From: Phytohabitans rumicis | Lineage (GTDB): Bacteria > Actinomycetota > Actinomycetes > Mycobacteriales > Micromonosporaceae | Assembly (NCBI RefSeq): GCF_011764445.1 | Contig: NZ_BLPG01000001.1 | Location: forward strand, 4,402,001-4,466,000 | Direction of reading: 5' to 3' | Length of the DNA: 64,000 nucleotides | Shown: piece by piece, positions 1-64,000 of the stretch | Position numbering within the stretch: position 1 is the first letter of the stretch | Layout of the letters: every line of letters begins with the position of its first letter | Position numbers and translations under genes: made by a program | Notes under the pieces: model-generated | What the model saw: only the letters and a program-made list of their open reading frames with translations | Database searches by the model: none | What the model was told of the DNA's origin: nothing

Positions 1-2
1 TG

Positions 3-356
3 ATCGCGGGTCTGGCCGGATCGGTGCTGGTCACCGCCATCCGGCAGCGCAGCGAGGCGCGGAGCGCGCCGACCCCCGCCGTCCTGGCCGAGCTGCAGTG
101 GCCCGCGCCCAAGCCCGCCGCCGAGCTGACACCGGGCGACCCGGTGCCGGCGCAGGAACCCAAACGTGAGCCGGACGCCGACCTCGCCGACGACGCGTAC
201 GCGCCGGCCCGCGCGTACGTCTCGGACACCGCGACGGCCACCGAGCCGGCCCAGGAGCCGGCCCGCGGTCAGGCGGCGGTCGCCGCGCCGCTCTGGCCCG
301 AGCAGTCCACCCCGGATACCGGCCGGAAGCGACCGCGCCGCGGCAAGCAGCCGTAG
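3..356 (+). CDS. C-terminal end of a probable membrane protein (5' truncated by window edge)
   Basis: The frame is open from the first bases of the window to a TAG at 354-356, so the gene starts upstream of the window. The visible part opens with a short hydrophobic stretch (IAGLAGSVLV) followed by basic residues, which looks like the end of a membrane helix. About 95 residues of Pro/Ala/Glu-rich low-complexity tail follow, ending in a basic cluster (RKRPRRGKQP). A GTG at 24 could be used as a start, but the hydrophobic codons before it make a longer protein more likely. I do not recognise the family. It ends 17 bases from the stop of the convergent GCS2 gene. Confidence 0.5.
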   Translation: MAGLAGSVLVTAIRQRSEARSAPTPAVLAELQWPAPKPAAELTPGDPVPAQEPKREPDADLADDAYAPARAYVSDTATATEPAQEPARGQAAVAAPLWPEQSTPDTGRKRPRRGKQP

Positions 357-373
357 GGCGTGTCTGGGGCGGA

Positions 374-1850
374 TCACTCCACGGGCCAGGTGTGGACCGG
401 GTCGTTGGTGCGTTGGAAGCGGCCGTAGCGCTGGAGCATGTCGTGCAACGCCGCCGGGCGGTCCAGGTCGCGGATGCGCTCCGCCGCCCGGACCGCTTCG
501 GTCTGCCAGACCGCCCCGTTGCGGCGCAGCCGGCAGCGCTGCTCGATGATGCCGAGCAGCCGGTCGCGCAGCACCGGGCTGACGCCGAAGCGGTCCAGCC
601 CGGCGTGCGCCTTGGGCAGCAGCGACTCCAGCACCAGATCGGTGACCCGGATCTCGCCCACCCGGGCCAGTGGATCGTGGCGTCGACGCCCCGGCGGGCC
701 GCGGCGTGAAAGTTCTCCTCGGCCGCGCTGAACGTGAGCTGTGACCAGATGGGCCGGTCGGCCTCGGCCAGCTCCCGGGTCAGTCCGAAGTAGAAGGCCG
801 CGTTCGCCAGCATGTCGATGACGGTCGGCCCGGCCGGGAGCACCCTGTTCTCCACCCGCAGGTGGGGCCGGCCGTTCATCACGTCGTAGACCGGGCGGTT
901 CCAGCGGTAGACCGTGCCGTTGTGCAGGCGCAGCTCACCCAGGTGCGGCACGCCGCCCGCGTGCAGGACCTCGACCGGGTCCTCGTCGTCGCAGATCGGC
1001 AGCAGCGGCGGGAAGTACCGCACGTTCTCCTCGAAGAGGTCGAAGATCGAGGTGATCCACCGCTCGCCGAACCACACCCGGGGCGTACCCCTTGGGCCTT
1101 GAGCTCGTCCGGACGCGTGTCCGTGGCCTGCTCGAAGAGCGCGATCCGGGTCTCGGCCCACAGCCGTTTGCCGTACAGAAAAGGGGAGTTCGCCCCCACC
1201 GCCACCTGGACCGCCGCGATGGCCTGGGACGCGTTCCAGTAGCTGGCGAAGCTCTCCGGCGACACCTGCATGTGGAACTGCACGCTCGTGCAGGCCGCCT
1301 CCGGCGCGATCGAGTCGGTGTACGTCTGCAGCCGCTCCACGCCGCGGATGTCCAGCTCGATGTCTTCGCCGCGGGCGGCCACGATCTGCTCGTTGAGCAC
1401 CCGGTAGCGCTCGTTGGCGGAGATGTTGTCCAGGACGAGGTGACGTGGCGTCAGGGTGGGCAGGATGCCGATCAGGATGATCGTCGAGTCGGCCTTCACC
1501 GCCCGGTGCTCCGCGCGGCCGAGGCTGGCCTGCACGTCCTCCTCGTAGTCGGCGAACCCGTCCCCTTCGATCAGCCGGGGCCGCGCGTTCAGCTCCAGGT
1601 TGAACTGCCCCAGTTCGGTCTGAAACGTCGGATCAGCCAGGTTGGCCAGGATCTCGGCGTTGCGCATCGCCGGCTCCGCCTCGCTGTCGACCAGGTTGAG
1701 CTCGATCTCCAGGCCGGTGGTTGGCCGTTCGGCGTCGAACCCGAAGTCGTCCAGCATCAGTGCGAAGACGTCCAGGCACCGGCGCACTTTCTGCCGGTAC
1801 CGGGCGCGATCCTCCCGGGAGAACGCACCCTGTGCGACGTCCTTCCCCAT
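374..1850 (-). CDS. Glutamate-cysteine ligase family (GCS2) protein, two frameshifts
   Basis: Three consecutive frames together give one protein of about 492 residues of the GCS2 carboxylate-amine ligase family, which joins glutamate to cysteine or another amine using ATP. Frame 1 (start ATG at 1850) holds the GLEIEL motif near residues 46-51, with acidic residues that in this family bind metal-ATP, and runs to ~1083. Frame 2 continues with RVWFGERWITSIFDLFEENV to ~664. Frame 3 ends with the RDRLLGIIEQR region to the stop at 374. Each junction needs one added base in a short C run (1077-1083 and 661-666 on the + strand), and both sit at a CCCGGGTG context on the coding strand. The gene is either a pseudogene or, more likely given similar lesions in essential genes here, carries sequencing errors. 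The true substrate cannot be told from sequence. Confidence 0.75.
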
Positions 1851-1993
1851 TTGCCCTCCTGCCCGGCCCGCAGTGCCGCCGCCCCGGTGCGGTGACTTTC
1901 ACGTTAGGAGCGCGGCAGGCCCGTGGGCTAGGGACAAAACAGACAGATATCACCGGTCGTAAGCGTGGGAGCGCGCTAAGTCCATGAAAAGCA

Positions 1994-2029
1994 ATGCCCC
2001 GGCGACCGTGAAATCGGTCACCGGGGCAT
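1994..2029 (-). terminator. Intrinsic terminator of yceI-family gene
   Basis: The inverted repeat ATGCCCCGG...CCGGGGCAT encloses a second stem, CGACCG/CGGTCA. Read on the minus strand it is followed by TTGCTTTTC. It lies 19 bases past the stop of the YceI gene. Confidence 0.75.
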
Positions 2030-2047
2030 GGATCGCGTGCGAGCACA

Positions 2048-2623
2048 CTACTGGCGAACGCCCTCGCCCTCGATCTCGATCTTGATCTTCTTGCCGACCA
2101 GGACGCCGCCGGTCTCCAACGCGACGTTCCAGGTCAGACCGAAGTCCTCGCGGTCGATCTCGGTGCTGGCGGTGAAGCCGAAGATGTCCGTGCCGAACGG
2201 GCTACGGCCGACGCCCTCGAACTCGACGGCGAGCTCGACCTGCTTGGTGACGTCCTTGATGGTGAGGTCGCCGACGAGCACGAACTCGTTGCCGCTGTGC
2301 GACTTCACGCCGGTGCTGCGGAACTCCAGCGTCGGGTACTTCTCGGTCTCCAGGAAGTCGCCGCTGGCCAGGTGGGCGTCGCGGTCGGGCTGACCGGTGT
2401 TGATGCTCGCGGCCTGGATGGTGGCGACGACGGAGGACTGCAGCGGGTCCTCGGCAACGGTGATCGTGGCGGTCGCCTCGGTGAACTGGCCGCGGACCTT
2501 GCTGACCATCATGTGCCGCGCGACGAACCCGACTACCTTGTGAGCCTGATCGAGCTCGTACGTGCCAGCCGCGGGAATGGTCAGGCCGTTGAACTCACGG
2601 GTGACGGCGGTCGTGTCGGTCAT
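2048..2623 (-). CDS. YceI family protein
   Basis: A 191-residue single-domain YceI protein. The family forms a lipocalin-like barrel that binds isoprenoid or other amphiphilic ligands. The N-terminus has no signal peptide, so this copy is likely cytoplasmic, unlike the periplasmic E. coli YceI. Typical features are YELDQAHKVVGFVARHMMVSKVRG near residues 20-44, the phrase DRDAHLASGDFLETEKYP in the middle and FGLTWNVALETGG near the end. The start ATG has GGAGTAT just upstream on the coding strand. It is divergent from a MarR regulator 98 bases away, which suggests that regulator controls it. Family assignment is secure; the ligand is unknown. Confidence 0.9.
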   Translation of the reverse strand: MTDTTAVTREFNGLTIPAAGTYELDQAHKVVGFVARHMMVSKVRGQFTEATATITVAEDPLQSSVVATIQAASINTGQPDRDAHLASGDFLETEKYPTLEFRSTGVKSHSGNEFVLVGDLTIKDVTKQVELAVEFEGVGRSPFGTDIFGFTASTEIDREDFGLTWNVALETGGVLVGKKIKIEIEGEGVRQ

Positions 2624-2721
2624 GGGATACTCCTCCAGCAGGTGCTTGACGGTTCTACCTCTGCCTGAGCAACTATACTCACGACAATATTCCGCGTGTC
2701 AAGGGATGTTACGCTGCATGG
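2624..2721. promoter_or_regulatory. Divergent promoter region of yceI-family and marR genes
   Basis: This 98-base gap is AT-richer than its surroundings and must carry both divergent promoters. On the + strand TTGACG (2646-2651) and TATACT (2674-2679) resemble promoter hexamers but are 22 bases apart, so they may belong to different promoters. I see no long perfect palindrome for the MarR protein. Confidence 0.4.
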
Positions 2722-3219
2722 ATGGGTAGAGACCTCCTCGACGACCAGCGGCTCACCGCCGTGGGGCTGTTCTTCGAGGCGCATACGGGGCTCAACGCCC
2801 GCTTCGCCGCACAATTTTGTGAGCATCACCTCTCCCCGGTCGAGTTCGAGGTCCTCATGCGGCTGGCCCGGTCCCCCGGCAACCAGCTGCGCATGACCGA
2901 CCTGGCGGCCCAGACGTCGCTGTCGACCAGCGGCGTGACGCGCGTCGTCGACCGGATGGAGCGGGACGGGCTCATCACGCGTCGGGCGTGCCCGACGGAT
3001 CGCCGCAGCTCGTACGCCGTGATCACGCAGGCCGGCCTCACCCGGCTGGACGAGATCCTGCCCGGGCACCTTGAACTGATCGAGCAGTGGTTCACCGGGC
3101 AGCTGCGGCCGGAGCAGCTGACCGTCGTCCTGGACGCGCTTCGCACGATCCGGGACGCCGTCAACCCGGGCGCCACCGCCGGGACCACACCGACCGAGCA
3201 CGTCGTGGTCGAGGTGTGA
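2722..3219 (+). CDS. MarR family transcriptional regulator
   Basis: A 165-residue winged-helix repressor of the MarR family, acting as a DNA-binding dimer. The winged helix covers about residues 38-105: LSPVEFEVLMRLARSPGNQLRMTDLA..., the recognition helix SLSTSGVTRVVDRMERDGL, and the wing RACPTDRRSSYAVIT. The ATG at 2719 is out of frame and hits a stop after three codons, so 2722 is chosen; the purine tract AAGGGA at 2701-2706 is rather far upstream. It is divergent from the YceI gene. In this family the usual role is repression of the neighbour until a phenolic or oxidant signal binds; which signal applies here is unknown. Confidence 0.88.
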   Translation: MGRDLLDDQRLTAVGLFFEAHTGLNARFAAQFCEHHLSPVEFEVLMRLARSPGNQLRMTDLAAQTSLSTSGVTRVVDRMERDGLITRRACPTDRRSSYAVITQAGLTRLDEILPGHLELIEQWFTGQLRPEQLTVVLDALRTIRDAVNPGATAGTTPTEHVVVEV

Positions 3220-3429
3220 CGGAGCGGAGTACCGCCCCGATCCGACCGGCAGAACGACCGGCAGAACTGATTTGGCAAGTCCTGTAACTAGGTTTTAAGC
3301 GGACATAAGACGCGTCCAACGGGCTAGCGTGCACCGCACACGGGAGGGGCACCACGGGGGTGCGGCGCGGGCGGGTCGAGGGGGACCCGATTGTCGGGGG
3401 CGTCTCCGTTCGCGCCGCCAACGAGGTAA

Positions 3430-3462
3430 GAAGGCCCTGGTCAGACGCTGATCAGGGCCTTC
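3430..3462 (-). terminator. Terminator hairpin overlapping the regulator stop codon
   Basis: Fifteen-base arms (GAAGGCCCTGGTCAG and CTGATCAGGGCCTTC, one G-U pair) have a three-base loop. The stop codon of the large regulator gene (3441-3443) lies inside the stem, so the terminator overlaps the end of the coding sequence. On the minus strand no T-tract follows directly. Confidence 0.65.
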
Positions 3463-6010
3463 TCTCTCGGTAGCAGCGTGATGCCGCCCTCCTTGCAGAC
3501 CGAGGTCAGCCAGTCCACCACCCCGGCCCGCGCCTCCGGCTCATCCGTGCTCGCCACCAGCCCGACCAGGGCCTCGGCCACGTCACGCAGGTCGTGAGCA
3601 CCCGCGTACGCCTGCGCGGCCGCGGTGAACCACTCGGCGGCCGCCTTCCGATCGCCGCGGCGCAGCGCCAGCGTGGCCTCGATCGACGCCACCTCGCCGG
3701 ACTCCGCCGATCGCGCCTTACCGGTCGCGGCCCGATCGGCCAGGTCGCCGGAGGCCACCAGCTCCCGGATCTCCGTCAGCGCCGCCTTCGCCTCGTCGAC
3801 CCGGCCCGCCTCGGCGAGGGCGCGGCCGATCGTGCCGAGCACCCGCCGCTTGTGCCCGGGGTCGCCCAGCTCGGCCAGGGCCGCGATGGCCCGCCGGCCG
3901 ACCACCTCGGCCTCCTCGTACCGGCCGTCCAGCCGGGCCACCTCGGCGAGGTTGGCGCGGGCGAGGGCGCGGAGCCGGTGCTCCCCGCACTCCGCCGCCA
4001 GCCGGTCCACCGCGGCCAGCCGGCGCCGGGCCGCGCGCAGGTCGCCGGCCCGGATCTCGTGCCAGGTGAGGTTGTTCTGCGCCACCGTCATGTCCCGGAC
4101 CCGCCCGGCCCGGCTGGCCAGGGCGAGCGCCGCCTCGCCGTGCCGGCGCGCTTCGTCGTACCCCCGGTGGCCATCCAGAGGCCGCAGAGCAGGCTGCGCG
4201 CGGCGAGCTCGCCGGTCAGGTCGCCGGCACGCTGAAACTCGGCGAGGGCGGCCTCGGCCGTCGGTAGCTCGTCGGCGCCGGCGCCGTGTTCGGCCGCGAG
4301 CTGCGCCACCCCGACCCCGGCCCAGGCCCGTACGACGAGGTCGGCGTCGGCCGTACGCGGGTCGTCCAGCAGCCGCCGCAGCCACTGCCGGCCGGGCACG
4401 TCCCGCCCGCGAAACCGCCACCAGCGCGGCAGCCCGGCAGCCAGTCGCAGCGCGGTGTGCGGATCGTCGTTCGCCGAGTACGCCAGGGCCGCCCACAGGT
4501 CGCTCGCCACGTCGTCGAGGCGGCTGACCGCGGCCGGAAAGTTGGCGCCGGCCAGCTCGGGCGCGGTGCGGACCGCCACGGCCGCGAAGACCACGGCGTG
4601 CCGCCGCCGGATCCGCCCCAGCTCGCCGTTGGCCGCGGCCCGCTCGGTGGCGAAGTCGCGCACCACGTCGAGCAGGCGGAACCGGATGGGGCCGGTGCCA
4701 CGCACGCTCAGCAGCCCCAGCGCGATCAGCCGGTCCAGGAGCGAGACCGGGTCGGCGTCCTCACCACCGCCGGAGTCGTTGACCAGCATCGACTCGGCCA
4801 GGTCGACCGACCACCGGTTACGAAAGGCGGAGAGCCGGCGCAGGGCCCGCCGCTCCTCGGCCTCCAGCAGCCGGTAGCTGGCCGCCACGGCGTCCCGCAG
4901 GCTGACGGTCACCGTGCTGGCTGGCGCTCGCTCCGCTCGCGCGGGCCCAGGGGCCTGGGAGGCACCGCCTTCCCTCGTCGCTTCGCTCCTCAGTCCAGAC
5001 GGTGCCGGCCCCTGGGCCGGCCCGGCCAGGTCGAGCACCCGGTCGCCGTACCGGTTGAGGATCTCGTTGAGGTCCAGCACCCGGCCCCGGGCGGCGGCCA
5101 GCTCCAGCGCGAGCGGCAGGCCGCCGAGCCGGCGTACGAGGCCGACCAGCGCACCCACCTCGTCCGGCTCCAGCGGGTCGCGGCGGACCTGCCGCAGCCG
5201 GGCCAGAAAGAGCGCCGCCGCCGGGTAGCCGGCCACGGTGTCCAGGTCCGCCTCCACGTCGGCCGGCGGCACCTCCAGCGGGGCCACCGGCCAGACCCGC
5301 TCCCCCGGCAGGCCGATCGGATGCCGGCCGGTGGCCAGTACGCGCAGGGTGGGCGCGGCCGACGCGAGCCACCGCAGGGCCACCGCGACCGCGTCGGGTG
5401 CCCGCTCGATCGCGTCGACGACCAGGAGGGCGGGCGCGCCGGCGAGGCGTCCCGCGAGGTCCGCGGCGCGGCCCACGCCGAACACCGAGGCGATGGCCGT
5501 GAGTACGTGGTCCGGCGTCGAGACGTCCGACACGAGGATCCCGGCGACCCCGGCCGGGTGGACGGCGGCGGCCCGGTGCGCGACGGCCAGCGCGAGGCCG
5601 GTCTTGCCCACGCCCGCGAGCCCGACGAGGCTCACCATGCTGCCGTCCAGGCCGCCCAACAGCGCGACCAACTCGGACACGTCGTCGTCGCGCCCGATCA
5701 GCTCGCCGGGCGGCGGTGGCAGGTCGACGCCGGTGGGGCCGGTGGCCGTGCCCGGGTCCGCGGTCGTGCCCCGCGCCACACCGAGGAAGTCCGACCTCTC
5801 CCGTCCGGTGAGGCCGAGGGCCTTGGCCAGCAGCTCCACGGTGGTGCGCTGTGGGCGGGAGCGCCCACGCTCAAGATCACGCACCGTCCGTACGCCGACA
5901 CCGGCCCGCCCGGCGAGCTCGGCCTGGGTGAGGCCGGCCGCCCGCCGTCTGGCGCGCAGCAGCGCGTCAAACTCGGTGTGGCCCTGGTCAGAGCCATGAT
6001 CCGGGGTCAT
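3441..6010 (-). CDS. XRE-HTH / NB-ARC ATPase / TPR transcriptional regulator, one frameshift
   Basis: About 856 residues when two frames are joined. Residues ~12-67 form an XRE-type helix-turn-helix (LTQAELAGRAGVGVRTVRDLERG). An NB-ARC/STAND ATPase follows, with Walker A GLAGVGKT at 130-137, a Walker B-like LLVVDA, and the NB-ARC ATGRHP and GGLPLALELAAAR motifs. The C-terminal half is helical TPR-like repeats (GYDEARRHGEAALALASRAGRV, then AEVARLDGRYEEAEVVGRRAIAAL). The frame changes at the C5 run 4161-4165; adding one C restores ...ATGGYDEARRH and the long TPR domain. The family acts as multi-domain activators that oligomerise on ATP and signal binding, often local to secondary metabolism. 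No obvious target cluster is adjacent. The linker between ATPase and winged helix carries a palindromic insert (4944-5018). Confidence 0.8.
4944..5018. repeat. Inverted repeat inserted in-frame in the NB-ARC regulator gene
   Basis: Perfect 12-base arms GGCCCAGGGGCC (4944-4955) and GGCCCCTGGGCC (5007-5018), with inner arms GGCACCG (4961-4967) and CGGTGCC (5000-5006). Just outside lies CTGGCGCTCGCTCCGCTCGC, itself repetitive in style. The segment encodes a Gly/Pro/Arg-rich linker that fits no domain, so it looks like a palindromic element accommodated in frame. Confidence 0.6.
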
Positions 6011-6118
6011 GGCCAGGAAGATTACGCATCAGTTTGGACCTTGGGGAGCGATGCGTCGTCTCGCCGACCGGAGGACCTTCGGATACCCGACAGAAGGGCA
6101 CTCGAAGGCCCGAAAGTC

Positions 6119-7258
6119 TCACAAGCCCAGTGACCGGGCGATGACCATCCGCTGAACCTCGGATGTACCTTCGCCGATCTCCAGCACCTTGGCATCCCGC
6201 CAGAAGCGGGCCACCGGAAACTCGTTCATGAAGCCGTACCCGCCGTGCACCTGGGTCGCCTCCCGGGCGTTGGCGACCGCGCTCTCGCTGGCGTACAGCT
6301 TGGCGATGGCCGCCTGGCGCTTGAAGTCCTCGCCGGCGAGCAGCCGGGCGGCCGCGTCGTAGTACGCCAGCCGGCCGGTGTGCGCCCGCAGCTCCATGTC
6401 GGCGATCTTGAACTGGATCGCTTGGAAGTTGCCGATCGGCTGGCCGAACGCCTGCCGCTCCTTGGCGTACTTGACCGACTCGTCGACGCAGCCCTGGGCC
6501 AGCCCCACGGCCAGCGCCGCGATCGCGATCCGCCCCTCGTCGAGGATGCGCAGGAACTGGGCGAAGCCGCGCCCGCGCTCGCCGAGCAGGTTCGCCGCCG
6601 GCACCCGGCAGTCGCTGAACGTCAGCTCGTGCGTGTCGGAGGCACACCAGCCGACCTTCGAGTACCCCGGCTGGACGGTGAAGCCGGGCGTGCCGGACGG
6701 CACGATGATGGTCGACAGCTCCTTGGACCCGTCCGGATTGGTGCCGGTCACCGCGGTGACCGTGACCAGCGCGGTGATGTCGGTGCCGGAGTTCGTGATG
6801 AACGCCTTGGACCCGTTGATCACCCACTCGTCGCCGTCCAGGACCGCCCGGGTCTGCGTGCCGCCCGCGTCGGAGCCGAAGCCCGGCTCGGTCAGCCCGA
6901 ACGCGGCGAGCGCCTCGCCGCTGGTCAGCCGGGGCAGCCACTGCGCTTTCTGGGCCTCGGTGCCGAACCGGTAGATGGGCATCGCGCCGAGCGAGATCGC
7001 GGCCTCCAAGGTGATCGCGACCGACGAGTCGACCCGGGCCAGCTCCTCCAAGGCCAGGCAGAGCGCGAAGTAGTCGCCGCCCATGCCGCCGTGCTCCTCG
7101 GGGAACGGCAGGCCGAACAGGCCCATCCGGCCCATCTGCCGCACGATGTCGTACGGGAAGGCGTGCTGCTCGTAGTACTTGCCGATGACCGGCGCGACCA
7201 CCTCTTGGGCGAAGTCCCGCACGGTTTGCCGCAGTGCTTCGTGCTCTTGGTTGAGCAT
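6119..7258 (-). CDS. Acyl-CoA dehydrogenase
   Basis: A 379-residue FAD-dependent acyl-CoA dehydrogenase, the usual length for the family, introducing a double bond into an acyl-CoA and passing electrons to ETF. Visible landmarks are the FAD-binding loop AAFGLTEPGFGSDAGGTQT, the ITNSGTD segment, the substrate-helix region, and the C-terminal signature QVHGGYGFMNEFPVARFWRDAKVLEIGEGTSEVQ. It ends in ARSLGL. It lies 16 bases downstream of the carboxyltransferase gene on the same strand, so the two are probably co-transcribed. With carboxyltransferase, biotin carboxylase and TetR nearby, a role in branched-chain (isovaleryl/leucine-type) or fatty acyl-CoA breakdown is likely; the chain specificity is not resolvable by eye. 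Confidence 0.92.
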   Translation of the reverse strand: MLNQEHEALRQTVRDFAQEVVAPVIGKYYEQHAFPYDIVRQMGRMGLFGLPFPEEHGGMGGDYFALCLALEELARVDSSVAITLEAAISLGAMPIYRFGTEAQKAQWLPRLTSGEALAAFGLTEPGFGSDAGGTQTRAVLDGDEWVINGSKAFITNSGTDITALVTVTAVTGTNPDGSKELSTIIVPSGTPGFTVQPGYSKVGWCASDTHELTFSDCRVPAANLLGERGRGFAQFLRILDEGRIAIAALAVGLAQGCVDESVKYAKERQAFGQPIGNFQAIQFKIADMELRAHTGRLAYYDAAARLLAGEDFKRQAAIAKLYASESAVANAREATQVHGGYGFMNEFPVARFWRDAKVLEIGEGTSEVQRMVIARSLGL

Positions 7259-7274
7259 CGTCGTTTCTCCCTGG

Positions 7275-8807
7275 TTAAACGGGTGTCACGCCATGCCGGC
7301 GCCGCGAGAAGTGCCGTTCCTTGCCGCGCGCCGCGGCGAAGCGCCGGATCAACTCCGCGCGCAGCTCATGGGGCTCGACGATCGCGTCCACCACCAGCTC
7401 GCTCGCCAGCCGGACGATGTCGATGTCGCGCTCGTACTCGGCGCGCTTGGCGGCGACGAAGGCGGCCCGCTCCTCGTCGTCGGCGATGGCCGCGATCTTG
7501 TTGGCGTAGACCGCGTTGACCGCGGCCTCCGCGCCCATCACCGCGATCTTCGCGGTGGGCAGCGCGATCGTCGCGTCCGGATCGAAGCCGGGGCCGGCCA
7601 TCGCGTACAGCCCGGCGCCGTACGCCTTGCGGACCACCACACAGATCTTGGGTACGGTGGCCTCCGCGACCGCCGTGATCATCTTGGCGCCGTGCCGGAT
7701 GATGCCTTCCTTCTCCACCGCCGCGCCGACCATGAACCCGGGCACGTCGGAGAGGAAGAGCAGCGGCACGTTGAAGGCGTCGCAGAGCTGGATGAAGCGG
7801 GTCGCCTTGTCCGCCGAGTCCACGAAGAGCACGCCGCCCTTGAACATCGAGTTGTTGGCAACCACACCGACGACCTCGCCGGCCAGGCGGCCGAAGCCGA
7901 TCGTCAGCTCCTTCGCCCACAGCGCCTGGATCTCGAAGAAGCTGCCGTCGTCCAGCAGGCCGCGCGCGTACCGGCGCATGTCGAACGCCTGCCGCTCGCT
8001 CGCCGGCACCAGCGCCGCGAGGTCCACAGTGGAGGGCGCGTCGGTCGGCACGGCGGCGGGCGGCTGCCCAGTCCAGTTGTCCGGCAGGTACGACAGGTAG
8101 CGCTTGACGGTGTCGAGCGCCTCGGCCTCGGTCTCGCAGAGGAAGTGGCCGACCCCGGACTCTCTGGTGTGGACGGACGCGCCGCCCATCTCCTCCAGCG
8201 TGGTCTTTTCGCCGGTGACCATCTGCACCATGCGGTCCGACCCGAGGTACATGCTCGCGTTGCCGTCGACCATCGCGACCACGTCGCAGAACGCCGGGAT
8301 GTACGCCCCGCCCGCCGCGGACGGGCCGAAGAGGGCGCAGACCTGCGGGATCGAACCGGAGGCGCGCACCTGGTTCCAGAAGATCCGGCCGGCGCCGCGG
8401 CGCCCCGGGAAGAGGTCGACCTGGTCGGTGATGCGCGCGCCGGCCGAGTCGACCAGATAGATCATCGGTACGCCGGTTTGATAGGCCCGCTCTATGCTCC
8501 GGATGATCTTCTCGACCGTGCGGGCGCCCCAGGAGCCGGCCTTGACGGTCGAGTCGTTGGCCATCAGGCACACCGGGCGGCCGGCGACGGTGGCCTGGCC
8601 GGTGACGACGCCGTCGGCCGGGAGCCCGTCGGACAGCGCGTTCGCGTACAGTCCGTCCTCGACGAACGAGCCGTCGTCGACCAGCAGCGCGACCCGCTCG
8701 CGGGCGAAAAGCTTGCCCTTGCCGGCGTTGGCCGCGTGATACTTCTCCGCACCGCCCGCGAGGACCCGCTTGCGGAGCCGTTCGAGCGCTTCTTCGTCGA
8801 GCGTCAC
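7275..8807 (-). CDS. Acyl-CoA carboxylase carboxyltransferase (beta) subunit
   Basis: A 510-residue crotonase-fold carboxyltransferase that moves CO2 from biotinyl-carrier to an acyl-CoA. N- and C-terminal carboxyltransferase halves are both complete. Recognisable parts are RERVALLVDDGSFVEDG, the glycine-rich FGPSAAGGAYIPAF oxyanion region, and the second-half LFLSDVPGFMVGAAVEKEGIIRHGAKM and RKAYGAGLYAMAGPGF. These resemble methylcrotonoyl- or propionyl-CoA carboxylase beta chains. The GTG start at 8807 has GGGAGGG five bases upstream. It is first in an operon with the acyl-CoA dehydrogenase. A palindrome at 8830-8839 lies just upstream. Confidence 0.9.
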   Translation of the reverse strand: MTLDEEALERLRKRVLAGGAEKYHAANAGKGKLFARERVALLVDDGSFVEDGLYANALSDGLPADGVVTGQATVAGRPVCLMANDSTVKAGSWGARTVEKIIRSIERAYQTGVPMIYLVDSAGARITDQVDLFPGRRGAGRIFWNQVRASGSIPQVCALFGPSAAGGAYIPAFCDVVAMVDGNASMYLGSDRMVQMVTGEKTTLEEMGGASVHTRESGVGHFLCETEAEALDTVKRYLSYLPDNWTGQPPAAVPTDAPSTVDLAALVPASERQAFDMRRYARGLLDDGSFFEIQALWAKELTIGFGRLAGEVVGVVANNSMFKGGVLFVDSADKATRFIQLCDAFNVPLLFLSDVPGFMVGAAVEKEGIIRHGAKMITAVAEATVPKICVVVRKAYGAGLYAMAGPGFDPDATIALPTAKIAVMGAEAAVNAVYANKIAAIADDEERAAFVAAKRAEYERDIDIVRLASELVVDAIVEPHELRAELIRRFAAARGKERHFSRRRHGVTPV

Positions 8808-8829
8808 GCAACCCTCCCCAGCCAGACTG

Positions 8830-8839
8830 AACGATCGTT
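8830..8839. promoter_or_regulatory. Candidate TetR operator upstream of the carboxyltransferase operon
   Basis: The perfect 10-base palindrome AACGATCGTT lies 22 bases upstream of the GTG at 8807. AACG-type palindromes are common operators of TetR regulators of acyl-CoA metabolism. The TetR protein encoded at 13018-13614, next to the matching biotin carboxylase, is the obvious candidate; this is inference. Confidence 0.5.
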
Positions 8840-8862
8840 AGGGTAGCACGGGCGGGTACGGA

Positions 8863-8897
8863 AACGGGGGCCTCCGCCGGCTGCGGAGACCCCCGTT
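8863..8897 (-). terminator. Terminator of the chaplin-like gene
   Basis: Fifteen-base arms (AACGGGGGCCTCCGC and GCGGAGACCCCCGTT, one mismatch) with a five-base loop lie 19 bases past the stop of the chaplin-like gene. Confidence 0.7.
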
Positions 8898-8916
8898 GTA
8901 CGTGTTGCTATGCGCC

Positions 8917-10218
8917 TCAGGCGGTGGGCACCGCGCTGACCAGGCCCATCGGGTCGACGCCCGCGACGTTGACCTTGCTGGTCTTCACGCCGCTGCCGAG
9001 GTCACCCGCGAGGGGCAGGGAGGACGCCCCGCCACCGACCGGCAGGCCGCCGGTCAGGGTGCCGGCCAGGTCGCCGACCAGGGGCAGCGACTCCTCGCCG
9101 GCCGAGCGGTAGTGGTCGCCCGACTTCCCGGACTTCTTGTAGTGGTTGTGACCCTTGCCGTTCTTGTCGATGTCCATCGCGGCGCCGTTGAAGCAGCCAC
9201 CGCTGATGCCGACGCCAACGCCGAGGACAGCCCCGACGCCGTTGCCGCAGATGTTGATCGGCACCTGGACCGGCACGTGGGCCTGGTTGCCGTTCAGGAT
9301 CCCGTCGTTGTCACCGGAGATCTGGGCGACGTCCTCGGTGCGCTTCGACTCGCGGGTCGACTCGAAGTCGGCGTCGTGGATGGCCCCGTTGAAGCAGGCA
9401 CCGCTGATGCCCGCGCCGACGCCGAGCACGCCCACGCCGTTGCCGCAGATGTTGATCGGCACCTGGATCGGCACGTAGATCTGGTTGCCGTTCAGGATCC
9501 CGTCGTTGTCACCGCTCCACTGCAGCGTGTCCTCGGTGCGCTTCGACTCCTTGACGTCCACGTCGTGGGTCGCGCTGTTCACGCAGGCCCCGCTGACGCC
9601 GACGCCGACACCCAGGACGCCCACGCCGTTGCCGCAGACGTTGATCGGCACCTGGACCGGCACGTAGACCTGGTTGCCGTTCAGGATCCCGTCGTTGTCA
9701 CCGGAGATCTGCGCGGTGTCCTCGACGCGGGACGACTCCTTGACGTCCACGTCGTGGGCGGCACCGTTGGCGCAGATGCCGCTCAGCCCGACGCCCACGC
9801 CGATCACGGCGCCGACCCCGTTGCCGCAGACGTTCACCGGCACCTGGATCGGCACGTACGCCTGGTTGCCGTTCGCGATGCCGTTGTTGTCCCAGCTGAA
9901 CTGGGTGGTGTCCTCGGCGCGGGACGACTCCTTCTGAGCCTTCCACGGCTTGCTGTCGCCCTTGTGGTCGATGTCCATCGCGGCGCCGTTGACGCACGCC
10001 CCGCTGATGCCGACGCCGACGCCGATGACCGCGCCCACGCCGTTGCCACAGACGTTGACCGGCACCTGGACCGGCACGAACGCCTGGTTGCCGTTCGCGA
10101 TGCCGTTGTTGTCCACGGAGATCTGAGCGGTGTCGGCCTGGACGGCGGACGGCGCGAACAGCAGCGCACCCGCGGCCAGCACACCAACGCTCAGCGTCTT
10201 ACGAACCCAAGTCTTCAT
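8917..10218 (-). CDS. Secreted protein with five chaplin-like domains
   Basis: A 433-residue exported protein. Residues 1-28 form a Sec signal peptide (MKTWVRKTLSVGVL...APSAVQA). Five repeats follow, each of the form GDNDGILNGNQ-VPVQVPINVCGNGVG-GVGVGISGAC: a chaplin-type hydrophobic hairpin with two cysteines. Linkers between them are charged (KESSRVEDT, KESKRTEDT). The last ~100 residues are a basic HNHYKKSGK stretch and then Leu/Gly-rich blocks (SLPLVGDLAGTLTGGLP). Chaplins of Streptomyces carry one or two such domains and assemble into amyloid-like films on aerial hyphae and spores. Five in tandem without a visible LPXTG sorting motif is unusual. The gene interrupts an acyl-CoA carboxylase cluster and has its own terminator. 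Confidence 0.85.
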   Translation of the reverse strand: MKTWVRKTLSVGVLAAGALLFAPSAVQADTAQISVDNNGIANGNQAFVPVQVPVNVCGNGVGAVIGVGVGISGACVNGAAMDIDHKGDSKPWKAQKESSRAEDTTQFSWDNNGIANGNQAYVPIQVPVNVCGNGVGAVIGVGVGLSGICANGAAHDVDVKESSRVEDTAQISGDNDGILNGNQVYVPVQVPINVCGNGVGVLGVGVGVSGACVNSATHDVDVKESKRTEDTLQWSGDNDGILNGNQIYVPIQVPINICGNGVGVLGVGAGISGACFNGAIHDADFESTRESKRTEDVAQISGDNDGILNGNQAHVPVQVPINICGNGVGAVLGVGVGISGGCFNGAAMDIDKNGKGHNHYKKSGKSGDHYRSAGEESLPLVGDLAGTLTGGLPVGGGASSLPLAGDLGSGVKTSKVNVAGVDPMGLVSAVPTA

Positions 10219-10513
10219 GATGAAGATTTGCCCTTCGATAATTGTTGAGTAAAGGGAAGTGCATATTCGGTTGTTGGTATTTCTTATTTACTGCGAGCGC
10301 CCGTACGAATACGCTCGTCGCTCAATTTGGGCGCGGCAGTGCCCTGGCGATTTGAATTGCCCTGACCCACCCGTCGACATGCGCCCGGATTTGGTGATGG
10401 TGTGTTGGGAGATCCACCGCTAGTCAGAGCGGTCCTGGGATCATTTTCCTGAGGCTTCGGTGCGGGATATACCGATCTACCGAGCGCCGGCAAGGCCGGC
10501 TCAGGACCACCCT

Positions 10514-11581
10514 CTAGTCAGGTGAGACGGTCGGGGCCTCGGCGTCATGCCGCAGGGCCGCGACGTCGGTCGTGACCGGCAGCCGGTGGGTCGCCACCGT
10601 GCGCTCCACGACCGAGGAGGGAACTGTCGCGAACGCGCCGCCCTCCGCGTGAGATCCGGGCCCACTGGCCGGGATCCCGGCACCCGCCCCGAAGTACGCC
10701 CGAAGGGGCGCGGGGTAGTGCCGATCGGGCAGGTTGCCGCCGCCCGGGCGCTCGTCCGGCGTACCGGCCGAGCGCAGCTCCGTACCGGCGAGGTGCCGGT
10801 CACCGGAGGTTGTGCTGACCCCGGCTAGGTGCACCAACGGCGTTCCGAGCACGGACGCCGAGCCGTTGCCGGCTCTTGTCCCGTCGGTGCCGGGGACCGG
10901 TGTCACTGCCGGGGTCAGGTCCTGGGCCCGCCGCTCCGCCGGGTCGACGAAACCGGTCACCGTACGCGTCACCGAGCCCAGCGTCGAGGTCACCGGTTGT
11001 GCCGCGCTGAGCAGCACGCCGGTGACCGGACGCAGGACCCCGTTCAGCGGGGCGACGACCGGGTCGACCGCGCGGGTAAGCGGGGTGAGCAGGCCCGTCG
11101 GTCCGGCCAGCGCCCCGGTGAGCCCGAGTGGCGTGGTCAGACCGCGGACCGTTCCGGCCAGGACTCCGTCGCCGGAGCCGGACCGGTCCCGCGACGTCGC
11201 GGTACGCGTCGAAGCGTCCGCGGCACGGGTGGCGGGGACCCGATCGCCGTCCGGCCGGGTGGCCGGCTGCGCGGCGATCCGGGTCGCCGAAGCCGCCGTC
11301 GCGCTGGGCAGCACCACGGTGCCGGCCGGCGCGACCGGGACGAGCTCCGGCGAGATCACCGGAGCGAGCGTCCTGGTCAGCGTGCCGTCGACGAGCGAAA
11401 CCACCGACAGGTCGGCGGGGGCGTCGTCAACGGGCTTGGCCTCGGCGGCGTGAGCCGAAGCAGCGGAGAGCAGCCAGGCCGCTCCCGCGAGGCCGCCGAC
11501 GGCGAGGACGCGCAGGCCAATCCGCACATGCGCGGGTCGCGATGCCGCGCGCTGTGTGCGCTCGACCCCCGACCCCGTCAT
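10514..11581 (-). CDS. Exported Pro/Thr/Ala-rich protein of unknown function
   Basis: A 355-residue protein. A basic N-terminus precedes a hydrophobic segment (about residues 21-45, VLAVGGLAGAAWLLSAASAHA) ending in a good signal-peptidase site after AHA. The mature part is low-complexity, rich in Thr, Val, Pro and Gly, with repeated leucine-valine motifs such as LTTPLGLTGAL, LLTPLTRAVDPVV and GVLRPVTGVL. I recognise no catalytic domain. It lies upstream of the chaplin-like gene on the same strand, separated by 295 AT-richer bases, so both may be envelope or surface proteins expressed together. That link is inference from position and composition only. Confidence 0.7.
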   Translation of the reverse strand: MTGSGVERTQRAASRPAHVRIGLRVLAVGGLAGAAWLLSAASAHAAEAKPVDDAPADLSVVSLVDGTLTRTLAPVISPELVPVAPAGTVVLPSATAASATRIAAQPATRPDGDRVPATRAADASTRTATSRDRSGSGDGVLAGTVRGLTTPLGLTGALAGPTGLLTPLTRAVDPVVAPLNGVLRPVTGVLLSAAQPVTSTLGSVTRTVTGFVDPAERRAQDLTPAVTPVPGTDGTRAGNGSASVLGTPLVHLAGVSTTSGDRHLAGTELRSAGTPDERPGGGNLPDRHYPAPLRAYFGAGAGIPASGPGSHAEGGAFATVPSSVVERTVATHRLPVTTDVAALRHDAEAPTVSPD

Positions 11582-11680
11582 GTTTCGCCTCTCGTCCGCC
11601 GGTTCGTTTCCTTGCGGTTTTAACCGCTCGTAATTGGTAACGAGACGACGTCAGGAGGGTCACGCCATTATTTGAAGAAA

Positions 11681-13018
11681 TCAGCGCATCCGGGTGACGA
11701 TGCCGGTGTCGTAGTCGCCGGAAATGAACTCCTGGTTTTCCAGCAGCTCCGCGAAGAACGGCAGATTGCACTTCGGCCCGGCGATCTCAAAGTCGGCCAC
11801 CGCGGCGCGAGCCCGCGCGATAGCGGCCGCCCGGTCATCGCCGTACACAATGAGCTTCGCCATCAGCGAGTCGTAGAACGGTGTCACGGTCGTGCCGGCG
11901 GCGTACCCGGAGTCGACGCGTACCCCCTCGCCCGTCGGCTCGGTCCAGACGGTGACCACGCCCGGACCCGGCAGGAAGCGCTTGGGGTCTTCGGCGTTGA
12001 TCCGCAGCTCGATCGCGTGCCCGCGCGGCGCCAGCCGCGCCGGGTCGAACGTGGGCGGCAGCCCGGCGGCCACCCGGAGCTGCTCCTCGACCAGGTCCAG
12101 CCCGTAGACGAACTCGGTCACCGGGTGCTCGACCTGGAGCCGGGTGTTCATCTCCAGGAAGAAGAAGTCGCCGCTGCCGGGGTCGAAGAGGCACTCGACG
12201 GTGCCCGCGTTGCGGTAGCCCACCGCCTCGCCGGCGCGGACGGCCGCGGCCAGCAGCCGCTCGCGCAGGTCCGCGGAGACGGCCGGGGACGGCGACTCCT
12301 CCAGCAGCTTCTGGTTGCGCCGCTGCACCGAGCACTCCCGCTCGCCGAGCGCGACCACGCGGCCGTCGGCCAGCCCGAGGATCTGCACCTCGATGTGGCG
12401 CACGCGCGGGAAGTAGCGCTCGATCAGCACCGAGCCGTCGCCGAACATCCGCTCCGCGAAGGCGCGCACCTTGTCGTACTCGGTGCGCAGGGCCGCCTCG
12501 TCGTTGGCGACGCCCATGCCCATGCCGCCGCCACCGGCGGCGGCCTTGACCATCACGGGGTAGCCGATCGTCGCAGCGGCCTCCAGCGCCGCCTCGACGG
12601 TCCCGGCCGGGTCGGTGGTGCCGGGCGCGACCGGCACGCCGGCCGCCGCCATCAGGTTTCGTGCATTGATCTTGTCGCCCATCGCGGTGATCGCGTCGGC
12701 GCCGGGCCCGACCCAGATCAGGCCGTTGGCTGCGACGGTACGGGCGAAGTCCGCGTTTTCCGACAGGAAGCCGTAGCCGGGGTGCACCGCCTGGGCACCG
12801 GTCGCCTTGGCGGCGGCCAGGATCGCGTCGGTGTTCCGGTAGCTCTGGGCGGGGTTCGCGGGTCCGATGTTGACCGCCTCGTCGGCCTCCGCCACGAACG
12901 GCAGGCCGGCGTCGGCCTCGGAGTACACCGCGATGGCGCGTACGCCGAGGCGCTTGGCGGTGCGGATGATCCGCCGGGCGATCTCGCCCCGGTTGGCGAC
13001 CAGCAGCGACTCGATCAT
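11681..13018 (-). CDS. Biotin carboxylase subunit of acyl-CoA carboxylase
   Basis: A 445-residue ATP-grasp biotin carboxylase that carboxylates carrier-bound biotin. The full catalytic set is visible: LLVANRGEIARRI at the start, YGFLSENADFA, the glycine-rich KAAAGGGGMGMG lid, RHIEVQ, GERECSVQRRNQKLLEE, FLEMNTRLQVEHPVTE and GHAIELRINAEDP. The ATG at 13018 overlaps the TGA of the upstream tetR by one base, so the two are translationally coupled; a longer upstream reading is not protein-like. It stops at AccC length and lacks the C-terminal biotin-carboxyl-carrier domain found in most actinobacterial alpha subunits, and no EAMKM motif is seen nearby. The carrier must come from elsewhere. Confidence 0.9.
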   Translation of the reverse strand: MIESLLVANRGEIARRIIRTAKRLGVRAIAVYSEADAGLPFVAEADEAVNIGPANPAQSYRNTDAILAAAKATGAQAVHPGYGFLSENADFARTVAANGLIWVGPGADAITAMGDKINARNLMAAAGVPVAPGTTDPAGTVEAALEAAATIGYPVMVKAAAGGGGMGMGVANDEAALRTEYDKVRAFAERMFGDGSVLIERYFPRVRHIEVQILGLADGRVVALGERECSVQRRNQKLLEESPSPAVSADLRERLLAAAVRAGEAVGYRNAGTVECLFDPGSGDFFFLEMNTRLQVEHPVTEFVYGLDLVEEQLRVAAGLPPTFDPARLAPRGHAIELRINAEDPKRFLPGPGVVTVWTEPTGEGVRVDSGYAAGTTVTPFYDSLMAKLIVYGDDRAAAIARARAAVADFEIAGPKCNLPFFAELLENQEFISGDYDTGIVTRMR

Positions 13019-13614
13019 CACTGCCCGATCAGTGCGGCCATGGTGGCGTCGCGCAGGAGCGCCGCGCGGCGCGTGCGCTCGACCTCGCCACCGAGGAACG
13101 GCGTGGAGTTCATCAGGCCGAAGGCGGCGTGGGCCAGCACCCGCGCCTCGCCGGCCGACAGCTCCGGCCGCAGGGTGGTGAGCACGCTGACCCACTCCTC
13201 CACGTACAGCCGCTGGAGCCGGCGGATCTGCCGCCGCGGCTCCTCGGGCAGCCGGTCGAGCTCGTGCAGGTGCAGCGCGATCACGGCGGGGTTGGCCAGG
13301 GCGAAGTCGACGTGGAAGTCGATCAGCGACTCCAGTGCCGAGCGGGCGCCGTTCGGGTGCTCGGCCACCCGGGCGCGGCCGCCCTCCAGCAGCCCTTCGC
13401 TGACCGGGATCAGGGCCGCCACCAGCATCGCTTCCTTACCGGCGAAATGATGGTAGAGCGCCGGACCGGTGACCCCTGCGGCCGAACCGATGTCGTCCAT
13501 CGACACGCCGTGGTAACCGCGGGCCGCGAAGAGGCCCACAGCGATCTCGATTATCTCGTCGCGCCGGGTCCGCCTGCGGGCCGGCACCGACGACGTCTGC
13601 TGCTCCACCGTCAC
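13018..13614 (-). CDS. TetR family regulator of the acyl-CoA carboxylase genes
   Basis: A 198-residue TetR repressor starting at the GTG at 13614. The N-terminal helix-turn-helix is clear (RDEIIEIAVGLFAARGYHGVSMDDIGSAAGVTGPALYHHFAGKEAML). The C-terminal ligand domain has LHLHELDRLPEE and ends ATMAALIGQ. The frame stays open further upstream but with unlikely Arg-rich sequence. Its stop overlaps the start of the biotin carboxylase gene, so it leads that operon. Relatives control acyl-CoA breakdown genes and are released by an acyl-CoA ligand; the palindrome at 8830-8839 is a plausible site. Confidence 0.88.
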   Translation of the reverse strand: MTVEQQTSSVPARRRTRRDEIIEIAVGLFAARGYHGVSMDDIGSAAGVTGPALYHHFAGKEAMLVAALIPVSEGLLEGGRARVAEHPNGARSALESLIDFHVDFALANPAVIALHLHELDRLPEEPRRQIRRLQRLYVEEWVSVLTTLRPELSAGEARVLAHAAFGLMNSTPFLGGEVERTRRAALLRDATMAALIGQ

Positions 13615-13634
13615 CCGGTCAGCGTAACCAACTC

Positions 13635-14183
13635 TCAACCCGCGTATATCAGGCGATCGGCGCCGACGCGCCAGCATCTCTTGGACGCGGCCCCGAAAAG
13701 CGCGGCCCCCAGCGCGTTGACCAGCACATCGTCCACTGAGGACACCCGACCGAGGTCGAGGGCGTACTGCAGGATCTCCACCGTGACCGAGCCCGCGGCG
13801 CCGAGCGCGAAGAGCCGCGGAAGGCTCGCCAGGGCGGCCCACCGGATGGGCGCGAAGAACCCTAATGCGGCAAATACCAGCAAATTTCCGCCGAGCTGCG
13901 CCACCAGCGTGCCCGGTTCGCCGGAAAACAGGACGGCGAGGTCACGCAGCGGAACCAGTTGGACGCCGCGCGTCGCCGACCGCGGGGTGAGGATCATCCA
14001 CACCCACGGCAGCGTGCCGGCCACCGCGCCCACCTCCGCGGCGCTGCGCCACCACGCCACCCGGGCCGGTACGCCGCGCCGGCGCCGCCAGGTGGCGAGG
14101 GCCCACCCGAGGGCGGCCGCGGCCGGCAGCGCCAGGACTGAGACGGCGACCACAGCGCCCCACTGCCGCCAGACCTCCGTCAC
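13635..14183 (-). CDS. VanZ-like membrane protein
   Basis: A 182-residue VanZ-family membrane protein from the GTG at 14183. Four to five hydrophobic segments are visible: VVAVSVLALPAAAALGWAL, AEVGAVAGTLPWVWMIL, LGGNLLVFAALGFFAPI, LFALGAAGSVTVEILQYAL and the end LVNALGAALFG. The VanZ hallmarks are the N-L-L-V-F-A-A-L-G-F motif, the Glu of VEILQY and the Asp of VDDVLVN. VanZ proteins modulate glycopeptide susceptibility in enterococci, but most genomic homologues have no proven role. It lies 20 bases downstream of tetR start, facing away from it in the same direction, and its 3' end abuts the tetR promoter region. Confidence 0.8.
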   Translation of the reverse strand: MTEVWRQWGAVVAVSVLALPAAAALGWALATWRRRRGVPARVAWWRSAAEVGAVAGTLPWVWMILTPRSATRGVQLVPLRDLAVLFSGEPGTLVAQLGGNLLVFAALGFFAPIRWAALASLPRLFALGAAGSVTVEILQYALDLGRVSSVDDVLVNALGAALFGAASKRCWRVGADRLIYAG

Positions 14184-14239
14184 GTGCCAGCACGGTAGCG
14201 CCCCGGAACCACAACGGAGCGTCACGCCTCTTTCCGGGC

Positions 14240-15450
14240 ATGACGACCAGACGCGCCCTGCTCCAACTCGCAGGGCTGATGTCACTCGCGGCCTGCGACG
14301 AACGCCCCGCCCCGGCCGCCGCCAGCGATCGGCTCATCGTGGAGACGACCGATGGGCTCGCGGTGGTGGACTCGACGACCGGGCGCGCCACCGTACCGGC
14401 CGGGCCGTCCGTGGTGACCGGCGACTGGACCCGGCTGGTCCGCACCGACTGGACCGGCAAGGGCACCCGGCTGGCGACGCACGAGTTGCCGGGCGGCGAG
14501 GTGGTCGCCGGCGGCACGCTGCGGGACCGGCTGGAGGCCAGGGTCGTCTCCCCGGACGGGCGGCTGGTCGCGCTCGCCTCCCCCAAGGGCCCGCGCAGCC
14601 GTACGACGGTGGTCGTGGCCGACAGCAGCGGCGAACGGGTCCGCGTCGACCTGCCCGGCAACCTCGAACCCGAGGCGTTCGACGCGACCGGACAATTCCT
14701 CTTCGTCCTGGACTACCTGCCGCCGACCGCGCCGGACCGCTACCGCGTACGCGCCATCGACCTGGGCGCCCGAGCGCTGCAGCCGCTGCTGACCCGGACC
14801 AAGTCGGTCGTACCGGCCGGCGCCGAGGAGGAGATGCGCGGCCAGGGCCGGCAGTCCGTGTACGACCCGGTCCGCGGCCAACTCTTCACGCTCTACACGC
14901 ACCAGCCGGACCACCTGCACACCCGGGACCTGCTCGCCGGCGCCCGAGACTCGGCCCCGCACGTGCATGCCTTCGTCCACACCCTGCACCTCACCGAGCG
15001 CTGGGCGTACTGCATCGACCTGCCCGAGCCGTTCGGCGCGCGAGCGGCGGAAGGGCACGCGATCGCGCTCAGCGAGTCCGGAAACCGGCTGTGCGTGGTC
15101 GACGCCACCACCGCCACCCTCGCGACAATCGACCCGACGGCGCTGAACGTGGTCAGCGTGCGGCCCTTGCCCGCCCCCTCGACACCGGCGCCGCCACAGC
15201 CCTGCTGACGAACGACGGCGGCACGCTCGTCGCCGGTGCGGGCACGAAGGTGCTGGTGTCGCCGTTGTCGGGCAGCCCCACCCGGTGGTCCACGCCGACC
15301 GCGGTACGCGGCCTCGCCCTAGCCGGGCCGCGCGTCTACGTCGGCCAGGACGGCGCCGTGACCGCCCACGAGCTGACCAACGGGCAGTTGCTCGGCCGCA
15401 CCCCCGTACCGAACCTGGTCGCCGTCCGACACGTCATCCCCCACCCCTGA
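14240..15450 (+). CDS. Lipoprotein with beta-propeller-like repeats, one frameshift
   Basis: About 403 residues once two frames are joined. The N-terminus MTTRRALLQLAGLMSLAAC is a lipoprotein signal with an RR pair and the lipobox Cys at 19. The body resembles surface beta-propeller proteins: repeated phrases such as VVSPDGRLVALASPKG, DATGQFLFVLDY, ALSESGNRLCVVDATTATLATIDP and, after the junction, LTNDGGTLVAGAGTKVL and GLALAGPRVYVGQDGAVTAHE. The frame changes at the C5 run 15174-15178; one extra C gives ...RPLPAPLDTGAATALLTNDGG and a complete final blade. No catalytic residues are recognisable. It is probably an exported cell-surface lipoprotein. Confidence 0.72.
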
Positions 15451-15495
15451 ACAGCCCCCACCCCCTTCCCGCGTCCTCTTCCTCGCCCTCTTCCT

Positions 15496-15578
15496 CGTCG
15501 ATCAAGGGCATATGGTCGTGCTTGGATCTCCAATCCGCGACCGTATGCCCTTGATCGACGCGTAAGTCCTTGATCGAC
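15496..15578. repeat. Palindromic repeat family A, copy 1 (with half-element)
   Basis: The 65-base core (15496-15560) has 23-base arms beginning CGTCGATCAAGGGCATATGG and ending in the reverse complement with one mismatch. Its centre contains TGGATCTCCAATCC. A half-element AAGTCCTTGATCGACG follows directly. Copy 2 (16089-16168) has the same parts in reverse order, so the two face each other across this gene-free stretch. Confidence 0.8.
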
Positions 15579-15660
15579 GGGCGAGGTGGGAGCTTCGGCG
15601 CGGGCTGGGTGGGGGCGAGCGGCGCGAGTCCCAAAAGGGGTCCCCTCTTGGGCGTCAGGG

Positions 15661-15716
15661 CGTGAGTAGGGCTCCCCTATACCAGCCAGAGCGTGCATAG
15701 GGGAGCCCTACTCACG
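15661..15716. repeat. Palindromic repeat family C, copy 1
   Basis: Perfect 20-base arms: CGTGAGTAGGGCTCCCCTAT (15661-15680) and its exact reverse complement (15697-15716), around a 16-base loop. A variant occurs at 42841-42896 and a minimal version at 42993-43012. Confidence 0.85.
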
Positions 15717-15863
15717 CCGTGGAGCGTCCTCAGGGCCGGGAGGTTAAGGAGGAGACGCAGCACCCGAGTTCGTCCAGGAACCTCGGCCGCAGCGGCGTAC
15801 CTGAAGTCGGCGGTGATCACGGAGTTTGCGGGCACGGACGGCGCACCCCGGGTAGAGCAGCGA

Positions 15864-15994
15864 CCTACGTGAACGTGAAGGATTCGAGTCGCCCCAGCGA
15901 CCCAAATCCTTCACGCAGATCTCGCAGCAGCGGGAAGCCGCTGTCAGGGCTTGATGTGGACCTGATTCCCTTCACCTCCCAGCCTCGGGGGCGC
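15864..15994. repeat. Repeat family B, copy 1
   Basis: A 131-base unit shared with 42705-42834: CCTACGTGAAC, then a 40-base hairpin (15875-15914, arms GTGAAGGATT.../...AATCCTTCAC), then GCAGATC and about 75 bases of conserved tail containing GCTGTCAG and ending GGGGGCGCC. The hairpin core is in opposite orientation to that of copy 2 while flanks and tail are direct. With the other repeats it fills the 15451-16198 gap, in which I see no gene. Confidence 0.8.
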
Positions 15995-16088
15995 CGAACG
16001 GGACCACACACCCGCACGGGCCTTACCTGGCGTGTCCGGCATCGCCAGGTCCCCCGGGCGCGAGCCGAGCCACCCGCCAGCCCTTCGC

Positions 16089-16168
16089 CGATCAAGGACT
16101 TTGCTGTCGATCAAGGGCAAACGGTCGTGGATTGGAGATCCAAGTACGACCGTATGCCCTTGATCGAC
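16089..16168. repeat. Palindromic repeat family A, copy 2 (inverted relative to copy 1)
   Basis: The half-element CGATCAAGGACTT (from 16089) is followed by the core GTCGATCAAGGGCAAACGG...CCGTATGCCCTTGATCGAC (16106-16168). Its centre TGGATTGGAGATCCAAG is the reverse complement of that in copy 1. It ends 31 bases before the stop of the convergent aminotransferase-like gene and could also act as its terminator. Confidence 0.8.
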
Positions 16169-16198
16169 GCGGAAAGGGGGGCGAAGGGGCGGGGAGGG

Positions 16199-17485
16199 CT
16201 AGGCCAGGGTGCGGGTGGCCTTTAGGGCGGCCTCGACGTCCGCCTCGCTGTTGACGATGGTCGTACCGAAGCGCAGGTACGAGGGCCGGTACGGCGTGGA
16301 GCTCGCCACCACCTTGAGCCCGCGCAGCCGGGACACCGCCTCGTCCACCGCGACGTTGGGCACCGTGCAGCAGACCACGCCGGCCGACAGCTCGGGGCTC
16401 TTCGGCGTCACCAGGGTGAGCCCGGCGATGCCGGCCAGGCCGTCCTTCAGCGCCGTCGCCAGCTCGGTCGTCCGGGTGGCGACGCGATCCCGCCCGATCG
16501 CCTTGTGGAAGTCGAACGCTTCGGCCAGCGCCCACCGGTGCTCGAAGCTGTGGTAGCCGCCGGGCGTGGCGGCCGGGCCGGGTGGTGTGGGACCGCTGTC
16601 GAAGCCCAGCCAGGCACCGATGCTGCGGCCGTCGAACGCCGGGATGATCGGGGTGAACCGGGCCCACGCCTCGGTCGTACCGCTGATCAGGCCGGTGCCC
16701 CGCGGCCCGAGGAGCCACTTGTGGCAGCCGGAGACGAGGAAGTCGCAGCCGAGGTCGTCCGGGCCGGCGTCCACCGCGCCGAATCCGTGCACCCCGTCGA
16801 CGCACAGCAGCACGTCCCGGCCGCGCAGCGCGTCCGCGATCGCCCGGACCGGCAGCCGTACCCCCGTGCTGGAGTGCACCCAGGTGATCGCGACCACCCG
16901 CGTACGCGGCCCAACCGCGCGGGACAGGTTGCCGACGATCTCGTCGACGCTCGCCGTGGCCGCGTCGGCGTAGAGCCGCACCCGCTTGACCGCGACGCCG
17001 TCGCGCTCGGCGCGCAGCCGCAGCGTCTCGTGGGTGGCGTAGAAGTCGTGCTCGGTGGTGAGCACCTCGTCGCCCCGGGCCAGCCGCAGGCCGCTGTAGA
17101 GCAGGCCCAGCCCCATCGTGGTGGAGTCGGTGAACGCGACGCGGTCCGACTGCACGCTCAGATAGTTGGCCGCCGCCGACGCCACCGCCTGGTCCAGCCG
17201 GGCCTCGTTTTCGTGCAGGTAGCCGATCGGATCGGCGTCCAGCCCTGCCCGGTGCCGGTCGATGGCGGCCCGTACGGACGCGGGGTGGGTTGCGAACACG
17301 AACGCGGACAGGTGCGCCAGGTCGGCGTTCACCGCGAACTGTCCCCGTACACTTGCCCAATCCGTGGGAATCAACGGCGGCGCGCCCGGTGCCGCGGGCG
17401 CGACCGTCGGCTCTTCATCACAGCCGGCGGCCGCTCCGACCAGGCCCGCCGCGGCAGCCACTCCCAGCAAGCTCCGCCGTCTCAT
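16199..17485 (-). CDS. Exported lipoprotein-type class V aminotransferase (EgtE / isopenicillin N epimerase-like)
   Basis: A 428-residue PLP enzyme of the class V aminotransferase / cysteine desulfurase-like fold. The PLP lysine is visible in SGCHKWLLGPRGTG, the cofactor Asp in CVDGVHGFG, and the phosphate contacts in TDSTTMGLGLL. The C-terminal small domain is complete (VVASSTPYRPSYLRFGTTIVNSEADVEAAL). The oddity is the N-terminus, MRRRSLLGVAAAAGLVGAAAGC: a twin-arginine motif followed by a lipobox with Cys22, so the folded holo-enzyme is probably exported by Tat and lipid-anchored. The substrate is unknown; ergothioneine-type C-S lyase or an epimerase are options. It starts 34 bases after the preceding SGNH gene ends, but on the same strand as the gene upstream of it only by chance of order. 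Confidence 0.82.
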   Translation of the reverse strand: MRRRSLLGVAAAAGLVGAAAGCDEEPTVAPAAPGAPPLIPTDWASVRGQFAVNADLAHLSAFVFATHPASVRAAIDRHRAGLDADPIGYLHENEARLDQAVASAAANYLSVQSDRVAFTDSTTMGLGLLYSGLRLARGDEVLTTEHDFYATHETLRLRAERDGVAVKRVRLYADAATASVDEIVGNLSRAVGPRTRVVAITWVHSSTGVRLPVRAIADALRGRDVLLCVDGVHGFGAVDAGPDDLGCDFLVSGCHKWLLGPRGTGLISGTTEAWARFTPIIPAFDGRSIGAWLGFDSGPTPPGPAATPGGYHSFEHRWALAEAFDFHKAIGRDRVATRTTELATALKDGLAGIAGLTLVTPKSPELSAGVVCCTVPNVAVDEAVSRLRGLKVVASSTPYRPSYLRFGTTIVNSEADVEAALKATRTLA

Positions 17486-17519
17486 GGGACCAGCCTGCGT
17501 GCCTCAGGTCACGCGCGGG

Positions 17520-18290
17520 TCACTCGACGGGCGCCAGCTGTGGGCGTTTCGGCGCGATGCCGTCGCCCGACGAGCGGCCGGTGAGCCGGCGCTTGATCCA
17601 CGGGGCGAGGTAGCGGCCGGCCCACCGCAGGTCGGCGGCGCGGGCGGCCAGCCACGGGGTCGGCTCCGGTCGCGGCGGGACGAGCAGCCACTCCTCGTCG
17701 CACCCGACGCCGAGGGCGGTCAGCACGTGCGCGGCCACCCGCTGGTGCCCGATCGCCGACAGGTGCAGGCGGTCGATGCTCCACATGCGCGGGTTGTGGA
17801 AGTCGGCGTCCTCGTTCAGGTTGACCAGGGTCGCGCCGCGCGCGGCGGCGGTCTCCTCCACCACCCGGTTGAGCGCCGACCCGCGGGGCAGGGTGATCCG
17901 CTGGCCGGGCAGCCGGGTTACCCACGCGTCGGAGAACCGGAAGACGATCACGTCGGCGCCCGCGTCGCGCAGCTTGCCGATGACCTTGTCGAAGCGGTTG
18001 ACCAGGTCCGGCAGGTCGACGTTGCGGCGCAGGATGTCGTTGCCGCCGGCCGCGAAGCTGATCAGGTCGGGGCGCATCTCCAGCGCCGCGGGCACCTGCT
18101 CGGCGACCACGCCGTCAAAGCGCCGCCCGCGGATCGCCAGGTTGGCGTACTGGAAGTCCGGGCCGGCCTCGGCGGCCAGCCGGGTCGCCACGAGATCCGC
18201 CCAACCCCGGTAGATGCCACCATCCGGGTACGGATCGTCCATCCCCTCGGTGAAGCTGTCCCCGACCGCTACGTAACTGCGCCACTCCAC
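17520..18290 (-). CDS. SGNH/GDSL hydrolase family protein
   Basis: A 256-residue SGNH esterase or lipase-type hydrolase. Block I holds the nucleophile Ser in VAVGDSFTEGMDDP near the N-terminus, block III is AAGGNDILR with the oxyanion Asn, and block V is IDRLHLSAIGHQ, supplying the Asp and His. No signal peptide is visible, so it is probably cytoplasmic. The C-terminal ~60 residues (PRPEPTPWLAARAADLRWAGRYLAPWIKRRLTGRS) are basic and amphipathic. The start is the GTG at 18290 (VEWRSYVAVGDS); the open frame further upstream is not protein-like. The family is broad, and the acyl substrate cannot be named. Confidence 0.88.
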   Translation of the reverse strand: MEWRSYVAVGDSFTEGMDDPYPDGGIYRGWADLVATRLAAEAGPDFQYANLAIRGRRFDGVVAEQVPAALEMRPDLISFAAGGNDILRRNVDLPDLVNRFDKVIGKLRDAGADVIVFRFSDAWVTRLPGQRITLPRGSALNRVVEETAAARGATLVNLNEDADFHNPRMWSIDRLHLSAIGHQRVAAHVLTALGVGCDEEWLLVPPRPEPTPWLAARAADLRWAGRYLAPWIKRRLTGRSSGDGIAPKRPQLAPVE

Positions 18291-18467
18291 GCCGACCAGT
18301 CTCGCATCAGAGTGGCGAAAACCGATGCCGTACGCGTAGTGATACCGCCTACGCTGCGCTGCTCCGGGCGGGCCTGAAGGACGCGTACTGGTTGACGGGC
18401 TGCGCGCCGCATGCGGCCGGACCGTAGCGCGGGTGTAGCCGCGCGACGGTGCGGGTATCGGACCGTC

Positions 18468-18842
18468 ATGGACACGCACACCGTTGCCGACGTCATGACC
18501 AAGCAGGTGGTCTACCTGCCGGCCCAGACCACTGTGGACGAGGTCGCGGAGGCCATGCGTAGCGCGGACATCGGCGACGTGGTCGTGACCGACGGCCCCG
18601 TGCTCGCCGGGATCGTCACCGATCGCGACATCGTCGTCCGTGCGATAGCCGTGCATCGGGACCCGGGGCGGACGGCCGTCGGCACGATCGCCAGCCGGGA
18701 CCTGGTGATGATCCAGCAGGACGCCCGGATCGAGGAGGCCGCCCGACTGATGCGCGAGCGGTCGGTGCGCAGGCTGCTCGTCTGCGACGCCGACCGGCAG
18801 CTCGTGGGCGTGGTCTCGCTGAGTGACCTCAACTATCGATAG
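18468..18842 (+). CDS. Tandem CBS domain protein
   Basis: A 124-residue protein consisting of two CBS motifs. The first runs over about residues 8-60 (VADVMTKQVVYLPAQTTVDEVAEAM...IVTDRDIVVRAIA) and the second over about 72-122 (IASRDLVMIQQDARIEEAARLMRERSVRRLLVCDADRQLVGVVSLSDL). Paired CBS motifs bind adenosyl ligands (AMP, ATP, SAM) and usually regulate a partner enzyme or channel. As a stand-alone protein its partner is unknown; similar stand-alone proteins are common in hypoxia or dormancy responses of actinobacteria. The ATG at 18468 starts directly at the first CBS motif. It is convergent with the YbaK gene, with a three-base gap. Confidence 0.88.
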   Translation: MDTHTVADVMTKQVVYLPAQTTVDEVAEAMRSADIGDVVVTDGPVLAGIVTDRDIVVRAIAVHRDPGRTAVGTIASRDLVMIQQDARIEEAARLMRERSVRRLLVCDADRQLVGVVSLSDLNYR

Positions 18843-18845
18843 TCG

Positions 18846-19405
18846 TTAGGTTTCACGTGCAACGGTATCGACGCTCTTTGCAAGTCCGTCGACCACCTGG
18901 GCACCCGGGAGGCCGCCGAGCGCCGGCCCGGGGAGCGCGATCTTGCTCTGTCGTACGCCGGAACCGATGATCACGTACGGCGTGCCGGCGACCCGGGCGT
19001 CGACCAGGATCGGCCAGCCCTCGGGCAGGCCGATCGGCGTGATCCCGCCGTACTCCATGCCGGTGAGCTCGACCGCCTCCGCCATCGGGGCGAAGCTGGC
19101 CTTGCGCACGTCGAGCATCCGCCGCACCACGCCATTCACGTCCGCGCGGGTGGTGGCCAGGATGACGCACGCCGCGTAGCGGGTCACGCCCTCGCGCTTG
19201 CCGGACACCACCACACAGTTGGCCGACACGTCCAGGCCCACCTCGTACGCCTCGCAGAACGCGGCGGTATCGGCCAGCGTCGGGTCGATCGGCGCGACCA
19301 GCACCTCGTCGGCACCCTCCCCCACGCATCGAGGGCGGCTACGGTGGGCACGGCCAGCAGGTCGGGGCGGGTCCGTGCCGGCTCGGTCTTCAGGATCCCA
19401 ATCAC
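18846..19405 (-). CDS. YbaK/EbsC-type aminoacyl-tRNA deacylase, one frameshift
   Basis: About 186 residues after joining two frames. The YbaK/ProX editing fold hydrolyses mischarged aminoacyl-tRNA (for example Cys-tRNA-Pro). Landmarks are ADEVLVAPIDPTLADTAAFCEAYEVGLDVSANCVVV, ACVILATTRADVNGVVRRML and the signature GMEYGGITPIGLPEGWPILVDARV near the end. The GTG start at 19405 overlaps the TGA of the upstream NmrA-like gene (GTGA), giving MIGILKTEPARTRPDLLAVP. The frame breaks at the C5 run 19319-19323; one extra base restores ...LDAWGEGADEVLVAP. The end of the gene contains a near-parS sequence. Confidence 0.8.
18850..18863. promoter_or_regulatory. parS-like site, one mismatch
   Basis: GTTTCACGTGCAAC differs by one base from the parS 14-mer GTTTCACGTGAAAC found four times near parAB. 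It lies in the last codons of the ybaK-type gene (VARET). ParB tolerates some single changes, so this may be a weak centromere site about 20 kb from the cluster. Confidence 0.5.
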
Positions 19406-20181
19406 GCCTGCGATCGTCGCATTGGCTCGTACCGCTCGGCGAGGTACTCCCGCCAGGTCCGCGTGCCGGTGGGGACGGCGTCCGTGGTGAGCGCGCCGGC
19501 CCGCATGGCGCGCACCGTCGCCCCGGGTAGTCGCAGGCGCAGGACCGGGCGCCGCTTGCCACGGGCGCGCAGCCACGGCTCGACGATCTCGGCGAAGGTC
19601 AGCACCTCCGGCCCGCCGTACTCCTCGATGGCCCGGCTCGGACCGGCGGCGAGCATGCCGGCGATCCGATCCGCGACGTCGCGCGGGTCCACGAGCTGCA
19701 TCTTGACCTCCGGATCCCCCAGGAGTACGCCCAGCGTGCTCGCCATCGGCAGGAGCCGCTCGTCGAGCAGTTGTGGGAACTGGGTGGCCCGCAGGATCGT
19801 CCACGGCACCGGGCCGCTCCGCACCACCTGCTCCGCGGCCAGCTTGTGCTTGTAGTAGCCGAACGGCACCCGGTCGATGCCGACGATCGAGACGTACACG
19901 ACGTGCCGTACCCCGGCCTGTGCCGCGGCCGTGACGAGCCGGCGCGTGCCGGCGACGTCGACCGCTGCGGCCTTGCGGTATTGCCTGGTCGCGGACGCGA
20001 GGTGGACGACGGCGTCCAGGCCGGCGACCGCCTCGGCCAGCCCTTCGCCGGTCGCCAGATCGAGCATGACCCAGTCACCGCCCTTTCTGCTTGTCCCCCG
20101 AAGCTGGTGGCCGTCCTGCGTCAATCGGGGTACCACTGCCGTGCCGAGCACACCGGTCGCCCCCGTTACGAGAACCTTCAT
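19402..20181 (-). CDS. NAD(P)-binding NmrA/SDR-like protein
   Basis: A 259-residue atypical short-chain dehydrogenase. The dinucleotide motif GATGVLG is at residues 7-13 (MKVLVTGATGVLGTAVV), followed by LDLATGEGLAEAVAGLDAVVHLAS and the active-region YYKHKLAAEQVV, in which a Tyr-x-x-x-Lys is present. The C-terminal half resembles NmrA-like sugar epimerase or quinone-responsive proteins (PWTILRATQFPQLLDERLLP, GGPEVLTFAEIVEPWLRARG). It is co-oriented and overlaps by four bases with the YbaK gene downstream. It is divergent from the hydrolase-TetR operon, with the 60-base gap carrying a strong operator. Confidence 0.85.
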   Translation of the reverse strand: MKVLVTGATGVLGTAVVPRLTQDGHQLRGTSRKGGDWVMLDLATGEGLAEAVAGLDAVVHLASATRQYRKAAAVDVAGTRRLVTAAAQAGVRHVVYVSIVGIDRVPFGYYKHKLAAEQVVRSGPVPWTILRATQFPQLLDERLLPMASTLGVLLGDPEVKMQLVDPRDVADRIAGMLAAGPSRAIEEYGGPEVLTFAEIVEPWLRARGKRRPVLRLRLPGATVRAMRAGALTTDAVPTGTRTWREYLAERYEPMRRSQA

Positions 20182-20205
20182 GGGGTACGGACGAAGCAGC
20201 GGCTC

Positions 20206-20241
20206 TTGACGTGACTAGCTAATGCTGTTAGCTTTTTAGCT
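20206..20241 (+). promoter_or_regulatory. Promoter of the hydrolase-tetR operon, predicted leaderless
   Basis: TTGACG (20206-20211), a 17-base spacer and TAGCTT (20229-20234). A start seven bases past the -10 falls at about 20241, at the ATG of the hydrolase (20242). There is no Shine-Dalgarno sequence before that ATG, so the mRNA is probably leaderless. Confidence 0.65.
20217..20233. promoter_or_regulatory. TetR operator (17-bp palindrome)
   Basis: AGCTAA-TGCTG-TTAGCT: perfect six-base arms with a five-base centre, overlapping the predicted -10. A further TAGCTA at 20237-20242 extends it. It is the likely site of the TetR protein encoded at 21041-21649. Confidence 0.65.
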
Positions 20242-21048
20242 ATGACTACTAGCTACCTGGATCGCGGCGAGGGTCGCATCGCGTACGACGTGCAGGGCGA
20301 AGGCCCGCTGGTGGTGTGCGTGCCCGGCATGGGTGACCTGCGGTCGAACTACCGTTTCACCGTCCCGGCGCTGGTAGCGGCCGGCTACCGCGTCGCCACC
20401 ATGGACCTGCGCGGGCACGGCGACAGCGACGACGGCTTCGGCGCGTACGACGACGTCGCGCTCGCGTCCGACATCCTCGCGCTGATCGCGCACCTCGGCG
20501 GCCCGGCGCTCGTACTGGGCAACTCGATGGGCGCCGGCGCGGCCGTCATCGCCGCGAGCGACGACCCCGCCGCCGTGGCCGGGCTCGGCCTGCTCGGCCC
20601 GTTCGTGCGCAACCCCAAGGTGAACCCGCTCCTGCTGCTCGTCATGCGGGTGATGCTGGTGAAGCCGTGGGGCCCGGCCGCGTGGAAGGCGTACTACAAG
20701 ACGCTCTACCCGGGCCGCCGCCCCGCCGACCTGGCCGCGCACGTGGACCGCGTCGCAGGGAGCCTGGCGCGGGGCGGCCACTGGCGCTCGTTCGTGCGGA
20801 CCACCCGGACCAGCCACGCGCCGGCTGAGGCCCGGCTGGACGGCGTACGGTCGCCGGCGATCGTGGTCATGGGCGAGAAGGACCCCGACTTTCCCGACCC
20901 GGCGGCCGAGGCGCGCTTCGCCGGCGAACGCCTGAGCGGCGAGGTCGTGCTGGTGCCCGACTCCGGCCACTACCCCATGGCAGACTCACCAGACGTGGTC
21001 AACCCCGCACTGATCGCCTTCGCCGGCAAGGTATTCGACCGTGCCTAG
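20242..21048 (+). CDS. Alpha/beta hydrolase
   Basis: A 268-residue alpha/beta-hydrolase. The oxyanion strand is VVCVPGMGDLRSNYRF, the nucleophile elbow is LVLGNSMGAGAA with Ser, a candidate acid lies in IVVMGEKDPDF, and the catalytic His is in VLVPDSGHYPMADSPD. The cap region between is hydrophobic (NPLLLLVMRVMLVKPWG). No signal peptide. The ATG at 20242 is chosen because the promoter is placed for a leaderless start exactly there. The 3' end overlaps the start of the TetR gene by eight bases, so the two form one operon. The substrate is unknown; esters or lactones are typical. Confidence 0.9.
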   Translation: MTTSYLDRGEGRIAYDVQGEGPLVVCVPGMGDLRSNYRFTVPALVAAGYRVATMDLRGHGDSDDGFGAYDDVALASDILALIAHLGGPALVLGNSMGAGAAVIAASDDPAAVAGLGLLGPFVRNPKVNPLLLLVMRVMLVKPWGPAAWKAYYKTLYPGRRPADLAAHVDRVAGSLARGGHWRSFVRTTRTSHAPAEARLDGVRSPAIVVMGEKDPDFPDPAAEARFAGERLSGEVVLVPDSGHYPMADSPDVVNPALIAFAGKVFDRA

Positions 21049-21649
21049 GGCCGGCCTGACACCCACCATCGTGGTGGAAGAGGCGGCCAAGCTCGCCGAC
21101 GAGGTCGGCCTGGAACGCCTCACCCTCGCCGCCGTCGCGCAGAAGCTGGGCGTCGCGCTGCCCAGCCTGTACAAGCACATCCGGGGACTGGGCGCACTCC
21201 AGCAGAGCCTCGCCGTACGCGCCCTCACCGAGATCACGGCGGCCCTGTCCGCCGCCGCGATCGGCCGTTCCGGACGGCAGGCCCTGGTCGCGATGGCCAC
21301 CGCCTACCGGTCGTACGCCCACGCCCATCCCGGCCGGTACGCGGCGACCCTGCGCGCGGCCGACCCGAACGACCCCGACCACGTCGCGGCCGGCGAAGCC
21401 GCGGTGGGCGTCATCTACGCGGTGCTCGCCGGGTACGGGCTGACCGGCCCGGCCGCGATAGACGCGACCCGGTGCCTGCGCAGCGCGCTGCACGGATTCG
21501 TGGCGCTGGAGGCGGCCGGCGGGTTCGGGCTTCCCCAAGACGTCGACCGCTCGTACGACCGCCTGGTGGGCGCCCTGGACAACGCCTTCACCACCTGGCC
21601 GTCGGATCCCCCGCCCCTCGTCGATCAAGGGCGAACGGCCGTGCTTTGA
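21041..21649 (+). CDS. TetR family regulator (WHG-type C-terminal domain)
   Basis: A 202-residue TetR regulator beginning at the GTG at 21041 inside the end of the hydrolase gene. The helix-turn-helix is IVVEEAAKLADEVGLERLTLAAVAQKLGVALPSLYKHIRGLGAL. The C-terminal domain resembles the WHG type (YRSYAHAHPGRYAAT...CLRSALHGFVALEAAGGFGLP). The last residues (LVDQGRTAVL) and the stop come from a palindromic repeat (21619-21683), so the ancestral C-terminus was probably different. It is likely autoregulatory through the operator at 20217-20233. Confidence 0.88.
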   Translation: MPRAGLTPTIVVEEAAKLADEVGLERLTLAAVAQKLGVALPSLYKHIRGLGALQQSLAVRALTEITAALSAAAIGRSGRQALVAMATAYRSYAHAHPGRYAATLRAADPNDPDHVAAGEAAVGVIYAVLAGYGLTGPAAIDATRCLRSALHGFVALEAAGGFGLPQDVDRSYDRLVGALDNAFTTWPSDPPPLVDQGRTAVL

Positions 21650-21683
21650 TCTCCGATCCACGACCGTTCGCCCTTGATCGACG
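21619..21683. repeat. Palindromic repeat family A, copy 3, inside the tetR 3' end
   Basis: A 65-base palindrome with arms CGTCGATCAAGGGCGAACGG.../...CCGTTCGCCCTTGATCGACG and centre TTTGATCTCCGATCC. Compared with copy 1, CATATG in the left arm is CGAACG here and the right arm changes to match (CGTATG to CGTTCG), so pairing is conserved. The tetR stop codon lies in its loop. Confidence 0.8.
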
Positions 21684-21741
21684 AAAAGGGGCGAGACGAG
21701 CCACGACGGGGTGTCTTATGTGGGCGATGCTCGGGGGGTGG

Positions 21742-21814
21742 TGGAGCCGAGGGGACTTGAACCCCTAACCCCTGCCTTGCAAAGGCAGTGCTCTGCCAGT
21801 TGAGCTACGGCCCC
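21742..21814 (-). tRNA. tRNA-Ala (anticodon TGC)
   Basis: A 73-base cloverleaf on the minus strand. The acceptor GGGGCCG pairs with CGGCTCC (one G-U), the anticodon loop is CTTTGCAAG, and the T-arm is GGGGTTCAAGTCCCC. Discriminator A is present; CCA is not encoded. It is the usual partner of tRNA-Ile downstream of gyrA in actinobacteria. Confidence 0.95.
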
Positions 21815-21842
21815 GCTGGCGGCGGAGCCGCCGTCGGATTGG

Positions 21843-21971
21843 CTACCGAAGGTCGGGCGCGGTCGTGGCCTCGTGCCACAGCGCGCGCTCGTCGTTGGAT
21901 TCCTTGACCTTCTTGGCGATCAGGGCGGCCGCACCGATCACGCCGGCGATGATAAGGATCTTCTTCCACAT
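21843..21971 (-). CDS. DLW-39 family small protein
   Basis: A 42-residue protein. The N-terminal half is a hydrophobic helix (MWKKILIIAGVIGAAALIAKK) followed by KVKESNDERALWHEATTAPDLR. Length, layout and position between tRNA-Ile and tRNA-Ala downstream of gyrA match the conserved actinobacterial DLW-39 small membrane protein family, whose function is unknown; this copy ends in DLR rather than DLW. The ATG at 21971 begins one base after the discriminator base of tRNA-Ile, so there is no room for a 5' leader except the tRNA itself. An internal GTG at codon 11 would cut the helix and is less likely. Confidence 0.85.
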   Translation of the reverse strand: MWKKILIIAGVIGAAALIAKKVKESNDERALWHEATTAPDLR

Positions 21972-21972
21972 G

Positions 21973-22046
21973 TGGGGCTAGATGGAATCGAACCATCGAC
22001 CTCAGAGTTATCAGCTCTGCGCTCTAACCGACTGAGCTATAGCCCC
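21973..22046 (-). tRNA. tRNA-Ile (anticodon GAT)
   Basis: A 74-base cloverleaf on the minus strand. The acceptor GGGGCTA pairs perfectly with TAGCCCC, the anticodon loop is CTGATAACT, and the T-arm is TGGTTCGATTCCA. CCA is not encoded; the base after the discriminator is C, followed immediately by the ATG of the DLW-39 gene. Confidence 0.95.
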
Positions 22047-22132
22047 CCGTGCGACCGGGCAAGGTTACCGTACGCGGGAAGCTACTCCCAAGTCGGGGCG
22101 CCCGGCGTGGCGGACGCCCCGAGGGATGCGCG

Positions 22133-23011
22133 TCAGTCCCGCTCGGCCAGCGTGAGCTCGACGCCGCCGACCAAGTCGGCGCAGACGTTGTAGATGAACG
22201 CGCCGAGGGTGGCGAGGGCCGTGAAGAGCACCACGTTGACCGCCCCGATCAGGGCCGAGGTGCCGATGACGCCCTTGGCGGTGATCCGGAAGGTGCTCGC
22301 GGTCTCGCCGCCGCCGGCGTTGACCAGGTCGGCCAGGCTGCTGTTGACGCTCTCGAACACGCCCATGGCGTCGAGCGCCAGGTAGAGCACCGAGGTGGCG
22401 ACAATCACCACGATGAAGAGCACCAGCGACACCGCGAACGAGAACTTCATCACGGACCACGGGTCGATGCGCTTGACGTTGAGCTTGGCTCGCCGCGGCC
22501 CGCGCGACGCAGCCGATGCCACGGTGCTCCGCGCTGTCCGGACCGCCTCGCCGACCCGGGCCGCGCCCACCGCGGCCGCGCCTACGCCGACGGTACGCAC
22601 CGAGGCGCCCCCTGCGGCGACCCGGCCGGTCCCCGTGGCGGCTCCTGGCCTACCGGCGGCTCCCGGCGGCATGGCCGGCGCGGGCGCTGCCGCCGGCGGC
22701 CCCGGTGTCACCACGGCCGTTGCCCCGACGGGCGGCGCGCTGACGGGCGCCTTTCCGGACACCACCGGTGCGGTGGCGGCCGCCGCTGGCGGTGCCGCTC
22801 CGTCCGGCGTGGGCCCGCCCGCCGGCGCCTGATCGGGCGGCGGCGGCATGCCGGGAGCCCGAGTGAACTTCGGGGACGGCGTATCGGCGGGGACTGCCGC
22901 CCGGCCCACAACCGCGCGGCCGGTCGCCGGTGTGCCGCTCGCGGCGGCCTCCTCTTCGACCGGGTTGGTCGAGGTCCCCGCAGCCCCCGACTTCGCCTGT
23001 GTCTCCGTCAT
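22133..23011 (-). CDS. DUF3566 membrane protein downstream of gyrA
   Basis: A 292-residue protein. The first ~170 residues are Pro/Ala/Gly-rich and disordered, cytoplasmic by the basic residues that precede the membrane. The DUF3566 domain follows: AKLNVKRIDPWSVMKFSFAVSLVLFIVVIVATSVLYLAL (first helix), an external loop with a possible amphipathic helix, and a second helix IGAVNVVLFTALATLGAFIYNV, ending ELTLAERD. This family sits after gyrA in many actinobacteria (the Rv0007 position in M. tuberculosis) and its role is not established. The ATG at 23011 lies three bases past the gyrA stop, so the genes are probably co-transcribed. Confidence 0.88.
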   Translation of the reverse strand: MTETQAKSGAAGTSTNPVEEEAAASGTPATGRAVVGRAAVPADTPSPKFTRAPGMPPPPDQAPAGGPTPDGAAPPAAAATAPVVSGKAPVSAPPVGATAVVTPGPPAAAPAPAMPPGAAGRPGAATGTGRVAAGGASVRTVGVGAAAVGAARVGEAVRTARSTVASAASRGPRRAKLNVKRIDPWSVMKFSFAVSLVLFIVVIVATSVLYLALDAMGVFESVNSSLADLVNAGGGETASTFRITAKGVIGTSALIGAVNVVLFTALATLGAFIYNVCADLVGGVELTLAERD

Positions 23012-23014
23012 CAA

Positions 23015-25528
23015 CTAGTCCTGTTCGTCAGGCTCGTCGGCATTGCGAGCAATGGCCACGATGGTTACACCGTCTGGCAGGTCCATCAACTTGACCCCCA
23101 TTGTGTTCCGATCGCGAGTGCGGCGTACAGGCTTCACCGGAGTCCGGATAACTCCACCGTTGCTTGTGATAGCGAACAGCTCGTCGTCCGGGTTGATGAC
23201 GACCGCGCCGACCAGTGCACCACGGCGCTCGGTGATCTTCGCAGTCAACACGCCCTTGCCGCCCCGCCCCTGCGTTGGGTACTCCTCGATGGGCGTCCGC
23301 TTGGCGTATCCGCCGTTGGTCGCCACCAGGACATCCATACCCTCGCGCACGACTTCCATGGCTAGCAGTTCGTCGTCCTCGCTGAACCGCATGCCGATCA
23401 CGCCGGAGGTGGCCCGACCCATCGGGCGCAGCGCATCGTCGGTGGCGTTGAACCGGATGGCTTGGGCGTGCTTGGACACCAGCAGCAGATCGTCCTGCGG
23501 ACCGGCGAGCGCGGCGCCGACCAGCTCGTCCTCGTCTCGCAGGTTGATGGCGATGATGCCACCGCTGCGGTTTGAGTCGAACTCCTCCAGCCGGGTCTTC
23601 TTCACCAGACCATTCTTAGTGGCCAGCACAAGGTACGGAGCCACGTCGTAACCCGAGATCACGATAACTTGCGCGATGTGCTCCTCGGGCTGGAACGCGA
23701 GCAGGTTCGCCACGTGCTGGCCCTTGGCAATGCGGCTCGCCTCGGGCAGCTCGTACGCCTTGGCGCGGTAGACCCGGCCCTTGTTCGTGAAGAACAGGAT
23801 CCACGAGTGCGTGGACGTGACGAAGAAGTGGCTGACGATGTCGTCCTGCCGCAGCGTCGCCCCGCTCACACCCTTGCCGCCCCGCCGCTGCGAGCGGTAG
23901 AGGTCGACCTTGGTGCGCTTGGCGTACCCGGTGCGGGTGATCGTGACGACCACGTCCTCGCGCGCGATGAGGTCTTCCATGGAGACCTCGCCGTCGAAGG
24001 GCACGATCTTCGTACGCCGGTCGTCGCCCCACTTGGCGACGATCTCCGCGAGCTCCTCGGAGACGATCTTCCGCTGGCGCGCCGGCTTTGCCAGGATGTC
24101 CTTGAGGTCGGCGATCTCCACCTCGATCTTGGCGAGCTCGTCGATGATCTTCTGGCGCTCCAGGGCGGCCAGGCGGCGCAGCTGCATGTCCAGGATCGCG
24201 GTGGCCTGGATCTCGTCGATGTCCAGCAGCTGGATCAGGCCCGTCCGGGCCTCCTCGACCGTCGGCGAGCGCCGGATCAGAGCGATCACGTCGTCGAGCG
24301 CGTCGAGCGCCTTGACCAGGCCGCGCAGGATGTGCGCCCGCTCCTCGGCCTTGCGCAGCCGGAACGCCGTACGCCGGTAGATGACCTGGATCTGGTGCTC
24401 GACGTAGTAGCGGATGAACTGGGCCAGGTTGAGCGTGCGCGGCACGCCGTCGACCAGCGCCAGCATGTTGGCGCCGAACGTCTCCTGCAGTTGCGTGTGC
24501 TTGTACAGGTTGTTGAGCACGACCTTGGCCACCGCGTCGCGCTTGAGCACGATCACGATCCGCATGCCGGTACGGCCGGAGGACTCGTCGCGGATGTCCG
24601 CGATGCCGGCGAGCTTGCCCTCCTTGACCAGCTCGGCGATCCGCTCGGCCAGGTTGTCCGGGTTGACCTGGTACGGCAGTTCGGTGACGACGAGGCAGGC
24701 GCGCCCCTTCTTGTCCTCCTCGACCTCGACCACCGCGCGCATCCGGATGGAGCCGCGACCGGTCCGGTACGCGTCCTGGATCGCGGCCATGCCGACGATC
24801 AGGCCGTACGTCGGGAAGTCCGGGCCCTTGACGATCTGGATCAGCTCGTCGAGCGTGGTGGCCTCGTCGGCCTCCGGGTGCTCCAGGCACCACTGCACGG
24901 CGGCCGCGATCTCGCGCAGGTTGTGCGGCGGGATCTTGGTGGCCATGCCGACCGCGATGCCCTCGGAACCGTTGATCAGCAGGTTGGGGATCCGCGACGG
25001 CAGGATCGTGGGCTCCTTGGCCCGGCCGTCGTAGTTGTCCTGCATGTCGACGGTGTCTTCGTCGATGTCCCGCAGCATCTCCATCGCCAGCGGGTCGAGC
25101 TTGCACTCGGTGTACCGCATGGCGGCGGCCGGGTCGTTGCCCGGCGAGCCGAAGTTGCCGTTGCCGTCGACCAGCGGATAGCGCAGCGACCAGGGCTGCG
25201 CCATCCGGACCAGCGCGTCGTAGATGGCCGAGTCACCGTGCGGGTGGAACTGGCCCATGACGTCGCCGACGACGCGGGAGCACTTGACGTAGCCGCGGTC
25301 CGGCCGGTAGCCGGAGTCGTACATGGCGTACAGGATCTTGCGGTGCACCGGCTTGAGACCGTCGCGTACGTCTGGCAGCGCCCGTCCGACGATCACGCTC
25401 ATCGCGTAGTCGAGGTAGGAGCGCTGCATCTCCACCTCGAGGCCGACCGGTTCGATCCGGAGGCGCTGGCCGCCCTCGCCCGCGTCGATCGAGTCTTCCG
25501 GCTCGTTGTCGAATGGCGTGTCCGTCAC
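23015..25528 (-). CDS. gyrA: DNA gyrase subunit A
   Basis: An 837-residue GyrA, the DNA-cleaving subunit of the A2B2 gyrase that introduces negative supercoils. The catalytic Tyr is in [11 protein letters not shown]. The quinolone region reads [19 protein letters not shown], with the drug-sensitive Ser and Asp present. The C-terminal beta-pinwheel shows repeated blade motifs ([37 protein letters not shown]), including the GyrA-box-like QGRGGKGV. It ends [11 protein letters not shown]. It is 91 bases downstream of gyrB, with three DnaA-box-like sites in that gap. Confidence 0.98.
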
Positions 25529-25565
25529 AATGAAACCCTTATCAGACTAAAAGCCGCATACTGCC

Positions 25566-25605
25566 TGTGGATAACGGCTGTGGAAACTGCAAAAGCTGTG
25601 GATAA
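25566..25605. promoter_or_regulatory. DnaA-box cluster between gyrB and gyrA
   Basis: On the minus strand TTATCCACA occurs perfectly at 25566-25574 and 25597-25605, with a weaker TTTCCACA-type site at 25579-25587. All three point the same way and lie within 65 bases of the gyrA start. Confidence 0.7.
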
Positions 25606-25619
25606 CGAGGGTGTCCGCG

Positions 25620-27563
25620 CTAGATATCCAGGAACCGCACGTCCTTGGCGTTGCGCTGGATAAACGACCGGCGCGCCTCTACGTCCTCACCCATGAGGAC
25701 GCTGAAGAGCTCGTCCGCGGTCGCCGCGTCATCCAGGGTCACCTGGCGCAGCGTACGGGTCCCCGGGTTCATCGTGGTGTCCCACAGCTCCGGGTAGTTC
25801 ATCTCACCGAGACCCTTGAACCGCTGGATGTCGTCCGGCTTCGCGTTCGGCTTCTTCTCCTGGCGCAGCCGGATCAGTCCGTCCCGCTCGCGGTCGGAAT
25901 ACGCGTACTGGGCGTCATCGCCCTTCTTGTTCCACTTGATCTTGTAGAGCGGGGGCGCGGCGAGGTATACGTGCCCCAGTTCGACCAGCGGCCGCATGAA
26001 GCGGAAGAGCAGCGTGAGCAGCAGCGTCTGGATGTGCTGGCCGTCCACGTCGGCGTCGGCCATCAGGATGACCTTGTGGTAGCGCAGCTTCTCGATGTCG
26101 AAGTCCTCGTGGACGCCGGTGCCGAGCGCCGTGATCAGCGACTGGACCTCGTTGTTCTTGAGAACCCGGTCGATCCGGGCCTTCTCCACGTTGAGGATCT
26201 TGCCACGGATCGGCAGGATCGCCTGCGTACGCGGGTCGCGGCCCTGCTTGGCCGAGCCGCCCGCCGAGTCGCCCTCGACGATGAACATCTCGGACTCGCG
26301 CGGGTCGGTGGACTGGCAGTCGGCCAGCTTGCCCGGCATCGAGCCCGATTCGAGCAGCGACTTGCGCCGGGCCAGCTTGCGGGCCTGCTGCGCGGCGATG
26401 CGGGCCCGGGCCGCGGCGGTGGCCTTCAAGATGATCATCTTGGCCTCGCTGGGGTTGCGCTCCAGCCAGTCGGTCAGCCACTCGTTGCAGACCCGCTGCA
26501 CGAAGCTCTTCACCGGGGTGTTGCCCAGCTTGGTCTTGGTCTGGCCTTCGAACTGCGGGTTGGCCAGCTTGACCGAGATGATCGCGGCGAGGCCCTCGCG
26601 GATGTCTTCGCCGGAGAGCTTCTCGTCGCCCTTGAGCAGCTTCTTGTCCGCGCCGTACTTGTTGACCACAGTGGTCAGCGCCGACCGGAAGCCCTCTTCG
26701 TGCGTGCCGCCCTCGTGCGTGTTGATCGTGTTGGCGAACGTGTAGACCGACTCGCCGTACGACTCGTTCCACTGCATGGCGACCTCGATCGACATGCCCT
26801 CCTCCTCGGCGCCGAACTCCACCACCGTCTTGTGGATCGCGCTCTTGGTCTGGTTGAGGTGCCGGACGAAGTCGGCGATGCCGCCCTTGTAGAGGAAGGT
26901 CACCTCGCGGGGCTTACCGTCCTCCTCGGTGGTGCGCTCGTCGCGCAGGTGGATCGTCAGCCCGCGGTTGAGGAAGGCCATCTCCTGCAGCCGGCGGTAG
27001 ATCGTCTCGAAGGAGAACTCGGTGGTCTCGAACACCTTCGGGTCGGGCCAGAAGGCCACCGACGAGCCAGACCGGTTGGTGACCTCGCCCTTCTCCAGCG
27101 GCGTCGGCTTGGAGTCGTGGTACTGCTGCCGGTAGACGTGCCCGGACTTCCAGATCTCCAGCTGCATCCGGATCGACAGCGCGTTGACCACGGAGACGCC
27201 CACACCGTGCAGGCCGCCGGAGACCGCGTACGCCTTGCCGTCGAACTTGCCGCCGGCGTGCAGGACGGTCAGCGCCACCTCGACGCCGGGCTTCTTCAGC
27301 TTCGGGTGCAGGTCGACCGGGAAGCCCCGGCCGTTGTCGACGACCCGTACGCCGCCGTCGGCGAGCAGGACCACGTCGATGGTGTCGCAGTACCCGGCGA
27401 GCGCCTCGTCGACGGCGTTGTCGACGACCTCCCAGACCAGGTGGTGCAGGCCCCGCTCACCGGTGGACCCGATGTACATGCCGGGACGCTTGCGAACCGC
27501 CTCCAGGCCCTCCAGGACGGTGATCGACTCGGCGCCGTACTCCTGCTTTTTCTGCGCTGCCAC
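25620..27563 (-). CDS. gyrB: DNA gyrase subunit B
   Basis: A 647-residue GyrB, the ATPase subunit of gyrase. The GHKL ATP-binding part is clear: [11 protein letters not shown] (Asn binding Mg), [11 protein letters not shown], the [15 protein letters not shown] lid, and the QTKTKLGN transducer loop. The TOPRIM domain follows with [17 protein letters not shown], the [13 protein letters not shown] motif and the DADVDGQHI metal cluster. It ends AKDVRFLDI as is standard. The start is the GTG at 27563 ([19 protein letters not shown]); the longer frame upstream is Arg/Pro-rich and not conserved-looking. An unrelated + strand gene lies between gyrB and dciA, so gyrB needs its own promoter. Confidence 0.97.
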
Positions 27564-28034
27564 CCTTGGCCACTTTCTCGCGCCACCCAGCACCGGTCGG
27601 CGCGGGGGACGCGGGGTAGGCGGGCGGTTACGGTGACAGGCGCGCACGACACCGCAGCCGGCTGCTGGGGCGGGCGCTCCCGTCACCGCGGTCGCCCGCG
27701 GATCACGTTCACTGGGACGCCGAGCGAACCGGCGTCTTCGTCGTCCCCAATCTTACTGTGCGGAAGCCGGAAACCGGGTACACGGCGCCCCTCGCGGGCA
27801 CCTGAGACCTTCGTAGCGGCCCGATTGGCTCCGGGCGCAACTCCCCCCACACGAGGGGCACTCTGGCGCGGGTGGCCGCCCGGCGGGACCGGAAACACGC
27901 GGGTCTGCCCGCTCGGGGGTCGCGCAAAGGGCACGCCGTGTCGTAATTTTGCCCGGCGCCGTTTGAAGGACCAGGCGCCTCTCTTAACCTGCGGGCGCAC
28001 AGTCACGCTGCGCTACTTGAAAGGGTGAACCCCG
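27564..28034. other. Gene-free stretch between gyrB and the divergent hypothetical gene
   Basis: About 470 bases with no convincing coding sequence. It must hold the gyrB promoter (leftward) and that of the + gene at 28035. A TAAGAT on the minus strand near 27760 could be a gyrB -10, without a clear -35. The 27940-28020 part is AT-richer. I see no repeat or DnaA box. Confidence 0.5.
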
Positions 28035-28589
28035 TTGGGGCTGGACAACGTTGCCGTGCAGTGGCCGCGTACCGGCCGTTTCTACGACCCGGTCGCCCCG
28101 GCCGAGTTCGTCGACTTCGCCGAGTTGGCGGATGACCCGCAGGTCTCCGCACCCACCGCCGCCCTCGCCGGGCACATCGCCAAGACCGGCACGGTGCGCG
28201 CCACCGCGTACACCGAATTGGTCGATCTGCTCCTCGGTCTCGACGGTGTGCTTTACGCCACAGAGGCCGCGGCCGAAGACGAAGATCCGGTGATCGACCC
28301 GGACGGGTGCGCCTGGATCGCCGGCGGCCTGGAGCGCTTCGTGGAGAGCCATCGCGAGCACGGCGAGGCGGTCACGTTCGACACCGTCGGCGCGGTGCTG
28401 CGCGCCGCCCTGTCCGGCGGCCGCCTGGCCGACCAGCAGTTGCGCTGGCTGGAAGGCCGCCTCGACGGCCTCCGGGACGAATCGGGCGGCGCGCCGCAGT
28501 GGAGCTTCTCCCGCTCCGAACTGGGCGTTCTGTCCCGTTTCTACCGCCGGTGCGCCGACCGGGGCTTCGCCATCTACGCCGACTTCTAG
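28035..28589 (+). CDS. Hypothetical protein between gyrB and dciA
   Basis: A 184-residue soluble acidic protein that I do not recognise. It begins LDNVAVQWPRTGRFYDPVAPAEFVDFAELADDP, is mostly helical by composition, and ends SFSRSELGVLSRFYRRCADRGFAIYADF. No motif, signal or membrane segment. TTG at 28035 has GAAAGGG about 11 bases upstream; GTG at 28056 is an alternative. Codon use (G/C at third positions) is normal for the window, so it is a real gene. It is on the opposite strand to the flanking gyrB and dciA and stops four bases from the dciA stop, so it was probably inserted into the ancestral recF-dciA-gyrB string. Confidence 0.7.
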   Translation: MGLDNVAVQWPRTGRFYDPVAPAEFVDFAELADDPQVSAPTAALAGHIAKTGTVRATAYTELVDLLLGLDGVLYATEAAAEDEDPVIDPDGCAWIAGGLERFVESHREHGEAVTFDTVGAVLRAALSGGRLADQQLRWLEGRLDGLRDESGGAPQWSFSRSELGVLSRFYRRCADRGFAIYADF

Positions 28590-28592
28590 CGC

Positions 28593-29150
28593 TCAGCCGT
28601 ACGTGTCCCGCGGGCCCCGACCCCGCACCCGCCGCGGCCCGCGGGACCACGACGGCGCGGCCGGCCCGTGGATGTGCAGCTTGCGCACCACGTTGTGGCC
28701 GACCTCGGCGGCGATCCGCTGCAGCAGCGAAGCGGCCAGCAGCCGCAGCTGCGTCGCCCACGCCGTGGACTCCGCCTCCACGGTCAGCTCGCCGTCGTCG
28801 AGCTTCAGCGGGCGGCTGTGCTTGGCGATGTCGGGCCCCACGACCCGCTCCCACGCGCCGAAGACGGTCGCCTCCGCCGCCGGCTTCTGCCAGCCGCGGG
28901 CCTTGACCAGCCGGGCCAGCACATCGCCGAAAGCCTGCGGGTCGCGCGGGTCCGGCCCAGGGCCGGAATAGCCTCGCAACCGGCGACCACCGCCGCCGGC
29001 AGCCGCGTCCGCGGCGTCATTTCCCGATCGGGTACGCCGTTGCGGCGCGGCCGCTTGCCGGCGAGCTCGCGCCGCGTCCAGTACGGCGCGGGCCAGCTCC
29101 GGACCCGCCTGGCTGGCGCTGGTCTCGCCGGGCTGCTCCTCAGTCGACAC
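28593..29150 (-). CDS. dciA: DciA-type replicative helicase loader (DUF721)
   Basis: A 185-residue DUF721 protein. DciA helps load the DnaB helicase in bacteria that lack DnaC/DnaI. The N-terminal ~85 residues are a linker ([36 protein letters not shown]). The conserved domain follows: [61 protein letters not shown], then [22 protein letters not shown]. The start GTG at 29150 overlaps the restored recF stop (29140-29142), giving tight translational coupling. As printed, the reading frame runs on from recF without a stop; this apparent fusion comes from the frameshift in recF. Confidence 0.88.
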
Positions 29151-30266
29151 GCCGCACTCCCCCCTCCGCCACCTGGTACCGGGCACCGCGCAGGACCGCC
29201 GGCACGTCCTCGGGACCGCGCAGGTGACCAGGAGCTGGCTCGCCCCGCCCACCAGGTCGGCCAGGCGGGCCCGGCGGCCCCCGTCCAACTCGGCGAACAC
29301 ATCATCGAGCACGAGCACCGGCTCGATGCCCTCGGCGCGCAGCAGGTCGTACGCGGCCAGCCGCAGCGCCAGCGCGTACGACCAGGACTCGCCGTGGCTG
29401 GCGTACCCCTTGGCGGGCAGGTCGCCCAGGGTGAGGGCCAGGTCGTCGCGGTGCGGGCCGACCAGCGTCACACCACGCTCCACTTCGGACTGTCGGGACT
29501 CGGCGAGCGCGGTGGACAGCGCGGCCTGCAACGCGCTCCGGTCGGGCGTGTCCACCGGCACCGATGCCCGGTACGTCGCCGCCGCCGCGCCCTTGCCGGC
29601 CGCCACCGCGTCGTACGCCTTGGTCACGTGCGGTGCCAGGGCGGCGACCAGCTCCAGCCGCCCGGCCAGCAGTTCGGCGCCGTGCTGGGCCAGGTGCGTG
29701 TCCCATACATCCAGTGTGGACAGATCACCGCCACGGGTGCCCCCCGTCTTGCGCGCCAGGTACGCCGTGCGCAGCAAGGCGTTGCGCTGCTTCACCACCC
29801 GCTCGTAGTCGGCGCGTACCCCGGCGTACCGCGGCAACCGGGCGACCAGCAGATCGTCGAGGTAGCGGCGGCGCTCGGCCGGGTCGCCGCGGACCAGCTC
29901 CAGATCCTCCGGGGCGAAGAGCACCAGCCGCAGCGCGCCGAGCACGTCACGGGCCCGGCGCACCGGCGAACGGCCGAGGCGGGCCCGGTTGGCCTTGCCC
30001 GGCACGATCTCCAGCTCGACGAGCAGCTCCCGTCCATCGTGGACGATCGTGCACCGGATCACGGCGGACCCGGCGCCGGCCCGGACCAGCGGCGCGTCGG
30101 TGGCCACCCGGTGGCTGCCCAGCGTCGCTACGTACCCGAGGGCCTCGACGAGGTTGGTCTTGCCGACCCCGTTCGGGCCGACGAGCACCGCCCCGCCCGG
30201 CTCCAGGTCGACCTCCACCCGCTCGTACGAGCGGAAGTCGACCAGTTCGAGCCGGCGTACATACAT
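29140..30266 (-). CDS. recF: DNA replication and repair protein RecF, one frameshift near the end
   Basis: A 375-residue SMC-like ATPase once one base is restored; it helps load RecA at gaps. Walker [14 protein letters not shown] is near residues 30-43. The family motif [22 protein letters not shown] follows, then the ABC-type signature region [18 protein letters not shown] and Walker [14 protein letters not shown]. After LLVTCAV the printed frame leaves the family. Adding one C at the three-G run 29212-29214 (+ strand) yields [19 protein letters not shown] and a TGA at 29140-29142, the usual RecF ending. It starts six bases after gnd ends, in the standard dnaN-gnd-recF order. Confidence 0.9.
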
Positions 30267-30272
30267 CGACGG

Positions 30273-31148
30273 CTACGGGCGCTTGTGGACCGGGTGCCCG
30301 CCGAACTGCTGGCGCAGCGCGGCGACCGCCTTCATGGCCGGCGAGTCCTCCTGGCGGGACGCGAAGCGGGCGAAGAGCGACGCGGCGATGACGTTCATCG
30401 GCACAGCGAGCCGGATCGCCTCCTCCACGGTCCAGCGCCCCTCCCCGGTGTCGTCGGCGTAGCCGCTCAGGTTGGACAGCTCCGGGTCGTCGTCGAGGGC
30501 GCGGTCGAGCAGGTCGAGCAGCCACGACTCGACCACCGAGCCGTCGCGCCACGACTTGATGACGCCGGGCACGTCCGTGACCAGCTCGGACGCGGTCAAC
30601 AGCTCGTAGCCCTCGGCGTACGCGTGCATCAGGCCGTACTCGATGCCGTTGTGCACCATCTTGGCGTAGTGCCCGGCGCCCACCGGGCCGGCGTGGACGA
30701 ACCCGAATTGGCCCTGCGGCTTGAGCGCCTCGAAGACCGGCGCCAGCCGGGCCACGTGCTCGTCGTCGCCGCCCACCATCAGGGCGTACCCGTTCTCCAG
30801 GCCCCAGACGCCGCCGGAGACGCCGACGTCCATGTAGCCGATGCCGCGCTTGCCGAGCCGCTCGGCCCGCGGCGCGTCGGCGCTGAAGCGCGAGTTGCCG
30901 CCGTCGATGACGAGGTCACCCTCGCCGAGGTACGCGGCCAGCGCGTCGATCGTCTCCTCGGTCACGGCGGCCGGCACCATCACCCACACCGCACGCGGCG
31001 GGGCGAGCCGCTCGACCAGCTCGGCCATGCTGGCGACGTCGCTCACCGCCGGATTGCGGTCGTACCCGATGACCTCGTGACCGGCCGAGCGCAGCCGCCC
31101 ACGCATGTTGCCGCCCATCCGGCCAAGGCCCACAAGCCCTAGCTGCAT
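30273..31148 (-). CDS. gnd: 6-phosphogluconate dehydrogenase, decarboxylating (short GntZ-type)
   Basis: A 291-residue NAD(P)-dependent 6-phosphogluconate dehydrogenase of the short bacterial class that converts 6-phosphogluconate to ribulose 5-phosphate and CO2. The Rossmann motif GLVGLGRMGGNM is at the start, the substrate motif is DGGNSRFSADAPRAE, the catalytic region is VSGGVWGLENGYALMVGG, and the Lys-bearing helix is GHYAKMVHNGIEYGLMHAYAEGYELL. This gene is regularly placed between dnaN and recF in actinobacteria. Confidence 0.95.
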   Translation of the reverse strand: MQLGLVGLGRMGGNMRGRLRSAGHEVIGYDRNPAVSDVASMAELVERLAPPRAVWVMVPAAVTEETIDALAAYLGEGDLVIDGGNSRFSADAPRAERLGKRGIGYMDVGVSGGVWGLENGYALMVGGDDEHVARLAPVFEALKPQGQFGFVHAGPVGAGHYAKMVHNGIEYGLMHAYAEGYELLTASELVTDVPGVIKSWRDGSVVESWLLDLLDRALDDDPELSNLSGYADDTGEGRWTVEEAIRLAVPMNVIAASLFARFASRQEDSPAMKAVAALRQQFGGHPVHKRP

Positions 31149-31175
31149 TTCGCGTCCCCTCGTTGTTTCGCCCCG

Positions 31176-32309
31176 TCAGCGGGTTACCCGAATGGGCATG
31201 ATCAGATACCGGTAGCCGGGGATGATCTCTCCGTCCTCGCCCGCCGGGGAGATCACGGCCGGCTTGAAGGCGTCGACGAAGGAGAGCTGCGCGATCGGCG
31301 AGCCGAGGGCGGCGAGCCCGTCGAGCAGGTACTGCGGGTTGAACCCGATGGTCAGCGCCTCACCGGTGAACGTGGCCTCCATCGCCTCGCTGGCCCGTGC
31401 CTCCTCGGTGCCGCCCGCCTCCACGACGAGGCCCTCGTCGCTGAAGCTCAGCAGCACCGGCGTGGTGCGGTCGGCGACCAGCGCGACCCGGCGGACCACC
31501 TCGTTGAGCGCGGCCACCGACACCCGGGCCTCGGCGTTGTGCGAGGCCGGGAAGAGCGAGCGCACCGGCGGGTAGTTGGCGCCGTCGAGCAGCCGGCTGG
31601 TCGTACGCCGGGTCCCGCCCACGAACCCGATCATGCCCTCGCCGGCGCCGCCCTGAGCCAGCGCCATCGTCACGTCGCCACCGAGCGGGCCGAGCGTCTT
31701 GGCCGTGTCGGCGAGCGTACGGGCCGGCACGAGCGCGTTGAGGCTCACTTCCGGGTTGTCCGGGCGCCACTGCAGCTCGCGCATGGCCAGGCGGTAGCGG
31801 TCGGTGGCGAGCATGGCGATTGAACTGCCGTTCAGCTCGAGACGGACGCCGGTCATCATCGGCAGGGTCTCGTCCCGCCCGGCGGCGATGGCGACCTGGG
31901 CCACCGCCGAGGCGAACTGCGCCGCGTCGAGCGTGCCCGCGCTCGACGGCATATCCGGCAGCGTCGGGTAGTCCTCCACCGGCATCGTGGGCAGCGTGAA
32001 GCGGGCGCTGCCGCACACCAGCTCCAGATGGGAACCGACGGCGGCGATGTCGACCGGCTTGGCCGGCAGGGCCTTGGTGATCTCGGCGAGCAGCCGACCG
32101 GAGACCAGGGCCGCCCCGTCGGCGTCACCCTGTACGTCGAGGCTTACCTGACTGGACACCTCGTAGTCGAAGCCGGAGACGGTGAGCTGTCCGTCGGTGA
32201 CCCGCATCATCACCCCGGCGAGGACGGGCACCGAGGGCCGGTTGGGCAGGCTCTTCGCCGTCCACGCCACGGCATCGGCGAGCGCATCGCGCTCGACTCG
32301 GAACTTCAT
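31176..32309 (-). CDS. dnaN: DNA polymerase III beta sliding clamp
   Basis: A 377-residue beta clamp, the ring that tethers polymerase to DNA. The three repeated clamp folds are all present, with MKFRVERDALADAVAWTAKSLPNRPSVPVLAGVM at the start, ATDRYRLAMRELQW in the middle, and the clamp-family ending YRYLIMPIRVTR. The ATG at 32309 is chosen because GGAGGAG lies seven bases upstream; a longer frame running into the origin region is not protein-like. Confidence 0.97.
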   Translation of the reverse strand: MKFRVERDALADAVAWTAKSLPNRPSVPVLAGVMMRVTDGQLTVSGFDYEVSSQVSLDVQGDADGAALVSGRLLAEITKALPAKPVDIAAVGSHLELVCGSARFTLPTMPVEDYPTLPDMPSSAGTLDAAQFASAVAQVAIAAGRDETLPMMTGVRLELNGSSIAMLATDRYRLAMRELQWRPDNPEVSLNALVPARTLADTAKTLGPLGGDVTMALAQGGAGEGMIGFVGGTRRTTSRLLDGANYPPVRSLFPASHNAEARVSVAALNEVVRRVALVADRTTPVLLSFSDEGLVVEAGGTEEARASEAMEATFTGEALTIGFNPQYLLDGLAALGSPIAQLSFVDAFKPAVISPAGEDGEIIPGYRYLIMPIRVTR

Positions 32310-32958
32310 CGTTCTCCTCCGCAGCTCATGGCTCGCCTCCGCGTCGACTCCGGTGGGCAGGAACCGTCCTACCGACCATAGGGCTCTCCGGCCGGCGGCG
32401 TACGCCCACCCCCGGTGGTTTGCCCGATCAGATATCCAGGGTTGGACCGGCGGGTGCCGGTCCACAGAACCCACAACGCTGGTGATTGGTTTTTGTTGTC
32501 TTAGAAGATCTAACTCATCGTCTTCATCGGTGCTGTGCGAACTGTGGAGAACGAGCGTCTGCGCAGGCCGGACCCGTTATCCACCGGTGGTCGGGCTGTG
32601 GAGAAGCCGGGTCCGAACGGGCTCGTCCCTCCACAAGGTGGCAGGACCGCAATGGTTGTCCACTGCTGTCCACCGGTCGTCCACCGGGTTTCCCCGAGGT
32701 TTCTCCCCAGCTGTGGGGACAGCGACGCGGCCGTCGCCCGGCCCCGTCCCCAGAACCTTCAACATGTCGTACACACCCGTCCATGAACCGTGGACAGAGT
32801 TGTTACCCGCCGTACACGTCCACAGCGATTTCCCCAGGTGTTGTCCACAGGTTGTGGGTAAGGCGTCCCATGAACACAAAAGGTTGTCCACCGACAGTGG
32901 ACAACCTCATGTGGACGGGTGTGGACGACTGTGTAGAGAGCCGAACCTGTGGAGAACG
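32310..32958. other. Chromosomal replication origin oriC
   Basis: The dnaA-dnaN gap, 649 bases, is packed with DnaA-box sequences in both orientations. The best is TTGTCCACA at 32841-32849. Others include TTATCCACC 32577-32585, TTGTCCACT 32656-32664, CTGTCCACC 32666-32674, TTGTCCACC 32884-32892 with its inverted mate at 32896-32904, and several TGTGGACG/TGTGGAGA copies near 32909-32955. A T-rich stretch at about 32486-32515 (GGTGATTGGTTTTTGTTGTC) is the best candidate unwinding element. A 9-bp hairpin with GGGT loop lies at 32443-32464 on the dnaN side. Confidence 0.92.
32881..32906. repeat. Convergent DnaA boxes forming a perfect inverted repeat in oriC
   Basis: AGGTTGTCCAC and GTGGACAACCT are perfect 11-base arms around CGACA. 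Each arm is a DnaA box, so two DnaA protomers would face each other. Confidence 0.85.
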
Positions 32959-34686
32959 TCAGGAGTTCTGCTTGATCCGGTTCGTCAGCTCGGCGATCTG
33001 GTTGTAGAGCGAGCGCCGCTCGGCCATCTGCTGGCGGATCTTCCGGTCGGCGTGCATGACCGTGGTGTGGTCCCGGCCCCCGAACGCCTGCCCGATGCGG
33101 GGCAGCGAGAGGTCGGTCAGCTCGCGGCACAGGTACATGGCGACCTGGCGGGCGTTGACGAGGACCCGGGAGCGCGAGTGCCCGCGCAGGTCCTCCAGGC
33201 TCACGCCGAAGTAGTCGGCCGTGGAGACCATGATCTGGTCGGCGGTGATCTCCGGTCCCGAGCCGTCCGGGATGAAGTCGCGCAGCACCTCTTCGGCGAG
33301 GGCCAGCTCCACCGGCGACCGGGTCAGCGACGCGAAGGCGGTGACCCGGATCAGCGCACCCTCCAGTTCGCGGATCGAGTTGGAGATCCGCGAGGCGATG
33401 AACTCCAGCACGTCCGGAGGCGCGAAGAGCCGCTCCTGGGCGGCCTTCTTCTGCAGGATCGCGATCCGCGTCTCCAGGTCCGGCGGCTGGATGTCGGCCA
33501 GCAGTCCCCACTCGAACCGCGTGCGGAGCCGGTCCTCGAGCGTCGCCAGCTGCTTGGGCGACCGGTCGGAGGTGATGACGATCTGCTTGTTGGCGTTATG
33601 CAGCGTGTTGAACGTGTGGAAGAACTCCTCCTGCGTCCGCTCCCTGTTCTCCAGGAACTGGATGTCGTCGATCAGGAGGATGTCCACGTCGCGGTAGCGG
33701 CGCTGGAAGGCGCTCGTCTTGTCGTCGCGCAGCGAGTTGATGAAGTCGTTGGTGAACTCCTCGGTGGAGACGTACCGTACCGAGCGGGCGTTGCCGAGCG
33801 TGGTGGCGTAGTGACCAATGGCGTGCAGCAGGTGGGTCTTGCCCAGCCCGGAGCTGCCGTAGATGAACAGCGGGTTGTACGCCTTCGCCGGCGACTCCGC
33901 CACGGCCACCGAGGCGGCGTGCGCGAAGCGGTTGGAGGAGCCGATGACGAACGTCTCGAACATGTACTTCGGGTTGAGGCGGTTGCCGCTGCCCTCCGTA
34001 CCCCCGGCGGACCTGCGGTCGTCGCGCAGTGGGCCGCCCTGGTGCTCGCGGACGCCGCCGGCGCGTTCGCCCACCGCGACCCGGCCGGGCCCGCTGTCCG
34101 GGCCGGAGTCGTGGCGCAGATCCCGGGTGGTCGGCTCGTCCCGCCGGGTCAGGTCGGGGTGGTGCAGGTCGTCGTAGCGCGGGTTGGGCTGCAACGGGAG
34201 CTGTTCGGTCTGGCCCATCGGGTCGACCGCGTGCTGCCGCGGCGCGTTGAAGAGCGCACCTTCTTCTTGCGCCGGATCGCGCATCACGGGCACGGTGGCC
34301 GAGGCGGTCGCCGGGGGGCCCGCCGGCGAGATCGGGTGCTGCGCGGAGCCGGTCGGCCCGCCCTCACCGAACGCGTCGGCCGGGGTGGGGCTGCCATATA
34401 TGGTCCCGGCCGTGCGCCCTTGTCCCTCTTCGGGCGGGCGGATCGTCACGGCGACCTGGATCGGCCGGCCGAGCCGGCGGGAGAGCGCGTCGGTGATCGC
34501 CGGCCGGAGGCGCGACTCGATCACGTCGCGGGTGAACGCGTCAGGTACGGAGAGGAGGGCGATGTCCTCGACGATGGCGCCCAACCGGGTCAGCCGGAGA
34601 TAGGCCCGCTGCTGTGCCGAAACGATCTCATCGGCCAGCTCTTCGGTCGCTGCCAACCAGACCACGGCCAGGTCGTTCTCGGCCAC
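32959..34686 (-). CDS. dnaA: Chromosomal replication initiator DnaA
   Basis: A 575-residue DnaA. Domain I is at the N-terminus ([21 protein letters not shown]...), followed by a long Pro/Gly/Arg-rich domain II (~residues 100-240). Domain III is the AAA+ ATPase with Walker [16 protein letters not shown], Walker [11 protein letters not shown] and sensor [12 protein letters not shown]. Domain IV ends with the DnaA-box-recognition signature [19 protein letters not shown]. The GTG at 34686 has AAGGGGG nine bases upstream and begins exactly at domain I. A frame 79 codons longer exists but would translate DnaA boxes and has no conserved sequence, so I reject it. Confidence 0.97.
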
Positions 34687-34742
34687 CGTCGCGCCACCCC
34701 CTTCGCCTCCGAGTTCCCCCGGGTCGCCGCTGTCGGCGGTCG

Positions 34743-34971
34743 TTGTCCACAAGTTATCCACACCCTGTGTACCGACCGATTGTGGCCCCCCGCATGACGC
34801 CCCATCGGAACTCGCTCGGCCAGCGACGACGCCAGTGCGGGTACACCGTGCCGAACGACTGACTACCTCGTCCGGTTTTGCACCGATATGTAGCGACAGT
34901 GACCCCCTGACGCGGACCGGCAATCGGGCACGCTAACAGCGTTGTCCACAACCCTTCAACCGCTGTCCACA
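34743..34971. promoter_or_regulatory. DnaA boxes upstream of dnaA
   Basis: Perfect TTGTCCACA at 34743-34751 and 34942-34950, TTATCCACA at 34754-34762, and CTGTCCACA at 34963-34971. On the minus strand TTGAAG and TTAGCG 17 bases apart flank the 34942 box and could be the dnaA promoter, which would make DnaA autoregulatory. The rest of 34687-35072 shows no gene. Confidence 0.7.
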
Positions 34972-35072
34972 CCGGTTCGTTGTCGGTGACCGTGAAACCG
35001 CGCATTGGGCCCACTGCCCAACGTGATCCGCTCGGCACTAGCTGTGGCCATGCTGCCCTCGCCGCGCGTGTT

Positions 35073-35101
35073 TGACGGTCATTGCCCGCGTGCGTAAGCT
35101 T
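35073..35101 (+). promoter_or_regulatory. rpmH operon promoter
   Basis: TTGACG (35073-35078), 17 bases, then TAAGCT (35096-35101). Transcription would begin at about 35108, giving a ~125-base leader that contains the 19-bp repeats. Confidence 0.7.
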
Positions 35102-35137
35102 GAGCGGCTGCTCCGTGGCCTGACGGAGCATATTGTG

Positions 35138-35213
35138 CTGAGCGAAGATTGTTGTGCTGAGCGAGGACCGTAGCGCTGAGCCAGGATGGCACCGCTGAGC
35201 CAGGATCGCAACG
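35138..35213. repeat. Four tandem 19-bp repeats in the rpmH leader
   Basis: GCTGAGC recurs at 35138, 35157, 35176 and 35195, exactly 19 bases apart. Units read GCTGAGCGAAGATTGTTGT, GCTGAGCGAGGACCGTAGC, GCTGAGCCAGGATGGCACC and GCTGAGCCAGGATCGCAAC: conserved in the first 12 bases, divergent in the rest. The array ends 18 bases before the rpmH start. Confidence 0.85.
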
Positions 35214-35231
35214 AAGACGGAGAGCATCGAC

Positions 35232-35369
35232 GTGAGCAAGCGCACCTACCAGCCGAACAACCGCCGGCGTGCCAAGACCCACGGCTTCCGGCTGCGCATG
35301 CGCACCCGCGCCGGCCGCGCCATCCTCGCCTCCCGCCGTTCGAAGGGCCGCGCCCGCCTGTCGGCCTGA
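35232..35369 (+). CDS. rpmH: Ribosomal protein bL34
   Basis: A 45-residue, highly basic L34 of the large ribosomal subunit: [35 protein letters not shown] and SKGRARLSA, matching the family end to end. The GTG start is preceded by GGAGA nine bases upstream. It leads the rpmH-rnpA-yidD-yidC-jag-rsmG string, divergent from dnaA as in almost all bacteria. Confidence 0.97.
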
Positions 35370-35403
35370 GCCTGACGGGGCGCGTCCTTCAGGTGAGGCA
35401 GTC

Positions 35404-35804
35404 GTGCTGGCGGCCGCGCAAAGACTGCGGCGCAGTGGCGACTTCGCCGCGGCGGTACGCGGTGGACGCCGCGCTGGCCGCGGCGCCCTGGTCGTTCACC
35501 TGACCACCCCGAAGACGGATATCACCACGTCGACGAAGCTTCCGGAGCCGGCGCCCACCGAGGAAAACTCGGTGCGCGCCGGCTTCATCGTGTCCAAGGC
35601 GGTGGGCGGTGCCGTGACGCGCAACACCGTACGGCGGCGGCTGCGCCACCTGGTGCGGGAGCGGCTCGGCGAGCTGCCCCCGGGAGCGTGCTCGTGGTAC
35701 GGGCGCTGCCGGCCGCGGCCGACCTTCCGTACACCCGACTGGCTGCCGATCTTGACGCGGCCCTGGCCGCCGCCCGTGCTCCGAAAGGACGCCGCCATGG
35801 CTGA
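35404..35804 (+). CDS. rnpA: Ribonuclease P protein component, one frameshift
   Basis: A 133-residue RnpA after one base is restored; it binds RNase P RNA and helps mature tRNA 5' ends. [23 protein letters not shown] begins the protein and the RNR-type signature is [21 protein letters not shown]. At the C5 run 35677-35681 the printed frame departs from the family. One added C gives [24 protein letters not shown] and ends RAPKGRRHG with TGA at 35802-35804. Without it the ORF reads through into yidD as a false fusion. A Thr/Pro/Glu-rich insertion ([20 protein letters not shown]) lies in the middle. It overlaps yidD by eight bases. Confidence 0.88.
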
Positions 35805-36072
35805 GCGGCCCGGAATCGCGGCCCGAGTGCTGACCTCGCTGGTCATCGCGTACCGTCGTTGGATAAGCCCGGCACTGCCGGCCCGCTGTCGGTTCTATCC
35901 GTCGTGCAGTGCGTACGCCCTGGAGGCCATCGCTAAGCACGGTGCCCTCCGGGGAGCCGGTCTCGCGGTCTGGCGGCTGTTGCGCTGCCACCCGTTCCAC
36001 CCCGGCGGGTACGACCCCGTGCCCGTTCCCAAGAGACACCGTCGTGCTGATGTGACTGGAGCCCCGAATTGA
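35797..36072 (+). CDS. yidD: Membrane protein insertion efficiency factor YidD
   Basis: A 91-residue YidD. The family core is complete: [68 protein letters not shown], with the three conserved Cys. It is an inner-face membrane-associated protein that assists YidC. The ATG at 35797 is inside the end of rnpA, and the TGA overlaps the TTG start of yidC, so translation of all three is coupled. Confidence 0.93.
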
Positions 36073-37076
36073 GTCTCGACTGGATCTACTGGGCGATCTC
36101 GTGGATCCTGCTGCGCTGGCATTCGCTGTGGGAAGCGATCGGTGTCCCGGACAAAACGGTTCTGGGCACCAACTGGGCGTGGATCCTGGCGATCATCTTC
36201 CTGGTGGTCACCGTCAGGGTGATCCTTTTCCCGGTCTTCGTCAAGCAGATCAAGTCACAGCGCGCGATGCAGGCGTTGCAGCCGCAGGTCAAGGCGCTGC
36301 AGGAGAAGCACAAGGGTGACCGGGAGACGCTCCAGAAAGAAATGATGGAGCTCTACCGGAAGGAGAAGGCCAATCCGCTCATGGGCTGCCTGCCCATGTT
36401 CCTGCAGATTCCGGTCTTCCTCGGTCTCTTCCACGTGCTCCGGCGGCTCGACCCCGCCAAGATGAACAAGGACCTGTACGGCTGGACCGCCGAGCAGTTC
36501 GACAGCGCGGCGAGCGCGAAGCTCTTCACCGCGCCGATCGCCGGCCAGTTCGGCTCGTCGGCGGAGGAGTTGGCCCGGCTCGGCGCCAACGGCACCACAG
36601 TCAAGATCATTGCAGGCATCCTCGTCGCCATCATGATCATGACCACCTACTTGACCAGCCGGCAGATGATCCTCAAGACCGGATGGGCCGAAGACCCCCA
36701 GCAGCGCATGATCCAGCGCCTGATGCTGTACGGCATCCCCGCGTCGCTGTTGATCTCCGGCGCGATCTTCCCGATCGGTGTGATCATCTACTGGGTGACG
36801 AACAACCTGTTCACGCTCGGCCAGCAGCAGTGGGTGCTGCGCAAGTACCCGCCGCCGGTGATCACCGGCAAGAACGGAAAGCCGGTCCCCGGGCCGGCGG
36901 CGCGCAAGGCCGCCGCGCAGCAGCCCGCCAAGCCGGGCCGGTTCGGCGGCAAGTCCAAGCCCAACGGTGCCGCGCCCGAGACCAAGCCCGCGGTCGACGG
37001 CAAGGCTCTCGCGCCGCGCCCCGGTGCGAAGCCGGTCAACCCCAAGAAGGGCCGCCCCGCGAAGCGCCAGGGTTGA
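36069..37076 (+). CDS. yidC: Membrane protein insertase YidC
   Basis: A 335-residue YidC of the Gram-positive type, without the large periplasmic domain of E. coli. The first helix is near residues 1-20; [29 protein letters not shown] contains the conserved Arg of the hydrophilic groove. A coiled cytoplasmic loop ([37 protein letters not shown]) follows, then [19 protein letters not shown] and two more helices. The tail is basic and Ala/Pro/Lys-rich ([15 protein letters not shown]...[10 protein letters not shown]), which may contact the ribosome. The start is the TTG at 36069 overlapping yidD. Confidence 0.95.
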
Positions 37077-37082
37077 GACGAC

Positions 37083-37113
37083 CGGTGCCCGCCGGCCAGA
37101 CCGGCGGGCACCG
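37083..37113 (+). terminator. Strong hairpin after yidC
   Basis: Perfect 13-base arms CGGTGCCCGCCGG and CCGGCGGGCACCG with a CCAGA loop, seven bases past the yidC stop. There is no T-tract, so it may attenuate transcription into jag or stabilise the upstream mRNA rather than stop it fully. Confidence 0.6.
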
Positions 37114-37239
37114 CGGCTCCCCTCACCGCAGACGCGACGCCCAACAACAGACGTGCCCGTGGATGCTGGCGACGCCTCGCCCGCCACGGGAGCCATCGGA
37201 CCGGAGACGGTCCGGCCGAGCGAGTACGGAGATGAGACC

Positions 37240-37821
37240 GTGACGGACACCAGCACTCCCCAGACCGAGCAGTCCTTTGACGATGAGCTGGACACCACGC
37301 CGGTCGCGGAGCAGGACGACGAGGCAGAGGCCGAAAAGGAGCCGGAAGCCGCTCCGAGCGACACGGATCTTTTCCGGCAGAGCGAGATCGCCGCGGACTA
37401 CGTCGAAGGGCTGCTCGACATCCTCGACTACGACGGCGACATCGACGAGCTGGTCTCCGCCGGCCGCCCGGTCGTCGAGGTGGTCGGTGGGCGCCTCCAG
37501 CCGCTCGTGGGCCAGCGCGGCGCCACGCTGGAGGCGCTGCAGGAGCTGACCCGGCTCGCGGTCTTCCGGCAGACCGGCTCCCCCAGCCGGCTGCTGCTGG
37601 ACGTCGGCGGCTACCGCGCCACCCGGCGCAAGGAGCTCGGCGCCGTGGCCAAGAACGCGGTGGAGAAGGTCAAGGAGTTCGGCGAGCCGGTACGCCTGGA
37701 GGCGATGTCCGCGTTCGAGCGCAAGTGCGTGCACGACGTGGTGAACGCGCTCGCCGGCGTGGAGAGCGAGTCCGAGGGCGTGGAGCCCAACCGGCGGATC
37801 GTCGTCCGTCCGGTCGACTAA
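37240..37821 (+). CDS. jag: Jag/KhpB RNA-binding protein (KH-R3H)
   Basis: A 193-residue protein. The first ~50 residues are acidic (DEAEAEKEPEAAPSDTD). A KH domain follows (ADYVEGLLDILDYDGDIDELVSAGRPVVEVVGGRLQPLVGQRGATLEALQEL) and then an R3H domain (RATRRKELGAVAKNAVEKVKEFGEPVRLEAMSAFERKCVHDVV). KhpB partners with KhpA to bind RNA and affects cell elongation in other Gram-positives. The GTG at 37240 is used because GGAG lies seven bases upstream; the frame is open earlier without conserved sequence. The gap of one base to rsmG implies co-translation. Confidence 0.92.
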   Translation: MTDTSTPQTEQSFDDELDTTPVAEQDDEAEAEKEPEAAPSDTDLFRQSEIAADYVEGLLDILDYDGDIDELVSAGRPVVEVVGGRLQPLVGQRGATLEALQELTRLAVFRQTGSPSRLLLDVGGYRATRRKELGAVAKNAVEKVKEFGEPVRLEAMSAFERKCVHDVVNALAGVESESEGVEPNRRIVVRPVD

Positions 37822-37822
37822 C

Positions 37823-38602
37823 GTGCCGCGTGACATCGAATCCGGCCCGGGTGGTTCGCCACCCGGGCCGTTGCCTGTGCCCCCCGAGCTGCTCCCCGCG
37901 GCTCAGGCGCTCTTCGGCGAGCGGCTGGACCGCGCCATCGCGTACGCGGATCTGCTGGCCACCGACGGCGTTGTCCGCGGCCTGATCGGCCCGCACGAGG
38001 CTCCCCGCATCTGGGCCCGCCACCTGTTGAACTGCGCGGCGGTCACCGAGCTGATTCCGCCGCGCGCCTCCGTGGTGGACGTCGGGTCCGGGGCCGGTTT
38101 GCCCGGTATCGTGCTTGCTGTGGCGCGGCCGGACCTCACGGTCACCTTGGTCGAGCCACTGGCACGACGGACCGCCTTCCTGGCGGAAGTGGTGACGGCT
38201 CTCGACCTGGAACGGACCGTAACAGTGGTCCGGGCACGGGCCGAGGAATGCGTCGGGAGGTCTCCCGCCGACATCGTCACCGCTCGGGCGGTCGCGCCAC
38301 TCGATCGGCTCACTGGCTGGTGTCTACCCCTCGCCGCCCTTGGTGGGCGGCTGCTCGCGCTCAAGGGCGAGTCAGCCGCCGACGAAGTGGCGGAACACCG
38401 CGACGCGATCGGTCGACTGGGCGGTGCCACGCCGGTCGTACGGCGCTGCGGGGTCGGTCTCATCGATCCGCCGACGACCGTCGTGGAGATCGTCCGTGAG
38501 CGCGCCGTCGGGCCGGCACGGTCGAAATCGTCGCGGGGGCGGGTCGCCGGTCTACATCGGACGGTGACGTCGCGCGCGGGAGAGCGCGGAGGGGCTAAAT
38601 GA
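37823..38602 (+). CDS. rsmG: 16S rRNA (guanine-527-N7) methyltransferase
   Basis: A 259-residue class I SAM methyltransferase that modifies G527 of 16S rRNA; loss gives low-level streptomycin resistance. The SAM-binding motif is VVDVGSGAGLPGIVLAVARPDLTVTLVEPLARR, with LLNCAAVTELI before it and the downstream RAVAPLDRLTGWCLPLAALGGRLLALKG. The N-terminus (PRDIESGPGGSPPGP) is a short disordered extension and the last ~40 residues are Arg/Ser-rich. It is in its standard place before parAB. Confidence 0.95.
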   Translation: MPRDIESGPGGSPPGPLPVPPELLPAAQALFGERLDRAIAYADLLATDGVVRGLIGPHEAPRIWARHLLNCAAVTELIPPRASVVDVGSGAGLPGIVLAVARPDLTVTLVEPLARRTAFLAEVVTALDLERTVTVVRARAEECVGRSPADIVTARAVAPLDRLTGWCLPLAALGGRLLALKGESAADEVAEHRDAIGRLGGATPVVRRCGVGLIDPPTTVVEIVRERAVGPARSKSSRGRVAGLHRTVTSRAGERGGAK

Positions 38603-38886
38603 ACGAGGGCACGAAATGCCCTCGCACAAGAACAGGCGTCGGCTGGCCGCCCGACGTCGTACCGCAATGCGGGGGCGTGCTGAGGCGTGTGTGCGGCTTT
38701 CTCCTTTTTCTTGTCCCGCCGTTGGGTGCCAGTCGGGCTCATGTGTCGGACACCAATGGCCTCATTCGCTCAACGGCCGTAGGCTGGCCGCGCGCAGACG
38801 ATTCTGTCGAGCTGCCCCCGTCGCCGGGACGTGCGGGCGCGAGCGCTGGTAATGCCCACCCATCCGAAGCGGACAGGGATGACACG

Positions 38887-40275
38887 GTGCAGGACTACGG
38901 AACGTACGACGATCCGGGGCTGAGCCACCCCGGTGGCTACCGCCCGGGCGGTGCCGCTGTTTCACGTGAAACTGACTACGACGGCTGGGCGGTCGGACGG
39001 GGAGCGCCCGTGGCCGGCCCGGGACACCAGCGCCCGCCGGTCGCCGCCCACGGCGATCCCGACCCTCGTTCCGTGCCGCAGCCGAGGGCCGGCACCGGGT
39101 ACGAGGGCCAAGGCGGTCGACCCGCCGCCGCCGGGCCGCCGGCGACCGGCCGGTCCGCGGTGCCGGAGCGCACGCCCCAGCCGCCGTCCTATCCGCCGAG
39201 TGGGCAGGACGACCAGAATCGCCGCCCGGCCCCCTCGCCCAGGCCGCAACCCTCGGTCGGTACGGCGAGGGTCGAGCCGTCGCCGTCACCCTCCCCCGCT
39301 CGAAACCCCACCAATTCCGACACGCCCGTGTCGCCGTCCGGACCTTTCACCGAGGAAGCCGACGCCGACGCGTACGTTTCACGTGAAACCACATCGCGTG
39401 AAGAGGATGATCCACCGTTGGCTATGGAGGCAATGCGCGCCGTGCAGATCCTGAACCCGAGTGGTGAGGTCACCATGCCTCGCCCGGCCCGGCCGAGGAT
39501 CCTGTGCGTGGCAAACCAGAAGGGCGGCGTCGGCAAGACGACCACCACCGTGAACCTGGCCGTGGCCCTCGCCCTGCACGGCAACCGGGTGCTCGTGGTC
39601 GACCTGGATCCGCAGGGGAATGCCTCGACGGGGCTCAACGTCCCGCACCACGCGGGCATCCCGGACGTGTACGACTGCTTGATCGACAACGTCCCGCTCG
39701 CGGACGTCGCTCAGGCGGTCGAGGGCATCCCCAACCTGTGGTGCGTCCCGGCGACGATTGACCTCGCCGGTGCCGAGATCGAGTTGGTCTCGGTCGTGGC
39801 CCGCGAGTCCCGGCTGTCCCGGGCGATCGCCGCGCACCCGGAGACCTTCGACTACGTCTTCATCGACTGCCCGCCGTCCCTCGGCCTGCTGACGGTCAAC
39901 GCGTTGGTGGCGGCCCAGGAGGTGCTGATCCCGATCCAGTGCGAGTACTACGCGCTGGAAGGGCTCAACCAGCTCATCAACAACATCAACCTCGTCAAGC
40001 AGCACCTCAACCCGACGCTCGACGTCTCCACGATCCTGCTGACCATGTACGACCGGCGCACCCGTCTTGCCGACGCCGTCGAGCAGGACGTCCGGAACCA
40101 CTTCGGGGAAAAGGTGCTCCAGGCGGTCATCCCCCGGAACGTCCGCGTCTCCGAGGCACCCAGCTACGGCCAGTCGGTCATGACCTACGACCCCGGTTCG
40201 CGCGGCGCCACGAGCTACTTCGAGGCGGCTCAGGAGATTGCCGAGCGAGGCGTCAAACTGGGAGGCGCGGCATGA
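38887..40275 (+). CDS. parA: Chromosome partitioning ATPase ParA with long disordered N-terminus
   Basis: A 462-residue ParA from the GTG at 38887 (AGGG nine bases upstream). About 190 residues of Pro/Gly/Ser-rich sequence precede the ATPase. The deviant Walker A KGGVGKTTTTVNLA begins near residue 208, with VVDLDPQGNASTGLN, FIDCPPSLGLLTVNALVAA (Walker B) and the DNA-binding RNVRVSEAPSYGQSV region. ParA forms an ATP-dependent gradient on the nucleoid that moves ParB-parS. The N-terminal extension contains two copies of VSRET encoded by two perfect parS sites. A start near 39424 (MEAMRAVQIL) would give a standard-length ParA and cannot be excluded. Confidence 0.92.
   Translation: MQDYGTYDDPGLSHPGGYRPGGAAVSRETDYDGWAVGRGAPVAGPGHQRPPVAAHGDPDPRSVPQPRAGTGYEGQGGRPAAAGPPATGRSAVPERTPQPPSYPPSGQDDQNRRPAPSPRPQPSVGTARVEPSPSPSPARNPTNSDTPVSPSGPFTEEADADAYVSRETTSREEDDPPLAMEAMRAVQILNPSGEVTMPRPARPRILCVANQKGGVGKTTTTVNLAVALALHGNRVLVVDLDPQGNASTGLNVPHHAGIPDVYDCLIDNVPLADVAQAVEGIPNLWCVPATIDLAGAEIELVSVVARESRLSRAIAAHPETFDYVFIDCPPSLGLLTVNALVAAQEVLIPIQCEYYALEGLNQLINNINLVKQHLNPTLDVSTILLTMYDRRTRLADAVEQDVRNHFGEKVLQAVIPRNVRVSEAPSYGQSVMTYDPGSRGATSYFEAAQEIAERGVKLGGAA
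38959..38972. promoter_or_regulatory. parS site 1 (inside parA 5' region)
   Basis: Perfect GTTTCACGTGAAAC palindrome, the ParB binding site, read in frame as VSRET. Confidence 0.93.
39376..39389. promoter_or_regulatory. parS site 2 (inside parA 5' region)
   Basis: Second perfect GTTTCACGTGAAAC, again in the frame giving VSRET, 417 bases after site 1. Confidence 0.93.
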
Positions 40276-40309
40276 CGAATCGACACGTTGCTGATCTGGG
40301 GAGCCTGGC

Positions 40310-41317
40310 ATGAAGAACCGTCCGCGCGGCGGCCTCGGGCGTGGGTTGGGTGCGCTGATTCCGACCGCGCCGGCCCAACCGTCCGGGGGCGTCACCACGG
40401 ACTCGGCGAACGGCGTCGACACGGCGAGTCCGGTCCACGTGCCGCCCGCCGAACTCGCCGCCACGCCGGCCGACCCGATCAACCTCGCGCCGGTGCCCGG
40501 CGCCCGCTTCGCCGAGGTGCCGGTCGCCGCGATCGTGCCCAACCCGAAGCAGCCGCGGCAGGTCTTCGACGAAGAGGCGATGGAGGAGCTGAAGACCTCC
40601 ATCGAGGAGGTCGGCCTCCTCCAGCCGATCGTGGTCCGCGAGCTCGACGGCGAGAAGTACGAACTCGTCATGGGCGAGCGGCGGTGGCGGGCCGCCCAGG
40701 CGACCGGCCGCGAGACGATCCCGGCGATCGTGCGGGACACCCGGGACGACGCCATGCTCCGCGACGCCCTCCTGGAAAACATCCACCGAGCGAACCTCAA
40801 CCCGCTCGAAGAGGCGGCCGCGTACCAGCAGCTGCTGGAGGAGTTCGGCGCGACCCACGAAGAGTTGGCCCAGCGGATCGGCCGGAGCCGGCCGCAGATC
40901 TCCAACACGATCCGGCTGCTGAACCTCCCGGCTCAGGTGCAGAAGCGCGTCGCCGCCGGTGTCCTGTCGGCGGGCCACGCCCGTGCGATTCTCGGCCTCG
41001 ACGGCGGCGAGGCTCAGGAGGAACTGGCGAAGCGGATCGTCGCGGAAGGACTCTCGGTACGAGCGACCGAGGAGATCGTGGCGCTGGCCGTCGCCGAGGG
41101 CCCGACCAACAAGTCGGCGCCGGCGAAGCGGAGGGCGAAGGCGCACGCCCCCGCACTCACCGATCTGGCCGACCGGCTGTCCGACCGCTTCGACACCCGC
41201 GTGAAGGTCGACATCGGACGGAGCAAGGGGAAGATCACGATCGAGTTCGCGACGGTCGACGACCTCGAGCGGATCGTGGGCATCATCGGCGTGGAGCGGA
41301 CCGAGCAACCGGAGTAG
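40310..41317 (+). CDS. parB: Chromosome partitioning protein ParB
   Basis: A 335-residue CTPase clamp that loads at parS and spreads. The N-terminal motif [18 protein letters not shown] (ParA-contacting) is typical. The CTP-binding motifs are [34 protein letters not shown] and [14 protein letters not shown]. The helix-turn-helix that reads parS is [22 protein letters not shown] and the C-terminal dimer domain ends VERTEQPE. It lies 34 bases after parA with GGGGAG upstream of the ATG. Confidence 0.97.
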
Positions 41318-41328
41318 CGCGAGCCACC

Positions 41329-41380
41329 AACGGCGGCGGCCGCGGATCCCTCGTCTGGGGGACCGCGGCCGCTGCCGTTT
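41329..41380 (+). terminator. Long hairpin after parB
   Basis: AACGGCGGCGGCCGCGG pairs with CCGCGGCCGCTGCCGTT (one mismatch), 11 bases past the parB stop. It ends in TTT and overlaps parS site 3. Confidence 0.65.
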
Positions 41381-41390
41381 CACGTGAAAC
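41377..41390. promoter_or_regulatory. parS site 3
   Basis: Perfect GTTTCACGTGAAAC downstream of parB, merged with the end of the terminator hairpin. Confidence 0.93.
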
Positions 41391-41412
41391 CGGTGCCGGC
41401 GAGGTGCCCCGC

Positions 41413-41426
41413 GTTTCACGTGAAAC
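41413..41426. promoter_or_regulatory. parS site 4
   Basis: Perfect GTTTCACGTGAAAC, 36 bases after site 3. Confidence 0.93.
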
Positions 41427-41451
41427 GGCGGGCTTGCACAATCCACAGGGG

Positions 41452-41517
41452 TTATCCACAGTCGAGCGCGATTGTCGAGAAAACCGCCGGTCGGAGCGGG
41501 TGCTCGCCTGTGGACAA
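41452..41517. promoter_or_regulatory. DnaA boxes beside the parS pair
   Basis: Perfect TTATCCACA at 41452-41460 and, on the other strand, TTGTCCACA at 41509-41517. They lie 25-90 bases from parS site 4 and upstream of the gene at 41572. Confidence 0.65.
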
Positions 41518-41571
41518 GGAAGCCCGAAACGGGGAACGACAGGCGTCCCGAAACCCGTTAGGGTCAGCCTC

Positions 41572-42486
41572 GTGCCCGACATCGCATCCCCTGTTCCTGA
41601 CTTTACGAAGTGGCCCTCCTTCCCATTCGAGGGCGATCTGCGGGTGAAGCAGCTCGACAACCCGGTGGAGAAAGAGCCCGAGCGTAAGGGCGAAGACGCC
41701 GCCGACTGCAGCGCGTGCAACGCGCCCGACGAGGCGTACATCTGGGTCAGTGAGCGATGGAGAGTCCGCGCCATGGACCGGCCGACCGGACTCCCGATGG
41801 TCCTCATCCTGGAGTCCCGGTCGCACCTCGATCTGGGCGACCTCCCGAACCTCCTCGCCGCCGAGCTCGGCGTGATGACGGTCCGGCTCGAGCGCGCGGT
41901 CCGCTCGCTGGACGGAGTAGCGCGGGTTCACGTCAACCGGTGGGGCGACGGCTCCGCGCATCTGCACATGTGGTTCCTGGCCCGCCCGTACGGGCGGCTA
42001 CAGCTGCGCGGCACGTTCCTGTCGCTCTGGGACGACATCCTGCCCCCGATCTCCGAGGCGCGGTGGCGGGAGAGTCTCGCCCTCGTCGCCGCGTGGCTCG
42101 CCGAGTTCGGTGGAAAGCCGCTCGCCGAGCCGCCGCGGATCGAGTGGCAGGCGCCATCGAGTCTGGTCCAGCAGGCCGAGGCCGAAGCCGCTGGCTTGGC
42201 CCTGGCGGAAGAAGCCGACGACACGTCCGTGGCGTTTGTCGAGTCGCCGGCGGATGAGGCATCCGTGGACGAGGAGGCGGAAGCGGTGGACGCCGACGAG
42301 AAGCCGGACGACGCCGTCCTCGCCGACCCCGTCGAAGACAGCACGGAAGACGAGGAGGCGGCGACGGTCGACCTGGCGGTGCCGGTCGTACCGACCCAGC
42401 CTTCCAGCGGGCCCGGCGACTCGGACGCGCCCGACGCCAAGCCCGCCCTGGCGAGCAACGCGGCGCCACAGGGTGCGGCCACCTAG
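41572..42486 (+). CDS. Conserved HIT-like hypothetical protein after parB
   Basis: A 304-residue protein. Residues ~40-60 carry CSACNAPDEAYIWV, a possible metal or redox CxxC. The centre resembles the HIT nucleotide-hydrolase fold: LPMVLILESRSHLDLGDLP, then VARVHVNRWGDGSAHLHMWFLARP, with an H-x-H near-HIT motif. The final ~130 residues are very acidic and disordered (EEADDTSVAFVESPADEASVDEEAEAVDADEK). Function is unknown; a conserved hypothetical stands in the same position next to parB in mycobacteria. The GTG at 41572 has AGGG ten bases upstream. A strong terminator follows at 42510. Confidence 0.75.
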   Translation: MPDIASPVPDFTKWPSFPFEGDLRVKQLDNPVEKEPERKGEDAADCSACNAPDEAYIWVSERWRVRAMDRPTGLPMVLILESRSHLDLGDLPNLLAAELGVMTVRLERAVRSLDGVARVHVNRWGDGSAHLHMWFLARPYGRLQLRGTFLSLWDDILPPISEARWRESLALVAAWLAEFGGKPLAEPPRIEWQAPSSLVQQAEAEAAGLALAEEADDTSVAFVESPADEASVDEEAEAVDADEKPDDAVLADPVEDSTEDEEAATVDLAVPVVPTQPSSGPGDSDAPDAKPALASNAAPQGAAT

Positions 42487-42509
42487 CGGCACGGCCACCG
42501 GCAACACGA

Positions 42510-42545
42510 CAGCGCCCCCGCATCGGAAGCGATGCGGGGGCGCTG
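42510..42545 (+). terminator. Intrinsic terminator of the gene after parB
   Basis: Perfect 16-base arms CAGCGCCCCCGCATCG and CGATGCGGGGGCGCTG with a GAAG tetraloop, followed by GCTTTCTC. Confidence 0.85.
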
Positions 42546-42704
42546 GCTTTCTCGTCGACCGCCCGTGCGAGCCGGACCGGATGCCGTGCTGCGAGTCAGG
42601 GGGTAGGTCGCCAGGGACCCCCGTGAGTCAGGGGCGCACCTTGGCGGCGGGTTCCGCGTCGATGCAGTCGGTTTGACCGCTCGTCATAGTCAGCCGATCT
42701 CACG

Positions 42705-42834
42705 CCTGCGTGAACGTGAAGGATCTGGGTCGCTGGGGCGACTCGGATCCTTCACGCAGATCCCACGGTCACCGGCGCTGTCAGCGCTTGACGGTGGACC
42801 GGGTTTCCCCTATTAGCCGGCCTTGGGGGCGCGC
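42705..42834. repeat. Repeat family B, copy 2
   Basis: Aligns with 15864-15994 in direct orientation along flanks and tail. The 40-base hairpin core (42716-42755, arms GTGAAGGATC.../...GGATCCTTCAC) matches copy 1 at 38 of 40 positions only when reverse-complemented. It sits in the gene-free 42546-43137 stretch together with family C repeats. Confidence 0.8.
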
Positions 42835-42840
42835 CCCCGA

Positions 42841-42896
42841 TGTGAGTAGGGCGCCCCTATGCACGTTCTGACGTGTACAGGGGCGCCCCACTCACG
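42841..42896. repeat. Palindromic repeat family C, copy 2
   Basis: Arms TGTGAGTAGGGCGCCCCTAT and ACAGGGGCGCCCCACTCACG with a 16-base loop. The loop matches that of copy 1 better in reverse complement, so this copy is inverted. It follows family B copy 2 by six bases. Confidence 0.8.
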
Positions 42897-42992
42897 GGGA
42901 GGGGCCCAGCCGCGACGGTGGGTGCGGAGGCGGAGAGGCGGGCGACGGGCGAGACGAGGACGTAGGGGACGCGCGTTTGCGGGGCGGTCCCG

Positions 42993-43012
42993 TGAGTAGG
43001 GTCCCCTACTCA
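42993..43012. repeat. Minimal family C hairpin
   Basis: TGAGTAGGG-TC-CCCTACTCA: the outer arm of family C with the inner part and loop missing. Confidence 0.6.
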
Positions 43013-43137
43013 GGCGAGGCCAACCACGACGGCGAGCGCGGAAGCGCTGCGGGCACAAAACGACGCGGTTCCCGGCGTGCGTAGGGCGACCCACCAACCA
43101 CGCCGAACGAGCACCGGCGCAAAGAAGGCGCGAAGAG

Positions 43138-44103
43138 CTAACCGCCGCGGTGAGCCGCCCGCCCCACCAGAGTGGCGAGCAGCTTGCCGAAGTCGAGCCC
43201 GGCGGCCTGTACGGCGAGCGGCAGCAGCGACGTCTCCGTCATCCCCGGCGAGACGTTCACCTCGAGCACGTGCGGCTGGCCCTGCGGGTCGACGATCAGG
43301 TCGACCCGGGAGAGGTCGCGCAGCCCGAGTGCCGTGTGTGCGGCGATCGCGGTCTCGGCGACTTTCGCCGCCACCGTGTCGTCCAGCCGGGCCGGGGCGT
43401 GCCATGTGGTCAGGCCGGCGGTGTAGCGGGCCGCGTAGTCGTACACGCCGTTGCGGGGCACGATCTCCACGGCCGGCAGCGCCTGCGGTCCCTCGCCGAG
43501 GTCGATCACCGAGACCGCCACGTCCATGCCGGCGACGTACCGCTCGACGAGGGCGGTCGAGTCGTACGCGAAGCAGCCGACCATGGCGGCCGGCAGTGCG
43601 GTGGCGTCCCGTACGACGGCGGCGCCGAGCCCGGAGCCGCCCTGCGCCGGCTTGACCATCAACGGCAACCCGAGCCGCTCCGCGATCCGGTCGAGCACGG
43701 CGACGGCGCCGAGTTCGGAGAAGCGGTCGTGCGGCAGCGCCACCCAGTCGGGGGTGGGGATGCCGGCCTCGCGGAGCACCGCCTTGGCGGACGGCTTGTC
43801 CCACGCCAGCCGGGCCGTGCGGGCGTCGCAGCCGACGTACGGCACGTCGCACAGGTCGAGCACGCCGCGCAGCGATCCGTCCTCACCGGTCGCGCCGTGC
43901 AGCGCGATGACGACCGCGTCCGGCGGGTCGGCCTGGACGGCGGGCAGCAGGGACACGTCGGCATCCCGCTGCTCGGCCTCGATGCCGGCGCTGCGCAGTG
44001 CGTCGAGCACCCGCCGTCCGGACTTGAGCGAGACGTCGCGTTCGTAGGAGAGGCCGCCGGCGAGGACGAGGACGCGCAGGTCTGTGGTCAAGCCCGAGTT
44101 CAT
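43138..44103 (-). CDS. D-alanine--D-alanine ligase family protein
   Basis: A 321-residue ATP-grasp ligase that joins two D-alanines for peptidoglycan. Landmarks are LVLAGGLSYERDVSLKSG (the Ser/Glu substrate site), ALHGATGEDGSLRGVLDL, the ATP-binding KPAQGGSGLGAAVV, DLGEGPQALPAVEIVPR, and the metal-binding ARTH-like LSRVDLIVDPQGQPHVLEVNVSPGMTETSLLP. Most actinobacteria have a separate ddl in the ddl-thiamine cluster, so this may be a second copy; it could also make a related dipeptide. It ends at the edge of the repeat region and starts seven bases after the end of the aminotransferase gene, co-oriented with it. Confidence 0.85.
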   Translation of the reverse strand: MNSGLTTDLRVLVLAGGLSYERDVSLKSGRRVLDALRSAGIEAEQRDADVSLLPAVQADPPDAVVIALHGATGEDGSLRGVLDLCDVPYVGCDARTARLAWDKPSAKAVLREAGIPTPDWVALPHDRFSELGAVAVLDRIAERLGLPLMVKPAQGGSGLGAAVVRDATALPAAMVGCFAYDSTALVERYVAGMDVAVSVIDLGEGPQALPAVEIVPRNGVYDYAARYTAGLTTWHAPARLDDTVAAKVAETAIAAHTALGLRDLSRVDLIVDPQGQPHVLEVNVSPGMTETSLLPLAVQAAGLDFGKLLATLVGRAAHRGG

Positions 44104-44110
44104 GCTCGAA

Positions 44111-45426
44111 TCATGCCAAGCCGGGGTCGGGGGCGTCGGCCGCGGCCTGCCCCCGGCGGCGGGCGGCGGTGCCGCCGACCGCGCCGAACACCTGGCGCGT
44201 CGCCAATTCCTGCTCCATGACGCTGGCCAGCCGGCGTACGCCCTCGCGGATGCGCTCCGGCGGCGGGAACGAGAAGTTGAGCCGCATGTTGCCGGTGCCG
44301 GTGCCGTCGGCGTAGAAGCCGGTGCCCGGCACGTACGCCACTCGGGCGGCGATGGCCCGCGGCATCATCGCCTTGGCGTCGAGCCCTTCGGGAAGGTTGG
44401 CCCACACGAAGAGGCCACCCTTGGGCTCGGTCCAGGTGGTGCCGGCGGGCATCAGGTCGGCGAGGGCGGCCAGCAACGCGTCGCGCCGCTCCCGGTAGAC
44501 CTCCCGGTACGTCTTGAGCTGCTCGCGCCACGGCATGGTCGACAGGTACGCCGTCACGGCCGCCTGGGCGTACGCGCTGGGGCACAGGATCTGCGCCTCG
44601 CTGGCGATGACGAGCTTCTCGCGTACGGCGTGGGGCGCCAGGATCCAGCCGACCCGCATGCCCGGCGCGAACGTCTTGGAGAACGTGCTGAGGTAGAACA
44701 CCCCGTCCCGGCGGCGGGAGCGCAGCGGCGGGGGCGCCTCCCCGTCGAAGCTCAGCTGGCCGTACGGGTCGTCCTCGACCACCAGCAGGCCGGCCCGCTC
44801 GCAGATGTCGAGCACCCGCTCGCGCCGCTCCTCGGTCAGCGTCACGCCGGCCGGGTTCTGGAACGTCGGGATCGTGTAGAGGAACTTGGCCCGGCGACCC
44901 GAGGCGGCGACGTCCGCGATCGCCTGCTCCAGCGCCTCGGGCAGGATGCCGTCGGCGTCCATGGGCACGTGCACCACCTGGGCCTGGGCGGCCTGGAAGA
45001 CGCCGAGCGCGCCGACGTACGTGGGGCCCTCGGCGAGGACCACGTCACCGGGGTCGAGGAAGATGCGCGCGACGAGGTCGAGGGCCTGCTGGCCGCCGAC
45101 GGTCACCACGACGTCCTCCGGGGAGGCGCCGCAGCCGACGTCGATGCCGGACAGCGCCATCACCTCGCAGATGCGCTCACGGAGCTCGAGCGTGCCCTGA
45201 CCGATGCCGTACTGGAGCGTGGTGGGGCCGTGCTCCGAGGCGAGGCGGCCGAGCATCTCCCCACGGCGTCGAGCGGGAGGGCGGCGACGTACGGTGCACC
45301 ACCGGCGAGCGAGACGACCTCCGGCCGGCTGGCCACGGCGAAGAGGGCGCGGATCTCCGACGCCGTCATGCCGCGCACCCGCCGGGCGTAGCGATCGGTA
45401 TAGTCGTCAAGCGTCGTGCCGGTCAT
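44111..45426 (-). CDS. PLP-dependent aminotransferase (2-aminoadipate/MocR-type class I), one frameshift
   Basis: About 438 residues after joining two frames. The start ATG at 45426 gives MTGTTLDDYTDRYARRVRGMTASEIRALFAVASRPEVVSLAGGAPY. The second frame holds the fold-type I core: QQALDLVARIFLDPGD, FLYTIPTFQNPAGVTLTEERR, VEDDPYGQL and the PLP lysine in YLSTFSKTFAPGMRVGW. The C-terminal arginine region is GNMRLNFSFPPPERI. The break is at the C4 run 45259-45262 (+ strand); one added base gives ...DAVGEMLGRLASEHGPTTLQYG. It resembles LysN-type aminoadipate or alpha-amino acid aminotransferases without the GntR domain of MocR proteins. It forms a likely two-gene unit with the ddl-like ligase. Confidence 0.83.
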
Positions 45427-45665
45427 GACTTCACCTCGCCTAAGGGGTTTGCAAAATAAGAGGCACAGTGGTGGTCGGTCGATCGTAGTCGCCCGGAGCC
45501 ACCCACGCCTCGGGTTACCCCGTTAGGCGTCCACATGGCGGACCATGGGGTGGCTGATTGCCCGACCTCTCCCCAGACGCGAAGTTCGGGCGTACGATCT
45601 GCTGTCGGGGGCTAGGGCCTGTGTCGACGTGGATGACCGGGCTGCGTAGGAGGCGGGATTCGCCA

Positions 45666-46325
45666 ATGTCGCGACGCTTGGTCAGTCTGACACTCGACAC
45701 GCTCGAAGATCTGCCACGTCCTTGCCGGGCGTGCGTGTTCTGGGAGCTGGATCCGGTGGCGGCCGAGCGGGCGTGCGCCGCCGGAGACCCGGGCCTGGAG
45801 AAGGAGGCGTGGGTCTCCCAGACGCTGCTCGAGTGGGGTTCCTGCGGCAAGCTGGCGTACGTCGACGGCATGCCCGCCGGCTTCGTCATGTACGCCCCGC
45901 CGGCGTACGTGCCGCGCTCGATGGCGTTTCCCACTTCACCGGTATCGGCGGACGCCGCGCTGCTCATGAACGCCCACATCGTCACCGCCTTCGCCGGCGG
46001 CGGGTTGGGCCGGATGCTCGTGCAGGGCGTCGCCCGCGACCTCACCAAGCGCGGCATCAAGGCGATCGAGGCGTTCGGCGACGCCAAGTTCGGCGAGGCG
46101 GGTCAGGGCGAAGACGGCTGCCTCGCGCCGGCTGACTTCTTCCTCTCGGTGGGCTTCAAGACGGTCCGGCAGCACCCGCGCTTCCCGCGCCTCCGGCTGG
46201 AGTTGCGCACCGCGCTGTCCTGGAAGTCCGATGTGGAGTACGCGTTGGAGAAGCTGCTGGGCTCGATGAGCCCGGAGAGCCTGCTGCGCCCGGTGCGCCC
46301 GGCCACCCGCTCGACGGCCAGCTAA
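45666..46325 (+). CDS. GNAT family N-acetyltransferase
   Basis: A 219-residue GNAT-like protein. It begins MSRRLVSLTLDTLEDLPRPCRACVFWELDP, with a CRAC motif. The acetyl-CoA region is IVTAFAGGGLGRMLVQGVARDLTKRGIKAIEAFGDAKFGE, where G-G-G-L-G-R-M-L is the pyrophosphate loop. The region between, GKLAYVDGMPAGFVMYAPPAYVPRSMAFPTSPVSADAALL, is typical of an actinobacterial subfamily found between parB and trxA. The ATG at 45666 has GGAGG 12 bases upstream; an in-frame ATG nine codons earlier (45633) is possible. Substrate unknown. Confidence 0.83.
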   Translation: MSRRLVSLTLDTLEDLPRPCRACVFWELDPVAAERACAAGDPGLEKEAWVSQTLLEWGSCGKLAYVDGMPAGFVMYAPPAYVPRSMAFPTSPVSADAALLMNAHIVTAFAGGGLGRMLVQGVARDLTKRGIKAIEAFGDAKFGEAGQGEDGCLAPADFFLSVGFKTVRQHPRFPRLRLELRTALSWKSDVEYALEKLLGSMSPESLLRPVRPATRSTAS

Positions 46326-46328
46326 GCC

Positions 46329-47468
46329 CTACGCCACAGCCGCCCGGAGCGAACGGACGTCGAAGGACCCCGTCGGCACGTCCGCCTCCATCGGGAAGTA
46401 CATCCGCTGGACCGCCGCGACGATCGCCTCCACCACACGGTCGCGGAAGGCCGGGTCGATGAGGCGCTCGCGGTCGACCGGTGAGGTCAGGTAGCCCACG
46501 TCCACCCGTACGGCCGGCATGCGGGTCAGGCGCAGCAGCTCCCACGTCTTCGGCTGGGTCTGGCAGTTGCGCAGCCCGGTACGGGCGACGATCTCCCGCT
46601 GGACCAGCCCGGCGAGCCGCTCCCCCACGGTCGAGGTGACGCCGTTGCCGGTGCCGTAGTGGAAGGTGGCGACGCCGTCGGCGTCGGGGTTGGCGTGGCC
46701 GTCGACGTGCACCGAGATGAGCAGGTCGCCGCCCAACTCGTTGGCCAGCCCGGCCCGAGCCAGGTCGGTGAGCTTGCCGGCGCCGACCGGCCCGCGGGTC
46801 AGGTGTACGCGCATGCCGGCCGCGGCGAGCCGCCCCTCCAGCCGGGCCGCCATGTCGAAGGCCAGGTCGGCCTCGGTCCAGCGCAGCGGGCCGTCGCGCA
46901 CCACGACGCCCGGGTCGTCGCCACCATGACCCGCATCGATGATAATCACTTTGCCGATCAGGTTGGGCCCGGATCGGCGGAACGCCTCGGCCTCCCGCAG
47001 CCACTGCGGGCGGCCACCGACCACCTTGCGCCCGAGCCGGCGCAGCGCGTGCATGGTCTGCGGCCCGCAGGAGCCGTCCGGCACGAGACCGACCTCGCGC
47101 TGGAACTGGGCGACCGATCGCGCGGTGCGGGTGCCGTAGATGCCGTCGGCGCGCCCGACGTCGTACCCCATCTCCAGCAGACGCTCTTGGAGCGTCCGGA
47201 CGTCCTCGCCGACGAGCGGCTCGGGGACGGCGTGGTAGAGCACCCGCGCGCCGAGCCGCCAGCGGGCCGCGTCGAGGGCGCGCCACGTCTCGTCGCCGAC
47301 CTGGCCGTCGACGGTCAGGCCGCGGGTCTGCTGGAAGCTGCGTACGGCGTGCTCGGTAACCCCATCAAAGTCATCGGCACTCAAGGACTGAAGGAGATCG
47401 AGCCCCGAGAGGATCTGGTTGATTTCCGCGACCGCGGGCCCGCGGTCTCCGCGCCGAATCGGAAGCAC
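46329..47468 (-). CDS. cwlM: CwlM-like N-acetylmuramoyl-L-alanine amidase homologue
   Basis: A 379-residue protein with two peptidoglycan-binding-1 repeats (residues ~5-65 and ~85-140, e.g. LSADDFDGVTEHAVRSFQQTRGLTVDGQVGDETW) and an Amidase_3 domain (~170-360). Zinc-site residues are present in IIDAGHGGDDPG, TEADLAFDMA and LLISVHVDGHAN. The usual catalytic Glu in the V-E-x-G-F-L motif reads VDVGYLTSP here, an Asp. There is no signal peptide. In mycobacteria CwlM at this same position after trxA is cytoplasmic, is phosphorylated by PknB and activates MurA; a regulatory rather than hydrolytic role is likely here too. It is the last gene of the trxB-trxA-cwlM string. Confidence 0.88.
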   Translation of the reverse strand: MLPIRRGDRGPAVAEINQILSGLDLLQSLSADDFDGVTEHAVRSFQQTRGLTVDGQVGDETWRALDAARWRLGARVLYHAVPEPLVGEDVRTLQERLLEMGYDVGRADGIYGTRTARSVAQFQREVGLVPDGSCGPQTMHALRRLGRKVVGGRPQWLREAEAFRRSGPNLIGKVIIIDAGHGGDDPGVVVRDGPLRWTEADLAFDMAARLEGRLAAAGMRVHLTRGPVGAGKLTDLARAGLANELGGDLLISVHVDGHANPDADGVATFHYGTGNGVTSTVGERLAGLVQREIVARTGLRNCQTQPKTWELLRLTRMPAVRVDVGYLTSPVDRERLIDPAFRDRVVEAIVAAVQRMYFPMEADVPTGSFDVRSLRAAVA

Positions 47469-47547
47469 CGGCGGACCTCCTCAGTGAGTACGCCACAGGA
47501 GCCTAACCCGGCCGGCGGCACCGCGCCGCAAGACCGGATGGAACACG

Positions 47548-47581
47548 ACAGGGGCGCCCCCACAGTAGGGAGCGCCCCTGT
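47548..47581 (-). terminator. Hairpin terminator after trxA
   Basis: ACAGGGGCGC...GCGCCCCTGT with inner CCC/GGG pairs, nine bases past the trxA stop. It separates trxA from cwlM, whose start lies 80 bases further on. Confidence 0.7.
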
Positions 47582-47590
47582 ACGACAGGA

Positions 47591-47914
47591 CTAAAGAGCG
47601 GCCTCGATGAGCTTCACCAGATCACCCTTGGGCCGGGCCCCGGCCACCGACTGCACCGGCTCGCCACCCTTGAAAACCGTCAGCGTCGGCACCGACATCA
47701 CCCGGTAGGCCCGCGCCGTCTCGGGGTTTTCGTCGATGTTGAGCTTGACGATCCGCACCTTGTCGCCCATCTCACCGGCGATCTCCTCCAGCAGCGGCGA
47801 GACCTTCTTGCACGGCGCGCACCACTCGGCCCAGAAGTCCACCAGCACCGGTGTATCGGACTGCAGCACGTCGGTGGTGAAGCTGGCGTCGGTGACCGAC
47901 TTGGTTACTCCCAC
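47591..47914 (-). CDS. trxA: Thioredoxin
   Basis: A 107-residue classical thioredoxin, length and motif intact: VLVDFWAEWCAPCKKVSPLLEEIAGEM with the CAPC-type redox pair (WCAPC), the cis-Pro in VMSVPTLTVFKGGEPV, and the ending ARPKGDLVKLIEAAL. It receives electrons from the TrxB encoded just upstream (21-base gap) and reduces cytoplasmic disulfides. Confidence 0.96.
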   Translation of the reverse strand: MGVTKSVTDASFTTDVLQSDTPVLVDFWAEWCAPCKKVSPLLEEIAGEMGDKVRIVKLNIDENPETARAYRVMSVPTLTVFKGGEPVQSVAGARPKGDLVKLIEAAL

Positions 47915-47935
47915 GAGGACCCTCCCGGGTTTTGC

Positions 47936-48889
47936 TCAGACTTCCAATGATGCGATGAACCGCTCGGCGTCGAGCGCCGCGGCACAGCCCGTGCCGGCCG
48001 CGGTGATCGCCTGGCGGTAGGTGTGGTCGACCAGGTCACCCGCGGCGAAGACGCCGGGCACGCTGGTGTGGGTGGTGGGGGCGTCGACCACGACGTACCC
48101 GTTCTCGTCCATCTCGACCTGGCCGCGGAAGAGCTCGCTGCGCGGCACGTGGCCGATCGCGACGAACACACCGGTCACGTCGAGCACCTTGTCCACACCG
48201 GTGTGCACGTTGCGCACGTGTACCCCGGCCACCTTGCCGTCCTCGCCGAGGACCTGCTCGACGAGGGAGTTCCACTCGACGCGGATCTTCGGGTTGGACA
48301 GCGCCCGGTCCGCCATGATCTTGCTGGCGCGGAACTCGTCGCGACGGTGGATGATCGTCACGGTCTCGGCGAACTTGGTGAGGAACGTCGCCTCCTCCAT
48401 CGCCGAGTCGCCGCCGCCGACGACCACGATGTTTTGGCCGCGGAAGAAGAAGCCGTCACAGGTCGCGCAGGACGAGACGCCGTGGCCGAGCAGCTCCTGC
48501 TCGCCGGGCACGCCCAGCGGCCGCCAGGCTGAGCCGGTGCTCAGGATGACCGCCTTCGCGCGGTATTCGGTCTCCCCCACGTACACCTTGTGGGCGGCCG
48601 ACGAACCGATGACGCCGGTGTCAACCAGCTCGACGCGGGTCACATCATCAGTGATGAACTCGGCGCCGAATCGCTCGGCCTGCTTGCGCATCGAGTCCAT
48701 CAGCTCCGGACCCATGATCCCGTCGGGGAAGCCCGGGAAGTTTTCCACCTCGGTGGTCGTCATCAGCGCGCCACCGGACTGTGCGCCCTCGATGATCAGC
48801 GGCCGCAGGCTGGCTCGTGCGGCGTACACCGCCGCGGTGTAACCGGCCGGCCCCGAGCCGATGATGATCAGGTTTCGGACCTCGTCCAC
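47936..48889 (-). CDS. trxB: Thioredoxin reductase
   Basis: A 317-residue NADPH-flavin reductase. The FAD motif [18 protein letters not shown] is at the N-terminus, the redox-active pair is in [13 protein letters not shown], the NADPH motif is [13 protein letters not shown], and the C-terminal FAD contact is [23 protein letters not shown]. It works with trxA immediately downstream. In M. tuberculosis the sigM-trxB2-trxC-cwlM order is the same. Confidence 0.97.
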
Positions 48890-48974
48890 TGCCGACTCCC
48901 GTAGTGTTGTGTGCGCAGAGGAGAACCCACCGCGTGCGGCGATGATTCCCGACCCGTCGTCCGGGTGGGTCAGC

Positions 48975-49865
48975 TCACCCTATCTTCGCGTTTCCGCGGG
49001 TGTCCGCGCCCCACGCGGCCTGGCCACAGTTCGGCCCGGACGCCCATACCCACCGTGCCCCGGTGCCGTCGGTGAAAAACACGATGACCGCCGGTGAGCC
49101 GTCAAACGTGGCGAAGTCGACCACCTGGACGGTGGCCGCGCCGTTGTTGTGCTCACGGGCGATGGCGTCCAGGCACGCGGACAGCGCGGTCTGGGCGGTC
49201 AGCCGCTGCAACGCGGCCGCCGCCGTGGACTTCAGTCCCGAGCTCCCCGAGTCCTCCTCCGTCGTGGCGGACTGCGCGCTCATCGCCCGGTCGCCGTCCG
49301 GCGGCGGCTGGGCCGCCGCGAGCGTGCCGGCGCGGTAGTCCTTGCCGCTGGCCACGAGCGCCTGCGGCGTGGCCAGCTCGGCGCCCCCCGCCGCGTTGTC
49401 CCGGGCGGCCGCGGGCGCCTCCGCCGCGGTACCACTACCGGCGTCGTCGGTGCTGGAGCTGTCGGCCAGGCCGATGCCGAGGCCGGCGAAGGCCGCGAGG
49501 CTGGCGGCTACCGCCACCGGAGTGGCCCACGCGGGCCAGCGGCGCCGCAGCCGGCTCACGCTCCGTCGCGGTCCATCAGCATCTGGTACGACAGAGAGCG
49601 CGGGCCGGGTGGGCTCCTGCTCCAGGGCTGTGGCGATGCGGTCCGCCACGTCCGCGGGCATGGGCTCGGGGGTGGCGCCCCAGGCTGCCAGGTCGGCCTG
49701 GATGGTCGAGGCCGACGCCGACAGGGTCGCGTACGCCTCCGCCCAGGTCGGATCGTCGGCGACCCGCCGAGCAACGACCGCCTCGTCGGGGGTGCCGTCG
49801 AGCACCCCGCCGACGTAGTCGGCCAGCAGGTCGATGTCGACCTGGCTAAACTCCCGCCCGGTCAC
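48975..49865 (-). CDS. Anti-sigma factor paired with SigM-type ECF sigma
   Basis: A 296-residue single-pass membrane protein. The cytoplasmic N-terminus (residues 1-~110) begins [39 protein letters not shown], the zinc-finger-less anti-sigma layout in which the helix binds the sigma factor. One membrane helix follows ([22 protein letters not shown]). The outer domain is Ala/Ser-rich and then folded ([63 protein letters not shown]). The GTG at 49865 overlaps the sigma stop (GTGA), so both are translated together. Release by proteolysis on envelope or redox stress is typical of such pairs. Confidence 0.87.
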
Positions 49866-50506
49866 CGTTCTTCCTCCACGCTCGCGGTGCGCGCTTGCGC
49901 CGTACTTGTTGGGACGCGGGCGCCGGGCGATGGGTTCCCGCCGCCGGCCCGAAGGTGACCTAGCACAACCGCCAGCTTGGCCCGGCCCCGCGCGCACCGG
50001 CTCTTCACCGTGCCCTCGGCCACACCCAGCATGATCGCCACCTCGGCGACCGGGTATCCCTGCACGTCGACCAGGATCAGCGCGGCGCGCTGCTCGGCCG
50101 GCAGCTGGGCCAGCGCCTGCCGTACGTCGAGCGCGGTGTCGTGGTCGACCGGCGGGGCGGCCGGCTCCGGAGCGACCGGGCGGTCCGGCTCGGAGCGGGT
50201 GCCGTCCGGCAGCGGCACGGTGGGGTGGGCCTGCCGGCGCCGGATCCGGTCGAGACAGGCGTTGACCACGATGCGGTGCAGCCAGGTGGTGACCGCCGAT
50301 TCGCCGCGGAACTTGGCCGCCGCCCGGTGCGCGGAGAGCAGCGCGTCCTGCAATGCGTCGGCGGCCTCCTCGCGATCGGTGACCGTACGCAAGGCAACCG
50401 CCCAGAGCCGGTCGCGGTGCCGGCGAAACAGCTCGGCAAACGCGTACCGGTCGCCCTCGACGTGGGCGCGCAGCAACTCGTCGTCGCTGCGTGTGCTCTG
50501 GGTCAC
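49862..50506 (-). CDS. sigM: ECF RNA polymerase sigma factor (SigM-like)
   Basis: A 214-residue group 4 sigma factor. Region 2 (YAFAELFRRHRDRLWAVALRTVTDREEAADALQDALLSAHRAAAKFRGESAVTTWLHRIVVNACLDRIRRR) binds the -10 and core; region 4 (ALAQLPAEQRAALILVDVQGYPVAEVAIMLGVAEGTVKSRCARGRAKLA) binds the -35. A Pro-rich linker joins them and the C-terminal ~25 residues are disordered. The symbol rests on position: murJ/pseudokinase-sigM-anti-sigma-trxB, as in M. tuberculosis. It starts nine bases after the pseudokinase stop. Confidence 0.9.
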   Translation of the reverse strand: MTQSTRSDDELLRAHVEGDRYAFAELFRRHRDRLWAVALRTVTDREEAADALQDALLSAHRAAAKFRGESAVTTWLHRIVVNACLDRIRRRQAHPTVPLPDGTRSEPDRPVAPEPAAPPVDHDTALDVRQALAQLPAEQRAALILVDVQGYPVAEVAIMLGVAEGTVKSRCARGRAKLAVVLGHLRAGGGNPSPGARVPTSTAQARTASVEEER

Positions 50507-50515
50507 GGCTGCACC

Positions 50516-52078
50516 CTAGCTCAAGCCCGCGACCACGATTTCCTGCACGCCGATCTTGAACGGGAACGGACCGTCACTGGTCGCCGGCATCTCGGTGATG
50601 AAGAACAGCAGGAACTGGTACTTCTGGTCGGGCTCGAACGCGTTGAAGCTCATCTTCGTCGCGTCGAACCCCTCCAGCGGCTGTCCCACCGTCTTGTACG
50701 TCCGCACGATCGCGTCGTCGCCGGAAGAGCTGTCGCCCGGGTCCTGGTCGCCGGTCCGCAGCTCGGCGGAGACGCCCGGCGCGGAGAGCGTGACCTGGAC
50801 CGAGCTGACCGTGCGCGGCTGGCCGAGGTCGATCAGGATGCCCATGCCGGGCTTCAGGTTGCCGAACTTCGCGTTCTTGTACCCGCTGGTCTCCCAGCCG
50901 GTGTTGTCGTTGCCGTCCACGACCTTGGCGACGTCGTCCAGCCCGCTGCGGTCGCCGTCGGGCGGGTCGACCACGCGCACCTGGTCCGCGCGCAGCGCGA
51001 AGTTTTGCGGCTTGGGGGCGGTTGCCCCGTCCGTACTGCCGCTGGGGGCAGCGGCCGCGGGCGAGTTCGACGGCAGGTCGGTGGGGTCGTCGTCGCCGTT
51101 GGCCAGGGCGCTGATCCCGAAGAGCAGGCCGGCGACGGCGATCGCCAGCAGCCCGGCCACGCCGGCTGCGATCTTGCGAATGGCGGTGCGCGGCGGCTCG
51201 GGAGGCACGCCCGGTGCGCCGCTGACCACCTCTCGCGTGGCGGACAGGAGCCGCAGCGGGCCGGCGTCTTCGTAGTACTGCTCCTCGGCGGCGCTGTCGA
51301 GGCGGGCCAACTCCGCCGCGAGCACGTCGGCCGCGGGGAGGGCGAGCCGGGGATCCAGCAGGTCCATGGTCAGGTCGTCGAGGTACGCCGGGACACCGGC
51401 GCGGACCTGGCGGGGCGCCGCGATGGCGCCGCCCGCGTCGCGGACCGCGTCCGGCAGCGTCGAGCGGCCGGCCTCGGTGTGCGGCCAGTGCCCGGTCAGC
51501 GCGAAGTAGAGGATGCCGCCGGTGGCCCGCACATCGGTCTCGGGCGTGTCGGCGCTGTCCGCGCGGGCGTCGGCGACCACCACGCGGCCGTCGTCGCCGA
51601 TGAGCACGGTGCCGGGGTGGATGTTGCCGTGGACCATGCCGGTCGCGTGCATCGCCGCCACCGCGTCGGCGACGGCGTGCGCGACGGCGGTCGTCCGGGT
51701 CGGATCGAGTAGCTCCTCCGCCACGATCTCGCGCAGCGACTCGCCGTCGACCCACTCGCGGACGACGTACGCCCGATCGGCCTCGTCGATGGCGTCGTAG
51801 ACGCCGACCAGGCTGGGGTGGATGACGCGGCTGGCCGCGACGGCGGCCTGCAGCATCTCCATCGCGGAGTCGCCGCCCGGATAGCGCAGTACCACCGCGA
51901 CGGGCCGCCGGAGGATGACATCGACGCCCCGCCAGACCTGCCGTCCGGCGCTGTCGTCGTTGATGTGTTGAGCGAGCTCGTACCGCTCGGCCAGGATCTC
52001 ACCGACGGTGGGTGCACCGAAGGTCATGACCTGGGGCGCGCTCTCGCTCGCCTCCTGACCTTCGCCGACCTGGGTCAC
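50516..52078 (-). CDS. Membrane pseudokinase with extracellular discoidin-like domain (MurJ partner)
   Basis: A 520-residue protein. Residues ~20-270 have a protein-kinase fold with lost catalysis: the catalytic loop HRD is HGN (HATGMVHGNIHPGTVLI), the DFG is ADAR (VVVADARAD), and no clear Lys stands in the VAIK position (PVAVVLRYPG). One membrane helix (AAGVAGLLAIAVAGLLFGISAL) precedes an external F5/8-type C-like domain (LDDVAKVVDGNDNTGWETSGY...GMGILIDLGQPRTVSSVQVTLS). In mycobacteria the corresponding module is fused to the MurJ flippase and binds FhaA when phosphorylated by PknB. Here it is a separate gene, with a + strand HerA-like gene between it and murJ. Confidence 0.88.
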   Translation of the reverse strand: MTQVGEGQEASESAPQVMTFGAPTVGEILAERYELAQHINDDSAGRQVWRGVDVILRRPVAVVLRYPGGDSAMEMLQAAVAASRVIHPSLVGVYDAIDEADRAYVVREWVDGESLREIVAEELLDPTRTTAVAHAVADAVAAMHATGMVHGNIHPGTVLIGDDGRVVVADARADSADTPETDVRATGGILYFALTGHWPHTEAGRSTLPDAVRDAGGAIAAPRQVRAGVPAYLDDLTMDLLDPRLALPAADVLAAELARLDSAAEEQYYEDAGPLRLLSATREVVSGAPGVPPEPPRTAIRKIAAGVAGLLAIAVAGLLFGISALANGDDDPTDLPSNSPAAAAPSGSTDGATAPKPQNFALRADQVRVVDPPDGDRSGLDDVAKVVDGNDNTGWETSGYKNAKFGNLKPGMGILIDLGQPRTVSSVQVTLSAPGVSAELRTGDQDPGDSSSGDDAIVRTYKTVGQPLEGFDATKMSFNAFEPDQKYQFLLFFITEMPATSDGPFPFKIGVQEIVVAGLS

Positions 52079-52323
52079 CCCGTCCTCCCTCGGTGATCGT
52101 TTCGATCAGTGGACCGGTGCTGCCTGTGGTCTGACCGCCGAGCCGCAGCCGGGCACCCCGGCGACGGGCGTCAACTCATAGCGTAGGCGCAACCGGCACC
52201 TGTCGAGAGCGACCTTACCTGGGTCGTGCGACCTCACGACACGTCATCTTCGCGTGGCACCAAACCGGATCCGAGTCGTTGCCAGCGGCCTGTCCGATTG
52301 ACAGACTTATGGTAGTTTTTGTC

Positions 52324-53853
52324 ATGACTGATCTTGCGGCACAGGTGCGCGACGGCTACGCGTTCGCGGGCGCGGCGCTGGATCTTGGCGCGCTCGTGGT
52401 GGACGACCGCGGCGAACCGGCCGCACAGGTGCGCATCCCGCTCGCCATGCTCAACCGGCACGGTCTGGTCGCGGGCGCCACGGGTACCGGCAAGACCAAG
52501 ACCCTTCAGGTGATGGCCGAGCAGCTCAGCGCCGCGGGCGTACCGGTTTTCCTCGCCGACATCAAGGGCGACGTGTCCGGCATGTCCGCGCCGGGTACGC
52601 CCAACGAGAAGATCACCGCTCGAGCCGCCGAGATCGGGCAGGACTGGGCGCCCGAGGCGTACCCGGTCGAGTTCTACGCACTCGGCGGCCACGGCACCGG
52701 CATCCCCGTGCGGGCGACGATGACGTCCTTCGGCCCGGTGCTGCTGTCCAAGGTGCTGGGGCTGTCCGACGTACAGGCGTCGTCGCTGAACCTGATCTTC
52801 CACTTCGCCGACGCCAACGGGCTGCCGCTGCTGGACGTCAAGGACCTGCGGTCGGTCATCCAGTACCTGGTCTCCGAGGAGGGAGCCGAGCAACTGCGGT
52901 CGCTCGGCGGCCTCGCCAAGCAGACCGCCGGCGTCCTGCTGCGCGAGCTGGTGGCGTTCTCCGACGCCGGCGCGGAAGACTTCTTCGGCGAGCCGGAGTT
53001 CGACACGGCCGACCTCATGCGTACGGCACCGGACGGGCGGGGCGTGGCCTCGATCCTGGAACTGCCCGGAGTGGTCACTCAACCTGCGCTCTTCTCCTCT
53101 TTCCTCATGTGGCTGCTGGCCGACCTCTTCCAGGACCTGCCCGAGGTGGGCGACGTCGACAAGCCGAAGCTGGTGTTCTTCTTCGACGAGGCGCACCTGC
53201 TCTTCAAGGACGCGTCGAAGGAGTTCCTCGAATCCATCACGCAGACGGTCCGGCTGATCCGGTCCAAGGGGGTGGGCGTCTTCTTCGTGACCCAGACGCC
53301 CAAGGACGTACACCCCGACGTGCTGGCCCAGCTCGGCAACCGGGTCCAGCACGCGCTGCGGGCGTACACGCCGGACGACGCCAAGGCGCTCAAGGCGACC
53401 GCGTCGACGTTCCCGCACTCGGCGTACGACCTGGAAGAGGTGCTGACCCAGTTGGGCACCGGGGAGGCGATCGTGACCGTGCTGTCCGAGAAGGGCGCGC
53501 CCACCCCGGTCGCGTGGACCCGGCTCCGGGCGCCACGGTCGCTGATGGCGGCCGCCGACCCCGCCGCCATGGAGGCGATCGTGCAGGCATCCCCGCTGCG
53601 CCCCAAGTACGCCGAGACGGTGGACCGGGAGTCGGCGTACGAGAAGCTGGCCGGCAAGCTCACACAGAGTTATCCACAGGCAACTCCCGCGCCGGACGCT
53701 GCTCCCACACAGACTTATCCACAGGGCAAGGGGGTGGTGGAGAAGGTGCTCGGCTCCAGCGCCGCGAAGTCGTTCATCCGAGCGGCCGCCACCGCCGCGG
53801 GCGCCGCGATCACCCGCCAGATCTTCGGCACGGCTCGGAAAAAGCGGCGCTAG
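52324..53853 (+). CDS. HerA-like / DUF853 ATPase
   Basis: A 509-residue FtsK/HerA-superfamily ATPase of the DUF853 type. Walker A is GLVAGATGTGKTKTLQ (residues ~45-60), the second conserved region is LADIKGDVSGM, and Walker B is KPKLVFFFDEAHLLF; the arginine-rich sensor and FFVTQTPKDVHPDVLAQLGNRVQHALRAYTPDD follow. The C-terminal ~70 residues are a low-complexity linker with two (S/T)YPQ motifs and a basic end (RQIFGTARKKRR). Such proteins are proposed DNA translocases with unproven roles. The ATG at 52324 fits the family start. It is convergent with murJ, overlapping by four bases. Confidence 0.87.
   Translation: MTDLAAQVRDGYAFAGAALDLGALVVDDRGEPAAQVRIPLAMLNRHGLVAGATGTGKTKTLQVMAEQLSAAGVPVFLADIKGDVSGMSAPGTPNEKITARAAEIGQDWAPEAYPVEFYALGGHGTGIPVRATMTSFGPVLLSKVLGLSDVQASSLNLIFHFADANGLPLLDVKDLRSVIQYLVSEEGAEQLRSLGGLAKQTAGVLLRELVAFSDAGAEDFFGEPEFDTADLMRTAPDGRGVASILELPGVVTQPALFSSFLMWLLADLFQDLPEVGDVDKPKLVFFFDEAHLLFKDASKEFLESITQTVRLIRSKGVGVFFVTQTPKDVHPDVLAQLGNRVQHALRAYTPDDAKALKATASTFPHSAYDLEEVLTQLGTGEAIVTVLSEKGAPTPVAWTRLRAPRSLMAAADPAAMEAIVQASPLRPKYAETVDRESAYEKLAGKLTQSYPQATPAPDAAPTQTYPQGKGVVEKVLGSSAAKSFIRAAATAAGAAITRQIFGTARKKRR
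53670..53723 (+). promoter_or_regulatory. Two perfect DnaA boxes inside the HerA-like gene
   Basis: TTATCCACA at 53670-53678 and 53715-53723, 45 bases apart, same orientation, in the linker-coding part and read in frame as YPQ. Confidence 0.6.
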
Positions 53854-55604
53854 CGGCGGATGCGGCGGCGGACCAGGTTGATGACCGAGTTCACCTCGTT
53901 CACCTTCAGCCCTAGCGCTATCCCGAGGTAGGTGCCGCCGATCGCGACCCCACCGACCAGGAGCTGCAGGATGGCCTCCGGCTTGCTGGGCGACCAGCCG
54001 CCGGGCAGCAGGTAGATCGCGACCAGGCCGACCACCGTCGCGCCGACGGCGGCCACGCCCACCTTGACGCCGGTGACCAGGATGCCGCCCAGCCCGATCG
54101 CGCCGATCCGGCGGTGCAGCAGCGCGCCCGAGATCAGCCCGGAGGCCGCGTACGAGAAGGCGTTGGCGAGCATCAGCCCCGGCGCGGAGAACGTCGCCGC
54201 GAAGGCCGCGAACACGATGAGCTGGATCAGGATCCGCAGCGCCACCACCGGGATGTTGACCAGCGCCGCGGTCTTGGTCTCCTGCCGGGCGTAGAGCCCG
54301 ACCGTGAGGAGTTGGCTGACCGAGAACGGCAGCAGCGCCACCGCGGTGACCACCAGCACCACGGCGGTGTCCATGGCCTCGTCCTGGGTGAATGCCCCGC
54401 TGCGGAACAGCGCCACCGAGATCGGGGCGGCCAGCACGGCGTAGCAGATGGCGACCGGAGTCAGCACGGCCGTGATGGTGCGGATGCCGCGGGACAGGTC
54501 GGCGGCCATGTCGGCGTGCCGGCCGTCGGCCGCGGCGGAGCTCATCCGCGGGGTCAGCGCGGTAATGATCGACACCGAGATGATGCCGTGCGCCATGTAC
54601 ATCAGCAGGAATACGTTGTTGTAGATCGCCGGCCCGGCCGCGCCCTTGTCACCCGCCCGGTTGAGCAGGTTGAACGCGACCACCTGGCCGATCTGGGTGA
54701 CCACGACGTAGCAGAGCGCCCAGCCGCCGATCCGGCCCAGCTCGCGCAGGCCCAGGGCCCGGAAGTCGAACCGCCACCGCCACCGGAACCCGACCTTGCG
54801 CAGGGCGGGCAGCAGGCCGACGCTCTGGACCACCACGCCGAGCAGGGTGCCGCCGCCGAGCAGCAGGATCTGCCCGGCGGTCATCTGCTCCGGCCGGATC
54901 GCCTTGGCCCCGTAGATGAGGATGTACAGCCCGCCGGTGGCGATGACCACCAGGTTGTTCAGGATCGGCGTGAACATCGGCGTGGCGAAGTGACCACGTG
55001 TGTTGAGCACGGCGGTGAGGATCCCGGAGAGCCCGATGAAGAAGATCATCGGGAGCATCAGGTAGGACAGGGTGGTGACCAGGTCCTTGAACGCGTCCGA
55101 AGCCTTGTCGCTGGTGTAGAGCACGGTCAGCACGGACGCGCTCACCGTCGCCAGGAGGGCCGCTCCGCCGAGCACCAGGAGCGAGAGCGTGATCAGCCGC
55201 TGGGTGTACGCCTCGCCGCGGTCCGGGTCGGCCTTCCGCCGCCGTACCAGCACCGGGATGATCGTGCTGCTCAGAAGCGCACCGAGCAGCAGCTCGTACA
55301 CGATCCCCGGCAGCACCTGGGCGGTGGTGTACGCGTTGTTGATCGCGCCACCGCCGATGGCCGCGGCCAGGATGACCGTGCGCAGGAAGCCGGTGCCCCG
55401 GCTGACCAGGCTGCCGATCGCCATGACGGCGCTGTTGGTGGCGGCGCTGCCGCCTTCCGGCTCGCCGTCCGGTTGCGCCTGTACGGCCTCGCGTTCCAGT
55501 TCGAACTGTGCCGTCCAGGGCTGGGTGGTGATCAGGACGGCACCGTCGGCGGGCGGATGGCCGCTGTGCCCGGCGTTGGCGCTCCGGTACAGCCCGCTGC
55601 TCAT
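53850..55604 (-). CDS. murJ: Lipid II flippase MurJ (MviN)
   Basis: A 584-residue MOP-superfamily flippase that turns lipid II to the outer face of the membrane. A ~75-residue disordered cytoplasmic N-terminus (MSSGLYRSANAGHSGHPPADG) precedes the first helix, AVMAIGSLVSRGTGFLRTVILAAAIG. The hallmark NAYTTAQVLPGIVYELLLGALLSSTIIPVLV follows, and about 14 helices in all end in a basic tail (VINLVRRRIRR). The ATG at 55604 is used (GGGTGAG upstream); ATG 55619 is an alternative. Unlike mycobacteria, the pseudokinase is not fused. Confidence 0.93.
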   Translation of the reverse strand: MSSGLYRSANAGHSGHPPADGAVLITTQPWTAQFELEREAVQAQPDGEPEGGSAATNSAVMAIGSLVSRGTGFLRTVILAAAIGGGAINNAYTTAQVLPGIVYELLLGALLSSTIIPVLVRRRKADPDRGEAYTQRLITLSLLVLGGAALLATVSASVLTVLYTSDKASDAFKDLVTTLSYLMLPMIFFIGLSGILTAVLNTRGHFATPMFTPILNNLVVIATGGLYILIYGAKAIRPEQMTAGQILLLGGGTLLGVVVQSVGLLPALRKVGFRWRWRFDFRALGLRELGRIGGWALCYVVVTQIGQVVAFNLLNRAGDKGAAGPAIYNNVFLLMYMAHGIISVSIITALTPRMSSAAADGRHADMAADLSRGIRTITAVLTPVAICYAVLAAPISVALFRSGAFTQDEAMDTAVVLVVTAVALLPFSVSQLLTVGLYARQETKTAALVNIPVVALRILIQLIVFAAFAATFSAPGLMLANAFSYAASGLISGALLHRRIGAIGLGGILVTGVKVGVAAVGATVVGLVAIYLLPGGWSPSKPEAILQLLVGGVAIGGTYLGIALGLKVNEVNSVINLVRRRIRR

Positions 55605-55708
55605 CTCACCCGTCCCCATTTCCGGTTGCCGCCATCCAAAGGGTACGGGGACACTGCGCGTAGGGCTGCCCACGACCCAGCGCACCTCAGTTATAGGCTG
55701 GCACTCCC

Positions 55709-57163
55709 ATGTCCAAGATTTCCCACACCGCCGACCGGCGGGAGCTGACCGATGCCCAGCGCAACGCGGTGGCCGAGCTGATGCGGGTCTCCCCCATCGC
55801 CGACGAGCTGGGCCGACGCTTCGCCAAGGCCGGATTCGAGCTGCACCTGGTCGGCGGCTCCGTACGCGACGCGCTGCTCGGCCGCCTGGGCGACGACCTC
55901 GACTTCACGACCGACGCCCGCCCCGACGACACGCTCCGCGTGCTCAAGGGCTGGGCGGAGACCACGTGGGAAACCGGGCGCGAGTTCGGCACCATCGGGG
56001 CCCAGCGCCGCGGGCTCCGGCTGGAGATCACGACGTTCCGCGCCGAGGCCTACGACGGGGTCACCCGCAACCCTGTCGTCCAGTACGGCGAGAGCCTGCA
56101 GGAGGACCTGCGCCGGCGGGACTTCACCGTCAACGCGATGGCGGTGAGCCTGCCGGACCACCGGTTCACCGACCCGTACGGCGGGCTGGACGACCTCGCC
56201 GCCCGCCGGCTCCGTACGCCGGGGACGCCCCGGGAGTCGTTCGGCGACGACCCGCTGCGGATGCTGCGCGCGGCCCGGTTCGCCGCCCAGCTTCGTTTCA
56301 CGCTGGACCCGGACGTGCGGGCGGCGATGGCGGCGATGGCGGCCGACCTGGAGCGGATCACCGCCGAGCGGATCCGGGACGAGTTCACCAAGCTGCTGCT
56401 CGGCGCCGACCCGGTCACCGGGCTGCGGCTGCTGGTCGACACCGGCCTGGCCGAGCACTTCCTGCCGGAACTGCCGGGGCTCAAGCTGGCGATCGACGAG
56501 CACGCCCAGCACAAGGACGTGTACGAGCACACCCTCACGGTGGTGAGCAACGCCGTGCGCCTGGAGGGCGACGAGGGCCCGGACTTCGTCCTGCGGATGG
56601 CCGCGCTGATGCACGACGTCGGCAAGCCCGCCACGAAGGCGGTCGGCACGGACAACCGGGTCAGCTTCCACCACCACGAGGTGGTCGGAGCGCGCCTGAC
56701 CAAGCTGCGGATGAAGGAGCTGCGCTACCCCAAGGACGTGACGTCCGAGGTGGTCAAGCTGGTCGCGCTGCACCTGCGCTTCTACGGGTACGGCCGTGGC
56801 GAGTGGACGGACTCGGCGGTGCGGCGGTACGTCACGGACGCCGGCGAGCTGCTGTCCCGGCTGCACAAGCTCACCCGCTCGGACTGCACGACCCGCAACC
56901 GGCGCAAGGCGGCCCAGCTCTCGGCCGACTACGACGCGCTGGAGGACCGGATCGCGCAACTGCAGGCCGACGAGGACCTGGCACGGGTGCGGCCCGACCT
57001 CGACGGCAACGCGATCATGGAGTTGCTCGGCGTGCCGCCCGGCCCGATCGTCGGGCGCGCCTGGCGCCACCTCAAGGAGGCACGGCTGGAGCGCGGCCCG
57101 CTGGACCGCGACGAGGCCGAGGCCGAGCTGCTGCGCTGGGCCCGGGCCGAAGGTCTGATTTAG
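55709..57163 (+). CDS. CCA tRNA nucleotidyltransferase
   Basis: A 484-residue class II nucleotidyltransferase that adds CCA to tRNA 3' ends, needed here since neither tRNA encodes CCA. The head motif LVGGSVRDALLGRLGDDLDFTTDARPD carries the metal-binding Asp pair. RRRDFTVNAMAV and GDDPLRMLRAARFAAQL are the neck motifs. An HD domain follows (EHAQHKDVYEHTLTVV...MAALMHDVGKPATK). It is divergent from murJ across 104 bases, the same pair order as Rv3907c-Rv3910 in M. tuberculosis. Confidence 0.93.
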   Translation: MSKISHTADRRELTDAQRNAVAELMRVSPIADELGRRFAKAGFELHLVGGSVRDALLGRLGDDLDFTTDARPDDTLRVLKGWAETTWETGREFGTIGAQRRGLRLEITTFRAEAYDGVTRNPVVQYGESLQEDLRRRDFTVNAMAVSLPDHRFTDPYGGLDDLAARRLRTPGTPRESFGDDPLRMLRAARFAAQLRFTLDPDVRAAMAAMAADLERITAERIRDEFTKLLLGADPVTGLRLLVDTGLAEHFLPELPGLKLAIDEHAQHKDVYEHTLTVVSNAVRLEGDEGPDFVLRMAALMHDVGKPATKAVGTDNRVSFHHHEVVGARLTKLRMKELRYPKDVTSEVVKLVALHLRFYGYGRGEWTDSAVRRYVTDAGELLSRLHKLTRSDCTTRNRRKAAQLSADYDALEDRIAQLQADEDLARVRPDLDGNAIMELLGVPPGPIVGRAWRHLKEARLERGPLDRDEAEAELLRWARAEGLI

Positions 57164-57256
57164 TCCGATCCAAGCTGCTGTTACCGACCGTGGCGCGATT
57201 GGGCTACCGTCGCTCGCGAGACGAGTGGTCGATTGCGGCATCAGGGAGGAAAGCGG

Positions 57257-58107
57257 ATGCAGCCGTGTCCGGTGTGCGGCGCCGTTCAGGTCGACGCGGC
57301 CGGCTTCTGCGTGCAGTGCCGCACCTTCCGGGGCGTACCCCAGCAGCCACCGCCTCAGCCGCCCAACTACCCGCAGCAGCCGCAGTCGCCGTACCAAGGC
57401 TATGGACCACCGGGAAGCCCGGCCTATCCGACCAGCGTGCCCCCCGGCTACCCGCAGCAGACCAGCGGCGGCGGCTACCCGATGAGCTATCCGGCGGTGC
57501 CGGCGCCGCAGGCCCGGCGGTCGTTCCTGGTCCCGCTGGTGGCGCTGTCGGCGACGCTGGCCGTCCTGGTGGTCGCGATCGTGATCGTCGTGGCGGTCCG
57601 TGGCGGCGACGACGGGCCGGGGCCCGGGCCGGTCGCCGGCAGCGCCACGGCCAGAGCCCCGTCCGCCTCCGCCACCCCGTGTCCGATGTGGACGAATGCG
57701 TGGTGGGCAGCTGGCGGGTCACCTCCCACGAGGAGGAGGTGCCGGTCGAGGGTCGGGGCAAGGTGAAGTTCACCGGCGGTGACGGCGCCACGCTCCAGCT
57801 CAACGCCGACGGGACCGGCGAGTTCGACTACAAGAGCGGCACCGAGTACCTGGGCGACCTGAGCGGCCAGGAGGTGCGGCTCGAGGTGTCCGGGAAGATG
57901 ACCTACCACTTCACCGCCCGGAAGGGCACGCTCTCGATCACCGACGTGGAGTCGACGGCCAGCGGCAAGCTGTACTTCGACAACGAGCAGTACGGCGACT
58001 CGCAGCCGCTGAACGCCGAGGACGACACGTCCACCTACACGTGCTCGGCCAACGAGCTCACCCAGAAGACGTTCCTGTTCACCACCAGGTTCGAACGGGT
58101 CAGCTGA
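57257..58107 (+). CDS. Zinc-ribbon membrane protein with extracellular domain, one frameshift
   Basis: About 283 residues after joining two frames. It opens with a zinc ribbon (MQPCPVCGAVQVDAAGFCVQCRTF, CxxC-CxxC), then a Pro/Gln/Tyr-rich segment (NYPQQPQSPYQGYGPPG). One membrane helix follows (SFLVPLVALSATLAVLVVAIVIVVAV), then an external domain: ECVVGSWRVTSHEEEVPVEGRGKVKFTGGDGATLQLNADGTGEFDY ending FLFTTRFERVS, lipocalin-like in style. The break is at the C4 run 57675-57678; one added C gives SASATPVSDVDECVVG. GGAGGAAAGCGG precedes the ATG. Function unknown. Confidence 0.78.
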
Positions 58108-58162
58108 ACGCATCCGTACGGGCAGCGCGGACAGTGTCGTACCCGGGGACGACAATGGGTGG

Positions 58163-58645
58163 ATGCGCTGGACGGTTATCGACTCGCCGATCGACCGGCT
58201 CTCCGTCGCGGTCGACGAGAGCGGCGTCTGCGGGGTGCACTTCGGGGCCGTCGACGGCGCCGGCGAGGTGGCCGAGCCCGAGCCCATGCTGGCGGCGGCG
58301 GTCGAGGAGGTCCGGGCCTACTTCGCCGGCGAGCTGACCGACTTCACGGTGCCGCTGTCGGTGCGGCGGGGCAGCGACTTCGAGCGGGCGGTCTGGCAGC
58401 AGATGTCCCTTATTCCGTACGGCGAGATGCGCACGTATGGCGAGATCGCCGCAGCGGTCGGTGACCCCGGCGCTGCGAGAGCGGTCGGGGTGGCCTGCAA
58501 CCGCAACCCCATTCCCGTGATCGTCCCCTGCCACCGCATCGTCGGCGCGGGCGGCAAGCTGGTCGGCTTCGGCGGCGGGCTGCCGCGCAAGCGGTTCCTG
58601 CTGGAGTTGGAGGCCCGCGTCGCGTTGCAGCGCGCCTGGCAGTAG
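58163..58645 (+). CDS. ogt: Methylated-DNA--protein-cysteine methyltransferase
   Basis: A 160-residue suicide repair protein that takes the methyl group from O6-methylguanine onto its own cysteine. The active site is IPVIVPCHRIVGAGGKLVGFGGGLPRKRFLLELE; the DNA-binding part is FERAVWQQMSLIPYGEMRTYGEIAAAVGDPGAARAVGVACNRNP. Short, without the Ada domain. A strong terminator follows five bases past the stop. Confidence 0.95.
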   Translation: MRWTVIDSPIDRLSVAVDESGVCGVHFGAVDGAGEVAEPEPMLAAAVEEVRAYFAGELTDFTVPLSVRRGSDFERAVWQQMSLIPYGEMRTYGEIAAAVGDPGAARAVGVACNRNPIPVIVPCHRIVGAGGKLVGFGGGLPRKRFLLELEARVALQRAWQ

Positions 58646-58649
58646 CGAC

Positions 58650-58686
58650 GGGCGTGGGCCGGGACCCGCGGTCCCGGCCCACGCCC
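58650..58686. terminator. Bidirectional terminator between ogt and ino1
   Basis: Perfect 17-base arms (GGGCGTGGGCCGGGACC and GGTCCCGGCCCACGCCC) with a CGC loop between the convergent ends of ogt and ino1. Confidence 0.85.
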
Positions 58687-58701
58687 TAGCTCAGCGGTGG
58701 G

Positions 58702-59781
58702 TCAGCGCTCGATCTCGCCCTTGATGAAGGACTCGACGGCGGTGTGCGCCTCGTGGTCGGCGTACTGGACCGGCGGGGACTTCATGAAGTACGACGACGC
58801 GGACAGGATCGGGCCGCCGATGCCGCGGTCCTTCGCGATCTTCGCGGCGCGGATCGCGTCGATGATGACGCCCGCCGAGTTCGGCGAGTCCCACACCTCG
58901 AGCTTCAGCTCCGCGTTGAGCGGCGTGTCGCCGAACGACCTGCCCTCCAGGCGGATGTACGCCCACTTGCGGTCGTCGAGCCACGGCACGTGGTCGGACG
59001 GTCCAATGTGTACGTCGGACTTGGCCATCTCGTGCGGCACCTGGGACGTGACCGACTGCGTCTTCGAGATCTTCTTCGAGACGAGCCGGGTGCGCTCCAG
59101 CATGTTCATGAAGTCCATGTTGCCGCCGAAGTTGAGCTGGTACGTGCGCAGCAGCTCGACGCCGCGGTCCTCGAAGAGCTTGGCCAGCGCGCGGTGCACG
59201 ATGGTCGCGCCCACCTGGCTCTTGATGTCGTCGCCGACGATCGGCAGGCCGGCGTCCTCGAACTTCTTGGCCCACACCGGGTCGGAGGCGATGAAGACGG
59301 GCAGGGCGTTGACGAACGCACAACCCGCGTCGATCGCCGCCTGGGCGTAGAACTTGTCGGCCTCTTCCGAGCCGACCGGCAGGTACGCCACCACGACGTC
59401 GACCCGGGCGTCCCGCAGCGCCTTGACGACGTCGACCGGCTCTTCGTCGGATTCTTCGATGATCTCGCGGTAGTACTGGCCCAGGCCGTCGAAGGTCGGG
59501 CCCCGCTGCACCTGTACGCCGGACGGCGGTACATCGCACAGCTTGATGGTGTTGTTCTCGCTGGCGACGATCGCCTCGGCGAGGTCCCGGCCCACCTTCT
59601 TGGCGTCCACGTCGAACGCCGCGACGAACTCCACGTCGGAAACGTGGTAGTCGCCGAAGGTGACGTGCATGAGACCCGGAACGCGGTCGGTGGGGTCGGC
59701 GTTCCGGTAAAACTCCACGCCCTGGATCAGGGACGAGGCGCAGTTACCGACGCCGACGATGGCCACGCGGACGGAGCCCAT
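58702..59781 (-). CDS. ino1: Inositol-3-phosphate synthase
   Basis: A 359-residue NAD-dependent enzyme that turns glucose 6-phosphate into inositol 3-phosphate, the first step to phosphatidylinositol and mycothiol in actinobacteria. Landmarks are [22 protein letters not shown] (NAD), [12 protein letters not shown], the [18 protein letters not shown] motif, [15 protein letters not shown] and [39 protein letters not shown]. The ATG at 59781 has AAGGAGG eight bases upstream and gives the family N-terminus; a frame nine codons longer is unlikely. It is 23 bases after padR, in one operon. Confidence 0.96.
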
Positions 59782-59804
59782 AGCGATTGCCTCCTTCTTG
59801 TTCA

Positions 59805-60416
59805 TCACGGCCGCTCCTCTTGTGTCCTGGACGATCCAGGCGGAGACGGTTTCTCTTCTCGATCAGGTGCGCGACCGGAGCGCTCGTTGGCGATGAGCTC
59901 CTCCAGCCAGCGGACCTCGCGCTCGCAGGCGTCAAGGCCGTGGCGCTGCAACTCCAGCGTGTAGGCGTCGAGCCGCTCGGTGGCGCGGGCGAGCACGTCG
60001 CGCAGGCCCTCGCGACGCTCCTCGACCCGCCGGCGGCGACCCTCCAGGATCCGCAGCCGGGTGGCCCGGTCCGTACGGGCGAAGAACGCGAAGTGCACGC
60101 CGAAGCCGGCGTCGTCGTACGTCTCCGGACCGACCTGGGCGAGCAGCTCGGCGAAGCGCTCCTTGCCTTCCGCTGTGATCTTGTAGACAACGCGGCCGCG
60201 GCGGGTGGTGAGGGGTGGGATCTCCTCCGCGTTTGCGGACGTCTCCCCCGCCTCGGTGATCCAGCCCGTGCTCTGCAGCCGTCGCAGCGTGGGGTACAGG
60301 GTGCCGTAGCTGATCGCCGCGCGGATGGCTCCCAGCTTGGTGGCCAGCTCTTTACGCAGCTCATAGCCGTGCATCGGGGACTCCTGGAGGAGGCCGAGGA
60401 TGGCGAGCTCAAGCAT
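59805..60416 (-). CDS. PadR family regulator of ino1
   Basis: A 203-residue PadR regulator. The winged helix is [56 protein letters not shown] with the wing [20 protein letters not shown], and the C-terminal helical dimer domain is Arg/Glu-rich. The gene leads the padR-ino1 operon, as with Rv0047c-ino1 in M. tuberculosis, and its promoter region holds a PadR-type palindrome. GGAGG precedes the ATG at 60416. It probably represses its own operon. Confidence 0.9.
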
Positions 60417-60460
60417 GTCCCACCCTCCTTACCTTCCCGTGGGCTCCCGTTCACCGGCTC

Positions 60461-60481
60461 GATGTATCGGGCCGATACATC
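60461..60481. promoter_or_regulatory. PadR operator
   Basis: GATGTATCG-GGC-CGATACATC, a perfect 21-base palindrome with the ATGTAT...ATACAT form known for PadR sites, 45 bases upstream of padR and 110 upstream of the divergent DUF5318 gene. Confidence 0.8.
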
Positions 60482-60590
60482 GCACGGTATCTCGGCTTCG
60501 AGGTTCGGGCAAACATCGGATATAGGGGTGTTCGGTAGCGGAAAGTGACGGTTGTCGCCTCGCCGCCCGGAACCGCGTACCCTCGTCCGC

Positions 60591-61079
60591 ATGCGCACGC
60601 AGCGGCAGATCGTCGACTACTCGCTTCAGAAGCGAGCGCTGCTGCGTGACGTGCTTTCCGGCCGGGTCGGGACCTACGAGGTCTGCGATGCCTCTCCCTA
60701 CCTGAAGAACGCCGCCCGCTTCCACGGCGAGCCGACCGACCGGCGGTGCCCGATATGCCGGCGGGAGAACCTGACGCTCGTCCACTACATCTATGGCGAC
60801 GAGCTCAAGCAGTCGGCCGGACAGGCCCGCACCCGCACCGAGCTCCCGGTGCTCGCGATGACGTTCCGTGAGTTCCAGGTGTACGTGGTGGAGGTCTGCC
60901 GCGCCTGCTCCTGGAATCACCTGGTCGAGCAGTTCCTCCTCGGCCGCGACGGCCTGTCCGACGATTCCGTCGGCGCCGGCGCTGAGACGGCCACGGCCGT
61001 CGGCTCCTCCGCGTCAGGTTCATCCGCTTCCGGCGGTGGGGCGCCGGCAACCAAACGAAGGCGAGGGGCCCGACGGTGA
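60591..61079 (+). CDS. DUF5318 zinc-ribbon protein upstream of the PBP gene
   Basis: A 162-residue soluble protein. It begins MRTQRQIVDYSLQKRALLRDVLSGRVGTYEVCDASPYLKNAARFHG, then has two CxxC knuckles (CPICRRENLTLVHYIYGDEL and VCRACSWNHLVEQFLLG) that probably bind zinc. The last ~50 residues are Ser/Ala/Gly-rich with a basic end (KRRRGARR). DUF5318 proteins stand directly before the class A PBP gene in actinobacteria (Rv0049-ponA1), with no established function. The ATG at 60591 fits the family start. Confidence 0.87.
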   Translation: MRTQRQIVDYSLQKRALLRDVLSGRVGTYEVCDASPYLKNAARFHGEPTDRRCPICRRENLTLVHYIYGDELKQSAGQARTRTELPVLAMTFREFQVYVVEVCRACSWNHLVEQFLLGRDGLSDDSVGAGAETATAVGSSASGSSASGGGAPATKRRRGARR

Positions 61080-61252
61080 CCACCGCTTGCCCCAGCGACA
61101 TCAGGGACAACCCGGAGTGGCGGGGCAGGCGATCACTCGTTAATCGGATAAGTCCGTTTATGTCGGGCACGACCCTTCAGCAGGGTGTCCAAACTCACCG
61201 CAAACCGGTGGTGTCGCAGGCGCGCGCCATCGCGACCGGCAGGGTGTGACCA

Positions 61253-64000
61253 ATGAACTCGTACGACGACCCTAGTTCCGCGCGCGGTCGGGCCAACGCA
61301 TCAGGCCCGTCCGACGACTACGGACCCGACGCGGGGGATACCGGCGGTCAAGCGCCAGCTCCTCCCCACGTCCCGCCGCGCCAGGGCGCGCGACCGTGGG
61401 GTCAGCAGGGCGCGCGTCGGTGACTCCTACCTCCGGCCGCGCGCCGGTCGGGTCGGGTCGCGCGTCGGTGGGTTCCGCCTCCGTCGGCTCCGCCTCGGTC
61501 GGCCGGGCCGGCGTCGGCGCGGCGCCCCCCGGTGCCGCTGGGCGGGCCACGGTGGGCCGGGCCACCGTACGCCCGGTGTCCCCGGCCGGGCCGGGCTTCT
61601 CCGGGCCCGACGTCCTCGAAGGACCGGGTGGCCCGGTAGGTCCGGGCGGCCCCGGTGGGCCCGGTGGACCGGGTGGTCCCGGCGGTCCGGGTCGGCGCGG
61701 CGGCAAGGGTGGCAAGGGCGACCCGGCGGCGATCAAGCGGGCGAAGCGGCGTAAGCGGATCAACTGGATCGTCGCGGCCTTCGCGGTGGTCGTCATGCTC
61801 GCCGGCGGTGCCGTGGTCGCCCTGACGTGGTTCTACGACGACGTGCCGGCGTACAGCACGAGCGAGGTCGAGGCCACCTCGATCATGTTCGCGGACGGCA
61901 AGACCCAGCTCGCCAAGCTCGGCGAGTCCAACCGCACGGTCGTGCCGTACGACAAGATCTCACCGGTGGTCCGCGAAGCGGTGATGGCCGCGGAAGACAA
62001 GGGCTTCCAGGACCACGAGGGCATCGACCTGAAGGGCATCGCCCGCGCCGCGTGGAACAACTTCACCGGCGGCGACACCCAGGGCGCCTCGACGATCACC
62101 CAGCAGTACGCCCGGCACGCGGCCGAACTGACCGGCATCAACTACAACCGGAAGATCCGTGAGGCGGTGCTCGCCCGCCGGTTGGAGCAGACGTACAGCA
62201 AGGACGAGATCCTCGGGTTCTACCTCAACGCGATCTACTTCGGCCGGGGCTGCCACGGCATCGAGGCCGCGGCGCAGTGCTTCTTCGGCAAGTCGGCCCT
62301 CACCCAGCCCGGACAGCCGGGCGCCCTCACCAAGGAAGAGGCGGCCGTCCTCGCCTCGGTGATCAAGCAGCCGGAGCCGTCGTCCACGCACAAGGGCTAC
62401 GACCCGCAGCTCAACCTGGAGGCGGCCACCGAGCGGTGGAACTACACCCTCGGCAACATGGTCGAAAAGGGCTGGATGACGGCCGACGAGCGGGCGAAGG
62501 CGGTCTACCCGACCAAGACGCTCAAGAAGTACGACCCGAAGACGTGCAACATCGGGTGTGGCGCCGACAAGCCGACCGGCAACGTGATCAACTACGTCCG
62601 GGACGAGCTTGAGGCGATGGGGATCCCGCCGTCCGAGTGGAAGGCGAAGGGCGGATACCGGATCACCACCACGATCCTCCCGAAGGCGCAGAAGGCCGCC
62701 GAGAACGCCACCCGCCGGCAGTCCAAGGAATCGCCGATGAACAAGCTTCCGGCGTACTACAAGGCGGCGCTGGTGGCGATCGACCCGTCGAACGGCCGGG
62801 TGATCGCGTACTACGGCGGCGAGAACGGCACCGGGTACGACTACGCCGGCCTCAACGACGACGGCAACTCCGGTGGGCACGCGCCCGGCTCGACGTTCAA
62901 GATCTACACGCTGGCGGCGGCGATGCGCGCCGAGATCCCGATGGACTCGCGCTGGGACGCGACCAAGGACCAGGACGGGGCCCGCAAGATCTCGAACGCC
63001 GGACGCGAGGGGAACGAGATCGCCTGTGGAAAGACCTGCACGCTGGAACAGTCCACGATCTCGTCGTTCAACGTGCCGTTCTACTGGATCGCCGACGGCA
63101 TCGGGCCGGACAAGGTCGTCGCGGCCGCCCGCGACGCCGGCATCCACACCATGTTCGACACCAGCAAGGGCAAGCCGCACGACCTCACCAAGAGCAAGCC
63201 GGAGGACCTGGCGCCGGAGGAGTTCGACAACGAGGTGGCGTTCGGCCAGTACCCGGTGACCGTGCTCGACCACGCGAACGGCGTGGCCACGCTCGCCAAC
63301 CGGGGCGCCTACAACAAGGCCCACTTCATCCGGTCGGTGGAGAAGCGCGACCCGGCGACCGGCAAGTACGTCAAGGTCGCCGGGGTCGGTGAGAAGCTCG
63401 ACCCGCAGCAGAAGTTCGTCGCGAACCAGATCGACGACATCAACTCCGTGCTACAGAAGATCCCCGGCTCGATCGACAACAAGCTCGAGGACGGCCGCCC
63501 GGCGACCGGCAAGACCGGTACCTGGGAGCTCAACCAGGAGCGCAACGCGACCGGCGACGCCTGGATGGTCGGCGCGACGCCACAGATCGCGTCCGCGGTC
63601 TGGGTCGGCACCGAGGGCAAACGACGAGCCATCAAGGAGCCCGGCGGCTCAAAGAACATGAGCGGCTCCGGCACGCCCGCCGCCATCTGGGAAAAGTTCA
63701 TGGACGAGGCGCACAAGGCCCTCAACTACGAGATCAAGCGGTTCGAGGACCGGAAGAACACCGGCGACCCGGACAGCCCGTACCCGAACGGCCAGTCGCC
63801 CCCTCCGCCGACGACGGGTCCGGACGAGAACCTGCTGTGCCGGCAGTTCCCGTTCCTGCCGCAGTGTGACCGGGACGGCAACGACGACAACAACGGCAAC
63901 GGCAACGGGAATGGCAACAACAACAACGGCAACCTGCCGACGACCCCGTCGCCCGGCACCGGTGGCGGCGGGGGCGGCGTGATCGTCATACCCACGCCGA
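61253..64000 (+). CDS. Bifunctional class A penicillin-binding protein, 3' end outside window, one frameshift
   Basis: A peptidoglycan glycosyltransferase/transpeptidase. The ATG at 61253 opens a frame that ends at 61423; one added G in the G5 run 61333-61337 leads into the main frame (DAGGYRRSSASSSPRPAAPGRATV). A cytoplasmic GRASV-repeat and collagen-like GPGGP stretch precedes the single membrane helix (INWIVAAFAVVVMLAGGAVVAL). The GT51 domain has EDKGFQDHEGID, GASTITQQYARH and RKIREAVLARRLEQ; the transpeptidase has STFK, SFN and KTGT boxes. After it comes a Cys-containing linker and an Asn/Gly/Asp-rich tail still open at 64000. Position after DUF5318 corresponds to ponA1 of mycobacteria. 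Confidence 0.92.

Follow-up and report, generated by a model that had tools for sequence, protein, structure and literature searches.

A one-base junction between tRNA-Ile and the DLW-39 gene in actinobacteria, and its possible role in forming a leaderless mRNA

Background

In mitochondria, tRNA excision yields the ends of mRNAs, an arrangement known as tRNA punctuation. The locus described here, from Phytohabitans rumicis, resembles it in that the ends of the message would be produced by tRNA excision, the 5' end of the message would coincide with the start codon or adjoin it, and no Shine-Dalgarno (SD) sequence is present. It differs by its location on a bacterial chromosome, by the single small gene lying between two tRNAs and by the partial CCA (C74) that is encoded.

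Leaderless mRNAs described in actinobacteria carry AUG or GUG at or near their 5' end and lack an SD (PMC4681348, PMC3848588), characters shared with the start proposed here. In P. acnes, 68% of them start with AUG and 29% with GUG (PMC3848588). As presented in these two reports, they were mapped from transcription starts, unlike the present case, in which processing would make the end.

The same reports describe tRNA 3' ends. In S. coelicolor, cuts were mapped between C74 and C75 for most of 12 CCA-encoding tRNAs, while several CCA-less tRNAs are cut "within a few nucleotides downstream" (PMC4681348). Cuts between the Cs were also mapped in P. acnes, in which a number of CCA-encoding tRNAs are cleaved past the CCA; according to the authors there is no obvious tRNase Z homologue, and the cutting enzyme was left open (PMC3848588). 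Both studies consider that the CCA-adding enzyme could repair the cut end (PMC4681348, PMC3848588). This is probably the same endonuclease step as that proposed here, although the sections of the two reports dealing with these cuts treat them as tRNA maturation, unlinked to a downstream mRNA (PMC3848588, PMC4681348).

The gene concerned belongs to the NF038356 (DLW-39) family. It shares with most sampled loci having an upstream tRNA-Ile the tRNA-Ile/tRNA-Ala neighbourhood but, unlike most sampled members, which possess a leader, it has none. Among titles and abstract openings of the open-licence PMC literature, we recognised no description of a tRNA-made leaderless mRNA in bacteria, which is no proof of absence.

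Results and discussion

Organization of the locus

The window is the whole stretch of 64,000 nucleotides that was analysed (contig NZ_BLPG01000001.1, positions 4,402,001 to 4,466,000). On its minus strand, gyrA, a DUF3566 membrane-protein gene, tRNA-Ile(GAT), DLW-39 and tRNA-Ala(TGC) follow each other in this order. The relevant features, all on the minus strand, are:

23014-22133, minus: DUF3566 membrane protein gene, adjoining gyrA (PF12089, 5.7e-43)
22091-22086 and 22067-22062, minus: TTGGGA and TAACCT, separated by 18 nt, putative promoter of the tRNA-Ile/DLW-39/tRNA-Ala unit (by-eye reading of the genus alignment)
22046-21973, minus: tRNA-Ile(GAT), positions 1-73 (Rfam RF00005, 77.9 bits; ARAGORN)
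21973, minus: discriminator A
21972, minus: C74, first residue of a partial CCA; favoured cut between 21972 and 21971 (site suggested by papers on two other actinobacteria)
21971-21843, minus: DLW-39 family gene, 42 aa, no leader (ATG 21971-21969; NF038356 and ORF)
21842-21815, minus: 28-nt spacer from the DLW-39 stop to tRNA-Ala; mRNA 3' end presumably near 21815
21814-21739, minus: tRNA-Ala(TGC) with encoded CCA at 21741-21739 (ARAGORN; RF00005, 69.7 bits, 21742-21814)

The initial annotation had read the discriminator of tRNA-Ile at 21973, then one C, then the ATG of a 42-residue DLW-39 gene; this reading is borne out by ARAGORN, RF00005, NF038356 and the ORF. The tRNA, bounded at 22046-21972 by ARAGORN and at 22046-21973 by Rfam, is CCA-less and includes C74 only. 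The DLW-39 frame abuts it on the 5' side (one base, C74), and tRNA-Ala, 28 nt past the stop, bounds the 3' side. The ORF matches NF038356 with 58.5 bits (cut-off 24) over profile positions 1-38 of 38 and is the only match in the window genome. The in-frame codons 5' of the ATG are TAG-CCC-CAC. The TAG lies inside the tRNA-Ile acceptor stem, three codons upstream, and therefore no translation start is available farther upstream. Since the sole alternative in-frame ATG, GTG or TTG of the ORF is a GTG at codon 11, ATG 21971 is the predicted DLW-39 start, provided that the gene is translated.

An Rfam Plastid-ycf2 match antisense to tRNA-Ile (48.3 bits) was discarded because it falls below the gathering threshold (65.7). 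The window also contains an inverted repeat at 21618-21684 (26-nt arms, 96% complementary, 15-nt gap), located at the end of the plus-strand frame 21041-21649 and before tRNA-Ala. It is perhaps a bidirectional terminator.

Spacing between tRNA-Ile and the DLW-39 start

The distance from discriminator to start was determined in 285 distinct tRNA-Ile/DLW-39 sequences, one of which has no assigned start. Left aside were 80 rows with no upstream tRNA in the available stretch (many from families f91, f92, f93 and f4, the gene not lying close behind a tRNA or the contig ending), 16 in which the DLW-39 match was weak or absent and 2 with another tRNA; the tRNA-only loci L351-L410 stand outside this count. 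The start lies exactly 1 nt past the discriminator in 52 of the 285 sequences, a proportion which is no prevalence because the set was deliberately enriched for families where the junction had already been seen. Three of these 52 (L214, L216 and L217) are known through the junction pattern search alone, and families f104 and f105 were searched because the pattern pointed there.

Spacings of 0, 2-4 and 6-16 nt are absent under either of the two start rules used. With the nearest-start rule, the other spacings below 23 nt are 5 (one sequence), 17 (two), 20 (two), 21 (one) and 22 nt (one); with the ATG-preferred rule, they are 5 (two) and 17 nt (one). The remaining sequences show at least 17 nt, most of them with an SD. 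L462, with a 5-nt gap and no SD, belongs to f88, a family that also includes 1-nt genomes. L446 has a spacing of 5 or 20 according to the rule, and GGAGG precedes its GTG at 20.

An SD core of at least 4 bases precedes the start in 0/52 sequences of the 1-nt group (15 nt were examined in these loci), in 2/7 of those with 2-22 nt and in 170/225 of those with at least 23 nt. For looser SD motifs, the corresponding values are 1/52, 2/7 and 213/225. Because of this gap in the spacings and these SD counts, two main states can be recognised: either the start sits at +1 and lacks an SD, or it is distant enough to accommodate one. In the 1-nt group, 28 sequences start with ATG and 24 with GTG. A probability of 1.4e-10 calculated for the spacing pattern (a single spacing out of 16 in 9 of 10 lineages) was set aside, since the calculation assumed that the ten lineages are independent and all spacings equally likely.

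The initial annotation had also held that neither a separate promoter nor an SD fits between tRNA-Ile and the gene. A consensus scan for a sigma-70-like promoter or a terminator found none in 21700-22600, and none of the 52 leaderless-form loci (0/52) has a -10-like TANNNT whose end lies 4-12 nt 5' of the start codon. The TTGGGA-18-TAACCT stretch upstream of tRNA-Ile, missed by the consensus scan, is largely retained in the alignment of the genus and may correspond to the promoter of the tRNA-Ile/DLW-39/tRNA-Ala unit.

Distribution and recurrence

DLW-39 was found in 6/6 genomes of the genus, 116/121 of the family and 267/394 of the class (261 above the curated cut-off). A phylum-wide sample gave a match in 33/396 genomes, 23 of them above the cut-off. 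Within the genus, the window species and one congener (G057) share the CCCCA-C-ATG junction, and the other four species have gaps of 49, 49, 100 and 176 nt. These four (L062-L065) possess a common leader stretch, GAAGGGGAT(N)ACCCC, before the ATG, capable of forming a GGGG/CCCC hairpin that would cover the SD. As this leader is common to the four other congeners, the window form is most simply regarded as derived, by leader loss, and kept in two species. As to whether one deletion is common to the two leaderless-form congeners (L001 and L066), constraining them together gave an AU p value of 0.096.

At the level of the class, the exact DNA pattern (junction plus two basic codons) occurs in 18/394 genomes, and the reversed control was zero in every listed cell. 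The 1-nt form is present in 20 genera of six GTDB families (four genera in f1, one each in f7, f88 and f99, four in f104 and nine in f105). Counted as distinct sequences, it represents 7/7 in f104, 27/36 in f105, 11/94 in f1, 3/6 in f88, 1/2 in f99 and 1/11 in f7, as well as 2/47 named records without family code (D. vinaceum and a groundwater MAG). DLW-39 itself is carried by 7/11 f104 genomes, all seven with the 1-nt form, and by 44/59 f105 genomes, of which 28 have the 1-nt form, 9 a longer gap and 7 no tRNA in the available stretch. Universality of the 1-nt form within f1, the family of Micromonospora and Dactylosporangium, was rejected, since a leader is present in most of the Micromonosporaceae sampled (11/94, above).

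A tree of DUF3566 and GyrA comprising 129 rows, 30 of the 1-nt form and 99 others, requires a minimum of 12 state changes; it is a quick tree, which leaves 49 of its 126 inner forks open and does not separate gain from loss. These changes, and an earlier 89-row FastTree in which the leaderless-form rows are scattered, speak against a single origin of the whole pattern. We place the 1-nt junction in several separate lineages, and no exact number is claimed. The initial annotation had regarded a long gap between the genes in relatives as an argument against its proposal. On this point the outcome is mixed: most relatives sampled show a gap of at least 17 nt, which counts against it, and lineages apart from one another repeat the C-RTG junction exactly, which counts in its favour. 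From these comparisons, the phenomenon appears wider and more recurrent than the initial annotation could see.

On the 3' side, the next tRNA is tRNA-Ala in 49/52 of the 1-nt loci (spacer quartiles 19.5, 48 and 71 nt, maximum 1410), the other three having no tRNA within the 2, 59 and 291 nt available past the stop, and in 207/232 of the remaining loci.

Two Dactylosporangium loci (L086:3911-4480 and L088:3938-4410) carry an insertion of several hundred bases between an intact tRNA-Ile and DLW-39. In both, a truncated tRNA 3' end resembling an integration scar is still joined to C-ATG, and a promoter-like stretch common to the two lies upstream. They are most simply interpreted as a leaderless-form junction that was split later.

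Probable position of the tRNA 3' cut

C74 is encoded in 64/66 tRNA calls of the window genome and in 43/43 of the distant f105 genome G671, the two genomes in which all tRNAs were considered (Rfam tRNA counts are 63 and 43, respectively). The complete CCA is encoded in only 16/66 and 8/43. C74 is also present in 207/207 distinct tRNA-Ile loci upstream of DLW-39 and in 243/243 distinct tRNA-Ala loci. Since C74 is nearly universal in the tRNAs considered and cuts between the Cs are published for two actinobacteria, we favour a cut after C74, which would also account for the spacing of 1; the mRNA would then begin at the AUG or GUG itself. The initial annotation had proposed that tRNA-Ile 3' processing may create the leaderless DLW-39 mRNA. 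This is supported in part: the leaderless reading agrees well with the comparisons, the exact cut is probably one base away from the site it assumed, and the enzyme it named is doubtful.

The distribution of RNase Z was examined with the TIGR02651 profile in 18 chosen genomes, several of those without a clear match being drafts. Full-length matches (around 1e-80) were obtained in the window genome (E 3.3e-81), G057, G077, G022 and the f4 genome G453; G031 gave a match in two pieces, and G064, from the Dactylosporangium group, a fragment with a stop plus weaker matches. The curated cut-off of the profile was reached by no match, clear ones included. Ten leaderless-form genomes showed weak or partial matches only, the best at 9.2e-20: five from f105 (G671, G714, G638, G609 and G723), the f104 genomes G554 and G835, and G649, G833 and G616. 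G656, an f105 genome with a leader, behaves in the same way. These weak matches are similar in size to that of a second protein of the window genome. Because of these ten genomes, dependence on a canonical RNase Z in every lineage seems doubtful.

Proposed mechanism and alternatives

We propose that a promoter lying immediately 5' of tRNA-Ile would drive a single transcript of tRNA-Ile, DLW-39 and tRNA-Ala. This precursor would be cut after C74 by the actinobacterial tRNA 3' endonuclease, and C75-A76 would then be added to the tRNA by the CCA-adding enzyme. The downstream product, with a 5' monophosphate, would begin exactly at the DLW-39 AUG (or GUG), and the RNase P cut at the 5' end of tRNA-Ala would set its 3' end. 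The resulting RNA, some 157 nt long (21971-21815), would undergo leaderless translation. By analogy with mitochondria, tRNA excision probably punctuates this transcript. The sequences establish the junction, its recurrence, the missing SD, the near-universal C74 of the tRNAs considered and purifying selection on the protein; we infer co-transcription, the cut site, the 5'-phosphate state and leaderless translation. Taken as a whole, the scheme seems to us rather probable, and its leaderless component appears well supported by comparison. A leader is kept in most relatives sampled, which counts against any need for the arrangement; tRNA-made leaderlessness is therefore not required for the DLW-39 protein. 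Also on the opposing side are the 5-nt gap without SD in L462, the split junctions of the two Dactylosporangium loci, in which the gene survives, the cuts past the CCA in P. acnes and the looser location of cuts in CCA-less tRNAs of S. coelicolor, tRNA-Ile of the window being CCA-less.

The nearest alternative differs by one base. RNase Z, which usually cuts after the discriminator (PMC10673834), would leave a C-AUG message with one extra 5' base, and such a 1-nt leader would still qualify as leaderless in the S. coelicolor study, where leaders below 10 nt are so counted (PMC4681348). The full-length RNase Z match of the window genome, G057, G077, G022 and G453 is compatible with it. A cut at this position nevertheless gives no clear reason for C74 being near-universal while C75-A76 is mostly not encoded, and spacings of 2-4 nt should then be about as good as 1, yet none was seen. 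The weak or partial matches of the ten leaderless-form genomes and the fragment of G064 also argue against it, with the reservation that several of these are drafts and the gene may be missing from the assembly. We consider this version unlikely. Alternatively, a promoter inside tRNA-Ile might produce an independent leaderless transcript whose first base is the A or G of the start codon. Parallels would be the leaderless transcripts from primary starts that are common in actinobacteria (PMC4681348, PMC3848588, PMC4633059). Such a promoter agrees poorly with the TANNNT count and the negative scan of the window, and a tRNA sequence is presumably not easily tunable as a promoter, which makes this origin quite improbable.

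Direct precedence of the start codon by a tRNA in 52 loci might also mean that an uncut or partly cut transcript is translated, the tRNA fold serving as a ribosome-entry or spacing element. This would hardly predict a spacing of exactly one base, none of these loci has an SD core before the start, and we hold it to be very improbable. Finally, the leader present in four congeners and missing in the window could have been deleted, leaving DLW-39 as an untranslated relic. The frame is intact in all 52 of the 1-nt loci measured. Between the window gene and that of its leaderless-form congener there are 13 nucleotide and 5/42 residue differences (dN 0.054, dS 0.32), and dN/dS is about 0.02 to 0.31 in 12/12 pairwise comparisons, nine of which involve two leaderless-form genes. 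The DLW-39 protein is under purifying selection, and a relic is the least probable of the explanations considered.

If the proposed cut after C74 is correct, bacteria would possess an equivalent of the tRNA punctuation of mitochondria, acquired repeatedly by a single gene, and tRNA 3' maturation would control how much of a small membrane protein is made. The junction also gives a sequence-level argument that actinobacterial tRNAs are cut after C74, and could be used as a simple reporter for finding the cutting enzyme.

Other candidate junctions

Frames of at least 40 aa at +1 follow 5/66 tRNA calls in the window genome and 3/43 in G671. In the window genome (L360:1501-1956, contig C1, about 4816134), tRNA-Thr(TGT) is followed by C and the ATG of a 126-aa frame. 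This frame encodes a membrane protein with a DUF1232 match (E 9.1e-12) and high third-position GC; besides DLW-39, it is another candidate for a leaderless mRNA made by tRNA excision. In G671 (L401:1501-2094), tRNA-Ala(CGC) is followed by C and the ATG of a 172-aa secreted-looking frame, which has no Pfam match and an in-frame GTG 48 nt farther on. Four others of these +1 frames look like chance occurrences, and the start of several probable genes lies at a different distance from the tRNA. A general actinobacterial tRNA punctuation, in which the endonuclease leaves C74 and a start codon at position 75 yields a leaderless mRNA on maturation, can be put forward only tentatively, as somewhat less probable than its converse; it would have been repeatedly adopted by DLW-39 and used by other genes (DUF1232 here), tying their expression to tRNA maturation.

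A small RNA of S. coelicolor, scr3871(u-), may be the DLW-39 message, as we presume from how the f4 locus L034 is arranged and from the gene order of S. coelicolor. This RNA, located upstream of SCO3871 on the opposite strand, is northern-confirmed and apparently processed (PMC4681348).

The window genome also includes a cluster of 18 tRNA matches in 3.7 kb (contig C1, 8887457-8891174), many of them lower-scoring and one a second tRNA-Ile(GAT), which is possibly a mobile-element tRNA array.
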